NCBI GenBank assembly: GCA_947498765.1
Contig: CANMLG010000016.1
Coordinates: 124,001 to 188,000 of the forward strand
Length of the DNA stretch: 64,000 bases
Direction of reading: 5' to 3'
DNA from: an uncultured Aquimarina sp.
Lineage (GTDB): Bacteria; Bacteroidota; Bacteroidia; Flavobacteriales; Flavobacteriaceae
Part shown: one piece after another, positions 1-64,000 of the stretch
Position numbering within the stretch: the stretch's first letter is position 1
Layout of the letters: the number at the start of each line of letters is the position of its first letter
Translations under genes and position numbers: made by a program
Notes under the pieces: generated by a model
Seen by the model: only the letters and a program-made list of their open reading frames with translations
Database searches by the model: none
Told to the model about the DNA's origin: nothing

Positions 1-1094
1 AACTTCACACGAAGAATATTAGCTACCAAAAAATCTAATTGAGCCTCAGTAACTTTTTTTTCTTGTAATAATTCTTTTAGGTGATGCTCATAGGATTTAC
101 TAGTCATTTCCATATCAAGTCCAGCATTAAAAGAAAGTTCAGCAGTATGTTTTTCGTTTTTAGCATAACCATGATCAATCATTCCTGTAGTTGAGTTCCA
201 ATCACTAACTACAAAGCCTTCAAATCCAAGTTTTTCTCTTAAAATATCATTTAACAACCATTTGTTTCCCGAAGCAGGAACTCCATTTACTTCATTAAAA
301 GAGGTCATTACTGTAGGTGCACCAGCAGCTAATGCAGCTTCAAAAGGTTTTAAATAGGTGTTATGTAATAAAGGTTTGTGTATAATAGCTGTATTATAAT
401 CCCTTCCTCCAACAGCGGCACCATAACCAATAAAATGTTTGGCGCAAGCAGCTAAACTTGTGGGGTCACTCAAATCATTATTTTGAAAACCTTCAACATA
501 AGCTTTGGCTAATATGGAAGCTAAATAAGGGTCTTCTCCTGGGGATTCTGCAATTCTACCCCAACGACTATCCTGAGCAATATCTAACATAGGAGCAAAT
601 GTCCAACGAATACCAAATGATGAAGCTTCAATAGCAGAAACTCTTGCTGCGGATTTAGCAGTTTCTGAATCCCATGATGCGGCTAAACCAAGGGGGATTG
701 GAAAAATAGTTTTGAATCCATGAATTACATCACGAGCAAAAATTAAAGGAATTCCTTGAGGGCTTTCTTCAATGGCAATACGTTGTAATTCATCTACGTA
801 GGATTTGTTCATTACATTTAAAAAAGCGCCAATTTTACCATTTTTAACATCTTGTTTTAGTTTTTCAGGTAAATTTTTAGACCTACTCGAAGTGCCCCGG
901 AGTGCCAATTGACCTATTTTTTGATCTAAAGTCATTTTTGAAATAATATTGGCGATTTTTTTCTCAACAGCATCAGACTGTTGAGAAAAAATGGGAGACA
1001 TTCCAAGAATAAAAAGGATGAAGCTGATTCCTAAAGTAGCATTATTTAAAAAAATAAGGGAACGTGTTTTTTTTCTTATGCTTTTTGTTTTCAT
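1..1094 (-). CDS. Glycoside hydrolase family 3 (beta-glucosidase-like), N-terminal part; truncated by window start
   Basis: Minus-strand open frame to the window edge, ATG at 1092-1094 followed by a signal-peptide-like stretch; the translation has GH3-like segments. Not in the ORF track because it is open at the edge. Confidence 0.8.
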   Translation of the reverse strand, partial: MKTKSIRKKTRSLIFLNNATLGISFILFILGMSPIFSQQSDAVEKKIANIISKMTLDQKIGQLALRGTSSRSKNLPEKLKQDVKNGKIGAFLNVMNKSYVDELQRIAIEESPQGIPLIFARDVIHGFKTIFPIPLGLAASWDSETAKSAARVSAIEASSFGIRWTFAPMLDIAQDSRWGRIAESPGEDPYLASILAKAYVEGFQNNDLSDPTSLAACAKHFIGYGAAVGGRDYNTAIIHKPLLHNTYLKPFEAALAAGAPTVMTSFNEVNGVPASGNKWLLNDILREKLGFEGFVVSDWNSTTGMIDHGYAKNEKHTAELSFNAGLDMEMTSKSYEHHLKELLQEKKVTEAQLDFLVANILRVK

Positions 1095-1492
1095 AAACAA
1101 TAATGAGTTATATAAATTTAGGTGTTGATTTGTTTTTAACTTTATTAATAAAAAGGTGATTAAGAGTAATACTGTTTTTGAGGAAGTGGCCTTATTGGAG
1201 TGTTCCGTTAATCTTTATTACTTAGCAACAATTAACTTGAATAGTCAATTTAAATTTGCTTTATACGCCTTTATTTATAAGTGATTTTGGGGAAGAAACC
1301 ACCTTAAGATTAAACCAGTGAGGTATAAATTTCGAAATGAAAATACTATAAAAAAATGAGATTAATAAAAAAATAGTTAATTTTTTATTGTATTTAATAT
1401 ACGTGGGAATTTAAAACCAAAAAGTAGGCGAACATTTTTGTTAACCTACTTTTTATTCTGTTTAGTATAAATATATTGTATATAAGGATGAT

Positions 1493-3622
1493 TTAAAGTT
1501 TTATAATGCGTTTAGAACTATTTTGTTGATTGTTAATATCAGTAAATAGAAGTATGTGCATACCAGGAGCTAATTGATCTGTGTTTATAGTTGTGATTCC
1601 TGCTGGTATTGTATGAGAACTAATTAATATTCCAGATAGGTCAATTATTTCTAATTCATATGCGGTTGATGTTTCAACAGTAAAAAAAGAAGTAACAAGT
1701 CTAGGTGTAATAATGACAGACGTTTCGGCAAGTATAGTAATATCTGAACAAATACCTATTAATTCCCATGCATCACTATTATCAGGTGTTTCGCCAATTA
1801 CATACCACTTGTTTTTGTAAATACGATGATCAAATGTAATTTGTGTGTTTGGAGTTGAATAGATTATGTTGGCTGACCAATCATTAATATTTGAGCAATC
1901 CATAGTTTCTCCATTACAAATACTAACTAGCCTCCATGGGCCTCCATTTGAAGGTATATCTCCTTTAGTGTACCATTTGTTTTTATAAGCCTTTCCCATA
2001 TAGGTTACGGCTGTACCTGTATTTGTATAAGTTGTAGTTGTGCTATATTCTGGAGCACTACATAACAGATCACATGAATCTTCGGTATTGCCACAACCAC
2101 AGGCACCTGGATTTGTTTTATTTGAATCACTAGGGCATAAATCTCCTTTAAGTGAGACATAACCAATCGGTTGATCGCAAGCGCTTAGGGTTTCATTTTT
2201 ATCACCTAACCCATCGTTATCATTGTCTGCATACCATAGTGTAGGGTAACAAGGTAAAATTTGATAAGCACCTATATCGTATGGGGCTTCTTCTGGCCTG
2301 GGAGTACCAAAAAAATCTGTAGTTACCTCATCAAGGTTTAATCCGACATTTTTGACACTACTTTCAAAATTAGTGACAAAAGGAGTGGTGCTATCTATAT
2401 CGGTAGTTACAAATTCTGGAAGTATAGTTTCAATACAATTTGAACAGTCCTTTAATGTACTTAAAATACCAGGGCCATAATGTAAATTATGTGTGTAGTC
2501 TATGTTAACATTTCCTCCAACATTATGTACACGATTTTGTCCAATGATAATATTATTCTTTACTTCAAAATCATCACAAGCACCTATACGTAAATCTCCA
2601 TTTCCATTTTTACCTTCATTTTGACTAGCATTATTTACAATTGTATTGTTGTAAATATAGCAATTAGAACTTAGGAAAAAGTGAAGTCCACTACCGCCAT
2701 TTTCTACTGAAATATTATTATTAATTAATGTTTTAGCACTATAGGCATTGTATGTAATGGATTTATCTAAATAATTTTTAGTCTGAGTATGTTTAAAGTC
2801 ATCAATGATAAAAGCATTTCCATCAAAAAAAGCACAAAAAGGAACTTGCGGAACTCTCATTTCGTTTCCATACATTAAATTATTACTAATATTATTGTGA
2901 AATCCAGTGGTGTTATCAGTATTAATAAATTGATATAAATTGATTCCACTGGTACCATACAATGAATACCAGCAGTTGTTATATACTTTATTGTTTTTTA
3001 TGGTAATATAATCGGCTTGTTGAAAGGCCATTCCAGAGCTAGTGCAGTCAAAAATTTCGCAATTTTCTATAATAATATGATGCGGAATTTCATTACCACG
3101 TGTAGCAGGATTACTCCATGTTAAATTAGGTCCTACGGCTAAAATTCCTGTTCCATTATAAAAACCATTGGCAGCACCAATAAAATCGTTAGCACAACTA
3201 GCGGGTTGATTAAGTGCATCATTTAAATCGATTCTACTTCTTGCTCCTTTAATTTTTAAGCCCTTTATTTTTAGGTATGAAGCTCCATTTATTATATCAA
3301 TACCGGTCCAGCTATCAAATTCTAACACTACTTCATCATCATTATAGTTTTGAAAAGTAATGTATTCATTTTCAGTTCCTGATTCAGTAATTGTTAATAA
3401 TGTTGAATTTGGTTTAGTATACCTTCCTTCCATAAAAAAAACATTGTCACCAGGTTTAAGGTATAAGGCATCAATTTTATAAAGTGACTTAAAAGCATTT
3501 GTAGTAGTTAGGCCATTATTTTGATCGTTTCCATTTTTTGCATCAATGTAATAATCTGTGGCATACACATTTTTAATAATTCCAAATAAAAGGAGTAATA
3601 AGAGTAGTTTTTTTGTAGTCAT
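1493..3622 (-). CDS. Secreted right-handed beta-helix protein with TSP3-like Ca-binding segment, two CBM5/12-like modules and T9SS type A C-terminal domain
   Basis: N-terminal signal peptide; YYIDAKNGNDQNNG beta-helix opening; DNDNDGLGD segment; two repeated ...YKNKWY.. modules; C-terminal ..LAPGMHILLF.....SKRIIKL. Confidence 0.8.
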   Translation of the reverse strand: MTTKKLLLLLLLFGIIKNVYATDYYIDAKNGNDQNNGLTTTNAFKSLYKIDALYLKPGDNVFFMEGRYTKPNSTLLTITESGTENEYITFQNYNDDEVVLEFDSWTGIDIINGASYLKIKGLKIKGARSRIDLNDALNQPASCANDFIGAANGFYNGTGILAVGPNLTWSNPATRGNEIPHHIIIENCEIFDCTSSGMAFQQADYITIKNNKVYNNCWYSLYGTSGINLYQFINTDNTTGFHNNISNNLMYGNEMRVPQVPFCAFFDGNAFIIDDFKHTQTKNYLDKSITYNAYSAKTLINNNISVENGGSGLHFFLSSNCYIYNNTIVNNASQNEGKNGNGDLRIGACDDFEVKNNIIIGQNRVHNVGGNVNIDYTHNLHYGPGILSTLKDCSNCIETILPEFVTTDIDSTTPFVTNFESSVKNVGLNLDEVTTDFFGTPRPEEAPYDIGAYQILPCYPTLWYADNDNDGLGDKNETLSACDQPIGYVSLKGDLCPSDSNKTNPGACGCGNTEDSCDLLCSAPEYSTTTTYTNTGTAVTYMGKAYKNKWYTKGDIPSNGGPWRLVSICNGETMDCSNINDWSANIIYSTPNTQITFDHRIYKNKWYVIGETPDNSDAWELIGICSDITILAETSVIITPRLVTSFFTVETSTAYELEIIDLSGILISSHTIPAGITTINTDQLAPGMHILLFTDINNQQNSSKRIIKL

Positions 3623-3960
3623 GAGTGCTGTGTTTAAAGTTTATAAGAATAGCTTGGTTCGTATATATTTGATTATTAGGTTGTTGATTAAATTTAAGGA
3701 TAGATTTTTAATAATCAAGTATTTGAATATGAAAGAAAAGCTTATAGTCAGGTTAATCTTACTCAAAAAAGTAAAGGATATACGAAAGTAGCTATGTAAA
3801 GCATTTTTTGTAGTTAATTAATTACCTGTATTTCAGATTTTTGTATCTTTTTTAAGTGAATTTTTAGGTTTTAAATATGTATCGATAATATTTAATAGAG
3901 TAGAAATTAGATATGCATACAATCTAGTAGTATTGTGTGAATACGATCTTTTTTGTTTTT

Positions 3961-4131
3961 AACCCAGATTATGTAATAGAACTTTGTAATGAGACATGCA
4001 ACCACAATAAAAACAAGTGCTTTCTCAATTTCAGCATAGCACCGCTATGGTTAAATTGAAAAGTGCAACGAAGTGTTTGTTTTTGAAGTGGTTTCATGGT
4101 ATAATAAATTTTCAATTGCATAATTTGGGTT
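3961..4131. repeat. 171 bp palindromic MITE-like element, copy 1
   Basis: AACCCAGATTATG....CATAATTTGGGTT ends; internal CATAGC-ACC-GCTATG; near-identical inverted copy at 54028-54198. Confidence 0.8.
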
Positions 4132-4284
4132 TAAGTAAAGGGATTTTTATTTTTTTGAGTTAGGACTAACAAATTTTATTAATTTACAATCGAAATTTAG
4201 TAACTAAAAAGAGTAGCGTTTGATATTTATATTAAAAGAGATAAACTATCAATAAATAGGTGTTACTTATAAGAAGAAAATAAA

Positions 4285-4830
4285 TTGAATACTATTCTTA
4301 AGTACAGGGAAAGCTTAAATTTAACACAGAAACAATTATCTGAAAAAGCTAATATATCAGTTAGAACTATTCAAAGAGTTGAAGCAGGGCAACAATTAAA
4401 AGGGCATACATTAGATGCTTTATCAAAAGCATTGAATGTAGATAAAGAACAACTTCTCAATACAAAAAATGAAACAATATCAAAAGAGATCAATTTAGTT
4501 TTAATAAAATTAATTAACCTTTCATCATTATTACTGTTGGTGGTTCCTTTAGGTACTATTCTGTTACCCCTCATTATTATGTATTGGAAAAAAGAAGTGA
4601 ACCAAATGACAAAGCAGATTGTTTCAATACAAGTTATGTGGACTTTAGCTTTTCCTATAATTGTATTGCTTGTTGCTGTTTTAAAAAACACCTTTAAGCT
4701 AAACAATCAAATAGTTCCGTTAAGTATGTTATTACTTATACTAGTAAATGTGTATATAATTCTTAAAAATACAGCTTCATTAGATAAAAAAAGAGAGCTG
4801 TCTATATTTTTTAAATTCAGTGTTTTATAA
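4285..4830 (+). CDS. XRE-family HTH transcriptional regulator with C-terminal membrane segments
   Basis: YRESLNLTQKQLSEKANISVRTIQRVEAG HTH motif; hydrophobic C-terminus; TTG start. Confidence 0.8.
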   Translation: MNTILKYRESLNLTQKQLSEKANISVRTIQRVEAGQQLKGHTLDALSKALNVDKEQLLNTKNETISKEINLVLIKLINLSSLLLLVVPLGTILLPLIIMYWKKEVNQMTKQIVSIQVMWTLAFPIIVLLVAVLKNTFKLNNQIVPLSMLLLILVNVYIILKNTASLDKKRELSIFFKFSVL

Positions 4831-4925
4831 ATGTGTCACGTAATTGTCAGGTTAATGGCGGGTGTTTTTTTAGTCTTTTTTATTGAGTATAAAGTACTAT
4901 TGTATTCAAATAAATCTATTATACA

Positions 4926-6374
4926 ATGAAATTATATGCACTTAAAATTTTCTTAATTTTTAATACTTTAACAATGATGTCTCAAAGTTTAGAACATCAA
5001 GAAATGACAAAATTGTTAAAAGAAAACAATATACCCATATTAGGGCTAGGTGTTATAGAAAAGGCTGCACTTAAAAAAATAGAAGTGTTTGGGGATTTTC
5101 CTGATGGAAAAAAAGCTTCATATAATACAATTTTTAATGTGGCATCAATAACTAAACCAGTCACTGCTATTGTTGCCTTAAAATTAGTAAGTCAAGGTAA
5201 ATGGGACCTAGATGAGTCTTTGTATCATTATTGGATTGATCCAGATATTAAAAATAACCCCAAAGCAAAATTATTGACTACTCGACATGTGTTAAGTCAT
5301 CAAACAGGTTTTCCAAATTGGAGAAATGGTAAATTGAACTTTAAATTTATACCAGGAACTAAATATGGATATTCTGGAGAAGGTTTTGAATATTTGAGAA
5401 AGGCCTTAGAAAGTAAGTTTAAAATGTCACTAAATGATTTGGCTTCGGAACTTATTTTTAATCCTTTACAAATTCTAGATACACAATATGTGTGGAATGA
5501 AAAAATAGATAGTTCAAGAGTTGCTTTAGGATATGATGCTGATGGGAAAACTTATCCAGTATATAAACGAAAAATACCAAACGGAGCAGATGATTTACTG
5601 ACAACGATAAAAGATTATAGCACTTTTTTAATAAGTGTTATGAAAGGAGAGGGCTTGTCAGAAAAAGTAAGGGAAGAGATGCATTCAAATCAAGTAGCTT
5701 CAGTTAATGGAAAATATTTTGGACTTGGTTTTGAAAAATATACCTTTAAAGATGGTAATTATTGTTTAGCTCATGGAGGATCAGATAATGGTGTAAAATC
5801 ACTAACGTTTATATTCCCAAAAACCAAACAGGGATTAGTATTATTTACCAATGCAGATAATGGGTATAAAGTTTATGAAAAAGTATTAACTGAGTATTTG
5901 GGGACTTATGGTGAAGAAATTGTTGCTTTGGAAATGGGAGAAAAGGCTGAAAATAATACAAATCTTTTAAAAGGAGTAGTTAAACAGGATGCCAAAAACA
6001 AAGAATTGTATAATGAAATACTTAAAATGGATACTGTATTTTTTGATGCTTACAATACTTGTGATTTAGAAAAACAAGCAGAAATATATGCTGATGATAT
6101 TGAGTTTTTCCACGATAAGGGTGGTTTTATGAATTCAAAAAAAGAAATTATTGAATCAACTAAAAAGTATATATGTGGAAAAGTAACTAGAACCCTATTG
6201 AAAGAAGGACTTGAGATACATTCCATTAAAGATTATGGCGCTATTCAAATAGGTTATCATAAGTTTTATAATAATCAAGAAGAAAATGAAAAATCAATTC
6301 CTGTAAAATTTATGATGATATGGAAAAATAATAATGGTAAATGGCAGATAAAAAAAGTAGTTAGTTTACATTAA
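4926..6374 (+). CDS. Serine hydrolase (beta-lactamase/transpeptidase-like) with C-terminal SnoaL/DUF4440-like domain
   Basis: SITK motif, YSGEGF motif, HGG; C-terminal ~110 aa reads as an NTF2-like fold. Confidence 0.85.
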   Translation: MKLYALKIFLIFNTLTMMSQSLEHQEMTKLLKENNIPILGLGVIEKAALKKIEVFGDFPDGKKASYNTIFNVASITKPVTAIVALKLVSQGKWDLDESLYHYWIDPDIKNNPKAKLLTTRHVLSHQTGFPNWRNGKLNFKFIPGTKYGYSGEGFEYLRKALESKFKMSLNDLASELIFNPLQILDTQYVWNEKIDSSRVALGYDADGKTYPVYKRKIPNGADDLLTTIKDYSTFLISVMKGEGLSEKVREEMHSNQVASVNGKYFGLGFEKYTFKDGNYCLAHGGSDNGVKSLTFIFPKTKQGLVLFTNADNGYKVYEKVLTEYLGTYGEEIVALEMGEKAENNTNLLKGVVKQDAKNKELYNEILKMDTVFFDAYNTCDLEKQAEIYADDIEFFHDKGGFMNSKKEIIESTKKYICGKVTRTLLKEGLEIHSIKDYGAIQIGYHKFYNNQEENEKSIPVKFMMIWKNNNGKWQIKKVVSLH

Positions 6375-6505
6375 TAAAATGGATTAAGAATTTTATATAT
6401 TACTTTAGTATTGATTTCCATATTAAGCACTAATAAATAGTATAAAACGAATTTATTAGGGCTTTTTTAGAATTAATAAGCAGTTAAAAGAAAATTATAC
6501 TGAAA

Positions 6506-7063
6506 TTGGAAAAAGAATACATTTTTACATCTGAAAGGTTAGGTTTCCGTAATTGGAAGAAAAATGACTTGACTGAATTTGCAAAAATGAATGCAGACCT
6601 AAGTGTTATGGAACATTTTCCAAAACCATTAACAAAAAGTGAAACAGCTGAACTTATTGATCGATTAAAAAATCATTATAACAAGAATGCCTATACTTAC
6701 TTTGCAACAGAAATTTTAGAAAGCGGAGAGTTTATTGGATTTATTGGTTTGGCTTTTCAGGAATATAAAACAGACTTTACGCCTGCAGTTGATATTGGTT
6801 GGCGTTTAAAAAAAAGTGCTTGGGGAAAAGGTTTTGCCACAGAAGGAGCTAAAAAATGTATTGAGTTTGCTTTTGATGAATTGAATTTAGATAGGGTAAT
6901 TTCTATTTGTACGAAGCGCAATTTTAAATCAGAAAATGTAATGATTAAGATAGGAATGAAAAAAAGGTTAACATTTGATCATCCTGAACTTGAGGCATAC
7001 CCAGAATATCAAAAGTGTACTTGTTACGAGATGCGTAAAATTGACTGGTGTTCTGGTAAATAA
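6506..7063 (+). CDS. GNAT family N-acetyltransferase (RimJ/RimL type)
   Basis: TSERLGFRNWKKND.., GWRLKKSAWGKGFATEGA. Confidence 0.88.
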   Translation: MEKEYIFTSERLGFRNWKKNDLTEFAKMNADLSVMEHFPKPLTKSETAELIDRLKNHYNKNAYTYFATEILESGEFIGFIGLAFQEYKTDFTPAVDIGWRLKKSAWGKGFATEGAKKCIEFAFDELNLDRVISICTKRNFKSENVMIKIGMKKRLTFDHPELEAYPEYQKCTCYEMRKIDWCSGK

Positions 7064-7180
7064 TCGCGATTTGAAAGGTTTTTTTATGCTAATAATAGAA
7101 AGGGTATATAAGAAATGATTTTTAAGAATGGACTGTAAGTTTAAAAAATCAATTAACGCGTTTTTAAGAAAAAATAAACA

Positions 7181-7942
7181 ATGAATATAAATTCAAATAT
7201 TGCAGTTTTAATTGATGGAGATAATATTCCTTCTGCGCATATAAAGGAAATGATGGAAGAGGTGGCTAAATATGGAAATCCTACCATTAAAAGAATTTAC
7301 GGTGATTGGACTCGACCTGGCTTAACAAAATGGAAAAATTTACTATTGGAAAATGCGATTACTCCAATACAACAATACGGTTATACTACTGGTAAAAATG
7401 CAACTGATTCTGCTATGATTATTGACGCTATGGATATTCTTTATAGTGGTAAAGTAGATGGATTTTGTCTGGTTTCAAGCGATAGTGACTTTACACGTTT
7501 GGCAACTAGATTGAGAGAAGCAGGAATGTTGGTTATAGGTATTGGTGAAAAAAAGACTCCAAATCCATTTATAGTCGCTTGCGATAGGTTTATCTATATC
7601 GAAATATTAAAAAAACAGTCAGTTGAAAAGCTAGAAAATAAAGAGCAAAACCAAGAACCAACTGTAGATAAAATAACAAAAAAAGAAATAAATTTAATAG
7701 CAACTACAATTAGAGATTTATCTGATGACGATGGTTGGGCATTTTTGGGCGATGTTGGTAGCTTGTTACAAAAGAAAAGACCAAATTTTGATTCAAGAAA
7801 TTATGGATTCGATAAGCTAACTCCATTAATAAAGTCTATAGATAGATTTGAAATAGATCAAAGAGAAAACCATAAAAGTAAGCATAAATTAATATTCGTA
7901 AAAATTAAGGAAAAGGGAACAATAAAAACAAAAAAGCAGTGA
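7181..7942 (+). CDS. NYN-domain (PIN-like) protein with C-terminal OST-HTH/LOTUS domain
   Basis: VLIDGDNIPS, DSAMIIDAMDILYSGKVDGFCLVSSDSDFTRLATRLREAG; LOTUS-like DDDGWAFLGDVGSLLQKKRPNFDSRNYGFDKLTPLI. Confidence 0.88.
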   Translation: MNINSNIAVLIDGDNIPSAHIKEMMEEVAKYGNPTIKRIYGDWTRPGLTKWKNLLLENAITPIQQYGYTTGKNATDSAMIIDAMDILYSGKVDGFCLVSSDSDFTRLATRLREAGMLVIGIGEKKTPNPFIVACDRFIYIEILKKQSVEKLENKEQNQEPTVDKITKKEINLIATTIRDLSDDDGWAFLGDVGSLLQKKRPNFDSRNYGFDKLTPLIKSIDRFEIDQRENHKSKHKLIFVKIKEKGTIKTKKQ

Positions 7943-8037
7943 AGGAATCACATTCTATTTGCTTTTATAAATTTTAAACTATAATAGTATACAGTATAGT
8001 CGATTTACTTTACAATAACAATAATTAGAATAAAAGT

Positions 8038-8077
8038 TTTTCATGAATAAAAAAAACAGTGTTTTTATTCATGAAAA
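8038..8077. terminator. Long AT-rich perfect inverted repeat (TTTTCATGAATAAAAA/TTTTTATTCATGAAAA)
   Basis: 16 bp perfect arms, 8 nt loop, between the NYN gene and GH16 gene. Confidence 0.6.
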
Positions 8078-8255
8078 CAATCTAATTTTTTGTTAATCAA
8101 TGTAGTTTTTAAAGTTTATTAACGACTAAAGAATAAAGCTACAATTTTTTTTAAAAAAATTAATTGTTTTTTATGAATTGTTTTGTAATAAATAAGTAGT
8201 TTCGAAAACGTTTTAGCCGTAAGTTAGTACAACAACACACTCAAAATTAAACTCT

Positions 8256-9221
8256 ATGAAAAAAATTGCCATTGTATTGATATGTGCAGGAGTATTATCT
8301 TGTTCTAAAGATGAAGATGTTTCAGTTCCGTTGCCTGTAAATAATCAGCCTACTCAAGCTGAGGTTCCAGTTAAAGAAGCTGAGCCAGAGATTATTGATG
8401 TAAATTTTGAAATCCCAGAGGCTCCAGAGGGAATGAAATGGGAAATTGTGCCTAAATTAACAGATGAATTTAATAGTGGGTTTGATACTGATAAATGGTT
8501 TAAACCTTTGTGGAATTATGGAGTACCGGTACAAATGGTGGCTCAAAACTCAGGGGTGTCCGATGGGAATTTGTGGATTAAAGCGACATTAGATAATGCT
8601 AATGCAGAAGGAAGATGGTTTAGAACTTCTAGGGTGCAGTCAAGAACACAAATTAGTTATCCAATGTATACCGAATCAAAAATTAAAACTGCACACATAT
8701 CTGCGTATAATACGTTTTGGTTAAACAATGGAAATAGTGATGATCGAGATGAAATTGATATTATTGAAAATAATTCAAAGCCTTCATGTAATTGTCAGCC
8801 AGATTTTCCTTGGCAAATGAATTCTCAATATTTTCAAGTAAATTCTGCTGCTTCTCCTAAAGTAGTAAGGAATCACGGAAATTTTGATAATAGAAAATTA
8901 TCTGAAGACAATCCACTCAAAGGAGTTCGTTGGAATGAGCAATATCATACATTTGGTGTTTGGTGGAAAGATTCTAGAAATGCACAGTTTTATTTAAATG
9001 GAGAAAAAGCAGGAAGTGTTGTTTTTGGTGAACAACGTTCCGATAATGATCCATTTATAGAGGGTAGAGACTTTACAAGAAATTTAAATATAATTTGGGA
9101 TTTATGGACTTTTGATGCGCCTTGGTTAGGAGGCTTACCTCTAAAAAGTGATCTAGGGAACAATGCTATTAATACCATGAAAGTAGATTGGATACATACC
9201 TATAAATTAATTGAAGAATAA
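8256..9221 (+). CDS. Glycoside hydrolase family 16 lipoprotein (agarase/porphyranase/carrageenase-like)
   Basis: Lipobox ..GVLSCSKD; catalytic DEIDIIE motif; FGVWWKDSRNAQFYLNGE. Confidence 0.9.
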   Translation: MKKIAIVLICAGVLSCSKDEDVSVPLPVNNQPTQAEVPVKEAEPEIIDVNFEIPEAPEGMKWEIVPKLTDEFNSGFDTDKWFKPLWNYGVPVQMVAQNSGVSDGNLWIKATLDNANAEGRWFRTSRVQSRTQISYPMYTESKIKTAHISAYNTFWLNNGNSDDRDEIDIIENNSKPSCNCQPDFPWQMNSQYFQVNSAASPKVVRNHGNFDNRKLSEDNPLKGVRWNEQYHTFGVWWKDSRNAQFYLNGEKAGSVVFGEQRSDNDPFIEGRDFTRNLNIIWDLWTFDAPWLGGLPLKSDLGNNAINTMKVDWIHTYKLIEE

Positions 9222-9248
9222 GAAAATACAAAATATTAAATATTTGAA

Positions 9249-9283
9249 ATGCCTTATGTTTATAACAGATATAAGGCATTTTT
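9249..9283 (+). terminator. Rho-independent terminator after GH16 gene
   Basis: AATGCCTTAT...ATAAGGCATTTTTGTTTTTT. Confidence 0.75.
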
Positions 9284-9378
9284 GTTTTTTATTTAGAGAG
9301 ACTTAAAATATAGATAATACATTCGTCTCTTCAACTTCAAATTCATAAATTTGCTTTTTTAAAATATACCGTAAAAAA

Positions 9379-10707
9379 ATGTTTGATAATTTAAGTGATA
9401 AGCTAGATAAAGCGCTTCATATACTAAAAGGGCATGGGCAAATAACAGAGGTTAATGTTGCCGAAACTTTAAAAGAAGTTCGAAGGGCTTTAGTTGATGC
9501 CGATGTAAATTATAAAATAGCAAAAGATTTTACCAAGCGAGTAAAAGAAAAAGCTATTGGTCAGGATGTATTGAAAAGTTTAAAGCCTGGTCAATTAATG
9601 GTTAAATTGGTTAAGGATGAATTAACTGATTTAATGGGAGGTGATGCCGAAGGAATTAACCTTTCTGGAACACCAGCGGTAATTTTAATGTCAGGTTTAC
9701 AGGGGTCGGGTAAAACTACCTTTTCAGGGAAGTTAGCTCAATTTCTTAAAAATAAAAAAACAAAAAAACCTTTATTGGTAGCCTGTGATGTATATCGTCC
9801 GGCTGCGATTGATCAATTACATGTGGTAGGAGATCAAATAGGAGTAGAGGTATATAGTGATAAAGAAAATAATGATCCAGTGTCATTAGCTAAGGCAGGT
9901 GTGGCACATGCAAAAGCAAATGGTTGTAATGTGGTTATTGTGGATACCGCAGGTCGTTTGGCTGTTGATGAGCAAATGATGAATGAAATATCAAACATTC
10001 ATAAGGCTATAAATCCATCTGAGACATTATTTGTTGTAGATTCTATGACAGGGCAAGATGCTGTAAATACAGCTAAAGCCTTTAATGATGTGCTTAATTT
10101 TGATGGGGTTATTTTAACAAAATTAGATGGTGATACTCGAGGTGGTGCTGCGCTTTCTATTAAATCGGTAGTCGATAAGCCAATTAAGTTTATTGGAACT
10201 GGTGAAAAAATGGAAGCGATAGATGTGTTTTACCCATCACGTATGGCAGATCGTATCCTAGGAATGGGAGATGTGGTTTCTCTTGTTGAAAAAGCTCAAG
10301 AACAGTTTGACGAAGAAGAGGCTAGAAAACTTCAGAAAAAAATAGCTAAGAATCAGTTTGGATTTGATGATTTTTTAAGTCAAATACAGCAGATTAAAAA
10401 AATGGGTAACATCAAGGATTTGATGGGAATGATTCCTGGTATGGGAAAAATGGTAAAGGATGTTGACGTTGATGATGATGCTTTTAAGCATATCGAAGCG
10501 ATTATACATTCTATGACTCCAGCAGAACGAGCTAATCCGCAAATAATAAATGCCAGTAGAAAAAAACGTATCGGTAAAGGTTCAGGAACTTCAATTCAGC
10601 AAGTAAATCAGTTGTTGAAACAATTTAACCAAATGGGTAAAATGATGAAGATGATGCAAGGTGGAGGCGGAAAACGTATGATGCAGATGATGCAAGGAAT
10701 GAAGTAA
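9379..10707 (+). CDS. ffh: Signal recognition particle protein Ffh
   Basis: GLQGSGKTTFSGKLA, DTAGRL, methionine-rich C-terminus. Confidence 0.98.
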   Translation: MFDNLSDKLDKALHILKGHGQITEVNVAETLKEVRRALVDADVNYKIAKDFTKRVKEKAIGQDVLKSLKPGQLMVKLVKDELTDLMGGDAEGINLSGTPAVILMSGLQGSGKTTFSGKLAQFLKNKKTKKPLLVACDVYRPAAIDQLHVVGDQIGVEVYSDKENNDPVSLAKAGVAHAKANGCNVVIVDTAGRLAVDEQMMNEISNIHKAINPSETLFVVDSMTGQDAVNTAKAFNDVLNFDGVILTKLDGDTRGGAALSIKSVVDKPIKFIGTGEKMEAIDVFYPSRMADRILGMGDVVSLVEKAQEQFDEEEARKLQKKIAKNQFGFDDFLSQIQQIKKMGNIKDLMGMIPGMGKMVKDVDVDDDAFKHIEAIIHSMTPAERANPQIINASRKKRIGKGSGTSIQQVNQLLKQFNQMGKMMKMMQGGGGKRMMQMMQGMK

Positions 10708-10831
10708 TTTTTTTCTAAATAATCTTAGTGGAAAACAATATCAGCCACTAATTAAGAGCAGATTTAATTTCGTGATAAGCCTAATGTGTAATATACATTG
10801 GTCGTGCCAATAAAAATATAAAATTAGATTA

Positions 10832-11719
10832 ATGAAAATACTAGACGGGAAGAAAATAAGTAGTGATATTAAAGATGAAATTGCTGTTGAAGTAACCCAA
10901 CTAAAAGCTAGAGGGGAAAAAGTACCTCATTTAGCTGCTGTAATTGTAGGGAATGATGGTGCTAGTAAAACATATGTTGGCGCTAAAGTTAAGGCTTGTA
11001 ATTTAGTGGGTTTTGATTCTACTTTAATAGAACTTCCTGAAGATACTACTGAAGCTGAATTGTTAGTTAAAATAGAAGAGTTAAATAATAATGATGCCAT
11101 TGATGGTTATATAGTACAATTACCATTGCCTAAGCATATTGATGAGCATAAAGTTTTATTAGCAGTGGATGCCACTAAGGATGTGGATGGTTTTCATCCT
11201 GTAAATGTAGGTAGAATGGCTTTGGAGTTGCCAACTTTTTTGCCAGCTACTCCTTATGGAATAATGGAGTTATTAGAGCGTTATAAAGTGCCTACCATTG
11301 GTAAAAATGTAGTAGTTATAGGAAGGTCTCATATTGTAGGGAGGCCTATGAGTATTTTAATGAGTCAGAGAAGGACTGCTGGAGATGCTACAGTTACTGT
11401 TGCGCATTCTAAGACAGAAAATTTAAAAGAACTTACTCTAAATGCTGATATTATTGTAGTTGCTTTGGGGGTTGCAGAATTTTTAAAAGGAGATATGGTA
11501 AAGGAAGGTGTAACCATTATTGATGTTGGAATTACACGTTTAGAAGATGCTTCTAAGAAAAGAGGCTTCCGTTTAGCGGGTGATGTTCATTTTGAATCTG
11601 TATCACCTAAGTCGTCATTTATAACACCTGTTCCGGGAGGGGTAGGGCCAATGACCATTGCCATGTTGTTAAAAAATACCTTGTTGGCAAGATCGCGTCA
11701 TATGGAAAACGAAAAGTAA
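10832..11719 (+). CDS. folD: Bifunctional methylenetetrahydrofolate dehydrogenase/cyclohydrolase FolD
   Basis: [43 protein letters not shown]. Confidence 0.98.
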
Positions 11720-11743
11720 AGCTTCTGTATAAATATAAAGTAT

Positions 11744-11782
11744 AAAAAATGCGCTCAACTTTTAAAGCTGAGCGCATTTTAT
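11744..11782. terminator. Bidirectional terminator between folD and gyrB
   Basis: AAAATGCGCTCA...TGAGCGCATTTTATTTT. Confidence 0.85.
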
Positions 11783-11799
11783 TTTATAAGAATACGTGA

Positions 11800-13782
<1,983 letters not shown>

Positions 13783-13981
13783 TCATGAGTTTAAAAGGGT
13801 TTTGTTTAAGTTATTAACATAAGTGTATCAATAACTAAAAGTGGCCTAAAAATGTATTTAAAATTGATTTAACAGGATTTTTTGTGATTTTTACAGTGTG
13901 TTTGGGTGTTTAAAAACAAGAAAAGCCCTTAAAAGGGCTTAAAATGATTGAAAGTGTATTTGTTTTTTTGTTTTTGAAATT

Positions 13982-14299
13982 TTAATCTTCCACAATATCA
14001 CCTGTCCAGTTCATAAAACCACCTTCTAAGTTATAAGTGGTGTCAAAACCAAGTTGTTCCATAATGTCACAAGCTTGACCACTTCTGTTGCCTGAACGAC
14101 AATAGATATAATAATTTTTAGATTTATCTAGTTTAGCTACTTCTTCTAAAAAAATCTGACCTTCTAAAAAATCAATTTGTTTCATATTGGCAATATAGCC
14201 TTCTTCAATTTCGCCATCCGTACGTACATCTAAAATGACAGCATTTTCATCATTTTCTAAAAGTTCAATCCATTCGTCTTGATCTATATCTTGTCTCAT
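13982..14299 (-). CDS. Rhodanese-like domain protein
   Basis: AVILDVRTDGEIEEGYI..., YCRSGNRSGQACDIMEQLGF. Confidence 0.9.
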   Translation of the reverse strand: MRQDIDQDEWIELLENDENAVILDVRTDGEIEEGYIANMKQIDFLEGQIFLEEVAKLDKSKNYYIYCRSGNRSGQACDIMEQLGFDTTYNLEGGFMNWTGDIVED

Positions 14300-14349
14300 A
14301 ATTTTTAAAATTTTATTTTACAATGTTATTGAAAAAAATAAAAAATAAT

Positions 14350-14357
14350 TACATTTG
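14350..14357 (+). promoter_or_regulatory. Putative Bacteroidota -7 box (TACATTTG = TAnnTTTG) for the trp leader
   Basis: TAnnTTTG match immediately before the leader peptide ATG. Confidence 0.5.
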
Positions 14358-14361
14358 TCAT

Positions 14362-14412
14362 ATGAAAAATTTAAATTTTAATATTTGGTGGTGGATATCT
14401 CTAGTTAACTAG
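14362..14412 (+). CDS. trpL: trp operon leader peptide MKNLNFNIWWWISLVN
   Basis: 16-codon ORF with three consecutive TGG codons, followed by mutually exclusive hairpins and a terminator before trpE. Confidence 0.85.
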   Translation: MKNLNFNIWWWISLVN

Positions 14413-14498
14413 TCGTGATATCTTGCATTTTTTATTTAAAATTTATAACGAAATTTCATTCAAAAAAAGGCTTGTCAATCACGACAAGCCTTTTTTTA
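14412..14498 (+). promoter_or_regulatory. trp attenuator: antiterminator GTCGTGAT(14412-14419):ATCACGAC(14478-14485) vs terminator GGCTTGTC/GACAAGCC + T7
   Basis: Perfect 8 bp antiterminator pairing that overlaps the terminator stem; GATATC/GATATC (14394-14399/14417-14422) for the 1:2 pairing. Confidence 0.85.
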
Positions 14499-14551
14499 TT
14501 TTATATTTTTACCAAGTCCTTGTAATAAAGATTTGAAAACACTGAACTAAT

Positions 14552-15949
14552 ATGAGTTACCAACTTAAAACGAGTTACAAAAAGATAATTGCTGATACCA
14601 TTACACCAGTAAGTGTGTATTTAAAAATTAGAGATCGTTTTCCGAATAGTTTATTGCTGGAAAGTAGTGATTACCATGGGTCAGATAATAGTTTTTCATA
14701 CATATGCTGTAATCCGATAGCTAGTATTACAGTTAAAGACGAAAAAATTACTCAAATGTGCCCCGAGGGCAATGAGAAAGTAACAGAAATTACTTCGGAA
14801 TCAGATATTCCAGAAGCAATTGAAGCTTTTGGGGGGATATTTAAAACGGAGGAGAGTGATTTTAAATTTATTAATAATGGATTATTTGGCTATATATCCT
14901 ATGATGCGGTGCGTTATTTTGAGGATGTTGATATTAGTCAAAAACCAAACAAATTAGATATTCCAGATGTATACTATGCTGTATATCAAAATATAATTGC
15001 GATTAATCATTTTAATAATGAAGCTTATATTTTTGCGCATACTTATAACAAGGAAAGTAATATTGATGAAATTGAATCTTTAATAAAGGTTAAAAATTTT
15101 GCATCATATTCATTTGAATCAGTAGGGGAAACGACAAGTAATATCGACGATGAAACCTTTAAACAAAATGTAGCTATAGCCAAAAAACATTGTCAACGAG
15201 GTGATGTATTCCAATTGGTGTTATCTAAACGATTTTCACAACAATTTAAAGGCGATGAGTTTAATGTGTATCGCGCATTACGCAGTGTAAATCCATCACC
15301 ATATTTATTCTATTTTGATTATGGAGATTTTAAAATTTTCGGAAGTTCGCCAGAAGCACAATTAGTAGTGGATGAGGGTATAGCCGAAATACATCCAATT
15401 GCAGGAACATTTAAGCGTACAGGTGATGATGAAAAAGATGCGGTATTGGCTAAAAAATTAGCCTTAGATCCTAAAGAAAATAGTGAGCATGTAATGCTGG
15501 TTGATTTAGCCCGTAATGACTTAAGTCGTAATGGGAGCCATGTAAATGTGGAACGTTACCGTGAAGTACAATTTTATAGTCATGTCATACATTTGGTGAG
15601 TAAAGTAACAGGGAAAAAACATGAGAGTAGCTCAACAATGCAAGTGGTAGCTGATACATTTCCGGCGGGTACTTTAAGTGGTGCGCCAAAACATATGGCT
15701 ATGCAGCTTATTGAAAAATATGAAACAATTAACAGAGAGTTTTATGGTGGCGCTATAGGCTTTATGGATTTTAAAGGAAACTTTAATCATGCTATAATGA
15801 TTCGTACTTTTTTAAGTAAAAACCATAGTTTACATTGGCAGGCAGGGGCTGGTTTAGTTACTGCAAGTAATGAAGAAAGTGAATTGCAAGAAGTATACAA
15901 TAAACTAGGTGCACTAACTAAGGCCTTAAAATTAGCCGAAGAAATATAA
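14552..15949 (+). CDS. trpE: Anthranilate synthase component I
   Basis: FQLVLSKRF, GSSPE, HPIAGTFKR, DLARNDLSR, GTLSGAPK; operon context. Confidence 0.96.
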   Translation: MSYQLKTSYKKIIADTITPVSVYLKIRDRFPNSLLLESSDYHGSDNSFSYICCNPIASITVKDEKITQMCPEGNEKVTEITSESDIPEAIEAFGGIFKTEESDFKFINNGLFGYISYDAVRYFEDVDISQKPNKLDIPDVYYAVYQNIIAINHFNNEAYIFAHTYNKESNIDEIESLIKVKNFASYSFESVGETTSNIDDETFKQNVAIAKKHCQRGDVFQLVLSKRFSQQFKGDEFNVYRALRSVNPSPYLFYFDYGDFKIFGSSPEAQLVVDEGIAEIHPIAGTFKRTGDDEKDAVLAKKLALDPKENSEHVMLVDLARNDLSRNGSHVNVERYREVQFYSHVIHLVSKVTGKKHESSSTMQVVADTFPAGTLSGAPKHMAMQLIEKYETINREFYGGAIGFMDFKGNFNHAIMIRTFLSKNHSLHWQAGAGLVTASNEESELQEVYNKLGALTKALKLAEEI

Positions 15950-16033
15950 GCTAGTTTGTATTTGCTTTATCTTATAGAAGGAAACTTCCAAAAAAATCAG
16001 AGTTAAATTAATGAGATTCTCTTTTACAGGGGA

Positions 16034-16612
16034 ATGATGATTATGAAAAAAATATTAGTTATAGATAATTACGATTCGTTTGTTTACAATTTAGTTCACT
16101 ATTTAGAGGATTTAGGTTGTGAAGTTATTGTAAAACGTAATGACCAACTAGCGTTGGAAGATGTAGATGCTTTTGATAAAATTTTACTTTCTCCAGGGCC
16201 TGGAATACCAGATGAGGCTGGTTTGTTAAAGCCTATTATTAAGAAATACGCTGCTACAAAAAGTATTTTTGGAGTGTGTTTAGGGCAGCAAGCTATTGGT
16301 GAAGTTTTTGGAGGAACACTCCGAAATTTAGACCAAGTATACCATGGAGTGGCCACAAAAATTGATACTGTAGTTGCGGATGCGTTAGTGTTTGAAGGAC
16401 TAGAAAAATCATTCGAAGTAGGTCGCTACCATTCATGGGTGGTGGCTAAAGATGGTTTTCCAGATAGTTTAGAAATTACTTCGCTAGATGAAAATGGACA
16501 GGTAATGTCATTAAGGCACCGAGAATTTGATGTCCGCGGAGTACAATTCCATCCGGAATCAGTATTAACACCCGATGGCATGAAAATGTTAGAGAATTGG
16601 GTAAATAATTAA
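16034..16612 (+). CDS. trpG: Anthranilate synthase component II (glutamine amidotransferase)
   Basis: DNYDSFVYNLVHYLEDLG, LSPGPGIPDEAG, GVCLGQQAIGE, HPESVLTPDG. Confidence 0.96.
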   Translation: MMIMKKILVIDNYDSFVYNLVHYLEDLGCEVIVKRNDQLALEDVDAFDKILLSPGPGIPDEAGLLKPIIKKYAATKSIFGVCLGQQAIGEVFGGTLRNLDQVYHGVATKIDTVVADALVFEGLEKSFEVGRYHSWVVAKDGFPDSLEITSLDENGQVMSLRHREFDVRGVQFHPESVLTPDGMKMLENWVNN

Positions 16613-16690
16613 AATAGATATTAGTTTATGGTTTTCCGTTATCGGTAATACTACTGAAAACAGAGAACCGATAACCATAAACAGTTTAGT

Positions 16691-17680
16691 ATGAAAAATA
16701 TATTAAATAGATTAATTAATCACGAAGTACTTAGTAAGCAGGAAGCTAAAGATATTTTGGTCAATATTTCTAACGGAAGTTATAATCCAAGCCAAATAGC
16801 CTCATTTCTTACGGTGTATATGATGCGAAGTATTACTGTAGAAGAATTAGAGGGATTTCGAGATGCATTATTGGAACTTTGTGTAGCCGTTGATTTAAGT
16901 GAATATAATCCTATTGATTTATGTGGTACAGGAGGTGATGGAAAAGATACGTTTAATATTTCAACCTTGTCATCATTTGTTGCTGCTGGAGCAGGAATTA
17001 AAGTGACTAAGCATGGAAATTATGGAGTGTCTTCAACCTGTGGGAGTTCTAATGTAATGGAGCATTTGGGAATCAAGTTTAGTAATAATAAAGATTTTTT
17101 AACCAAAAGTATTGATGAAACCGGTATTTGTGTGTTACACGCTCCTTTGTTTCATCCAGCAATGAAAAATGTAGCGCCTATTCGAAGAGAATTAGCTGTA
17201 AAAACATTTTTTAATATGTTGGGACCAATGGTTAATCCAGCATTTCCAACCAACCAAATGGTAGGGGTTTTTAACTTGGAATTAGCACGTATGTATGGGT
17301 ATTTATACCAAAATGGAACTAAAAATTTTACCATTTTACATGCTTTGGATGGGTATGATGAAATATCTTTAACAGGAAAAACTAAAACAATTACAAGGCA
17401 AACGGAAGCCATGCTAACACCAGATGATTTTGGAGTGACTCAGTTAAAACAATCGGACATTTATGGAGGAGATTCTATTGAATCATCTGCTAAAATATTT
17501 GTCGATGTATTGAGCGGAAAAGGTACTGAAGCGCAGAATAATGTGGTATGTGCTAATTCTGGAATGGCCATTGCAACCGTATTGAACTTAACACCAAAAG
17601 AAGGTTTTGAAAAAGCCAAAGAAAGTTTACTAAGCGGAAAAGGCTTGGAAGTTTTAAAGAAAGTACAAGCACTTAATTAG
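16691..17680 (+). CDS. trpD: Anthranilate phosphoribosyltransferase
   Basis: DLCGTGGDGKDTFNIST, KHGNYGVSSTCGSSNVMEHLG. Confidence 0.96.
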   Translation: MKNILNRLINHEVLSKQEAKDILVNISNGSYNPSQIASFLTVYMMRSITVEELEGFRDALLELCVAVDLSEYNPIDLCGTGGDGKDTFNISTLSSFVAAGAGIKVTKHGNYGVSSTCGSSNVMEHLGIKFSNNKDFLTKSIDETGICVLHAPLFHPAMKNVAPIRRELAVKTFFNMLGPMVNPAFPTNQMVGVFNLELARMYGYLYQNGTKNFTILHALDGYDEISLTGKTKTITRQTEAMLTPDDFGVTQLKQSDIYGGDSIESSAKIFVDVLSGKGTEAQNNVVCANSGMAIATVLNLTPKEGFEKAKESLLSGKGLEVLKKVQALN

Positions 17681-17746
17681 TATTAAGTAGATAGTACAAA
17701 GTAGTAAGTTTTAAATGTAGGTATAGTATGAGTTTTTAGTTAGCCA

Positions 17747-17773
17747 ACAACTGACAACTGACAACTGACAACT
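17747..17773 (+). repeat. Heptamer tandem repeat (ACAACTG) ~3.9x in trpD-trpC spacer
   Basis: acaactg acaactg acaactg acaact. Confidence 0.95.
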
Positions 17774-17777
17774 AAAT

Positions 17778-18557
17778 ATGAATATATTAGATAAAATAGT
17801 AGCAGATAAGCGTATTGAAGTCGATTTTAGAAAAGCTTTGGTTCCAGTATCACAATTGGAACAATCAGTGCTTTTTGATCGCACTACAGTGTCATTAGCA
17901 AAGGCGCTTCGCGAAAGCGAAACAGGAATTATAGCCGAACACAAACGTAGATCACCTTCAAAATCGGTGATTAACCAAAAAAGTAGTGTTTGGGATGTGG
18001 CTAAAGGATATGAAAAGGCAGGAGCTTGTGGAATGTCTGTATTAACCGACGGAAAATATTTTGGAGGTTCATTAGATGATTTATTAACAGCTCGTGCTAG
18101 TGTTGATATGCCTTTGTTGCGTAAAGAATTTATTATTGATGAATACCAATTGCTCGAAGCAAAAGCTTATGGAGCTGATGTATGTTTGTTAATAGCAGCT
18201 TGTTTAACAAGAAATGAAATTAAACATTTATCAGAATTTGCTAAAAATTTAGGTTTAGATGTATTGTTAGAAGTACATAATCAAGAAGAATTAGAAAAAT
18301 CCTTGATGCCTTCATTGGATATGTTAGGAGTGAATAATAGAAATTTAAAAACTTTTGAAGTGAGTTTAGAAACAAGCAAAAGTTTAAGTACTCAAATTCC
18401 TGATGATTTTGTTAAGGTTTCAGAAAGTGGTATTAGTTCAGTTGAAGCCATTAAAGAATTAAAACCATACGGATATCAAGGTTTTTTAATTGGTGAAAAC
18501 TTTATGAAAACGGATGATCCAGCGCAGAGTGCTATTGAGTTTATAGAGCAATTGTAA
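17778..18557 (+). CDS. trpC: Indole-3-glycerol phosphate synthase
   Basis: AEHKRRSPSK, GMSVLTDGKYFGGS, LLRKEFIIDEYQ, ESGIS. Confidence 0.96.
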   Translation: MNILDKIVADKRIEVDFRKALVPVSQLEQSVLFDRTTVSLAKALRESETGIIAEHKRRSPSKSVINQKSSVWDVAKGYEKAGACGMSVLTDGKYFGGSLDDLLTARASVDMPLLRKEFIIDEYQLLEAKAYGADVCLLIAACLTRNEIKHLSEFAKNLGLDVLLEVHNQEELEKSLMPSLDMLGVNNRNLKTFEVSLETSKSLSTQIPDDFVKVSESGISSVEAIKELKPYGYQGFLIGENFMKTDDPAQSAIEFIEQL

Positions 18558-18574
18558 TTTTCTAAAAAGAAAAA

Positions 18575-19708
18575 ATGGAAGCAATTTTGATTACAGGGGT
18601 TACGGGTAATGTGGGGTCTCATGTATTATTTGAGTTGCTTTTTGAGCTGTATACTCAAAAAAAGAAGCCCTCCATTTATGTGGTAATCAGAACAGGAAAT
18701 GGAAAGAATGGACAGGAACGTTTACATAATGAAGTGTTTGCTCCGGCATTGATTCCAACAAAAATTAAATCTTTTTATAAAGAGTACTTAGTAGATTGTA
18801 TTCATGTATTGGAAGGAGATATTAGTGATTTTGTAATTCCTAAAAAAGCAGGAAATCAATTTACGGTGTATCATTTAGCGGCTTCGGTAAATTTAGGTAG
18901 GGGAGCTAAAGCTAAGCATGAAATCGCCCAAACTAACTATAAAAACACGAAGGCTTTTTTTGAAATTATTAAAAAACGCACAAAAAAATTAGTTTTTGTG
19001 AGTACTGCTTTTTCTAGAGGTGATATTGAAGGAGTGATTACGGATGATTATCATGGAGAAACAGATTTTAAATTCAGAAATTTTTATGAAGAATTTAAAA
19101 TGAAAATAGAAAAGGAAGTCCTGCAATTTGCTGCGGATAATAATTTTGAGTGTATCATAGCAAGGCCTAGTGTAGTTTCGGGAAGGTTATTGGATGCTCC
19201 AAAATATGTGACTAATAGTTATATTGTGTTTTACGCAATTGGTGCTTTTTTTAGTAAAATGAAAGCACTGTATAAGGATATTGGTAGAGTGCGTATTGTT
19301 TTAAATCCCGAAGGTGGTTTAAATATTGTACCCGTAGATTATGTAGCAAAAGCGATTGTTAGATCGGCAGCTTTAAAAGAACAACAAATTAATATTACGC
19401 TTACAAAAAATGTTGCCATTCAATACTTATTAACCATGATGTTTAATAAATGTGGGATCGATGGGTTGGAATTTGTAACCGAGGAGCCTAAGGACAAAAG
19501 CGTTATTGAAGCCTTGTTTTACAAAACGGTAGGCGGACAATTGGCAAGTTATGCCGTTTCAAAAAAACATCAGTTCGAATCTAAATTAGTACGTAAGCTA
19601 TTAAAAGATATTGAGGAACCCGATATGACTTCGGTGTTTAAGGAAATGTATGATTTTGCACACAATATCAATTTTGACAATACGAATATAAATCCAGTGA
19701 TTGGGTAA
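18575..19708 (+). CDS. NAD(P)-dependent SDR-family protein (thioester-reductase/NAD_binding_4-like) within the trp operon
   Basis: ILITGVTGNVGSHVLFELL, YHLAASVNLG, ARPSVVSGR; 17 bp after trpC, overlaps trpF start. Confidence 0.85.
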   Translation: MEAILITGVTGNVGSHVLFELLFELYTQKKKPSIYVVIRTGNGKNGQERLHNEVFAPALIPTKIKSFYKEYLVDCIHVLEGDISDFVIPKKAGNQFTVYHLAASVNLGRGAKAKHEIAQTNYKNTKAFFEIIKKRTKKLVFVSTAFSRGDIEGVITDDYHGETDFKFRNFYEEFKMKIEKEVLQFAADNNFECIIARPSVVSGRLLDAPKYVTNSYIVFYAIGAFFSKMKALYKDIGRVRIVLNPEGGLNIVPVDYVAKAIVRSAALKEQQINITLTKNVAIQYLLTMMFNKCGIDGLEFVTEEPKDKSVIEALFYKTVGGQLASYAVSKKHQFESKLVRKLLKDIEEPDMTSVFKEMYDFAHNINFDNTNINPVIG

Positions 19709-20388
19709 TGAAGAAGAGAAAGCTAAAAATAAAAGTATGTGGTATGAAACAGCCCGATAATATTCGGGATGTGGCTATAATACAACCTGATTATTTAGGT
19801 TTTATTTTTTATCCAAAATCCCCCAGAAATTTTGATGGAGCGATTCCCACAATTGCAGAAGGTATAAAAAAAACAGGAGTTTTTGTTGATGCAGAAATTG
19901 ATTTTATTATTGAAAAAGTTGAAAAGTATGATTTTAAAGCGGTTCAATTGCACGGTAGTGAAACAGCAAATTATTGTAAGGAGTTAAAAGTCAGATTGAG
20001 TTTACTTTCTGCGAAAGCAATTAAGACCACTGATTTTATTGAGGTATTTAAAGTTTTTGGAATAAAAGATAGCTTTAATTTTGATGTGCTAAAGAATTAT
20101 GAATCTTATGTGGATTATTTTCTTTTTGACACCAAAGGCAAAGAAAAAGGAGGGAATGGCTATACTTTTGATTGGCAAGTTTTAAAGGCCTATAAAAGTA
20201 ACACACCGATTATTTTAAGTGGAGGTATTGGACCCAATGAATTACAAAAAATTGAACAAATCCTAAAAACGGATTTACCTATTTATGCCTTGGATTTAAA
20301 TAGTAAATTTGAAATAGAACCGGGGTTGAAAGATACCTTATTATTAAAAGAATTTTTAGAAAAGATAAATACAGTACAAAGTAATTAG
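19708..20388 (+). CDS. trpF: Phosphoribosylanthranilate isomerase
   Basis: KVCGMKQPDNIRDV, DYLGFIFYPKSPR, VQLHGSE, LSGGIGP. Confidence 0.95.
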   Translation: MKKRKLKIKVCGMKQPDNIRDVAIIQPDYLGFIFYPKSPRNFDGAIPTIAEGIKKTGVFVDAEIDFIIEKVEKYDFKAVQLHGSETANYCKELKVRLSLLSAKAIKTTDFIEVFKVFGIKDSFNFDVLKNYESYVDYFLFDTKGKEKGGNGYTFDWQVLKAYKSNTPIILSGGIGPNELQKIEQILKTDLPIYALDLNSKFEIEPGLKDTLLLKEFLEKINTVQSN

Positions 20389-20449
20389 TACTGAGTAGTA
20401 AGTAAAAAATAACTTAATACTCGGCACTTTGTACTCAATACTAATAGAT

Positions 20450-21631
20450 ATGAAATATCACGTTAACGAAAAAGGATATTATGGAGATTTTGGAGGAGCC
20501 TATATCCCCGAAATGTTATATCCTAATGTAGAAGAATTACGAACGAAGTATCTAGAAATAATGGATCAACCTGAGTTTAAAGCTGAGTTCGATCAATTGT
20601 TAAAGGATTATGTGGGACGACCAAGCCCGTTATATTATGCAAAACGACTTTCGGAAAAATACCATACAAAAGTGTATTTAAAACGAGAAGACTTGAATCA
20701 TACCGGAGCGCATAAAGTGAATAATACTATAGGTCAAATACTAGTTGCCAAAAAATTAGGTAAACACCGAATTATTGCAGAAACTGGAGCTGGTCAACAT
20801 GGTGTGGCTACAGCTACGGTTTGCGCGCTTATGGGGATTCAGTGTATCGTATACATGGGGGAAATTGATATCAAACGACAAGCACCTAATGTGGCTCGTA
20901 TGAAAATGCTTGGCGCAGAAGTTAGACCTGCAAAATCGGGAAGTAGAACCTTGAAGGATGCCACTAATGAGGCTATTCGCGATTGGATTAATAATCCTGT
21001 AGATACGCACTATATTATTGGATCGGCCATTGGGCCACATCCATATCCTGATATGGTAACCCGTTTTCAGAGCATTATTTCGGAAGAGATTAAGTGGCAG
21101 TTAAAAGAAAAAGAAGGTCGAGAAAATCCTGATTATGTAGTTGCTTGCATTGGTGGAGGAAGTAATGCAGCAGGAACCTATTATCACTTTTTGGACACAC
21201 CAGAAGTAGGAATTATAGCAGTAGAAGCTGCAGGGAAAGGAGTAGATAGCGGCGAAAGTGCGGCGACAAGTAAATTAGGAAAAGAAGGTATTATTCACGG
21301 TTGTAAAACTTTGTTAATGCAATCACCAGATGGGCAGATTACGGAGCCTTATTCGATTTCAGCGGGCTTAGACTACCCGGGTGTTGGACCAATGCATTCA
21401 CATTTATCACGTACGGGAAGAGCCGAATTCTTTTCAGTAACGGATGATGATGCTATGACAGCAGGTTTGGAGCTTTCACAATTAGAAGGCATTATTCCTG
21501 CTATTGAAACTTCACATGCACTAGCTATTTTTAATGAGAAAAAATTTAAACCAGATGATGTGGTAGTGATTAGTCTTTCGGGAAGAGGAGATAAGGATTT
21601 GAATACTTATATCGACTATTTTAAATTATAG
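20450..21631 (+). CDS. trpB: Tryptophan synthase beta chain (ORF start at 20429; MKYHVNEKG start likely)
   Basis: [51 protein letters not shown]. Confidence 0.97.
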
Positions 21632-21702
21632 ATTTTAGATATGAGATATGAGTATTGAGATAAGTCTCAATACTGTGTACTCAATACTCAATACTAGTAA
21701 AA

Positions 21703-22464
21703 ATGAACAGAATAAATAAAAAATTAAGCGAAGACAAAAAGTTATTGTCTATATATTTTACAGCAGGATATCCTTCATTAAATGATACTGCTACGGTTAT
21801 TAAAAAATTAGAAGATAACGGGGTGGATATGATTGAAATTGGATTGCCATTTAGTGATCCATTGGCAGATGGTCCAACTATTCAAGATAGTTCAACGGCA
21901 GCCTTAAAAAATGGAATGACTACGCAAAAGTTATTTGAGCAGTTGGAAGGAATTAGAGATACCGTTAATATACCATTAATTATTATGGGATATTTTAATC
22001 CAATGATGCAATATGGGGTAGAAGCTTTTTGTAAAAAATGTGCCGAATTAGGAATTGATGGTCTTATCATACCCGATTTACCAGTGGCAGAATATGATGA
22101 ACATTACAGGGCTACTTTTGAAAAATATGGGTTGATTAATGTATTTTTAATTACTCCGCAAACTAGCGAAGAACGTATTCGATTTATTGATAGTGTTTCT
22201 AATGGATTTATTTATATGGTAAGTTCGGCTAGTGTTACAGGTTCAACTTCGGGATTTGGAAATACGCAAGAAAGTTATTTTAATCGTATAGAAGCCATGA
22301 ATTTAAAAAATCCGCAAATTGTAGGATTTGGGATTAATAATGCAGAAACCTTTACTCAAGCAACAACAAAAGCTAAAGGAGCAATTATTGGTTCAGCATT
22401 TATAAAAATGATTACTAAAGATGGAATTGATGGTATTTCAAATTTTATAAAAGGAATTAGATAA
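21703..22464 (+). CDS. trpA: Tryptophan synthase alpha chain
   Basis: FTAGYPSL, MIEIGLPFSDPLADGPTIQ, GLIIPDLP, VSSASVTG. Confidence 0.97.
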   Translation: MNRINKKLSEDKKLLSIYFTAGYPSLNDTATVIKKLEDNGVDMIEIGLPFSDPLADGPTIQDSSTAALKNGMTTQKLFEQLEGIRDTVNIPLIIMGYFNPMMQYGVEAFCKKCAELGIDGLIIPDLPVAEYDEHYRATFEKYGLINVFLITPQTSEERIRFIDSVSNGFIYMVSSASVTGSTSGFGNTQESYFNRIEAMNLKNPQIVGFGINNAETFTQATTKAKGAIIGSAFIKMITKDGIDGISNFIKGIR

Positions 22465-22488
22465 TATTTTTAAATAAAAAAAGAGAAA

Positions 22489-22519
22489 GCTCATTATAAA
22501 TTTAATGAGCTTTTTTTAT
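22489..22519 (+). terminator. Terminator after trpA
   Basis: AAAGCTCATT..AATGAGCTTTTTTT. Confidence 0.8.
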
Positions 22520-22574
22520 AAGGATACTATTTTATACTTTTGGAGGTATAATCTAAAAATAAAATCGAACAATA

Positions 22575-23396
22575 ATGGAAGAAAAATTAGCATCAATTGA
22601 TTTTGGGAAAATAACAAGCATTGCTATCGAATACGGTATCAAAATAGGGCAAGCATTAATTTTATTACTAGTAGGTTTATGGGTAATAAAACAAGTGGTT
22701 AAGGCTGTAAAAAAGATAATTAAGAAAACTGACATAGATGAGTCTTTAAGTGGTTTTTTAGTAAGCTTACTTACTTGGATTTTAAAAATATTACTATTTA
22801 TTAGTGTATTAGGGCAATTAGGAGTTGCAACAACATCATTTGTAGCGATTATAGGTGCTGCTGGTTTGGCTGTAGGTTTAGCATTACAAGGGTCTTTAGC
22901 AAATTTTGCTGGAGGAGCATTGATTTTATTATTTAAGCCCTTTAAAGTAGGAGATCTTATTGAAGCTCAATCTGCAATAGGAGTGGTAAAGGAAATTCAA
23001 ATATTCGTAACAAAAATTCTTACTCCAGAAAATAAAGAAGTAATTATACCTAATGGAGCCTTATCTAATGGTAATATTACAAATTTTTCAAGTACTGGAC
23101 ATTTACGTGTAGATTTAACCGTAGGAATTAGCTATTCGGATGATATAGAAAAAGCTAAAACAGTAATCATGGATACGCTTATGAGCGATCCTAAAGTGTT
23201 AAAATCTCCAGCGCCAACAGTTGCGGTTGGTGAGTTGGCAGATAGCTCGGTTAATATTTTAGTGCGCCCTCATGCTACAGTAGCTAATTACTGGGATGTG
23301 TATTTTAATTCATTACAGAATGTGAAAGTAGCACTTGATAAAGCAGGTATTGAAATCCCATTCCCACAGCAGGTGAATCATACGGCTAAAGCATAA
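22575..23396 (+). CDS. Small-conductance mechanosensitive channel MscS family
   Basis: GAAGLAVGLALQGSLANFAGGALILLFKPFKVGDLI, VIIPNGALSNGNITNFS. Confidence 0.93.
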   Translation: MEEKLASIDFGKITSIAIEYGIKIGQALILLLVGLWVIKQVVKAVKKIIKKTDIDESLSGFLVSLLTWILKILLFISVLGQLGVATTSFVAIIGAAGLAVGLALQGSLANFAGGALILLFKPFKVGDLIEAQSAIGVVKEIQIFVTKILTPENKEVIIPNGALSNGNITNFSSTGHLRVDLTVGISYSDDIEKAKTVIMDTLMSDPKVLKSPAPTVAVGELADSSVNILVRPHATVANYWDVYFNSLQNVKVALDKAGIEIPFPQQVNHTAKA

Positions 23397-23429
23397 GTAG
23401 TCAGATAAAATTTAGAATTTACAAAATAA

Positions 23430-23466
23430 AAGAAGGTAATATGCTGTATATTGCCTTCTTTTATTT
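23430..23466. terminator. Bidirectional terminator between mscS-like gene and hmp
   Basis: AAGAAGGTAATAT..ATATTGCCTTCTTTTATTTTTT. Confidence 0.75.
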
Positions 23467-23478
23467 TTTATAGTATTT

Positions 23479-24675
23479 CTATACTAGATCAATACTAGGG
23501 CCAAAAAATTCAAAATTAATATTGGTTTCAGGAACGTTTAGTAGTTTTAAAATGCTAATTGTATTGATCATAAATGGCTTTGGTCCGCAAAAATAAAAGT
23601 CACTTTCAGGATTTATTTTTAATTCTTTTAAAATCTCTAATGTTAAAAAGCCTTTAAAATTATAATCTTTAGTCAGTTGGTCAGCACTTAAAGGTTCGCT
23701 GTAAATAGTAGTTAGTGTTGTTTGATCGTTTGCATGTTCAGCAATTTCGTTTTTAAATGCTTGAACATTACTGTTTTTTACACATTGTATTAAATGTATA
23801 GGTCTTTTTTTATGGGTTAAAGTTGATAAATACATACTAATTAAAGGAGTTATTCCCACCCCACCACTAATTAAAACTAAAGGATTTTCAGTGTTTTTTA
23901 ATGTGAAATTACCAGAGGGCATTCCAAAAAATAACGTATCTCCTATAGTAATGGTTGAATGAAGATGATTGGATACCATGCCTTTAGGAGTGCCTTCTTC
24001 TTTTTTTACACTGATTCTTAAATGATTTTTATAAGGAGTATCGGATAAACTATAATTCCGGGTGTGTTTGTGTGTTGTATTTGGAATATCAATAGTTAAT
24101 GATATGTATTGTCCAGGTGTAAATTGAGGAATAGATGTATTGTCTTTTCTTTGTAAATAAAAGGAAGTAATAACATCACTTTCTTTAACTTTATTTATAA
24201 CTACAAACTCTTTCATTCCTCTAAAACCGCCTTTGTTGTTTTCTTTTTCTACGTATAATTGTTCTTCCCTTTTTATAAAAATAACAGATAAGCTTTCATA
24301 AGCTTCTGCCCAAGCATTAATGATTACAGGAGTGGCGGCATCACCTAAAACTAGTTTTATAGCATTCAAAAGATTTTTCCCAACTATAGGATACATATCT
24401 TTAGAAATAGAAAAACTAGCATGTTTTTGAGCAATAGATTCGACAGTATCATTAAGTAATTCAAGTTTATCAATATGACAGGCGTATTGAAATATGGCGT
24501 TTGCGAGGGCTTTTGGTTGCTCTCCTTTTATTTGATTTGTCATATTGAAAATGTTTTTCATTTCAGGATGATTTTCAAATAGTTGTTTGTAAAATACTTT
24601 GGTAATAATTTCGCCATGTTGTTGTAAAACGGGGGCTGTTGATTTTATGATATCTATAGTTTCTTGATTGGGCAT
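23479..24675 (-). CDS. hmp: Flavohemoglobin / nitric oxide dioxygenase
   Basis: Globin N-terminus, TRNYSLSD, ISGGVGITPLISM, FCGPKPFM. Confidence 0.93.
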   Translation of the reverse strand: MPNQETIDIIKSTAPVLQQHGEIITKVFYKQLFENHPEMKNIFNMTNQIKGEQPKALANAIFQYACHIDKLELLNDTVESIAQKHASFSISKDMYPIVGKNLLNAIKLVLGDAATPVIINAWAEAYESLSVIFIKREEQLYVEKENNKGGFRGMKEFVVINKVKESDVITSFYLQRKDNTSIPQFTPGQYISLTIDIPNTTHKHTRNYSLSDTPYKNHLRISVKKEEGTPKGMVSNHLHSTITIGDTLFFGMPSGNFTLKNTENPLVLISGGVGITPLISMYLSTLTHKKRPIHLIQCVKNSNVQAFKNEIAEHANDQTTLTTIYSEPLSADQLTKDYNFKGFLTLEILKELKINPESDFYFCGPKPFMINTISILKLLNVPETNINFEFFGPSIDLV

Positions 24676-24782
24676 AATAGGTGTTAAATTTTGTTTGATT
24701 TATAAGGTTTTCTAAAATAATGTTGAGTTATTTTTAGAATTAGTTTCTTTACAAAATTAATAGTGGAGTCAGGATAAATTTT

Positions 24783-24796
24783 ATGATCCAAATCAT
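24783..24796. promoter_or_regulatory. Candidate Crp/Fnr-type operator ATGAT-CCAA-ATCAT
   Basis: Perfect 5-4-5 dyad immediately upstream of the Crp/Fnr gene, divergent to hmp. Confidence 0.45.
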
Positions 24797-25393
24797 ATGA
24801 TATCAAAAAGCATTTTAGAAAAATATAAGGTAGAAATTATCAGTTTTTCAAAGGGAGAAAACATTTTTAAGGCAAGAACTTTTGCAAAATATTACTACCA
24901 GATTATTAGTGGTGGAGTTAAAATGAATTACTACAGTGATAATGGAAATGAATTTATCCAGGGAATTTTTGGAAAGAATAAAAGTTTTGGAGAACCCCCG
25001 TTATTAATAGATGTTAAATATCCTGCAAATGCAGAAGCGATTAGTGCTGTTAAAATATATAGAATAGAAAAAGAAGTTTTTAAAAGGATGTTATTTGAAA
25101 ATCCTGAAGTGCATTATGAGTTTTCTAAAATGCTATCCAAGCGTTTGTATTATAAGGCGACAATAGCTAACGGTATTACATCAAATTCTGCTGAAGAAGC
25201 TATTGTTACGTTGTTTAATTACTTAAAGTTTGATGTGTATGAAAATGATACCCTTTTTGGTGTTAAAATTGATTTAACTCGAAAAGATATAGCTGGTTTA
25301 TTGGGTTTAAGTGTAGAAACTACGATAAGAACAATAAAAAGAATGGAAAAGGATAAAATAGTGAAAATTATAAATACTAAAGTGTATTTTTAA
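24797..25393 (+). CDS. Crp/Fnr-family transcriptional regulator
   Basis: cNMP-binding-like N-terminus; HTH ..LTRKDIAGLLGLSVETTIRTIKRMEKD. Confidence 0.9.
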   Translation: MISKSILEKYKVEIISFSKGENIFKARTFAKYYYQIISGGVKMNYYSDNGNEFIQGIFGKNKSFGEPPLLIDVKYPANAEAISAVKIYRIEKEVFKRMLFENPEVHYEFSKMLSKRLYYKATIANGITSNSAEEAIVTLFNYLKFDVYENDTLFGVKIDLTRKDIAGLLGLSVETTIRTIKRMEKDKIVKIINTKVYF

Positions 25394-25412
25394 AAAGAAA
25401 AAAGAATAGTAA

Positions 25413-25859
25413 ATGTTAGAAATTGTTGTTAAAAGTTATTCCGAATTAACCAAAGCGGAACTTTATAACATTTTACGTATCCGTAGTGAGGTTTTTGTGG
25501 TTGAACAACGGATTGCGTATCAAGATTTAGATTATAAAGATCAAAAAGCAATCCATATAATGGGGTATGTAACTAACGAATTAGTAGCCTATACTCGGAT
25601 TTTTAAACCTAATGATTATTTTGAATATGCAAGTATTGGGCGTGTTTTAGTAACAAAGCAATACCGAAGATTTGATTATGGAAAAGAAATTATGAAAGTA
25701 TCCATTGATGCAGTTGAAAAATATTTTAATGAAACTAAAATCAAAATTTCGGCACAATTATATTTAAAACGTTTTTATACTAATCTTGGATTTGAAGCCT
25801 ACGGAGACGTGTATATGGAAGATGAAATTCCACATACGGCTATGCTAAAAGAGGAATAA
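25413..25859 (+). CDS. GNAT family N-acetyltransferase (ElaA-like)
   Basis: LRSEVFVVEQ-like motif, IGRVLVTKQYRRFDYGKEIM. Confidence 0.88.
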   Translation: MLEIVVKSYSELTKAELYNILRIRSEVFVVEQRIAYQDLDYKDQKAIHIMGYVTNELVAYTRIFKPNDYFEYASIGRVLVTKQYRRFDYGKEIMKVSIDAVEKYFNETKIKISAQLYLKRFYTNLGFEAYGDVYMEDEIPHTAMLKEE

Positions 25860-25876
25860 TTATTTTTAACTGTAAC

Positions 25877-26743
25877 TTAATTAGTTATTTGATTAAGCAT
25901 TTTATAGATATAAGGTAAAATTAATTCTGGATGCGCCCAAGCAATTTCGTGACCTTTTTGAGGAATAGTAACAATTTCTAATGAAGAAAATTTCTTTTTG
26001 CTGTAATTGATATTTGTATAGGGTACTAAATCATCGGCGTCACCGTGTATATGAATTACAGGCGTTTTAACACGGTTCCATTCATGGTCTATTTTTGCCA
26101 TTTCTTGTGCATGAATTGTTTTTTCATCTCCAGCAACTCTGTAACCTCGAGGAACCAACCATCGTGTTAACCACCATTGTGTTAAACGGGAGCCCCATAT
26201 ATCTTTTTCTTGATTAGGATCAATAGCAGGTGAAACCATTATGGTTCCTTTTACATTTTTATTAATAGCCGCAACACGAGCAGCTAAAGGGCCCCCATAG
26301 GAAGAGCCAATGGTTATTACATTTTTTAATTTATAATGGTTAATTAAACGACTCATGGCTTCGGCTTGTGGAGTAATCTCGGGGAGCTCTTTACCAAAAT
26401 TAGAATATCCATATCCAGGTCGATCTATAGCATGTAAATTTGCTTTAGAAATAAGTAAGCTGTCTTTTAGATAGCCGTTCCAAGCAGAAAGTGAACTAGG
26501 AGAGCCATGGAGAAAAATAATATTAATATGACTATTTGAGTTAATGATATGCTGTGATCGTATTTTTAAGTTTAAACTATCAATTTCAAAATAATCAATC
26601 TTTGTAGGTATATTATAATCGTTAAATCGCTTAGTGATTTCGGCATCATTTTCTCTCCATTGAAGTACTGTACATGCATTTATTGAGGATAATAAAAGTA
26701 AAGAAACAGAAATTTTCAGATAGTTTAGAAAATTAGATTTCAT
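25877..26743 (-). CDS. Alpha/beta hydrolase, lipoprotein signal
   Basis: LHGSPSS, GSSYGGPLAARVA, HGDADDLVPY; N-terminal ..SSINACTV. Confidence 0.85.
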   Translation of the reverse strand: MKSNFLNYLKISVSLLLLSSINACTVLQWRENDAEITKRFNDYNIPTKIDYFEIDSLNLKIRSQHIINSNSHINIIFLHGSPSSLSAWNGYLKDSLLISKANLHAIDRPGYGYSNFGKELPEITPQAEAMSRLINHYKLKNVITIGSSYGGPLAARVAAINKNVKGTIMVSPAIDPNQEKDIWGSRLTQWWLTRWLVPRGYRVAGDEKTIHAQEMAKIDHEWNRVKTPVIHIHGDADDLVPYTNINYSKKKFSSLEIVTIPQKGHEIAWAHPELILPYIYKMLNQITN

Positions 26744-26764
26744 GAGTTAAAAGTTTTTAATAAG

Positions 26765-28156
26765 TTATTTTACTAATCGAGCCTTAGGATATTGGCTTTG
26801 GAACCCAAACCAAAAGGCGTTATAAGAGTGTAATCTATTTATTTTAGTACTAGTAGTTTTGTTTTTTAAAAAATTCTCATGTACCTCCCAAGTGATTCCA
26901 TTTTGATCAACGACTTCATGTTTACTGGAGTTATATTTTTTAAAAATTAAGCCTTCGTTAAAATAAGCTCTATGTGCGCCACTTTTATCTGTAAATATAA
27001 CAAAAGAGCGTTGGTTTATTTTATCGTAATAAATACTATTTTGTTTTAAAAATTTGGAAGCAATAGCAATAACTTCATCAGATTCTAAGGGAGCTTTAAT
27101 AACTAAAACTTCATCTTTATTATTCAATCTGTGATCTAGTTTAGGAATATTGAACATTAATTTATCGGTAGCAAAATAATTTTTATAGGCTACTCCTTCA
27201 TCGTAATTACGTTGATGTCCAGTGTTAATCGATAATACTTTGGTGTTTGGATGGGCTTTTTTCCAGGCTCCCCAAGTGGATGTGACCACACTTAAGTATT
27301 CTAATTGAATATTTTTGTTTACTAGTGGACCAATAACAGGTTTGCCTAGAGTAGTGCTCCAAAGTGATTGTGTTTTTTGATCATACATTAATTTATTGGA
27401 ACGGTATAAAAATCCACTTGTTCCTAGGCTATAATGAATGCCTTTATGCATGGTTTTATATAGTATTACAGTACCGCATAAGGTGCAATACACTCCTGCA
27501 ACGGGAATGTTACCAACAGTATCAGTAAATAATTCATGCCAGGCTAAAATTCGTTTTGGATAAGCCCTAAAATCTCCATTAATTTCAATACCAAAAACAA
27601 CATTTGAATCTGCTAAATAAGTTACTTCGTTAGCAGAAATCATTTTAGGGTTTCTTAAGGGAGGAATACCATCTTGGTGAACACCACCCCAACGGACCTC
27701 ATCTAATCTAATTATTGATTGGTGTGCTCTTTGATAAAAATATTTAGGAAATTTTGGATCAATAAAGCTATGTAATTTTGCTTTAAATGTGAAGTAGTTC
27801 TTGGTATATGCCGAAGGCCTATTCCAAATAGAAGCATACCAATTATTGTAACTATCTTTTGTTTTTAGCGTTGTTTTTTCTTCTAAAATTTTATGTAGCT
27901 GTCGTCTAATTCTATGATCTCTCACAAAATATAAAGTATCTACTAATAAAATTTCATCACTCTCAGTCCAATTTTCAATTATATAATCAATAGCTCTTTG
28001 GTGGACAAGAATATCTGTTGAGGTAAAAAAATCTAAAAAATAGGCGTAGTGCGGTTTTTCTTTTAAAGAAGTTGTTTTTGTAGCTGCAAGTAAACTATTG
28101 GATTGTAATAGGGCAATGCTAAAAATAGTTAGAATTAGTATCTTTTTCATATTCAT
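26765..28156 (-). CDS. DUF3179 domain-containing protein
   Basis: YCTLCGT.., SGFLYRSNKLMYDQKTQSLWSTTLGKPVIGP. Confidence 0.85.
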   Translation of the reverse strand: MNMKKILILTIFSIALLQSNSLLAATKTTSLKEKPHYAYFLDFFTSTDILVHQRAIDYIIENWTESDEILLVDTLYFVRDHRIRRQLHKILEEKTTLKTKDSYNNWYASIWNRPSAYTKNYFTFKAKLHSFIDPKFPKYFYQRAHQSIIRLDEVRWGGVHQDGIPPLRNPKMISANEVTYLADSNVVFGIEINGDFRAYPKRILAWHELFTDTVGNIPVAGVYCTLCGTVILYKTMHKGIHYSLGTSGFLYRSNKLMYDQKTQSLWSTTLGKPVIGPLVNKNIQLEYLSVVTSTWGAWKKAHPNTKVLSINTGHQRNYDEGVAYKNYFATDKLMFNIPKLDHRLNNKDEVLVIKAPLESDEVIAIASKFLKQNSIYYDKINQRSFVIFTDKSGAHRAYFNEGLIFKKYNSSKHEVVDQNGITWEVHENFLKNKTTSTKINRLHSYNAFWFGFQSQYPKARLVK

Positions 28157-28210
28157 TTTTGAGTCTTAATAACTATTAAAAAGAGTAATTTTTAGTGTTC
28201 ACATAAACAA

Positions 28211-28245
28211 ATAAGGGAGCTAACACATAGCGCTCCCTTATATAA
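28211..28245 (-). terminator. Terminator downstream of spondin-domain gene
   Basis: ATAAGGGAGC..GCTCCCTTAT dyad. Confidence 0.7.
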
Positions 28246-28274
28246 TGTGGATGTAATTAAAAATGAATTAATGA

Positions 28275-29012
28275 TTACTGATTCAATATTTCATTTAAAC
28301 TTTCTAAAAGTTCGCTAAAATTACCTCTTTCAGCTAAAAGCTGTAAACCATCTCCTCTGTCGGCAGCACCTTCAGTAAAAAAAGGATTATTGTTATTATG
28401 AACAACTAATACACCAGGGGAGATTCGAATAGGATCTGGATCAGCAAATTCGCCTCTAAGATTTTCAATTCTTAGTGTAAATGTTCTATTACTAGCATTA
28501 TAATTTGTTATTTCTGCTTTTAAGTATGCAGAAACATCAGTATCTATAATTCTCACATTTACATCATCATCATCGGCTCTTAACTCAGGGCTTCCACCAC
28601 CTCTGGTAGCTTCATTTTCTTCTTCGGTGCCAGCATCCCATAATAAAATCTGACTTGTAATATCACCAGTAATGGCAGAGCCATCATTGTTAAAAATAGT
28701 TATTCCTGTACCTCTTGGAGCAAAAAGCCAATCGTTACTAATTGATGACATGGAAACAAAACTCATTTTGGCGTTATTTGCACCTTCAGGTACAGTAAAG
28801 TTTAATTCATAAAATTCTTCAGGAGAATCTAGACTTGCTCGCTCAGGATTTGATCTGTTCTCATTTAAATTTTGTGGTGAATTGTAAGACACAACTTCAA
28901 CTAAATTTGGAGTTTCTGTAGGGTTCGTAGTGTTATCATCATCATCATTACATGAAAAAAGAGCGAGTGCAATGAAAAGTGCTGACAACGAAATTGATTT
29001 TCTAATTTTCAT
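28275..29012 (-). CDS. Spondin-domain lipoprotein (single domain)
   Basis: Lipobox ..LALFSCNDDDD; NDWLFAPRGTGITIFNNDGSAITGDITSQILLWDAGTEENE. Confidence 0.85.
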   Translation of the reverse strand: MKIRKSISLSALFIALALFSCNDDDDNTTNPTETPNLVEVVSYNSPQNLNENRSNPERASLDSPEEFYELNFTVPEGANNAKMSFVSMSSISNDWLFAPRGTGITIFNNDGSAITGDITSQILLWDAGTEEENEATRGGGSPELRADDDDVNVRIIDTDVSAYLKAEITNYNASNRTFTLRIENLRGEFADPDPIRISPGVLVVHNNNNPFFTEGAADRGDGLQLLAERGNFSELLESLNEILNQ

Positions 29013-29213
29013 AACTTTTTGTATTTGATTTGTAAATTAAAGTTATTGTGTAGTCTATTTTTTTGATAAATACTTACTTTTTTATTAAAAAAACAGTAAA
29101 TAATGTATTTAAATAAGGTAAATTATGAGCTTTCGTAAAATGAGAAGATGTGTTTAAATCACATAATAAATAAATTATGGAAAATAAAAAAGCTACTTAT
29201 AATCGTTTTTTGA

Positions 29214-30320
29214 TTAAATATCGAGCCATTGTTTAAATGCCGAAGCTTTATTTTTTCCTATAATAATATCAATTTCTGAACTAGGAGAGGTTTCAATTTT
29301 TAATTTATTATTGTCGTATTTTATGATTTTATTTATAGCGTAGATACAAACTATAATTTGTCTATTAACCCTAAAGAATAATTTATCATTCAAATGGGAG
29401 TAAATACCATCGAGTGTTTCTTGCGAAGTTGATTTTTGACCATTTTTTTGTGTCAAATAGGTAATTGTATTGTCTACATATATATAAGCAATATCTTCAA
29501 TATTAACAGGTCGTAATTCGTTTCTGGAGTAAGTTAAAATACGCTTTTTCTCATGCTCTTTAATGGCATTAGCAGGAACAACTGAATTAGTAATGTTATT
29601 TTGCGAAACAGAAGCTTTAGCAAACTCAGAAATATTTTCTTGATAATTTTGTAACGAAAGATTTAACTTATTTAAATCATCTTCTATTTTCGAATTTAAT
29701 CTTAATATTTGATTGTCATAAACACCCGTAAGCCAGCGAATAATGATAAGTATTAAAAACAGTAATATTAAGCCAATAATTAAAAAGCTTACTATTACTT
29801 TAGTTTTTAATTCATTGGTTTGCTCTTTTAAAACTTCTTTATTTAAATGTATTGCAATAATCCAATCAGATTCTTTTATGGGAAGTGAATAAAAAACGTT
29901 CGAATAGTTACTTGATAATTTTGTACTTAGAAAATTATAAAGATCTTTACCCGAGATACTTTTTTCGAAACGAGAAACGATAGATGCCTTTTGATCGCTT
30001 TTACTACCTATTTTAGTTACATCTGGGTGACAAATAATAGCACCAGACCAGTCAATAATAGATAAATATAAACTTTGATTATTGGTGTTTTGTATAGCAT
30101 GCTGAATAGCATTTCTATTTTGCTGTTCAATAATTTTTGTTTGATGTTGAGCTAATAAACTTTGAATATTTTTTACTTGTTGTTGCCCTTGTTCGATTTT
30201 TTCGTTTAATAAAGATACTGTAGCAAACTTTACAATTAAATTAGTAGCAGCCATGGCAATTAATGCAAAAAAAACACAAAAGCCTAAAGTAGTGTATGTG
30301 TAGTACTTTATATTTTTCAA
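29214..30320 (-). CDS. Membrane-anchored LytTR-family transcriptional regulator
   Basis: Two TM segments flanking an extracytoplasmic sensor-like domain; C-terminal LytTR domain (IAYIYVDNTITYLTQKNGQK...FFRVNRQIIVCI). Confidence 0.85.
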   Translation of the reverse strand: MKNIKYYTYTTLGFCVFFALIAMAATNLIVKFATVSLLNEKIEQGQQQVKNIQSLLAQHQTKIIEQQNRNAIQHAIQNTNNQSLYLSIIDWSGAIICHPDVTKIGSKSDQKASIVSRFEKSISGKDLYNFLSTKLSSNYSNVFYSLPIKESDWIIAIHLNKEVLKEQTNELKTKVIVSFLIIGLILLFLILIIIRWLTGVYDNQILRLNSKIEDDLNKLNLSLQNYQENISEFAKASVSQNNITNSVVPANAIKEHEKKRILTYSRNELRPVNIEDIAYIYVDNTITYLTQKNGQKSTSQETLDGIYSHLNDKLFFRVNRQIIVCIYAINKIIKYDNNKLKIETSPSSEIDIIIGKNKASAFKQWLDI

Positions 30321-30445
30321 TAGAAAATAGTTAATTTAAAAATTAGTTGATCTAATTTATTCCTTCTTAAGTCGTTTTTTTCAGTCTGACCTTAATTTAT
30401 AGTCGTAAAAAACTTTAAAACATTTAATTTCACAAAAAAAAATAA

Positions 30446-30871
30446 TTGAATTTTATTCATAAACATAAGTTTCTTTTAATTTTATCAATAGTAATACTGT
30501 TGGTACTAATTAGGTTGGCAATAGTAGGCGATTTTTTTAGTTTTACTTCAGTCAGTGTACAGCGCTTTACTGTTAATGAGTTTTCACAGAAAGTGGGCAA
30601 AAAAGATAGTTTTTTATTAAAAGAATTTATTGAAGAAACCATTGAAGTGGAAGGGGTTTTGAAAGAAATTACATCAAAATATGGAAGTACATCGCTATTG
30701 TTAGAAGGAAAAGAATCGGAATTGTTAGTGCTTTGCGAAATGAAAAAAAATCAAAACACATCACATTTAAAAGTAGGTACTATTGTTTCTGTTAAAGGAA
30801 CATTTAAAGGAATTTTACATGATGCTATTATGCTAAACTGTATTTTAATTGATAATGAAACTTATGAATAA
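30446..30871 (+). CDS. OB-fold (tRNA_anti-like) domain small membrane protein
   Basis: Single TM then VEGVLKEITSKYGSTSLLLEG..VKGTFKGILHDAIMLNCILI. Confidence 0.65.
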   Translation: MNFIHKHKFLLILSIVILLVLIRLAIVGDFFSFTSVSVQRFTVNEFSQKVGKKDSFLLKEFIEETIEVEGVLKEITSKYGSTSLLLEGKESELLVLCEMKKNQNTSHLKVGTIVSVKGTFKGILHDAIMLNCILIDNETYE

Positions 30872-31415
30872 GCTATTATTAGCTGTTTTAATATGGCCTT
30901 GCTTGGTTTTTTCTCAAAAAAGTGAGCAGTTTTTTACCAGACAAGGGCAAGTAGCCTTTTTTTCTTATACTGCCGTAGAAAATATACAGGCGACCAATGA
31001 TCAGGCTTTTAGTATTTATGATACTACAACCAACCAAATTGCTGTAAGTATTTTGATGCGAGCTTTTAAATTTAAAAAGTCTTTAATGCATGAGCATTTT
31101 AATGAAAGTTATATTGAATCTGATATTTACCCCAAAGCTACTTTTGAAGGAGTTATTGAAAATTTTGATAAAGAGGTAAGCGAGCTAGGGCAAACAAAAC
31201 TAGTTAAAGGTAATTTTACGTTACGAAATAAAACACAGCCTTTAAGTTTTAAGGCAAAAATACTTACTACATCCAAAGGATATATTATAACAGGAGAACT
31301 AGAAGTGAAAGTTAAAGATTACGATATAAAAATTCATCCATTAATTTCACCAAATATTGCTGAAATAATAAAAATTTCGTTCAATTTTAAATACGATCAG
31401 CCTTATGAGGAATAA
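30861..31415 (+). CDS. YceI-like domain protein
   Basis: ATFEGVI...VKGNFTLRNKTQPLSFKAKI; overlaps upstream and downstream ORFs. Confidence 0.8.
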   Translation, partial: LMNKLLLAVLIWPCLVFSQKSEQFFTRQGQVAFFSYTAVENIQATNDQAFSIYDTTTNQIAVSILMRAFKFKKSLMHEHFNESYIESDIYPKATFEGVIENFDKEVSELGQTKLVKGNFTLRNKTQPLSFKAKILTTSKGYIITGELEVKVKDYDIKIHPLISPNIAEIIKISFNFKYDQPYEE

Positions 31416-32280
31416 TTTTTTTTTAACATTGTTTTTTTTAAGTTTTTTTTATGTAATAAATGGACAAACGTTATTAGATAAATTAGAAAAACAAAAGCAA
31501 GAAGAGACCACATTTTATACTCGATCAACATTTATTGGAACTCGAATATCCATTGGGCATTCTGTTGAGACACGTAAAAAAGGTTCTTTAGAAATTTCTG
31601 CGAGAAATCGCTTTTGGGATTTACCTACTCAAACTAGCTCAAGCTTTTTAGCAGATAAGATGTCTACACGTTTTGGTGTGGATTATAGTATTACCAATAC
31701 TTTTACTTTAGGAGTAGGTGTAAGTACTTTGGATGGTAATTTCAATGGATATTTGAAATACAGGTTATTACAACAACAAACTAATGGCCCCAATAAATTT
31801 GGACTTACTTGGGTGCAAACCACATCGTACCGAAGTAAAAAAACGGGTATGGTAGAGTTAAGAGACAATTTTAATGATAGGTTAGCCTATACAAGTCAAT
31901 TATTGATAGCAAGAAGGTTCTCTCGAAGATTTTCTGCTCAAGTAACTCCTACTTTTATTCACAGAGGTTCCTCTAGATTTAGTGTTGATGATCCTAATCA
32001 TTTTGCATTAGGTATGGGAGTTCGTTTTAAAACAACTATACGGAGTGAATTAGTGTCTGAATATTTTTATGTAGCAAATCCATTGAATTCGATAGAAACT
32101 TTTAATGCTGTTTCCATAGGCTATAATTGGGCATTAAAAAATATATCATTGCAATTTAAACTCACTAATTCGGGGTTGTTTGCCGAAGATGCTTTTATTA
32201 CACAAACACGTAAAAATTTAAATACCCGAAGAGGAAATTTGTTTTTCGGGTTTACCGCAATCTATTTTTTACAATTATAA
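31405..32280 (+). CDS. DUF5777-like outer-membrane beta-barrel protein
   Basis: Signal peptide, alternating beta-strand pattern, RFGVDYSITNTFTLGVGVST. Confidence 0.75.
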   Translation: MRNNFFLTLFFLSFFYVINGQTLLDKLEKQKQEETTFYTRSTFIGTRISIGHSVETRKKGSLEISARNRFWDLPTQTSSSFLADKMSTRFGVDYSITNTFTLGVGVSTLDGNFNGYLKYRLLQQQTNGPNKFGLTWVQTTSYRSKKTGMVELRDNFNDRLAYTSQLLIARRFSRRFSAQVTPTFIHRGSSRFSVDDPNHFALGMGVRFKTTIRSELVSEYFYVANPLNSIETFNAVSIGYNWALKNISLQFKLTNSGLFAEDAFITQTRKNLNTRRGNLFFGFTAIYFLQL

Positions 32281-32776
32281 AGACGTTATACTCAATTTTA
32301 GAAACAATCCAACTGGATCACTAGACACTTTCTGGTTTTATGATCTTATTAATGTCTGTTGCTCAATACAAAAAACGTAGCCTTTAAATTTTTGTTAGTA
32401 AATCGTATAAGTATTCAAATTATCCATTTAGATACAATTTTCTGACGAAAACTACTCCTTTTAAATTTTTAATACTGGTATAAAATTATATCGAATTCAT
32501 CTTAATCAATAAAAAAATAGTTGAGATGGAGGTAATTGGTATTGATTACTTCATTTTCTTTCTAAAAGAGCACTTAGATTAGGCTTGCTAGGTTGAAATC
32601 TGTAAAATGCTAAAAAAAATATTCCCTTTTAAAGTTTGTAATTCACTTTCAATAAAAGAAATGCCTATTATTTAAAGTACATTCCTTTTTAAAACAGGGA
32701 TTTCGGGTTCACTTCATTTTTTTTTATACAGTCTGACTATGGAAGTAGTTTTACAGTACTAAATAAAAAATATATA

Positions 32777-34204
32777 ATGAAAAATTTAAAAGTTAGTGTA
32801 ATGATGTTAGCAAGTATGCTCATCATATCATGTCAAGATGATGATACAACAGTTGAAGATGTATTAAATCCAGAACAAGAAGAAAATGTAATTCCTAGTG
32901 TTGAAACTACAACATTTGATGTCAGTATAAGGAATACAGTAAACATTTTAAATACAATAGTATTTAATACACCAGAAGGAGCTACAGCACCTGGGCCAGC
33001 GGGAGCTAAAGATGCTTATTATTCAATAAAATTTAAAGCAGTACCAGGAACCTATTTAAGTTTTGCAACTATGCAAGCAGCAAGTAATGATTGGTTTTTT
33101 GCTCCAAAAGAATCAGGAGTAAAATTGTTTGATGCTGCTGGTGCACCAGTAACGGGTGATATTACAAATCAAATTTATCTTTGGGATTCAGGGACTGAAA
33201 ATGAAGATCCAGCGTTTATTGCTACTGTGCAGGAAGGACCAGCTTCGGGTGAGCCTGATCCAAACAATAAAGTACGTGTGGTTAAAGAAGACATAACTCC
33301 GTATATGAAAGCAGAGTTACTATGGGATGCTACAACTAACTATTTTACTTTAAATTTAATCAATTTGGTAGGAGGTAATGCCGCTAAACCAATAGTTCTT
33401 ACTCCAGGAGTAGTGGTTTTACATGCTCAAAAGGCACCATTATTTACTGTTGGAGAAGTTGATAGGGGAGTAGGTTTAAAAGAAATTGCAGAAGATGGTA
33501 TGCCGAAAAAATTATATGATTGGTTTACAGAAGAAGGAACAACTAAAGGCGCTTTTTTAAGAATGTCAGCTTCATTAGTTAAATTTTCACCAGCATTAAT
33601 TTATGCTTTTAATGGAGCAGAAGGAGCAAAAGATCCATTTTTCACTCAAGGAGAACCAGCTAAGCAAAATAGTGGATTGGAAGAATTAGCGGAAGATGGA
33701 AATAGAAGTATAGCTTATAATTATTTAAAAGAAGAGCTTAAAATACCTGTAGCGGCAAGTAGTGAAGAAATGCCAATAGGACCGGGTGAAGCATTTACAT
33801 TTACTATTGAAGTGCCTACAAATAAGGATTATAAATTTAGTTTAGTAACTATGATGGTACCTTCTAATGACTGGTTTATAAGTCATAATACAGCAGGTTT
33901 AGACTTATTTGATAGTGAGGGAGCACCATTAACTTATGAAGCTGCAGGGACTAAAACGTATTTATACGATGCAGGAACGGAGGTTGATCAACCTATAGGT
34001 ATAGGGAATTATCAAGCATCAATTCAAATGGGACCAAATGAAGGGCCAGTTGATGAAGATAATAGTATACGTAGAGTACCAATGATTATGGATGGACAGT
34101 TTGGAAAAGGATCTGTAATTGGCGGAGGTGCTGGAGTAGTATGGAATAATGATCCAAGAGGAGGTTACAATTTTATTGAAATTGATATTGTGCCAAGAAA
34201 GTAA
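32777..34204 (+). CDS. Spondin-domain lipoprotein with two spondin-like domains
   Basis: Lipobox ..LIISCQDDD; two NDWFFAP/NDWFISH..DLFDxxGAPxT blocks. Confidence 0.85.
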   Translation: MKNLKVSVMMLASMLIISCQDDDTTVEDVLNPEQEENVIPSVETTTFDVSIRNTVNILNTIVFNTPEGATAPGPAGAKDAYYSIKFKAVPGTYLSFATMQAASNDWFFAPKESGVKLFDAAGAPVTGDITNQIYLWDSGTENEDPAFIATVQEGPASGEPDPNNKVRVVKEDITPYMKAELLWDATTNYFTLNLINLVGGNAAKPIVLTPGVVVLHAQKAPLFTVGEVDRGVGLKEIAEDGMPKKLYDWFTEEGTTKGAFLRMSASLVKFSPALIYAFNGAEGAKDPFFTQGEPAKQNSGLEELAEDGNRSIAYNYLKEELKIPVAASSEEMPIGPGEAFTFTIEVPTNKDYKFSLVTMMVPSNDWFISHNTAGLDLFDSEGAPLTYEAAGTKTYLYDAGTEVDQPIGIGNYQASIQMGPNEGPVDEDNSIRRVPMIMDGQFGKGSVIGGGAGVVWNNDPRGGYNFIEIDIVPRK

Positions 34205-34236
34205 AAGTTAGTTTTTTTGTTTATAGTTATGATTGT

Positions 34237-34273
34237 AAAACAGGCTGCCTTTTAAAAGGCAGTCTGTTTTTTA
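34237..34273 (+). terminator. Terminator after spondin-domain gene
   Basis: AAACAGGCTGCCTTTTAAAAGGCAGTCTGTTTTTT. Confidence 0.85.
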
Positions 34274-34298
34274 TTTTGAGAGAGTGTAAAATTAAAGA

Positions 34299-34375
34299 AG
34301 AGCCGTATGATGGGAGACTATCACGTACGGTTCTGTGAGAGGTTTAGGGGTGAGAATCCCCTTTACCTACTCGAC
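34299..34375 (+). ncRNA. Truncated group II intron: domains V-VI only
   Basis: GAGCCGTATGAT..ATCACGTACGGTTC + DVI ending CCTACTCGAC; two differences from 3' end of the intron at 36546-37239. Confidence 0.85.
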
Positions 34376-34376
34376 T

Positions 34377-35000
34377 TTATATCCGTTTAATTTCTTTTTG
34401 AATTTTTCTTTTTGAGTTCTCAAATATTTCTCCTCCAAATTCTTCATTGTCTAGTGAAATTGTGGTAATATCTTTTATTCCCATTATTCCGAACACAAAT
34501 TTAAGGTAAGTTGTTTGGAAGTTCATATGCTGATTTTTTTCATTTTCTCCATAACCTGTGTCTCCACGACTTGATAGAATGAACATTTTTTTATTTTTTA
34601 AAAGACCTACATAATCTCCATCTGGCTTTCCTGAACGAAATTCCCACGTTTCATTTATGCGCATAAGTTGGTCAATATATGATTTTAAACCACTAGGAAT
34701 TGACCAATTGTACATTGGTGTTGCGAGAACATATATATTATGCTCTTTAAATTCTTTAATTAGTATGTCACTAAATTCAACGCCAGATTGATTTTCTTTA
34801 GTCCTGTCTTTGGGGTTAACAAACGCACTTGAAATCCATTTTTCATTTATGGCAGGAATTTCTTCTAGTCCAACTTCTCGAAAGGAAAATGTGTCTTTTG
34901 GATTTTTATTTCTCCAGTTTTTTAGAAATAGTTTTGTTAATTCTCGACTGTGCGATTTTTCATTTCGTACACTTGAATTAATGATAAGTACTTTGTTCAT
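34377..35000 (-). CDS. NAD(P)H:FMN oxidoreductase / azoreductase-like flavodoxin-fold protein
   Basis: NSSVRNEKSHSRELTKLF, ATPMYNWSIPSGLKSYIDQLMR, SSRGDTGYG. Confidence 0.85.
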   Translation of the reverse strand: MNKVLIINSSVRNEKSHSRELTKLFLKNWRNKNPKDTFSFREVGLEEIPAINEKWISSAFVNPKDRTKENQSGVEFSDILIKEFKEHNIYVLATPMYNWSIPSGLKSYIDQLMRINETWEFRSGKPDGDYVGLLKNKKMFILSSRGDTGYGENEKNQHMNFQTTYLKFVFGIMGIKDITTISLDNEEFGGEIFENSKRKIQKEIKRI

Positions 35001-35063
35001 TTTTTTAATTTTGAATGATGATACAAAGTTCGTTATCGTAATATAGATAAATATTGACCTAGT

Positions 35064-35645
35064 TTAAGATGACTTATATTTTTTACAAATTCTACTTAAA
35101 AACTCAGCAGTAATACCTAAATATGAGGCAATTAAGTATTGTGGTACTTTATCAGTTATTTTTGGATAATTTTCTATAAAATTCGCATATCGTTGTTCTG
35201 CATCTAGTACATTATCTTCTATTATTCTTTTTTGTAAACTTCCTAAATACTTTTCAAGTATGATTCTGAAAAAGCGTTCAAGCTTGGGGATTTGTTTTAA
35301 CATTTCTTGAAAAGAATCGTAACGAATTTGTAATAATTCAGTTTGCTCAATTGCTTGAATGTTATAAATTGAAGGTTTTTGTTTCTGAAAGCTATCAATA
35401 TCTGTTGCCCACCAATTTTCAATTGCAAAATAGAGTATTTCTTCTTTTCCTGTTTTAGAATTTATGTAAAAAGCTTTTAAAGTTCCACTAACCACAAAAT
35501 TGTCAGTTCTGCAAATTTCTCCATTTCTTAACAAGTATTCTCCTTTTTTAAGCGTTTTTTCTGTCCAAAAATTCTCAATTAGATTTTGCTCTTCAGAATT
35601 CAATTCAATGTGATCTGAAATCGACTTTATTAGAGGTTTTTTCAT
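35064..35645 (-). CDS. Crp/Fnr-family transcriptional regulator (ORF extends to 35660)
   Basis: KKGEYLLRNGEICRTDNFVVSGTLKAFY..., C-terminal ..VPQYLIASYLGITAEFLSRICKKY. Confidence 0.88.
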   Translation of the reverse strand: MKKPLIKSISDHIELNSEEQNLIENFWTEKTLKKGEYLLRNGEICRTDNFVVSGTLKAFYINSKTGKEEILYFAIENWWATDIDSFQKQKPSIYNIQAIEQTELLQIRYDSFQEMLKQIPKLERFFRIILEKYLGSLQKRIIEDNVLDAEQRYANFIENYPKITDKVPQYLIASYLGITAEFLSRICKKYKSS

Positions 35646-35650
35646 AATTA

Positions 35651-35774
35651 TTGCCAACATTGCAACACTCCAAAATCATCATTATCATGAAATAAAAAGA
35701 CAAAAAATATCGTATTTTTATAACCTAGGATTTAACGAAAAGGCTTTACATAGGATATAGTGTTGTGTGTTCGT
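35651..35774 (-). repeat. attC-like palindrome 1 (degenerate)
   Basis: TTGCCAACATTGCAACACT...ATAGTGTTGTGTGTTCG. Confidence 0.5.
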
Positions 35775-35791
35775 TTATTTTTGTGTTTCTA

Positions 35792-36331
35792 TTACATTTT
35801 TGCACTAATGTAATATATCATTTCATTTTCAACATCAAGAAAAATCAGTTGAGCTGAGGAAGGGGTAACACCATTAAAGTATGTGCTCCAAGGATATAAA
35901 TAATAATTAGATTGTTCCATTTTTTTAGGAAACCACGGTATTTCATATGTCCAACCGTCTATAAAAGAAACTGATTTGTCTAAAATATCAGGTAGTTTAT
36001 CACACCTATACCACTTATAATTTTTACGATTAGTTATGTCATCAATACTTACATTATTTAGTTTTATAGCATAAGCATCTAAATGGTCTCCAGTGAATGA
36101 TCTTGCCGATTCATAACTATTTATTACTTTATTAATTCTATCATCACCAATACCACACCAATTTAAAACAAATCCAACATCAGATTTTGTAGCTTTATTA
36201 ACTTTATTCTTATTGAAAAGGGTAAAACTCAATGATGAATAGATAAAAATTATAATTAGACTTAATATCGTAAAACCTCCGATAATTGCTAGTCCATTAT
36301 AAGCCCATTTTAGCAATTTATTTTTATTCAC
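35792..36331 (-). CDS. Hypothetical single-TM protein (cassette gene)
   Basis: 179 aa ORF bounded by GTTGTGTGTTCG / ATGACACACAAC cores. Confidence 0.65.
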   Translation of the reverse strand: MNKNKLLKWAYNGLAIIGGFTILSLIIIFIYSSLSFTLFNKNKVNKATKSDVGFVLNWCGIGDDRINKVINSYESARSFTGDHLDAYAIKLNNVSIDDITNRKNYKWYRCDKLPDILDKSVSFIDGWTYEIPWFPKKMEQSNYYLYPWSTYFNGVTPSSAQLIFLDVENEMIYYISAKM

Positions 36332-36353
36332 AATATTTATCTATTTGATTTTA

Positions 36354-36545
36354 ATGACACACAACGTTTAATGTAAATGTCAGTGCGAGTAGAAGTGCGA
36401 TGCACTTCGCCCGTAGCACGAGCAAATACTTTTGTTTAAGTGCAAATTTAATGTTTAAGAGCTTAATAAAAAAGTATTTGCGATTCGGTAGACAATAACC
36501 ACCTTCGCGCGGCACCAATGCCCAAGCATTGCATTTACATATTGT
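36354..36545 (-). repeat. attC-like palindrome 2, interrupted by group II intron at its right core (continues at 37240)
   Basis: ACACACAAC..ATGTAAATG...GCAAATACTTTTG...AAAAGTATTTGC...GCATTTACATATTGT|intron|TACAAAAT. Confidence 0.75.
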
Positions 36546-37239
36546 GTGTGCCTTGAATGGTAAATATAGTTCATTTAAAGAATGTCCCAAAGGGTGCGAG
36601 TCCCTGATACGAGGAAGTAACGCTCCTAAGTAAAGCAAGTGGCAAGGTTGATTGGGGTGACCCAATGACTGAAGTAAGCCAGACTGCGTGGTCGGTTCTG
36701 AGGGATACTTTTTTATGAGGTTTTATGAAATAAAACCAAATGTCTAGTAGACATTTGAATAAATAAAGCGGTGATGTGGCTGGTAGATATGAGGCTGTAA
36801 GGTTGGATAAGTAGGCACATAACTGCAACGTTCCAAACGTTTTTTTTAAACGATAACCGAAGCAGTAGATTAAGTATCATTAGCGAACCGCCATAAAGGT
36901 AGCATGACTTTTATCTAGGCATTTTTCCGGAACGCAGGAAGCCTGATTAAGGTGTTAAAGGGAACCATCAAGTAGGCAGTACCTACAAGACTATTACCAA
37001 TATTTAATCAGGTGGCGGATAAACTCGTAGTAATGTTGAATCACCTGTAATGGGTGAGGAGTGAAGGGGTTTAATTATGCTGTTTATGATTTAATTACAA
37101 CTTTTATTAGTAAGAGGATGATTTTTAAAGAAAAGACAAAGCCATTAATTGGCTGCATAATAAGAGCCGTATGATGAGAGACTATCACGTACGGTTCTGT
37201 GAGAGGTTTAGGGGTGAGATTCCCCTTTACCTACTCGAC
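36546..37239 (+). ncRNA. ORF-less group II intron (self-splicing ribozyme), ~694 nt
   Basis: 5' GTGTGCC (GUGYG); conserved DI segments AAAGGGTGCGAGTCCC and GAAGTAAC; 34 nt domain V GAGCCGTATGATGAGAGACTATCACGTACGGTTC; DVI ending CTACTCGAC. No RT ORF. Confidence 0.88.
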
Positions 37240-37248
37240 TACAAAATG

Positions 37249-37956
37249 TTAATATTTTATACTCTCTTTTTTCATCGTTAAAACTATGTATTCTGCGATA
37301 TTAGGGTTATCAATAAAAATATTTATTTTATTTTGCACTCCAAATACACTGAACGAATTACCAGGTATATTGCTAGTATTACCAAATTGAGTAGTAGATG
37401 AAAATGAAGAATTACTATCCCAGCTAGTATTTGTATTTACAGGATCCCAATGTTCAAAATCAGCAGCAAATGATGCTCTTATATAGTAGATTTCTCCATT
37501 TGAAGGTTTAATTACTATTTTGTTTTTTTTGTCCAAGCTCCAGTTGTAAGAGTGAATTTCACCAGCTTTTACTTTGTGAACGAAATAACTTTTAGTTTTC
37601 ACATTAATAAACTTTTCTCCATTATAATTGACAACACAAGCCAGAGCTGACCCAGTATAGACGTATGGTCTATAAAAGTATATATGAGCGTATCCTGTTT
37701 CTGGTTTTTCTATTGCCATTTTTGTTGGATTATCTATAACATCTATATCAGTAATTTTTACATCAGTAAATTTGAATATATTTTTCTTTTTAGGGGATTC
37801 TTTTCCTTCCAATATGTACTCAATTCTTTTTCCTTTTAGACCGATCACCTTACAATTTAAAGTATCCAACTCCTTTGTAACAAGGTAATCTTTGTAAGAC
37901 TGAGAATATGTTGAAAAAACTGTAGTAAGAAATAGAATGAAGCCTATATATTTCAT
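37249..37956 (-). CDS. Hypothetical secreted protein with DUF2846-like segment (cassette gene)
   Basis: Signal peptide; YAHIYFYRPYVYTGSALACVVNYNGEKF. Confidence 0.65.
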   Translation of the reverse strand: MKYIGFILFLTTVFSTYSQSYKDYLVTKELDTLNCKVIGLKGKRIEYILEGKESPKKKNIFKFTDVKITDIDVIDNPTKMAIEKPETGYAHIYFYRPYVYTGSALACVVNYNGEKFINVKTKSYFVHKVKAGEIHSYNWSLDKKNKIVIKPSNGEIYYIRASFAADFEHWDPVNTNTSWDSNSSFSSTTQFGNTSNIPGNSFSVFGVQNKINIFIDNPNIAEYIVLTMKKESIKY

Positions 37957-37975
37957 AAATAATATTTTGTAACGT

Positions 37976-39599
37976 CAGTTTGTCTAAAAACCTCCGTTTG
38001 TAGATTTATTAAGCTAATATAAGCTGATTTAAGGAGGATTTATATTTAAAGGTATTAGTTTTTGTGATTAAATACAGTGTCCTTAAAAAGTCTCTTTTAA
38101 TGGCAGTAAAGTCAATTATCTTGGAAGAATGATGAATCCTACTTTTGAAGTAGGATTTTAGCATGTTTTTGTCCACAATATTAAAGATTCTTTTCAAATT
38201 ATAGCAAGTAAATATAAATCCAATTTCTGCACTGGCTCTATAAATATATTTTTTTGTTGAGATATATGAAAATCCCCATTGTCGCTTTATAGTGCCATAA
38301 GGATGTTCTACAATTTGTTGTCTTTTTCGGTATAGTTCTTTGTTGTTTTCAATCCGCTGTTTATTTTCCTCAATGAGATGTTGGTACTCGCTTCGTTGTA
38401 TTCCTTTTCCATATTTAGCTTTGGTGCACTTGGTTTTTACGGGGCAGTCTTTACATTTTTTAGTGGTATATCTTTTAAATTTATAGGTTTTAGCAGAATG
38501 CCATTTTCCAGTTGTAGTTAGTGTTTCCCCTTGTGGACATATATAGGTATCATTGTTTGGATCATAATTGAAGTTAGCGACATTGTATTTAGGATCAGGA
38601 GCTTGATTGGGTACATTTGGTATAGCTACCATTACATCGATTCCTAATTGATCAGCGATTCCAAATTCACTACCAGTATGATATCCTTTGTCATAAAGGG
38701 CAGTGAAGTTAGTGTGATTTAAGATTTTCGAAGCGCGCTCTAACATGTGTCCCATGGCTTTTCCATCATTTGTATTAGTTACTTTAAAATCAATAGGGAT
38801 GTTATGTTTATCATCTACTGTAGTTTGTATATTATAGGCTATTTCTGTAATATTATTGCGTGTAATCATGTGGCGACTATCGGGATCGCTAGTTGATATT
38901 TGTGGTTCACCACTATCTTTGAGTTGTTTTTCTATCTGCTTGTATTGTAATTTGCGTTGTTGTTGCTGTTCTACCTCTTGCCTGATCCGTTGTGAATGCT
39001 CATCATTACTATCTAGCTCGTTTTCATATTGCTGCAATTTCTTGTCAATATAGTCTAGATGTCTGTCGATTTTCTTTTGGTTATAATTATTCTTCTTACT
39101 GTTTTGAGCTCTTAACTTGGTACTATCGCCAGCAATTAAGTTGCCACCAATAAGCTCGAAGTGTTTTGCTATCGATACAGTTGCCTTGAATACCTTTCGT
39201 ATAGCTTTGGAGTTATCTCTTCTAAAATTTGAAATGGTATTGTGATCTGGTTGTAATTCTTTTAAAAGCCACATCACTTCAATATTACGTTTGCAATTTT
39301 TTTCTAAATCTCGAGAGGATCGAGTTTTATTCATGTATCCATAAATATATAATTTCAATAAATCACTAGGGTGATAGGCAGGTCTTCCATTTTCTTTAAA
39401 GCTAGTTTTAAAGCCATAATCTAATAAATCAATACTATCTACAAAGAGATCAATAAGGCGAACTTCATTGTCATAATCAATGACTGATTCAAGAGATAAA
39501 GGAAAAAGTAAGGCTTGATTTCTGTCGGTTCCTACTATAAATTTCATATAATTAAAATACAAAATTTAATACAGATATAAAAGGTTTTTAGACAGTCTG
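37976..39599. mobile_element. IS1182-family insertion sequence, 1624 bp, 4 bp TSD (ACGT)
   Basis: Imperfect TIRs CAGTTTGTCTAAAAACCT / CAGACTGTCTAAAAACCT; ACGT at 37972-37975 and 39600-39603; contains transposase. Confidence 0.9.
38009..39547 (-). CDS. IS1182-family transposase (ORF track start 39562)
   Basis: GRPAYHPSDLLKLYIYGYMNKTRSSRDLEKNCKRN, DHNTISNFRR, ADDE-type core, C-terminal VEHPYGTIKRQWG. Confidence 0.92.
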   Translation of the reverse strand: MKFIVGTDRNQALLFPLSLESVIDYDNEVRLIDLFVDSIDLLDYGFKTSFKENGRPAYHPSDLLKLYIYGYMNKTRSSRDLEKNCKRNIEVMWLLKELQPDHNTISNFRRDNSKAIRKVFKATVSIAKHFELIGGNLIAGDSTKLRAQNSKKNNYNQKKIDRHLDYIDKKLQQYENELDSNDEHSQRIRQEVEQQQQRKLQYKQIEKQLKDSGEPQISTSDPDSRHMITRNNITEIAYNIQTTVDDKHNIPIDFKVTNTNDGKAMGHMLERASKILNHTNFTALYDKGYHTGSEFGIADQLGIDVMVAIPNVPNQAPDPKYNVANFNYDPNNDTYICPQGETLTTTGKWHSAKTYKFKRYTTKKCKDCPVKTKCTKAKYGKGIQRSEYQHLIEENKQRIENNKELYRKRQQIVEHPYGTIKRQWGFSYISTKKYIYRASAEIGFIFTCYNLKRIFNIVDKNMLKSYFKSRIHHSSKIIDFTAIKRDFLRTLYLITKTNTFKYKSSLNQLILA

Positions 39600-39793
39600 A
39601 CGTTCAGTATAAGAAACGTAGGACAGATGATAAGCACTTTCGTTTCGATTTATTACTTAGCTAAATATAAATATTTTGCTTTTATCTTTTCTTCTATAAA
39701 CGTCAAATTTTATATTTAGCGGACTTTGTTAATATGCAAAGACCTTTCGATTAAGCACAAACGCCCTATGTTTTTTATACCTTGTTAGCGGTA
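39600..39793 (-). repeat. attC-like palindrome 3 (left core split by the IS)
   Basis: GTATAAGAAACGTAGG...CCCTATGTTTTTTATAC dyad; strongly similar to 40763-40965. Confidence 0.8.
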
Positions 39794-40747
39794 TTATTTA
39801 ACCTTATGAGCCTTATTCATTTTAATAAATCGGGCGGTCATAAGTTGTAGCAAATATTGACCTTCTAATTCTGTTTGGTATTGGGCACATTGATCAATTG
39901 AAAAAGATTGATTTTCATTAATCTTATGATTCATGTGATAGATTGAATATAGCTTTTTTCTTTTGCTAATTAATTTGACTTTCGCTAATCTCTTATTAAG
40001 TAGTATGTCAAGTTCTTCAAACCCGATTGGTGAATGATTGAATCTAAATCCCTTAGTTCCTTCTCCAGCATTTGAAAAAGTGAAATTCAACTTTGATTTA
40101 TCTTCAAAAAGCATAATCAGAGAATCTCCTTTTGCTAATGTTATATCTTCATTTCTTGAATTAAATGAGGCATAGACATACCCGTTATAATTAACTAACG
40201 ATAATCCTAAATATTCATGTGCTAAAGTTGCTTGGTCAAGGTAAAGTTTGAAGTATTCAGATTCTTCCGATGCTACTTTTGTGATTTTTATTGTTTTTGC
40301 ATCTGTAAATTCATCTTCTAGATAGCTAACTTCCGTTTGTTCGAGCTTTGGTCTATTTTGTTCAAGAAGCTTCGAGTTTAACGTATTATCGTCCTCGATT
40401 TTTTGTACAAAAAGAAGTTCATCATTCAAGCCAATTCTTGTTTCTTTCCTCACTAAGAAATTATCTATTTTCCCACCATATGGAAGGTTAACATATAGAA
40501 GTCCACTACCATGAATTTTTGAACCTAAAATGAATAAAGTTTGATTCGCTTTAAAATACTCTCCCTCGTTAACCTTGATTTCCGAAAGTTCAAATTGATC
40601 AGTTTCAGGAATATCTTCACTTAATAGTTTAGAGTAATTATCCTTATTTAAATAAACCAATTCTTGACCTTCTTTTACCTTTAGTTTTTCTACGGGCTTT
40701 TTGAGGGTCTTTTTATTTTTTGATTTGAATAATTGGAAAATCTTCAT
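39794..40747 (-). CDS. Hypothetical protein with biotinyl/lipoyl-like domain (cassette gene)
   Basis: VNEGEYFKANQTLFILGSKIHGSGLLYVNLPYGGKIDNFLVRKETRIGLNDELLFVQ. Confidence 0.65.
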   Translation of the reverse strand: MKIFQLFKSKNKKTLKKPVEKLKVKEGQELVYLNKDNYSKLLSEDIPETDQFELSEIKVNEGEYFKANQTLFILGSKIHGSGLLYVNLPYGGKIDNFLVRKETRIGLNDELLFVQKIEDDNTLNSKLLEQNRPKLEQTEVSYLEDEFTDAKTIKITKVASEESEYFKLYLDQATLAHEYLGLSLVNYNGYVYASFNSRNEDITLAKGDSLIMLFEDKSKLNFTFSNAGEGTKGFRFNHSPIGFEELDILLNKRLAKVKLISKRKKLYSIYHMNHKINENQSFSIDQCAQYQTELEGQYLLQLMTARFIKMNKAHKVK

Positions 40748-40762
40748 TTTGATAGTGTATTA

Positions 40763-40965
40763 CCGCTAACGTCTCGTATAAGAAACGTAGGGCAGGTGAT
40801 AAGCACTATCGTTTCGGTTTGTTACTTAGCTAAATATAAATATTTTGCTTTTATCTTTTCTACTATAAATGCCAAATTTTATATTTAGCGAACTTTATTA
40901 ATAAACACAGACCTTTCGGTTTAACACAAATGCCTTATGTTTTTTATACCCTGTTGTGTGTAGTG
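40763..40965 (-). repeat. attC-like palindrome 4
   Basis: CGCTAACGTCTCGTATAAGAAACGTAGGGCA...TGCCTTATGTTTTTTATACCCTGTTGTGTGTAGTG. Confidence 0.8.
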
Positions 40966-40969
40966 TTTT

Positions 40970-41311
40970 TTAGCATTTTTCTATTATTGATTTCCCTTTT
41001 GATTTGTCTCCAGAAGTCCATTCCCACGTTTCGTAAAGTCGAATTTTTCCATTAGTCAAGATTTCTGGCTTGGAAAAACAGATTCCAGTCATTAATTGTC
41101 CTTTCTCATTTACTTGGTGATAACGCATTTCAATATTACCATTTTCGTCTACCAATCCGATTAAATGTCCTTTTTGAATTTTTCCTCCGAAATATTCTGA
41201 AGTCAAAATTTCCCCATTTTGTTTATATTCAAAAATTGTTTCTTCAGTCGTTTCTCCGTTTTGAGTATTTTGTACAGGTCTAAATTTCTTATTGTTGTAA
41301 TTTATTTTCAA
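40970..41311 (-). CDS. Small hypothetical protein (MORN-like/n-acetylglutamate-synthase-labelled family)
   Basis: GKIQKGHLIGLVDENGNIEMRYHQVNEKGQLMTGICFSKPEI. Confidence 0.65.
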   Translation of the reverse strand: MKINYNNKKFRPVQNTQNGETTEETIFEYKQNGEILTSEYFGGKIQKGHLIGLVDENGNIEMRYHQVNEKGQLMTGICFSKPEILTNGKIRLYETWEWTSGDKSKGKSIIEKC

Positions 41312-41361
41312 TGCTATTTTCTTTTTAAGAAGTTATACAAAATCAAATATTTTATAGGTTT

Positions 41362-41745
41362 TTATTTTTCAAGTGGTTGAGTGTATTTCACAATGTCAAT
41401 TCCAATTCCATTTGGGTCTTCTATGGCGAAATGTCTTTCACCCCAAGGTTCGTCCCTAATATCTACTTTAATATCAATATCTTTATTCTTTAAATCAGCA
41501 TAAAATTTGTCAACATCATCAACCTCAATAGTTAAATACATTCCTTGTCCTTTAAATTCAGGATGAAAGAAAGGTTGTTGAGTATGGTGGTTTGGTAATA
41601 AAAAACTTAATGAATCTTTATTATTGGGCGTATTTAATAACAAATAAAAGTCGGTTTCAAATTTAATTGTAAAGTTTAAATGTTTAGTATAGAAAGATTT
41701 TGTCTCTTTCAGCTTTTTAGTCAAAATTCCAGCATTTAATCTCAT
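41362..41745 (-). CDS. VOC/glyoxalase-family protein
   Basis: TKSFYTKHLNFTIKFETDFYLLL...WGERHFAIEDPNGIGIDIVKY. Confidence 0.85.
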   Translation of the reverse strand: MRLNAGILTKKLKETKSFYTKHLNFTIKFETDFYLLLNTPNNKDSLSFLLPNHHTQQPFFHPEFKGQGMYLTIEVDDVDKFYADLKNKDIDIKVDIRDEPWGERHFAIEDPNGIGIDIVKYTQPLEK

Positions 41746-41774
41746 ATTAGATGTTTTTTATTTGCGTTTTTGCA

Positions 41775-41973
41775 CATTACACACAACGCTCAGGCTATGA
41801 TTAGTGCGGCGCGGAAATTCAGGGAATTTCAAGCCAGCACAAGCAAAAGCTTTGAGCTGTTTTTTAGTTTGTTAGGGTAAAAATAGGGAAAAAGCTTTTG
41901 CGACAATGCAAATCAGCCAACATTTCGGCTGGCACTTGCTCCCGCATTAATTATAGGTATTGTTGTAACACGT
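41775..41973 (-). repeat. attC-like palindrome 5
   Basis: CATTACACACAACGCTCAGGCTATGATTAGTGCGG...CCGCATTAATTATAGGTATTGTTGTAACACG; inner GCAAAAGCTTT/AAAGCTTTTGC. Confidence 0.8.
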
Positions 41974-41979
41974 TTTTTG

Positions 41980-42519
41980 CTAGTCCAGAAATTCTAAATC
42001 CAAGTAATGATTATCAGTATTCAAATTATCAACATATAAGTATGTAAACTTTTTAATTGCTAAGTGCATTTTTAACTTAGTTAACTCCATATTTATGTCA
42101 ACTCGGTATTTTATTTTCTCTTTATTAATGTTTACATCTAATAGAATTACATTGTGATTAACATCAACATAATCAATACTTTGTTTATAGCCACTTCCAA
42201 CAATAACTTCTTGTTGATAATTATTGCTTTGGATTTCTATTTCGTCTAGGTCAATTTTAACTTTATTACCCTCTTTTTTTAATTTTTCAATTCTTAAAGA
42301 ATCTTCATTCTCTATTTGCTTAACATCAAGTTTAAGTTTAATGAAATATATTATTGCTGGTAAACACATTAAACTACCAATTATAACAAACCAAATATTT
42401 GGAGTGCCAAATCGGATATATTTTGTTTCAAATCCAATCCCATTTGAAAGAATTAGTAGCCCTAATATTGTTATTCCAGTGAATATCCAGCTACCTATAT
42501 TTTTTATTTTATTTATCAT
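41980..42519 (-). CDS. Hypothetical two-TM membrane protein (cassette gene)
   Basis: 179 aa ORF bounded by GTTGTAACACG / TGTGTTACAAC cores. Confidence 0.6.
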   Translation of the reverse strand: MINKIKNIGSWIFTGITILGLLILSNGIGFETKYIRFGTPNIWFVIIGSLMCLPAIIYFIKLKLDVKQIENEDSLRIEKLKKEGNKVKIDLDEIEIQSNNYQQEVIVGSGYKQSIDYVDVNHNVILLDVNINKEKIKYRVDINMELTKLKMHLAIKKFTYLYVDNLNTDNHYLDLEFLD

Positions 42520-42740
42520 TTTAATGTGTTACAACAATTGTATATGTGTACCTAGTTACACATATATCTTTTATATATACAAAACAAAGCTAAAGTATTT
42601 TTTTACAGTAACAAGATTTTGATATATTAATTAGTTTGTAGATAGTTAATTACGAAATTATGTAAGTAATTGTAAACATTTGTTGTCGAATAAAGCTTAA
42701 GAATGTTATTCACAAAAAGAATAAGGATTCTATATATAAT

Positions 42741-42773
42741 TGAGCTCTATTGAGCTCTATTGAGTTCTATTGA
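42741..42773 (+). repeat. Tandem repeat of TGAGCTCTAT (~3.3 copies)
   Basis: tgagctctat tgagctctat tgagttctat tga. Confidence 0.95.
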
Positions 42774-42782
42774 AAACTAGTA

Positions 42783-42819
42783 AAACCGCCCAGTACGTAA
42801 GGCGTACGTTGGGCGGTTT
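42783..42819. terminator. Strong GC hairpin AAACCGCCCA..TGGGCGGTTT
   Basis: 10 bp outer stem plus GTACG/CGTAC inner stem, A/T flanks; between array and katG. Confidence 0.75.
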
Positions 42820-42934
42820 AAAAAGGGGACAACAAATCTTGGAATTACCCTTATTTTAATTTTCAGCTCGATGCTGAAATATTTAGTGGCATCATTAAAT
42901 GAATTGATGTTCCTAAGGCTTTTTTTAAGTAAAT

Positions 42935-45244
<2,310 letters not shown>

Positions 45245-45493
45245 TTAAGTTATTCAAATCTATTTATAATATCTATTAATTTTAAAAAATAAAATCGATA
45301 TAATCTATGGCTTTATAAGTTGTTAGTATTTAATTATAGATTCATTAAATTGTTTTTTTTGTAACTTATTGTTTTTTAGTTGATTTGTATGGGTAATTAT
45401 GGCTGGGAGATTTTAAATGTGGAAAATATAATGTCATTAAACAAAAAGACACATTCAGAGAATAAAATAGTCAGAGCTAAAAGCATGGATAAA

Positions 45494-45526
45494 AATTCGA
45501 GAGTTGATATATTCAACTCTCGAATT
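45494..45526. terminator. Perfect 14 bp inverted repeat AATTCGAGAGTTGA..TCAACTCTCGAATT
   Basis: Direct reading; loop TATAT. Confidence 0.6.
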
Positions 45527-45559
45527 TTCTTTTTTACAGAATCTGTATGATTATTTTTG

Positions 45560-45850
45560 TTTTCACTTCAAACAAGACGTAGCTTTCTATTTCACTTTTC
45601 ACTTTTTAAAAGATTAGGCTACTTTTCTAGATTAGCTTATACGATTTACTAATAAGAATTTCGTATTTCAGGGTTTTAGCTTAGCCCTTTTTGAGATGGT
45701 AATATTGCTTTTCTTTACCAAAGCTTCCTTCTAATTTAGTGGATCTTTCTTTTCTTTTTGAGCAGGATCTTTACTGTAATTTGTATAAAGCGCTGCACAT
45801 TTTTTAAATTTACTATGTGGCATTTTTGTTGCTAGCTCACTACAAATTAG
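45560..45850 (-). pseudogene. Degenerate transposase C-terminal fragment
   Basis: Minus strand reads LEGSFGKEKQYYHLKKG*AKTLKYEIL..., typical of Bacteroidota IS transposase C-termini, with in-frame stops. Confidence 0.45.
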
Positions 45851-45898
45851 TTTAACTTATTTATTGCTATTGAGTTGTTAATTAACAAGCAATTCTAA

Positions 45899-46720
45899 CT
45901 AACGACCACCGTTGGCTTGTAAATCTTTTATACATAAGGGATCAAGCTCTAAGGTATTTATATTACTTCCCATTAAGTTACTTTCAAAAAGGGCATTAGC
46001 TTGCATAAGGCAACCTCTAACATTACAATGTTTATTGGGATTGCCTTCGTCATCTACATCTTCATGAGCGGATTGTAATGGTGTTCCTAAGTTTACTAAA
46101 CCTAATAAATGACAAAACTCATGTTGTAATGTAAAGGTTTCAACTCTAGTCAGTACTTCTTCAGGGTTTTCAAATCCACTTCTAACAACTATTTGTCTTA
46201 ATGTATTTTCATACACAACCATTGATGTATTTCGATAGGCGGAACCTAAAACCAAACTAGTCATGGGTAAAAAGTCATTAATATTTTCATTTGATGGATT
46301 TTCTGATTTTGAATCAGCATCACTAAAATAAATAAATATAGCATGTTGGCTAGGAGTACTCAATTGTGTCCTGTTTTTTTGTTCAATACTATCAATTTGT
46401 CTTATAGTTAACCCAAGTTCATTTGAACTTGGAATACTTCGTTTTACCACTTTTATACCTTCGGGGTTAAAGGTTCTTTTTTGAATAAATTCTATTAAGT
46501 TATCAATTGCTTCTTGTTTTGGCTCAAATCCATTTACAGAAACCAATTCTAAAATTATACTTTTATGAGTTTTGTCACTCAATAGCTCATTAGCAGCATC
46601 ACCAGTTCTTTGTAGGTTAAGAATTCTTGGATTTTGACTCGTAGAAGCATCATCATCAGAACAAGCCACTATAAAAATGCATATAGTAATTAATCTAAGA
46701 AAAGTTTTAATTGATATCAT
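45899..46720 (-). CDS. Putative secreted metzincin-like zinc metalloprotease lipoprotein
   Basis: Lipobox ..FIVACSDDD; QHEFCHLLGLVNLG (HExxHxxGxxNxG). Confidence 0.75.
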   Translation of the reverse strand: MISIKTFLRLITICIFIVACSDDDASTSQNPRILNLQRTGDAANELLSDKTHKSIILELVSVNGFEPKQEAIDNLIEFIQKRTFNPEGIKVVKRSIPSSNELGLTIRQIDSIEQKNRTQLSTPSQHAIFIYFSDADSKSENPSNENINDFLPMTSLVLGSAYRNTSMVVYENTLRQIVVRSGFENPEEVLTRVETFTLQHEFCHLLGLVNLGTPLQSAHEDVDDEGNPNKHCNVRGCLMQANALFESNLMGSNINTLELDPLCIKDLQANGGR

Positions 46721-46765
46721 TATTTTGAATTTGTTACATTTGCTTAACGCAAAAAATACTTATTT

Positions 46766-47299
46766 ATGAAATACAAATGTTTTAGTTTAGTACTATTTTT
46801 AATTTTTTCCTTACAATCAGTAGCACAAGAATCTACACTAACAGAGTCAGTAACTAGGTACTTAAATATCAACGGAACTACAGAACAGTATGAGCACGCC
46901 GTGAGTTCATTATTAGTTATGCTAAAACAACAATATGCATCAAAAAATGTTCCAGATACAGTATGGGAAGAATTAAGTGAGCAAAAACCTACAGCAATTA
47001 ATCAAATAAAGGCAATGTTAGTCTCTACTTATCGCAGTCACTTTGATCAAGTAGAAATTAATGATATGATTAAATTTTATGAAACACCTACGGGGCAGCA
47101 AATGATAAAAGATCAAACGAAGCTGACACAAGATGATCGTGATAAAATGGCTTTTTTTTATAATTCATCTACAGGTAAAAAGATTCTGCAAGAAAGTGAT
47201 GTGTTGAATCAATCTGTAAGTGAAATTAGTGAGAATTGGAGTAGGGCTTTATATAAATCAATGACAACAAGACTAGCAGAAAAAGGATACGATTTATAG
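46766..47299 (+). CDS. DUF2059 domain-containing protein
   Basis: MIKFYETPTGQQMIKDQ. Confidence 0.8.
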   Translation: MKYKCFSLVLFLIFSLQSVAQESTLTESVTRYLNINGTTEQYEHAVSSLLVMLKQQYASKNVPDTVWEELSEQKPTAINQIKAMLVSTYRSHFDQVEINDMIKFYETPTGQQMIKDQTKLTQDDRDKMAFFYNSSTGKKILQESDVLNQSVSEISENWSRALYKSMTTRLAEKGYDL

Positions 47300-48037
47300 T
47301 GTTAGTTTAGCTAAATAATCATAATGCTCGCCTTCATAAATTAATTCGCAGGTAAAATTATTAAAAATAGCTGCACGCTGTAAGGTGTTATAATCTACAT
47401 ATAACCAGTCAAATTTTTGGCTGGTTTTATTTTTATATTCTAGTTGATATTGCATTTCACCATAATAACCCTGAGCAGCGTCAACCCAGTATTCCCCATT
47501 TTCATTTTCAAATAAATAAATAAGATCCGATGAGTCAATGAGTATTTGTCCATTTGGATTGAGTAAACTTTTTAGTTTATTAAAAAAAGAAGTAAAATTA
47601 TTTAGTGTTCCAATAATACCACTGCCATTCATTAAAAGTAATATAGTATCATAGGAGCCTTTATGTTCATAAAAGTCTTCGTTTAAAGTAGTAGTTATTC
47701 CTCTTTTTTGACAAATTTTTATAGCCCCTGCAGAAGTATCAATAGCAGTTACAGTTAGTTTTTTTTCATTTTGAAGATATAACGAATGACTACCAGCTCC
47801 ACAGCCTACATCAAGGATTTTTCCAAAAGATAAATCGAGTGCTTTTTGCTCAATTTTAGGCATTTGGGTAAATGTTCTAAATAAGTAAGGAATAGGAATT
47901 TCATCATCGTCAAATTCATTAGATTTTACGGTTATTGAATTGGGAATTCCTGTTTCAAAGTAATCGGTTATAGCTACGCCAAAAATATCATTTTCCATGG
48001 TAGGTGTAAAGTTATGTTTTACATTTGCTGTATGCAA
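47294..48037 (-). CDS. Class I SAM-dependent methyltransferase
   Basis: KILDVGCGAGSHSLYLQ; start probably internal (MENDIFG). Confidence 0.88.
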   Translation of the reverse strand: MHTANVKHNFTPTMENDIFGVAITDYFETGIPNSITVKSNEFDDDEIPIPYLFRTFTQMPKIEQKALDLSFGKILDVGCGAGSHSLYLQNEKKLTVTAIDTSAGAIKICQKRGITTTLNEDFYEHKGSYDTILLLMNGSGIIGTLNNFTSFFNKLKSLLNPNGQILIDSSDLIYLFENENGEYWVDAAQGYYGEMQYQLEYKNKTSQKFDWLYVDYNTLQRAAIFNNFTCELIYEGEHYDYLAKLTL

Positions 48038-48550
48038 GAGGAAATTGATAGACTACCAAAAGAAGCTAAAGAGCAATTTAAAGAAAACAAAAAGTTTTTA
48101 GAGCGCTTACGACAAAAGCCTCCAAAAAAATTGGATGTTATTATGCAAAATTTACATGAAAAAACTTTTGATCAAATAGACTGTCTGGAATGTGCTAATT
48201 GTTGTAAAACAACAGCGCCTATTGTAACTGATCGTGATACAGAACGTATTGCCAAGCATTTAAAAATGAAAGCTGTTGATTTTGAACAAAAATATGTAAA
48301 AGTTGATAGCGATGGAGATCAGGTTTTTAAAAATACTCCTTGTGAGTTTTTGGCTCATGATAATTATTGCTTAATTTATGATGTGCGGCCAAAAGCATGT
48401 TCAGAATACCCACATACAAATAGAAAGCGTTTCCATCAATTAAATAAAGTAACTTTAGCCAATACATCTATTTGTCCAGCTACATTTAGGATGGTAGAAA
48501 AACTCAAAGCACAGTTTGGAGTATTAAATAAAAAGGAAAAACAGCGTTAA
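48026..48550 (+). CDS. YkgJ-type cysteine-cluster protein (Fe-S/zinc)
   Basis: CLECANCCKTTAPIV...CEFLAHDNYCLIYDVRPKACSEYPHT. Confidence 0.88.
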   Translation, partial: CCMQEEIDRLPKEAKEQFKENKKFLERLRQKPPKKLDVIMQNLHEKTFDQIDCLECANCCKTTAPIVTDRDTERIAKHLKMKAVDFEQKYVKVDSDGDQVFKNTPCEFLAHDNYCLIYDVRPKACSEYPHTNRKRFHQLNKVTLANTSICPATFRMVEKLKAQFGVLNKKEKQR

Positions 48551-48822
48551 CTTTTTAAATATTTTTTGTCTGCCCAAAAAGTGCCAAAAGGAATAATAGA
48601 GCATAAAAGAATAATAGCAGTTTGTTTATTTGGCCATTTTAATTCTGCCTTAAGTAAAATGGTAAAAACGATATAGCCTAAAAACAAAAAACCATGTGCC
48701 ATTCCTATAATTTTATTTGGCATTGGATTTTCAAATACATATTTTAAAGGCATGGTAATAAAAAGGATAATTAAAAATGAAATACCTTCGAGAAAAGCTA
48801 GGATTCTGAATTTTTGAAGCAT
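48547..48822 (-). CDS. DUF3817 membrane protein
   Basis: FRILAFLEGISFLIILFITMPLKY...GMAHGFLFLGYIV. Confidence 0.82.
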   Translation of the reverse strand: MLQKFRILAFLEGISFLIILFITMPLKYVFENPMPNKIIGMAHGFLFLGYIVFTILLKAELKWPNKQTAIILLCSIIPFGTFWADKKYLKS

Positions 48823-48860
48823 GTTTTGTTTTTTTGATAAAGATAACTTTCGTTAAAATA

Positions 48861-50144
48861 CTAAGGGTATAATAAATACTTTTTTCTAATTAATTTAAAA
48901 TTATCCAAATCTTTCTGCCAGGTAGCTTTAATTTCTTTTGATGTCATTCCGGCTTCAATTTGTTGTTGAAGTTGGTCTGTTCCAGCTAATTTTTTAAAAA
49001 AAGAAGTGAAAAATTTATTTTTATTAGGACTTTGTTTGTAGGCTTTAATTAACCAATTTAAATGTAATTGATTTAGTCTATTATGATGTTGTAAATTTTC
49101 GCCATAACATAATTTAGCTTCAAATTTAGGGTGTTTAGCACCTGGTTTAGGTGTTGGAGTAAAGCTAAAAGCTGTTTTGGGAAAGTTCGGAGCACCATAT
49201 AATTGGAATTGTAAATCAGTACCACGACCCACACTTACATTGGTGCCTTCAAATAAACACAAGCTTGGATATAAATTAATTGATTGATCATTCGGTAAAT
49301 TAGGCGAAGGTTTTATGGGTAACGAATAAGTAGTAGTATGAGTATAATTTTTTAAAGGGACTACGATAAGTTCACATGTTAAATTGTTTGCTAGCCAATG
49401 CTCGCCGTTAATCATTTTAGCATATTCGCCAATGGTCATTCCATGTACAATGGGTATAGAGTGTAAACCGACAAAACTTTTAAATTCAGGTTGGCGGATA
49501 GGACCATCCACATAGTGTCCATTTGGATTGGGGCGATCAAGCACAATAACAGGAATATTAGCTTCGGCGCAAGCTTCCATAATATAATGAAGAGTTGAAA
49601 TATAAGTGTAAAAGCGAGCACCAACATCCTGAATATCGAAAATTATGTAATCTATACCCGAAAGCATTTCAGCATTAGGTTTTTTATTCTTCCCGTAAAG
49701 GGAAATAATAGGTAAACCTGTGGCTATATCTTTGCCGTTTTTTATAACCTCACCAGCATCGGCAGTTCCTCTAAAACCATGTTCGGGGGCAAAAACCTTT
49801 TTTAAATTTATGCCACTGTTTAGTAAGGAATCTACTAAATGTATAGGTTGTTTTTTGGTGTTAAAAATAATACTGGTTGGGTTGGTAACCACAGCTATAT
49901 TTTTACCTTTAATAAATTTTAAATAAATATTAGTCTGTTGTGCGCCTGTTTGGAGAATTGGTTTTTTCTTTTTTTCTTTTACAGAAGAAACGCTAAGGCT
50001 GTCAATTTTATGAGTAGTGTTTTTTGTTGGATTAGGTTTTCCGCAAGAAAATAAGGGAAAGACTAGTATTAATAATGTATTTTTGAAAAAGGTCATTAAC
50101 CATGAAAAATATCTTTTTCGAAGATTAAACTGATTGTAATACAT
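48861..50144 (-). CDS. DUF1343 protein (NamZ-like exo-beta-N-acetylmuramidase)
   Basis: VTNPTSI, FAPEHGFRGTADAGE, LPIISLYGKNKKP, DIQDVGARFYTYISTL. Confidence 0.88.
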   Translation of the reverse strand: MYYNQFNLRKRYFSWLMTFFKNTLLILVFPLFSCGKPNPTKNTTHKIDSLSVSSVKEKKKKPILQTGAQQTNIYLKFIKGKNIAVVTNPTSIIFNTKKQPIHLVDSLLNSGINLKKVFAPEHGFRGTADAGEVIKNGKDIATGLPIISLYGKNKKPNAEMLSGIDYIIFDIQDVGARFYTYISTLHYIMEACAEANIPVIVLDRPNPNGHYVDGPIRQPEFKSFVGLHSIPIVHGMTIGEYAKMINGEHWLANNLTCELIVVPLKNYTHTTTYSLPIKPSPNLPNDQSINLYPSLCLFEGTNVSVGRGTDLQFQLYGAPNFPKTAFSFTPTPKPGAKHPKFEAKLCYGENLQHHNRLNQLHLNWLIKAYKQSPNKNKFFTSFFKKLAGTDQLQQQIEAGMTSKEIKATWQKDLDNFKLIRKKYLLYP

Positions 50145-51376
50145 TGAATTTTGAGTATTTTATAGCCCAAAGGCTGATTAAAGAAAAGGCATTTGCCAAA
50201 AATATATCATCACCTATTGTAAAAATAGCCATAATTGCTATTGCCTTAGGTATTGTAATGATGCTTATTGCTATTGCCACAGGTGTTGGTTTACAACGTA
50301 AAATTCGTGAAAAAATAGCACTTTTTAATGGGCATATTGAAATTTCTAATTTTGATAATAATTCAAGTCAAGTTTCTATAAAGCCAATTACTACAAATCA
50401 AACTTTTTACCCTAATTTTTCAGAAGTACCCGAAGTTACTCATATACAAGGAATAGCGACTAAAGCGGGAATTGTGCGTACAGAAACAGATTTTGAAGGA
50501 GTTTTAGTAAAAGGAGTAGGCGCAGATTATAAATGGGATGTATTTGAAACTTATTTGGAACAAGGAAGGTTGCCAAATTATAGAGGAAAAATTAATGAAG
50601 AGGTCATTATATCTAGTTATTTGGCCAATAGATTGGGATATAAACTAGGAGATAAAGCGGTAACTTATTTTTTGAAAAATGATAAAGCACGCACCAATTT
50701 ACGTTCCTTTGTGGTGGTTGGAATTTATAATTCCGGCTATGAAGAATTTGATAAAGCTTTTGTAATAGCCGATATAAGGCATATACAGCGGTTAAACAAA
50801 TGGGAAAAAGATGAGGTGGGGGCTTTTGAGGTCTTTGTTACTGACTTTGATGAAGTAAACCAAACTAATGCAGCTGTGTATAAAAGCATTCCATCTAATT
50901 TAGATAGTACATCAATATCTCAAAAATATGGAAATATTTTTCAATGGTTGGATATGTTTGATTTTAATATAGCTGGAATTATTGGTATTATGATTTTAGT
51001 TGCAGGTATCAATATGATTACTGCAATTTTGGTACTTATTTTAGAACGTACTCAGTTAATAGGAATGCTAAAAGCTATGGGGAGTTCTAATGTGAGTATC
51101 CGTAAAATATTTATGTACAACGCAACTTATATTATTTTAAAAGGACTTATGTTAGGGAATTTTATAGGACTTACTTTAATAGGAATTCAATATTTTTTTA
51201 AAATTATTACATTAAACCCAACTGATTATTATGTGAAGTATGCGCCAGTATATATCACAATCCAACAAATTTTTGCTTTAAATATAGGGACATTATTATT
51301 ATGTGTTTTAGTGCTTTGGATTCCCTCATATGTAATAACTAAAATAGCACCTATTAAAGCAATTAAGTTTCAATAG
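50144..51376 (+). CDS. ABC transporter permease (FtsX/LolC-like)
   Basis: N-terminal TM, periplasmic domain, three C-terminal TMs with ERTQLIGMLKAMGSSNVSIRKIF. Confidence 0.87.
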   Translation: MNFEYFIAQRLIKEKAFAKNISSPIVKIAIIAIALGIVMMLIAIATGVGLQRKIREKIALFNGHIEISNFDNNSSQVSIKPITTNQTFYPNFSEVPEVTHIQGIATKAGIVRTETDFEGVLVKGVGADYKWDVFETYLEQGRLPNYRGKINEEVIISSYLANRLGYKLGDKAVTYFLKNDKARTNLRSFVVVGIYNSGYEEFDKAFVIADIRHIQRLNKWEKDEVGAFEVFVTDFDEVNQTNAAVYKSIPSNLDSTSISQKYGNIFQWLDMFDFNIAGIIGIMILVAGINMITAILVLILERTQLIGMLKAMGSSNVSIRKIFMYNATYIILKGLMLGNFIGLTLIGIQYFFKIITLNPTDYYVKYAPVYITIQQIFALNIGTLLLCVLVLWIPSYVITKIAPIKAIKFQ

Positions 51377-51404
51377 TTTTTTTATTATATAATTTTTTGA
51401 TTAA

Positions 51405-51956
51405 ATGAAGGCAAAACTTGTTGATAATGATGCTGATTTACATCAGATTTTAGCTATTCAAAAGGAAAATCATTTGGATAGTGTATCAATAACTACTAAA
51501 AAAGAAAAGGGATTTGTAACTGTAAAGCATGATTTTGAAACTATAAAAAAATTAAATGCTAAAGCGCCCCAAATTGTAGTTAGTAATGGAGTTGAAATAG
51601 TTGGTTATGCCTTAGTGATGTTAAAAGAATGTAAAGGTTTGATTCCTGTACTTGTTCCTATGTTTACTCTTTTTGAAAGTATCCAATATAAAGGAAGAAA
51701 TTTAAGTGAATTAAATTATTATGTAATGGGGCAGATATGTATTGCAGATGGGTATAAACGTAAAGGTTTATTTGAAAAACTATATTTAAAACACAAAGAA
51801 GTTTATTCTAAACAATTTGATTATTGTATTACTGAGGTGTCATCAAGTAATACCCCATCAATGAAGGCACATGAAAAAGTTGGTTTTAAAACTATTTATA
51901 CCTTTTGTGATACTACAGATGAATGGCATGTTTTGTTGTGGGATTGGCATTCTTAA
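51405..51956 (+). CDS. GNAT family N-acetyltransferase
   Basis: YVMGQICIADGYKRKGLFEKLY, NTPSMKAHEKVGFKTI. Confidence 0.8.
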   Translation: MKAKLVDNDADLHQILAIQKENHLDSVSITTKKEKGFVTVKHDFETIKKLNAKAPQIVVSNGVEIVGYALVMLKECKGLIPVLVPMFTLFESIQYKGRNLSELNYYVMGQICIADGYKRKGLFEKLYLKHKEVYSKQFDYCITEVSSSNTPSMKAHEKVGFKTIYTFCDTTDEWHVLLWDWHS

Positions 51957-52040
51957 CAGGTAATAATTCAATTTTAATATTTAATGTGCTATTAATAATT
52001 AATGTAATTTTGCATTTTTTCTAATTAATTGAAATAGAGA

Positions 52041-53948
52041 ATGAGTAAAAAACACTTTTATAGACCAGATATTGATGGATTAAGAGCCCTAGCTGTAATG
52101 CTCGTTATTTTATTTCATGCTGGTTTTACTACTATTAGTGGTGGTTTTGTAGGAGTAGATATTTTTTTTGTAATATCTGGCTTTTTAATCACAAGTTCAA
52201 TAGATAAGCAAATGAGTCAAGGGACTTTTTCGTTCCAAAATTTTTACTTAAAACGAATACGACGTATTATTCCAGTATTGGTTTTTATCATGTTTGTGAT
52301 AACAATACCTGCTTATTTTATATTGTTTTCAGATGATTTCGAAAATTACTCCCGAACAGTTATTCATACTATTTTAAGTACAAATAATTTTCATTTATGG
52401 ATTAAAAGTAGTGACTATTTTGCAGAAAGTACGGAGTTAATACCCTTGTTGCATACTTGGTCATTATCTGTTGAAGAACAGTTTTATATGGTATGGCCTC
52501 CATTACTATTGTTGTTGCATAAAAAGTTCAATTTAAAAAATAGATTACTAGGAGTAATCGTATTACTTTTTTTAAGTTTTATGCTTTCAGTGTTTTTAAC
52601 ACACATAAATATGCAAATGGCATATTTTTTATTGCCAGCTAGATTGTTTGAAATGTTATTGGGAGCTGGTTTAGCTATTTTTTGGCATAAATTACCTCAA
52701 TTTTCTCAAAAAAATAATAATCTACTATCTATAGTAGGTTTTTTTATGATGTTATTACCAGCTTTATTGTTAACTCAGACAAATAGTTTTCCTGGAATTA
52801 ATGCTTTATGGCCTTGTTTGGGAGCCTGTTTGTTTATTATTTCAGGTAAAGAAGAGGTAACTATGGGAATAGTTAATAGATGCTTACAAATACGTGCTTT
52901 TGTATTTATTGGATTAATTTCTTATTCAATGTATTTATGGCATTGGCCTTTATTAGTATATGTAAAATATTTAGGTTTTGAGTTATCAAAAAATCTAGCG
53001 ATAGGGGTAATTGTTTTAACTATTTTATTGTCTTTTCTTTCGTGGAAATATGTAGAACAACCATTTAGGTATACATATACTTATAATTTTAAAAATACAC
53101 TGTTAAAAGTGTTATTACCCAGTGTTGTAATATGCGTTGCAATATATGGAATAATAGATCATTTCAATGGGTTTCCAAGTCGTTTTACTCAATTGAGTGA
53201 ATTTGATAAGGACGCAAATTTTCCAAGTAAATTGCGTCGTGATTGTTATCGTAAACTTCGTATAGGTAATTTTCACGAATGTGGCTTAGGTACCCCTAAA
53301 GATAAACCAGATGGGATGTTAATTGGAGATTCGTTTGCTAATCATTCAGCTTCATTTTTAGAAGTATTAGCAAATGATGCAAATTTATATTTTCATGATA
53401 GTGCCGGTGGTGGATATCCAGTATTAGGGGATGTTAATGATATTACTGGTGAACCTGAATTTGATCCCGAATTTGGATTAAAAAGGTTGGAGTTGGCAAA
53501 AAAGTTTGATTACATTATTTTGGCAGCAAATTGGGAGCGTTTTACAAATAAAGAATCAAAAAATTACCAGTTGGTGTTTAAAACTGTACAAGAGTTGGTA
53601 GCTACAGGAAAAAAAATAGTTGTTATTGATCCTATACGAGAAACCACACCGAATGATCTTCATAAAATGAAAATGTTTAAAGTAAGAAATATTGCTAAAA
53701 TTGAAAAGAAAGATATTTTAGTCCCTTTTTATGATCGACCAGAAGATTATATTGTTTACGAGTTTAAAAGAAAATTACCAAGTATCAAAATAATAGATTT
53801 GAATACCGTAATGTGTAAAGGTGAATTTTGTGATTATGAAATTGATGGAAATATAGTATATCGTAATAGTAATCATTTAAATACTAGTGGTGCACGATTA
53901 ATAGGTGAACGTTACCTAAAAAGCTTCGGTAATCCATTAATAAAATAA
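52041..53948 (+). CDS. OafA/YrhL-type membrane acyltransferase with C-terminal SGNH domain
   Basis: YRPDIDGLRALAVMLVILFHAG, HTWSLSVEEQFY, C-terminal GMLIGDSFANHSASF. Confidence 0.92.
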   Translation: MSKKHFYRPDIDGLRALAVMLVILFHAGFTTISGGFVGVDIFFVISGFLITSSIDKQMSQGTFSFQNFYLKRIRRIIPVLVFIMFVITIPAYFILFSDDFENYSRTVIHTILSTNNFHLWIKSSDYFAESTELIPLLHTWSLSVEEQFYMVWPPLLLLLHKKFNLKNRLLGVIVLLFLSFMLSVFLTHINMQMAYFLLPARLFEMLLGAGLAIFWHKLPQFSQKNNNLLSIVGFFMMLLPALLLTQTNSFPGINALWPCLGACLFIISGKEEVTMGIVNRCLQIRAFVFIGLISYSMYLWHWPLLVYVKYLGFELSKNLAIGVIVLTILLSFLSWKYVEQPFRYTYTYNFKNTLLKVLLPSVVICVAIYGIIDHFNGFPSRFTQLSEFDKDANFPSKLRRDCYRKLRIGNFHECGLGTPKDKPDGMLIGDSFANHSASFLEVLANDANLYFHDSAGGGYPVLGDVNDITGEPEFDPEFGLKRLELAKKFDYIILAANWERFTNKESKNYQLVFKTVQELVATGKKIVVIDPIRETTPNDLHKMKMFKVRNIAKIEKKDILVPFYDRPEDYIVYEFKRKLPSIKIIDLNTVMCKGEFCDYEIDGNIVYRNSNHLNTSGARLIGERYLKSFGNPLIK

Positions 53949-54027
53949 TTCTTATTTCGCGTTTTTTTGAGAAAAGGGTAAAGGCTTGAGGTAATTTGTA
54001 TAGTATTCAATCTTGTTTTAGTAATTA

Positions 54028-54198
54028 AATCCAAATTATGCATTAGAAAATTTATTACGTTATGAAATCACTTCAAAAACAAACACTTTGTTGCACTTTT
54101 CAATTTAACCATAGCGGTGCTATATTGAAATTGAGAAAGTACTTGTTTTTATTGTGCTTTAATACCTCATTGCAAAGTTCTAGTGCATAATCCAGGTT
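54028..54198. repeat. 171 bp palindromic MITE-like element, copy 2 (inverted relative to copy 1)
   Basis: Reverse complement aligns end-to-end with 3961-4131. Confidence 0.8.
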
Positions 54199-54389
54199 AA
54201 AGAGTAGTGAGATGGTTAGTTATTAAATTTAGATAAAAAAGTAGTTAAAATTATGGATTGTATATATCTTGTTTTCAGTGTTTTGTTATTTATTTTAAAG
54301 CATTAGTAAGTATTTAATAATAATTAGTTAAAATAGTTTAATCTGATCAAAAACAATTATATTTGCATGCAATTAAATCCTTAATTGCC

Positions 54390-55862
54390 ATGATAGCACA
54401 CGAATCAAAAATTGTTGGAGAAGGTTTAACCTATGACGATGTCTTATTAGTTCCAGCTTTTTCAGAAATACTTCCAAGAGAAGTTAATATACAAACAAAA
54501 TTTACTAGAAACATAACCATCAATGTTCCGATTATTTCGGCTGCAATGGATACGGTTACTGAGTCGAGTATGGCAATTGCTATGGCTCGCGAGGGTGGAA
54601 TTGGTGTGTTGCATAAAAATATGACAATTGAGCAGCAAGCTAGAGAGGTTAGAAAAGTTAAAAGAGCAGAAAGTGGGATGATAATTGATCCGGTTACTTT
54701 GCCTTTAACTGCTGTGGTAGGAGATGCGAAAGCTCATATGCGTGAGCATAGGATTGGAGGAATACCAATAGTTGATAAAGAAGGGAAATTAGCTGGAATT
54801 GTAACTAATAGAGACTTACGTTTTGAAAAAAATACTGAACGTTCTTTGACAGAAGTAATGACTAGTGAAAATTTAGTAACAGTTTCTGAAGGAACCAGTC
54901 TTAAAGATGCAGAAGTTATTTTACAGCAAAATAAAATTGAAAAACTTCCTGTAGTTAATAAAGATAATAAACTTGTAGGTTTAATTACTTTTAGAGATAT
55001 CACTAAATTAACACAAAAACCTAATGCAAATAAAGATCAGTTTGGTCGCTTGCGTGTTGCTGCAGCATTAGGTGTAACAGCCGATGCAGTTGAAAGAGCA
55101 AGTGCTTTGGTAAATGTGGGTGTTGATGCTGTTATTATTGATACAGCCCATGGACATACAAAAGGAGTTGTTGATGTATTAAAAAAGGTAAAAGCTGCTT
55201 TTGCTGATTTAGAAGTAATAGTAGGAAACATAGCTACTGGTGAAGCCGCAAAATATTTAGTTGAAGCTGGAGCTGATGCTGTTAAGGTTGGAATAGGACC
55301 AGGATCAATTTGTACTACACGTGTAGTGGCAGGTGTTGGTTTTCCTCAATTTTCAGCGGTATTGGAAGTGGCGGCAGCTATTAAAGGTTCTGGAGTTCCT
55401 GTAATTGCTGATGGTGGAATTCGTTATACTGGTGATATTCCTAAAGCTATTGCTGCTGGAGCAGATTGTGTAATGTTAGGGTCGTTGTTAGCTGGGACTA
55501 AAGAATCTCCAGGAGAGACTATCATATATGAAGGACGAAAATTTAAGTCCTACCGTGGAATGGGGTCTGTTGAAGCAATGAAAAAAGGTTCAAAAGATCG
55601 TTACTTCCAAGATGTAGAAGATGATATTAAAAAATTAGTGCCAGAAGGAATAGTTGGAAGAGTAGCTTATAAAGGTGAGCTAAACGAAAGTATTCATCAA
55701 TTTGTAGGAGGTTTACGTGCTGGTATGGGATATTGTGGAGCGGCTGATATTGAGACTCTTAAAGAGAATGGTCGTTTTGTTAAAATTACTGCGAGTGGAA
55801 TTAATGAAAGTCATCCACACGATGTAACTATTACAAAGGAAGCACCTAATTACTCAAGATAA
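54390..55862 (+). CDS. guaB: IMP dehydrogenase (ORF track start 54363)
   Basis: [20 protein letters not shown] pair, [25 protein letters not shown]. Confidence 0.97.
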
Positions 55863-55896
55863 GTTGCTAATATAAAATATAAATAGGAATTTAGTA

Positions 55897-55952
55897 GATC
55901 ACAAAAAAAAGCTAAACAAATCATTTGATTTGTTTAGCTTTTTTTTGTGATC
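55897..55952. terminator. 27 bp perfect-arm bidirectional terminator between guaB and yceI-like gene
   Basis: GATCACAAAAAAAAGCTAAACAAATCA-TT-TGATTTGTTTAGCTTTTTTTTGTGATC. Confidence 0.85.
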
Positions 55953-55969
55953 ACTTATTTAATAATAAA

Positions 55970-56623
55970 TTACTTTGATGCAGTAACGGCAATTTTAATA
56001 CCAACATTATCTTTAATAAGGTAGTCGCCAAGTTTAGCGGGGTCAGCAAATTTACCTGAGTTGTATTTTACATCCCACTCAGTGCGGTCAATTTCAAATT
56101 CATCACTACTAATAGTTGCAGAATTACCATTTACAGTAACCGTAGCAGGAAATTCAATATTCTTTTTAATACCTTTAATAGTTAAATTACCCGCAATAAT
56201 AGATTTTCCATCTTTTGGTGTAACACTTGTAATTTGAAAAGCAGCATTAGGGTGCTTAGAAACATCAAAAAAGTCTTCATTTTTTAAGTGTCCAATCAAT
56301 TTATCGTAATTTTCTCCAGCAGGAAGATCAGTACATTTAATTGTATTTACATCAAAAATAAAATTTCCACCTACTAAAGCATCTCCTTTAATTTCAATAG
56401 AACCTGCAGAAGCGTTTATAGTTCCTTGGTGTCCACCAACTATTTTATGAGCATTCCATTGGATCATTGTTTGTGCCGGATTGGCTTTAAATTTTTCAGT
56501 AGTAACAACTACTTGTTCAACAGCTTTGGCTTCAGTAGTTTGAACTTCTTTATTTTTTTTACATGAAATAAAACTAGCCGTAAGTGCAGTTACAGCTAAA
56601 ATATTAAGAATTTGTTTTTTCAT
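55970..56623 (-). CDS. YceI family protein, lipoprotein signal
   Basis: IQWNAHKIVGGHQGTI, DRTEWDVKYNSGKF; lipobox ..FISCKKN. Confidence 0.9.
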   Translation of the reverse strand: MKKQILNILAVTALTASFISCKKNKEVQTTEAKAVEQVVVTTEKFKANPAQTMIQWNAHKIVGGHQGTINASAGSIEIKGDALVGGNFIFDVNTIKCTDLPAGENYDKLIGHLKNEDFFDVSKHPNAAFQITSVTPKDGKSIIAGNLTIKGIKKNIEFPATVTVNGNSATISSDEFEIDRTEWDVKYNSGKFADPAKLGDYLIKDNVGIKIAVTASK

Positions 56624-56870
56624 TTTAATAAGTTTTTGTTAAAAATTTTCAATATTCAAAAGTATAAGTTTTACGATTGTTAAATCTTAATAAATTATTA
56701 AATTCTTAAAGAAATAATTAAGATCAAATGAGCTTTTTAAGCTTTTAAAGCTTTTAATGTATTGAATATAAGATGTGTTTATAAATTAAAATTAGTGTTT
56801 TGAAAACTATTTTTTTGCTTGTAGAATTCCTACAAAAAACATTTAATGACATGTTGGCATATCAATTGAA

Positions 56871-56887
56871 TTGGCAGTACTTTTGCA
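56871..56887 (+). promoter_or_regulatory. Candidate sigma-54 promoter TTGGCAGTACTTTTGCA
   Basis: GG-N10-GC spacing with TTGGCA and TTTGCA elements; 48 nt upstream of grpE ATG. Also contains a TAnnTTTG (TACTTTTG). Confidence 0.55.
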
Positions 56888-56934
56888 GACTAGTTTTAGG
56901 CAATCAGAAAACAAAAAATAAGAACCATAGTAAC

Positions 56935-57489
56935 ATGAGTACAAAAAACAAAGCTAAAGATACAGTGGATGAAGTAGTTCAAGAATCGGCTGATAAAACT
57001 CAGTTGGATCAAAATGAGACTCAACCAGTGGAGGAAAAAGACGAGTTAGCACTAGCGCAAGAGGCTGTTGCGGTTGAAAAAGATAAGTTTTTGCGTTTGT
57101 TTGCAGAGTTCGAAAATTATAAAAAAAGAACATCAAAAGAACGTATTGAACTGTTTAAAACAGCAGGACAAGAAGTTTTACAGGCTTTATTACCAGTATT
57201 AGATGATTTTGATAGAGCAGGAAAAGAAATTGAAAAATCTGAAGATGAGGCCTTAAAACAAGGAGTTACACTTATTAAAAATAAATTAATTGATATATTA
57301 AAATCAAAAGGATTAGAGTTAGTTGAGGTAAATACAGCCGATGTTTTTGATGCAGATATACATGAAGCAATTACACAAATTCCAGCACCAAGTGATGATT
57401 TAAAAGGGAAGATTATTGATGTAGTTGAAAAGGGGTATAAACTTGGTGATAAAATTATTCGTTATCCAAAAGTGGTTACGGGAAACTAA
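56935..57489 (+). CDS. grpE: Nucleotide exchange factor GrpE (ORF track start 56800)
   Basis: KFLRLFAEFENYKKRTSKERIEL, LLPVLDDFDRA. Confidence 0.95.
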   Translation: MSTKNKAKDTVDEVVQESADKTQLDQNETQPVEEKDELALAQEAVAVEKDKFLRLFAEFENYKKRTSKERIELFKTAGQEVLQALLPVLDDFDRAGKEIEKSEDEALKQGVTLIKNKLIDILKSKGLELVEVNTADVFDADIHEAITQIPAPSDDLKGKIIDVVEKGYKLGDKIIRYPKVVTGN

Positions 57490-57503
57490 TTAATTAGGAA
57501 ACA

Positions 57504-58616
57504 ATGAAAGAAGATTTCTACGACATACTTGGTATTAGCAAAGGAGCTAGTGCAGCCGAAATAAAAAAAGCTTACCGAAAAAAAGCGGTTCAATATCATC
57601 CTGATAAAAATCCAGGAGATAAAGCAGCTGAAGAGAATTTTAAAAAGGCAGCCGAAGCTTATGAAATATTAAGTGATCCAGATAAAAAAGCACGTTACGA
57701 CCAATATGGACATCAAGCCTTTGAAAATGGAGGCGGAGGCGGTGGTTTCGGCGGTATGAACATGGACGATATTTTTAGCCAGTTTGGAGATATCTTTGGT
57801 GGCGGAGGTGGTTTCGGTGGCTTCGGTGGAGGTGGCGGAGGCCAGCGTCGTGCCAAAGGGAGTAACCTACGTATTCGAGTAAAACTTACGTTAGAAGAGA
57901 TAGCTAACGGAGTAGAAAAAAAGGTAAAGGTAAAGCGAAAAGTACAGGCTAAAGGCACTACATATAAAACATGTGGTACTTGTAATGGAAGTGGACAAGT
58001 GGTTAGGGTTACTAATACTATTTTAGGTCGTATGCAAACTGCAGCTCCTTGTAATGCATGTGGTGGTAGTGGACAGCAAATTGATAAAAAACCAAGTGGA
58101 GCAGATGCACAAGGTTTAATTGTTAATGAAGAAACGGTTAGTATAAAAATACCCGCAGGTGTTCAAGATGGAATGCAATTAAAAGTTTCAGGTAAAGGTA
58201 ATGAAGCACCTGGTGATGGATTTTCAGGGGATTTATTAGTGGCTATTGAAGAATTAAACCACGATACTTTACAACGAGAAGGTGATAATTTGCATTATGA
58301 TTTATATATAAGTTTTTCTGAAGCTGTTTTAGGTGGTTCAAAAGAAATTGATACTGTATCTGGAAAAGTTCGTATAAAAATAGATGAAGGAGTTCAAAGT
58401 GGTAAAATTTTACGCTTGCGCGGAAAAGGGGTACCAAGTTTAAATGGATATGGTAAAGGAGATTTGTTAGTACATGTAAATGTTTGGACACCAAAAACAT
58501 TAACTAAAGAACAAAAGAACTTTTTTGAAAAAATGAAAGATGATGTGCATTTTTCACCAAACCCAGAACGGTCAGAAAAATCTTTTTTTGAAAAAGTAAA
58601 AGATATGTTTTCTTAA
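57504..58616 (+). CDS. dnaJ: Chaperone protein DnaJ
   Basis: J-domain with HPD, G/F region, CxxCxGxG zinc motifs. Confidence 0.97.
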   Translation: MKEDFYDILGISKGASAAEIKKAYRKKAVQYHPDKNPGDKAAEENFKKAAEAYEILSDPDKKARYDQYGHQAFENGGGGGGFGGMNMDDIFSQFGDIFGGGGGFGGFGGGGGGQRRAKGSNLRIRVKLTLEEIANGVEKKVKVKRKVQAKGTTYKTCGTCNGSGQVVRVTNTILGRMQTAAPCNACGGSGQQIDKKPSGADAQGLIVNEETVSIKIPAGVQDGMQLKVSGKGNEAPGDGFSGDLLVAIEELNHDTLQREGDNLHYDLYISFSEAVLGGSKEIDTVSGKVRIKIDEGVQSGKILRLRGKGVPSLNGYGKGDLLVHVNVWTPKTLTKEQKNFFEKMKDDVHFSPNPERSEKSFFEKVKDMFS

Positions 58617-58704
58617 AAATGTATAAGTTCTAAATTTTTGTCTATATTTGATAAAGCACTTGTTAAAACGAGTGATTTTCTTTTTCATAGCAATTTTTTT
58701 CCCA

Positions 58705-58737
58705 TCCTGTTTTAGTTAATAGGGTGGGTTTTGTTTT
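58705..58737. terminator. Terminator-like hairpin CCCATCCT..AGGGTGGG
   Basis: Imperfect GC-rich dyad with T-tract, after dnaJ. Confidence 0.65.
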
Positions 58738-58903
58738 AATCGCTATTTCATTCCAATTTTTATAGCTTAGTCTTTAATTTTTTAATAACCTTACAAAAAA
58801 ATATTTTTTTAATATTATGTATTAATGCTCCACTTTTTTTGAGTTAGATTAAAAAAATGAGTATTATAGCATATTAAACTTCGCTTTTAGTTAACTTGTA
58901 TAT

Positions 58904-59797
58904 ATGGTATTTTTACAACAGCAAATGGCCGAAAAAGTTGTAAGCACATTAGAAAAAAATGTGTGGCAAAAAATACAAGAAATACTTGCTTTGAAATTAG
59001 AAATAGGATCGTTTAAAATCAGTATTCTTTCAGTCCTAATCGTAGTAGTTGCGTTTATATTAACAAAGTATATCTTAAATTTTATTACAAAAATAGTTAC
59101 AGGAAGATTAGAAAAAGACAATGTTCCTAAATTCCAATCTCTTTTTAGTTTTTTAAAATATTTTATATATGCTTTAGTAGGAGTAATAATTTTTCAAGCT
59201 CTAGGTATTAATCTTACCCCATTATTGGCTGCTTCTGCTGCATTATTAGTAGGTGTTGGACTTGCTTTACAAACTTTATTTCAAGATATTTTATCAGGAG
59301 TTTTTATTTTAATTGATCGTTCAGTAATAGTAGGAGATATTGTTGAACTAGATGGTAAAATAGGACGTATTGAAGAAATAAAACTAAGAACTACCAGAGC
59401 TGTAACTATCGATAATAAAGTATTAGTAATACCAAATCATCAGTATTTAACAAATAGTTTGTATAATTGGACACAAAATGGTAAAAATACCCGTGATTCA
59501 GTTACAGTTGGCGTAGCTTATGATAGTGATGTTGATTTAGTGAAAAAACTATTATTAAAAGTAGTACAAGAAAATAATAAAGTTTTAAGTACTCCGGAGC
59601 CAATTGTGTTTTTTGAAGACTTTGGAGATAGTGCATTGGAGTTTAAAGTAGTATATACAATTAGTGATAGCTTTATGGGAGCCATTCCCAGAAGCGAAAT
59701 ACGTTTTGCTATAACACATTTGTTTAGAGAAAATAATATTAAAATCCCTTTTCCTCAACGCGAAGTACGCATGTTTGATGATAGTAGGAATAAATAA
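58904..59797 (+). CDS. MscS-family mechanosensitive ion channel
   Basis: LAASAALLVGVGLALQTLFQDILSGVFILIDRSVIVGDIVEL, VIPNHQYLTNSLYNWT. Confidence 0.93.
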   Translation: MVFLQQQMAEKVVSTLEKNVWQKIQEILALKLEIGSFKISILSVLIVVVAFILTKYILNFITKIVTGRLEKDNVPKFQSLFSFLKYFIYALVGVIIFQALGINLTPLLAASAALLVGVGLALQTLFQDILSGVFILIDRSVIVGDIVELDGKIGRIEEIKLRTTRAVTIDNKVLVIPNHQYLTNSLYNWTQNGKNTRDSVTVGVAYDSDVDLVKKLLLKVVQENNKVLSTPEPIVFFEDFGDSALEFKVVYTISDSFMGAIPRSEIRFAITHLFRENNIKIPFPQREVRMFDDSRNK

Positions 59798-59805
59798 AAT
59801 AAGTA

Positions 59806-60968
59806 TGTCTAAAATTTTAATAATCGAAGATGAAGCAGCTATTCGTAGAGTATTAGTAAAAATACTTTCTGAGGAAAATGATAGCTATAAAGTATTCGAG
59901 GCCAATGATGGTTTAGCTGGGGTTGAAATTATAAAAAAAGAAGATTTTGATTTAGTACTTTGTGATATTAAAATGCCAAAAATGGATGGTATAGAAGTAT
60001 TAGAAGCTATAAATAAAGTTAAGCCTGAAATTCCTGTTGTTATGATATCGGGCCATGGAGATTTAGAAACAGCTGTAAATACAATGCGTTTAGGGGCATT
60101 TGATTATATTTCAAAACCACCAGATTTAAATAGACTTTTAAATACAGTACGAAATGCATTAGACCGAAAAGAATTAGTTGTTGAAAATAAACGATTAAAG
60201 AAAAAGGTATCTAAGAATTATGAAATGATTGGAAGCTCGCAAGCTATTTCTGAAATAAAAGAAATTATAGAAAAAGTAGCTCCAACAGAAGCACGTGTTT
60301 TAGTTACAGGTCCCAATGGAACAGGAAAAGAATTAGTGGCACATTGGTTACATGAAAAGAGCGAACGTTCAAAAGGCCCTTTTATAGAAGTTAATTGTGC
60401 AGCAATTCCTTCAGAATTAATAGAAAGTGAACTTTTTGGACATGTAAAAGGAGCGTTTACTTCAGCTAATAAAGATAGGGCAGGAAAATTTGAAGCAGCA
60501 AATGGAGGAACAATTTTTTTAGATGAAATTGGTGATATGAGTCTTTCTGCACAAGCCAAAGTATTACGAGCATTACAAGAAAGCAAAGTACAAAGAGTAG
60601 GTAGTGATAAAGATATTAAAGTAAATGTACGTGTAGTAGCTGCAACCAATAAAAATTTGAAAAAAGAAATTGAGGATAAAAAATTTCGTGAAGATTTATA
60701 TCATCGATTGGCTGTAATTTTAATAAAAGTACCTGCTTTGAATGATCGTAGAGATGATATCCCTGATTTAATTAATCATTTTTCAAAAAAAATAGCAGCA
60801 AGTCAAGGCACTGTGCCTAAGGAATTTTCGAAAACCGCAATTAAGTTATTACAAAAATACGATTGGACAGGTAATATTAGAGAATTACGTAATGTAGTTG
60901 AACGTTTATTAATTTTAGGCGAAAAAGAAATTAGTGAAAATGACGTAAAACTATTTGCAACCAAATAA
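59806..60968 (+). CDS. NtrC-family sigma-54-dependent response regulator (ORF track start 59775)
   Basis: Receiver DVxxLCDIKMPKMDG; AAA+ GPNGTGKELVA, ESELFGHVKGAFTSA; C-terminus lacks an evident Fis-type HTH. Confidence 0.93.
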
Positions 60969-61477
60969 TGAAGTTATTTTTAAAAGGGCTGTTTTTTTTA
61001 GCAGTAAATGTAGTTATAGCTCAGCACGAACCTGGAGCTTGGGTTATTGGAGGACAAGTAATGAGTCGTGTTAATAAAATAGAAGATATAGGAGGTAATT
61101 TTCAAGTACATTATGCTCCAAATTGTTATTCATCATATATAATGGAAGTTGGATTGCTTAACACTAAAGAAGGTATAGTACCTGAATTAGGAATAAGTAT
61201 TAATTCAATTATGTTTAATTTTCAAAGTTGGATGATAACTGGAGGAATGGGGTTTATCGCTAATAGTGTTGATATATCAAAGAAAGAGCAAGATGAAGCT
61301 ATTTTCTCGTTTTCTAATGGAAGTAATAGTTTAGGTGTTTTATTAAAAATAAGAACTTTAATTTCATTAAGCAAAGGGTGGCAAATGAGTGCCGATTTTA
61401 ATTTTAAAACTGTAGGAGGGAATTTTTCAACAGTGAATTGGGGAGTAATTTATGAGTTTCCATTAAAAGGCTATTAA
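60968..61477 (+). CDS. Hypothetical outer-membrane beta-barrel-like protein
   Basis: Signal peptide and amphipathic strand pattern; overlaps preceding stop. Confidence 0.55.
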   Translation: MKLFLKGLFFLAVNVVIAQHEPGAWVIGGQVMSRVNKIEDIGGNFQVHYAPNCYSSYIMEVGLLNTKEGIVPELGISINSIMFNFQSWMITGGMGFIANSVDISKKEQDEAIFSFSNGSNSLGVLLKIRTLISLSKGWQMSADFNFKTVGGNFSTVNWGVIYEFPLKGY

Positions 61478-61478
61478 T

Positions 61479-62345
61479 ATGAAAGTACAAAAAGCAAACA
61501 ATCATTTTAAAATTTCTGAATCAAAAACAAATATAGATATTGGTTTATCAGCTGATGAAGTTAAAGAAGAATTAAAAAATGTTCGAAAAAAATTAGGAAA
61601 ACTTCAAGATACATTATATGCGCATGGTAAATATGCAGTGCTTGTTTGTTTACAAGGAATGGATACGGCGGGTAAAGATAGTTTGATTCGAGAGGTTTTT
61701 AAGGATTTTAATACCAGTGGTATTATAGTACATAGTTTTAAAGTACCTAGTACTTTAGAACGTAACCATGATTATTTATGGAGGCATTATATTGCATTAC
61801 CTGCCCGTGGTAAATTTGGTATTTTTAACAGAACACATTATGAAAATGTATTGGTAACCCGAGTACATCCTGAATATATTTTAGGAGAAAATATACCTAG
61901 TATTAATACAGTTGATGATGTTAATGATCAGTTTTGGAAACAGCGTTTTGATCAAATTAATAATTTTGAAAAGCATATAACCCAAAATGGAACATTAATT
62001 TTTAAATTCTTTTTACATTTATCTAAGGAGGAACAAAAAAATAGATTGCTTAGAAGATTAGAAAAGAAAGATAAAAATTGGAAGTTTTCACCAGCAGATT
62101 TAAAAGAGCGTAAATTATGGGATTTATATCAAGATAGTTACCAAGATGCTATTCAAAACACATCAACTTCATACGCTCCTTGGTATATAATACCTGCAGA
62201 TAATAAACCTGTAGCCCGATACTTGGTTGCAAAAACCTTGTATGATAGCTTGAGTAAATTTAACGATATTCAAGAGCCTGAATTGCAAGAATCTACTGTT
62301 GCAGAGTTGAGAAGTTACCTACAACAGTTAAAAAGCGAAAAATAA
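61479..62345 (+). CDS. Polyphosphate kinase 2 family protein
   Basis: LVCLQGMDTAGKDSLIREVFKDFN, FNRTHYENVLVTRVHPE. Confidence 0.92.
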   Translation: MKVQKANNHFKISESKTNIDIGLSADEVKEELKNVRKKLGKLQDTLYAHGKYAVLVCLQGMDTAGKDSLIREVFKDFNTSGIIVHSFKVPSTLERNHDYLWRHYIALPARGKFGIFNRTHYENVLVTRVHPEYILGENIPSINTVDDVNDQFWKQRFDQINNFEKHITQNGTLIFKFFLHLSKEEQKNRLLRRLEKKDKNWKFSPADLKERKLWDLYQDSYQDAIQNTSTSYAPWYIIPADNKPVARYLVAKTLYDSLSKFNDIQEPELQESTVAELRSYLQQLKSEK

Positions 62346-62545
62346 TCTTTTAACATTTTAGTAGTTTAAATTAATTAAGCTTGTGTTTTTGATATTTTTA
62401 TTAGTGTATAATTGTTAAATCTGCATTTTGAAATCGATGAAATACAGAATTTAATAATTCATTTTTAATTAAAATTATAAAATAGAATGCATCCTGTTTA
62501 GTGATTTCGATGAATTTTGCATTTTTTACTCCTTTCTCATAAGTG

Positions 62546-62561
62546 ACGAAAACATTTTCGT
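62546..62561. promoter_or_regulatory. Palindrome ACGAAAACATTTTCGT upstream of GH9 gene
   Basis: 7 bp arms; resembles LacI-family operators. Confidence 0.4.
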
Positions 62562-62588
62562 AACATATATTTTCCTGTAAGTAAATAT

Positions 62589-62641
62589 TTTATGTAAGAA
62601 TATTATTATAGTTATAAATTGTAAGGTTATTCTTACATAAA
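62589..62641 (+). promoter_or_regulatory. Perfect 14 bp inverted repeat TTTATGTAAGAATA/TATTCTTACATAAA upstream of GH9 gene
   Basis: Direct reading; 25 nt spacing. Confidence 0.55.
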
Positions 62642-62726
62642 GATATGTGTATACGATAAAAATGAATATACTTTTAAGTTAAATGAAATGGATCATTTTA
62701 GTGTTCCTTTCAGAAAATAACTATAA

Positions 62727-64000
<1,274 letters not shown>

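Follow-up and report, generated by a model that had tools for sequence, protein, structure and literature searches.

A probable integron-like cassette array in an Aquimarina genome and a candidate recombinase without the IntI-specific insertion

The window, a 64-kb stretch of DNA from an Aquimarina genome, contains at 34.3–42.5 kb a minus-strand array of at least five cassettes, all in a single direction. This region is very probably an integron-like cassette array and not an IntI integron. The preliminary description had already read it as an integron-like array, and all available sequence tests agreed with that reading: breakpoints lie at GTT, the bottom-strand fold is favoured, and a recombinase gene and attI adjoin comparable arrays elsewhere. 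Each cassette is a one-gene unit with complementary ends, R′ and R″, which in our proposal would pair after excision and complete an attC-analogue hairpin of about 110–190 nt. The bottom strand of the hairpin would fold and be recombined at G|TT by a 380-aa Xer-type recombinase, which has a weakly HARP-like N-terminal domain and is without the IntI insertion. The partner site would be the attI just downstream of the recombinase's own gene, and cassettes would pile up head to tail and be read in the integrase direction. The activity of this recombinase, the single-stranded nature of its substrate, the precise position of the cut and what the N-terminal domain does are inferred.

Organization of the array

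Each cassette has its own complementary ends, GTT-N7 ... N7′-AAC, and the joints between cassettes are palindromes of about 110–188 nt. All features lie on the minus strand unless stated otherwise. The attI-like site AAAAGATATATGTGTAACTAGGTACACATATACAATT (42536–42572), with the dyad ATATGTGTA/TACACATAT, is immediately 5′ of the first cassette. Cassette 1 (41788–42535) has R′ GTTGTAACACATT at 42523–42535, an ORF of 179 aa without a Pfam match (41980–42519) and R″ CGTGTTACAAC at 41962–41974. It ends in attC-like site E (41785–41964, AAC to GTT), a relative of which in G001 is 93.7% identical. Cassette 2 (40771–41787; R′ GTTGTGTGTAATG at 41787, R″ CACTACACACAAC at 40953–40965) contains two ORFs, a glyoxalase gene (41362–41745) and a second frame at 40970–41311, followed by site D (40768–40955, 188 nt from AAC to GTT). 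Cassette 3 (39600–40770; R′ GTTAGCGGTAATA at 40770, R″ TAATACCGCTAAC at 39784–39796) encodes a 317-aa product without a Pfam match (39794–40747) and ends in site C (39600–39786, AAC to GTT).

Cassette 4 (37240–37975), which contains a DUF2846 ORF (37249–37956), is interrupted at both ends. Its R′ GTTACAAAATATT (37961–37973) is split by an insertion sequence (IS, 37976–39599; DUF772/DDE transposase ORF at 38009–39562), which sits in G|TT and is flanked by a 4-bp target duplication, ACGT, at 37972–37975 and 39600–39603. The R″ box is broken by an ORF-less group II intron on the plus strand (36548–37239), antisense to the cassette genes. The intron matched Rfam RF00029 at 37162–37239 with 61.5 bits, and its 5′ border was placed through intron sequence common to G007. 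Once the IS and the intron are removed, Cassette 4 is complete, with ends GTTACAAAAT and ATTTTGTAAC. Site B (36363–36547, AAC to GTT) follows; G005 and G051 have relatives of it with 92% identity.

Cassette 5 (35659–36365; R′ GTTGTGTGTCATT at 36365, R″ ACGAACACACAAC at 35762) contains an ORF without a Pfam match (35792–36331) and is followed by the short site A (35656–35764, about 109 nt from AAC to GTT), which opens Cassette 6. The spacing of about 110–120 nt, like that of site A, is the commonest class among other arrays. Cassette 6 (35064–35658) is degraded: it has R′ GTTGGCAATAATT and a Crp/Fnr-like ORF (cNMP_binding), and no clear R″ was seen. At the distal end, a Flavodoxin_2-family ORF (34377–35000) is probably an old cassette. 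Its stop codon is abutted by a second, plus-strand group II intron remnant consisting of domains V–VI (34298–34375; RF00029, 67 bits), and the conserved left flank begins at about 34277 in the comparison with G052 and 34272 with G005. The end pairs quoted in the preliminary description were all found in place. Its list of cassettes was incomplete, missing Cassette 4, which is hidden by the IS and the intron, Cassette 6 and the attI-like site. The palindromes it reported are real, although its long intervals include flanking sequence; each conserved element begins at AAC and ends at GTT.

Cassette ends and folding of the attC-like sites

A scan for GTT-N7 ... N7′-AAC pairs 250–2200 nt apart gave 10 pairs in the 64 kb, and the sole three in a row were Cassettes 1–3 (two links). 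With a model-free scan, 116 links were found downstream of integrases, 1 upstream and 1 in shuffled sequence per 365 kb. The earlier claim that the two ends of each cassette match each other was borne out: among 117 cassettes shorter than 1.5 kb, own-end pairing reached 611/702 as against 246 ± 14 after shuffling (z about 26), while pairing within one site stayed at the random level (2.04/6, n = 298). Altogether 306 sites were collected, with one direction in 62/62 multi-site loci; in these counts neighbouring copies are not fully independent. The R′ box fitted GTTRRRY in only 18/238 cases, in line with the loose match of the cores noted before.

With site D as query, DNA similarity searches gave matches in 21/21 same-genus genomes besides its own and in 0/15 genomes from other families of the order. 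The palindromes form a family represented in every same-genus genome tried, and the ends of the matches were repeatedly exact at AAC and GTT. The cassettes are very diverse in content and include resistance-like and phage-defence-like genes.

The bottom strand folded better than the top strand in 87 of 96 sites (p 1e-15). G·T pairs numbered 3.4 on the bottom strand versus 0.33 on the top strand (92 versus 1). Unpaired bases were more frequent on the R′/L′ arm (80 versus 7), whereas the textbook arrangement places them on the L″/R″ arm. Judging by the fold energies and the wobble bias, the substrate may be single-stranded.

The attI-like site and the recombinase gene

The attI-like site of the window matched the last part of the genome's own integrase gene plus its attI with 70% identity across 67 nt (E 8e-5). 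In G005 the same locus was 95% identical across 61 nt, a stretch that takes in the final codons of the integrase. An attI of this architecture, with a common dyad, was found in 74 integrase loci, and in about half of the loci in which pairs were found the first GTT lay 40–47 nt past the integrase stop codon. Around 80 recombinase loci, 85 sites were located downstream (in 326 kb) and 1 upstream (in 728 kb). The recombinase gene stands 5′ of the arrays in the same orientation as the cassettes, so one promoter could serve both. New cassettes presumably enter at attI.

Two full-length copies of the recombinase gene, 96% identical, are present in the same genome on contigs C24 and C56, the latter with five chained cassettes behind the integrase. 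None is at the window locus; the absence of an integrase reported earlier holds for this locus but not for the genome. In all likelihood the integrase gene was lost from the window locus, and the array would belong to an integron-like system of the Bacteroidota.

Full-length recombinase was encoded in 50/69 Aquimarina genomes, and 15/61 good-quality Aquimarina genomes were without it. Several genomes without it hold sites nevertheless (18 in G003, 11 in G005), which means that the sites persist without the enzyme or that another enzyme serves them. Such an enzyme might be the Xer housekeeping pair, the recombinase of an IS91-like element or a group II intron; indeed, a recombinase of about 300 aa adjoins an IS91-like transposase beside attC in G008 and G005. 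We consider cassette movement by one of these very improbable, because the 380-aa family alone, across many genera, stands in a constant place 5′ of arrays and is accompanied by attI, and because a remnant of the integrase gene end marks the start of the array both in the window and in G005.

Characterization of the recombinase

The 380-aa protein is a tyrosine recombinase. R240, K265, H329, R332, H355 and Y364, which we take from knowledge of the family to be the catalytic residues, are conserved in 21 aligned sequences (H329 nearly so). The preliminary description had looked to a tyrosine recombinase with the IntI patch, and this expectation failed: the IntI-defining insertion of about 42 aa is absent, the R-to-H distance is 91–92 versus 133 in IntI1, and no match to TIGR02249 (IntI) above the cut-off was obtained in 55 genomes of the genus (204 versus 265 bits for the protein of this genome). 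In the tree, nine IntIs formed a separate clade (support 100/99) with the recombinase outside. The protein also fell below the equivalog cut-offs of XerD (196 < 329.6) and XerC (191 < 335.2). Separate Xer genes exist in the same genome, L001 passing XerD and L004 being nearest XerC.

Integrons are defined by an IntI tyrosine recombinase with an IntI-specific additional domain (PMC9668308, PMC8138268). A canonical integron or CALIN, with an ordinary IntI and ordinary attC sites, would share the R″-AAC ... GTT-R′ geometry, the bottom-strand bias and the diversity of cassettes, and the recombinase passes NF040815 ("tyrosine recombinase/integron integrase", NCBI) with 231 bits over a cut-off of 220. 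This explanation is nonetheless very unlikely given the TIGR02249 result, the missing insertion, the separate IntI clade, the rarity of GTTRRRY and the co-orientation of integrase and cassettes. Relative to IntI4/VchIntIA (PDB 2a3v), the recombinase scored 152 bits with 27–28% identity in the fold alignment, and nothing in it corresponds to the region of the IntI additional domain.

Like chromosomal integrons and CALINs, such as the Vibrio superintegron, the system has head-to-tail single-gene cassettes with a 3′ hairpin site, complementary R′ and R″, an edge at GTT, a bottom-strand preference, attI by the integrase and group II introns in sites. It differs from chromosomal integrons in the integrase, which is without the IntI insertion and co-oriented, and in the attI, which lies about 40–47 nt past the stop codon and has a dyad with 8–12-bp arms. 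The R box here follows GTTRNNNNNHAT (about 10 paired nt) rather than GTTRRRY, and the strand bias derives largely from G·T/A·C asymmetry. The catalytic domain and residues resemble those of Xer-type enzymes (XerA, XerC/D; NF040815), the best solved relatives being XerA-like (4a8e, 5hxy); the recombinase differs from these in its N-terminal domain, its association with cassette arrays and its separateness from the XerC and XerD of its own genome.

The extra N-terminal domain of about 110 aa has the layout β-β-α-β-β-α-β. A single, weak, sub-threshold match to Pfam HARP was obtained (E 0.032), and a comparison with PDB sequences gave nothing meaningful. Foldseek returned 4o66 (probability 0.33) and XPB 2fwr (probability 0.72), all with E > 0.1. 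The HARP domain of SMARCAL1 and the DRD of XPB were among the best Foldseek hits, at scores that are not significant, and have a similar layout, which may hint at a kinship with the N-terminal domain.

Gain, loss and transfer of cassettes

Positions 41761–42535 of the window, containing Cassette 1, were 99.2% identical over 775 bp to a stretch of contig C71 of G051, a distant species, where the copy lies behind a different attC and has its edge exactly at GTT. In the window Cassette 1 stands beside attI without any site upstream. The window locus is empty in the relative G052, and holds other cassettes in two relatives; in G007 the first cassette is a different one. Two further cassettes, 100% and 99.9% identical, each occurred in two settings and had GTT at their edges, G|TT being taken in these comparisons as the edge of homology. 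Among 21 pairs, 14 left ends and 14 right ends were near GTT, and both ends in 12; for 14/21 right ends GTT was no more than 16 nt away, and for 3 AAC was that close. The comparison of strains advised beforehand thus revealed gain, loss and transfer with edges at GTT, and cassettes appear to move as units among contexts and species.

RecA-type homologous recombination between similar sites, with the recombinase a mere neighbour, would be helped by sites that are up to 93% alike. Its breakpoints would be spread over the 188-nt site; those observed are at the GTT edge, the site sequence directly before the GTT of the 100% identical cassette is unrelated between its two contexts, and insertion at attI leaves no upstream site. 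We rejected this explanation on the position of the breakpoints and regard it as highly unlikely. In favour of dispersed palindromic repeats without a role in recombination, REP-like elements or terminators, the sites are palindromic and stand 3′ of genes, and some of them score as terminator-like, but this explanation has next to no probability for sites that are one-directional, chained, downstream of one recombinase and provided with cassette-specific ends, and it is refuted by breakpoints at GTT and the exact edges of common blocks.

Distribution and possible significance

The recombinase family was present in 115/393 sampled Bacteroidota genomes (78/180 genera). Comparable arrays adjoin close relatives of the recombinase and also several distant, divergent ones in other Bacteroidota families. 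A survey of complete genomes reported one complete integron in Bacteroidetes proper, that of Salinibacter (PMC9024848). According to earlier reports the Bacteroidota have almost no integrons, yet related arrays occur across the phylum, and no description of the system in this phylum was found in the literature searched, which took in few closed journals and no preprints. If the enzyme works as proposed, this phylum, among the major ones, has its own platform for cassette exchange, unseen since searches require the IntI insertion. Tentatively, and at somewhat less than even chances, a Xer-type recombinase of the Bacteroidota may have reached the integron lifestyle independently, or single-strand capture may survive outside IntI; the folded attC would be recognized by the HARP-like N-terminal domain, and standard searches would miss the cassette pool of the phylum. 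The system makes it testable whether folded-DNA recombination in general needs the IntI insertion.

Viral contigs scanned for the recombinase gave 61 pattern matches and 0 relatives, and phage records gave partial matches only, at 30–43% identity. Plasmids of Persicobacter and Chryseobacterium encode recombinases of near 40% identity; no linked end pairs were found on them, and one Persicobacter plasmid carries a site-like stretch (85%).

Structure of the array

The window corresponds to 124001-188000 of contig C16 in a genome of 3.84 Mb; among named species, Aquimarina agarilytica and A. agarivorans are nearest to it. The array runs on the minus strand from 42535 down to ~34300, with six cassettes or remnants of cassettes, beyond which lies a distal gene. 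All cassette end pairs quoted in the preliminary description were present when the sequence was re-read. Cassettes 1-3 are three consecutive complementary end pairs, linked through the attC-like sites E and D; a scan of control sequence for linked complementary end pairs gave one such link per 365 kb. Cassette 4 is masked by an IS in its R' (start) box at G|TT, with the target duplication ACGT, and by a group II intron in its R'' (far-end) box. With IS and intron removed, its ends are GTTACAAAAT and ATTTTGTAAC.

The intron splitting this R'' box (36548-37239, plus strand) is complete and ORF-less and recalls the known group IIC-attC introns. A remnant consisting of domain V-VI lies at 34298-34375 on the same strand. 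Both copies are antisense to the cassette genes, immediately 3' of their stop codons, and further copies were found in genomes G007 and G052. The interval between katG and the attI-like site holds, at 42742-42820, GAGCTCTATT-type repeats in tandem and a strong palindrome (CCGCCCAGTACGTAAGGCGTACGTTGGGCGG), probably the katG terminator; the palindrome has counterparts in G005 and G007.

Sites and cassettes

Further copies of the palindromes were found, and they form a genus-wide family. Queried as DNA, site D had matches in the genome of the window and in 21/21 other same-genus genomes, with match ends falling repeatedly at AAC and GTT; 15 genomes representing other families in the order gave no match. 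Profile searches across the fetched loci yielded 306 full sites (241 distinct); the loci partly overlap, so that not every count is independent. Sites pointed in one direction in all 62 loci with at least two.

The six bases after GTT matched the far end of their own cassette at 611/702 positions (117 cassettes <1.5 kb), versus 246 ± 14 when ends were re-dealt among cassettes, while the two ends of one site matched each other no better than chance. The pairing of R' with R'' of the same cassette, claimed from the window alone, held across cassettes, and integrated integron cassettes have this same geometry. Median cassette length was 738 nt. The longest ORF ran from R' to R'' in 86/95 cassettes, was reversed in 2 and absent from 7. 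The 178 cassette ORFs fell into 171 families. About 31 Pfam families, each in one member, were detected in 116 cassette proteins (set A3), including small multidrug resistance, lincosamide nucleotidyltransferase-like and beta-lactamase folds; PADLOC matches included PD-T7-3, GajA-like and AbiLi.

For 96 cassettes, the site was assembled as in the excised circle and then folded. The bottom strand, on which attC folding had been expected, folded better in 87 of the 96 sites (mean -33.0 kcal/mol, against -30.0 for the top strand and -16.2 for random segments). Outer stems held 3.4 G.T pairs on the bottom strand and 0.33 on the top; the bottom strand was ahead in 92 sites and the top strand in 1. 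Because G.T pairs are nearly confined to the bottom strand, mismatches are positioned so that only this strand pairs well, a placement that argues for selection for bottom-strand folding.

The associated recombinase

Six tyrosine recombinases are encoded in the window's genome. Two of them, near-identical (380 and 382 aa, contigs C56 and C24), carry the residues expected in an active enzyme, and on C56 five chained cassettes start 44 nt past the recombinase stop. Members of this family lie 5' of arrays and co-oriented with them, genus-wide and in other genera. At 80 named recombinase loci, 85 sites were downstream and 1 upstream; a search for linked pairs that used no site model gave 116 downstream and 1 upstream, and shuffled sequence gave 1. 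In roughly half of the loci with pairs found, the distance from stop codon to first GTT is 40-47 nt, and a dyad whose arms mostly measure 8-12 bp lies ahead of this GTT. This arrangement is that of an attI; the attI-like sequence of the window lies at 42536-42572. Position and co-occurrence link the recombinase to these sites, on which it would act.

The preliminary description had looked to a tyrosine recombinase with the IntI patch. A recombinase family does stand beside the arrays, but the inserted IntI stretch around ALERKYP is missing from it. Against the IntI model the recombinase scored 204 bits, below the cut-off of 265. The two catalytic motifs are 91-92 residues apart in nearly all family members, compared with 133 in IntI1 (reference from a plasmid record, 100% match to the query sequence) and 96 in the XerC of the window's genome. 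A tree built from 47 proteins placed nine IntIs in one clade (support 100/99), with all 34 Bacteroidota proteins outside it. Judged by its sequence, the recombinase is not IntI; the tree has no firm root, and the two may or may not share an integron-like ancestor. Residues 1-80 fold as a domain of their own in the predicted structure (pLDDT 87), with weak HARP/DRD-like signals. The working principle would be that of an integron; the enzyme, the R box and the layout of attI are not.

Cassette movement and probable integrase loss

Comparison of genomes bore out gain and loss of cassettes with edges at GTT. In G052 the window's locus is free of an array, its two flanks being separated by 281 bp, and G005 and G007 carry different cassettes there; in G007 the katG-flank homology stops at GTT. 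A cassette of G051 shares 99.2% identity with cassette 1 over 775 bp and lies behind a different site; katG matches between G051 and the window's genome reach 72% at best. In G019, two copies of a 1338-bp block, 100% identical, start at GTT behind two unrelated sequences and end at the next GTT; a second shared block (99.9%) has the same edges. Among 21 shared-cassette pairs, 14 left ends and 14 right ends were near GTT, both in 12.

In G005 the array opens on 61 nt matching, at 95% identity, the terminal part of the integrase gene that the window's genome carries elsewhere, together with its attI; the window has a 70% version. The simplest reading of both arrays is therefore an integron-like unit from which the integrase gene has been lost.

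Distribution and related elements

The full-length recombinase was present in 50/69 Aquimarina genomes. Some of those lacking it still carry sites and resemble CALINs. A genome search detected the family in 115/393 Bacteroidota genomes (78/180 genera); full-length close relatives were few among these matches, and many were 37-50% identical with the catalytic part alone aligned. Chained arrays also follow several of the distant recombinases.

On the Chryseobacterium plasmid NZ_CP041688 (L243), a relative of the recombinase (40% identity) has small genes of the same orientation behind it (Crp/Fnr, RidA, metallophosphoesterase), along with a group II intron; a search there for linked end pairs found none. 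In two genomes, an IS91-like element (~300-aa tyrosine recombinase and transposase; L072:2600-4300 and L081:1500-3100) ends directly against the AAC of an attC-like site, and it may target such sites. The Persicobacter plasmid CP012866 (Cytophagales, another order) carries, at L242:10001-10171, a stretch that resembles a site and shares 85% identity with the Aquimarina palindromes.
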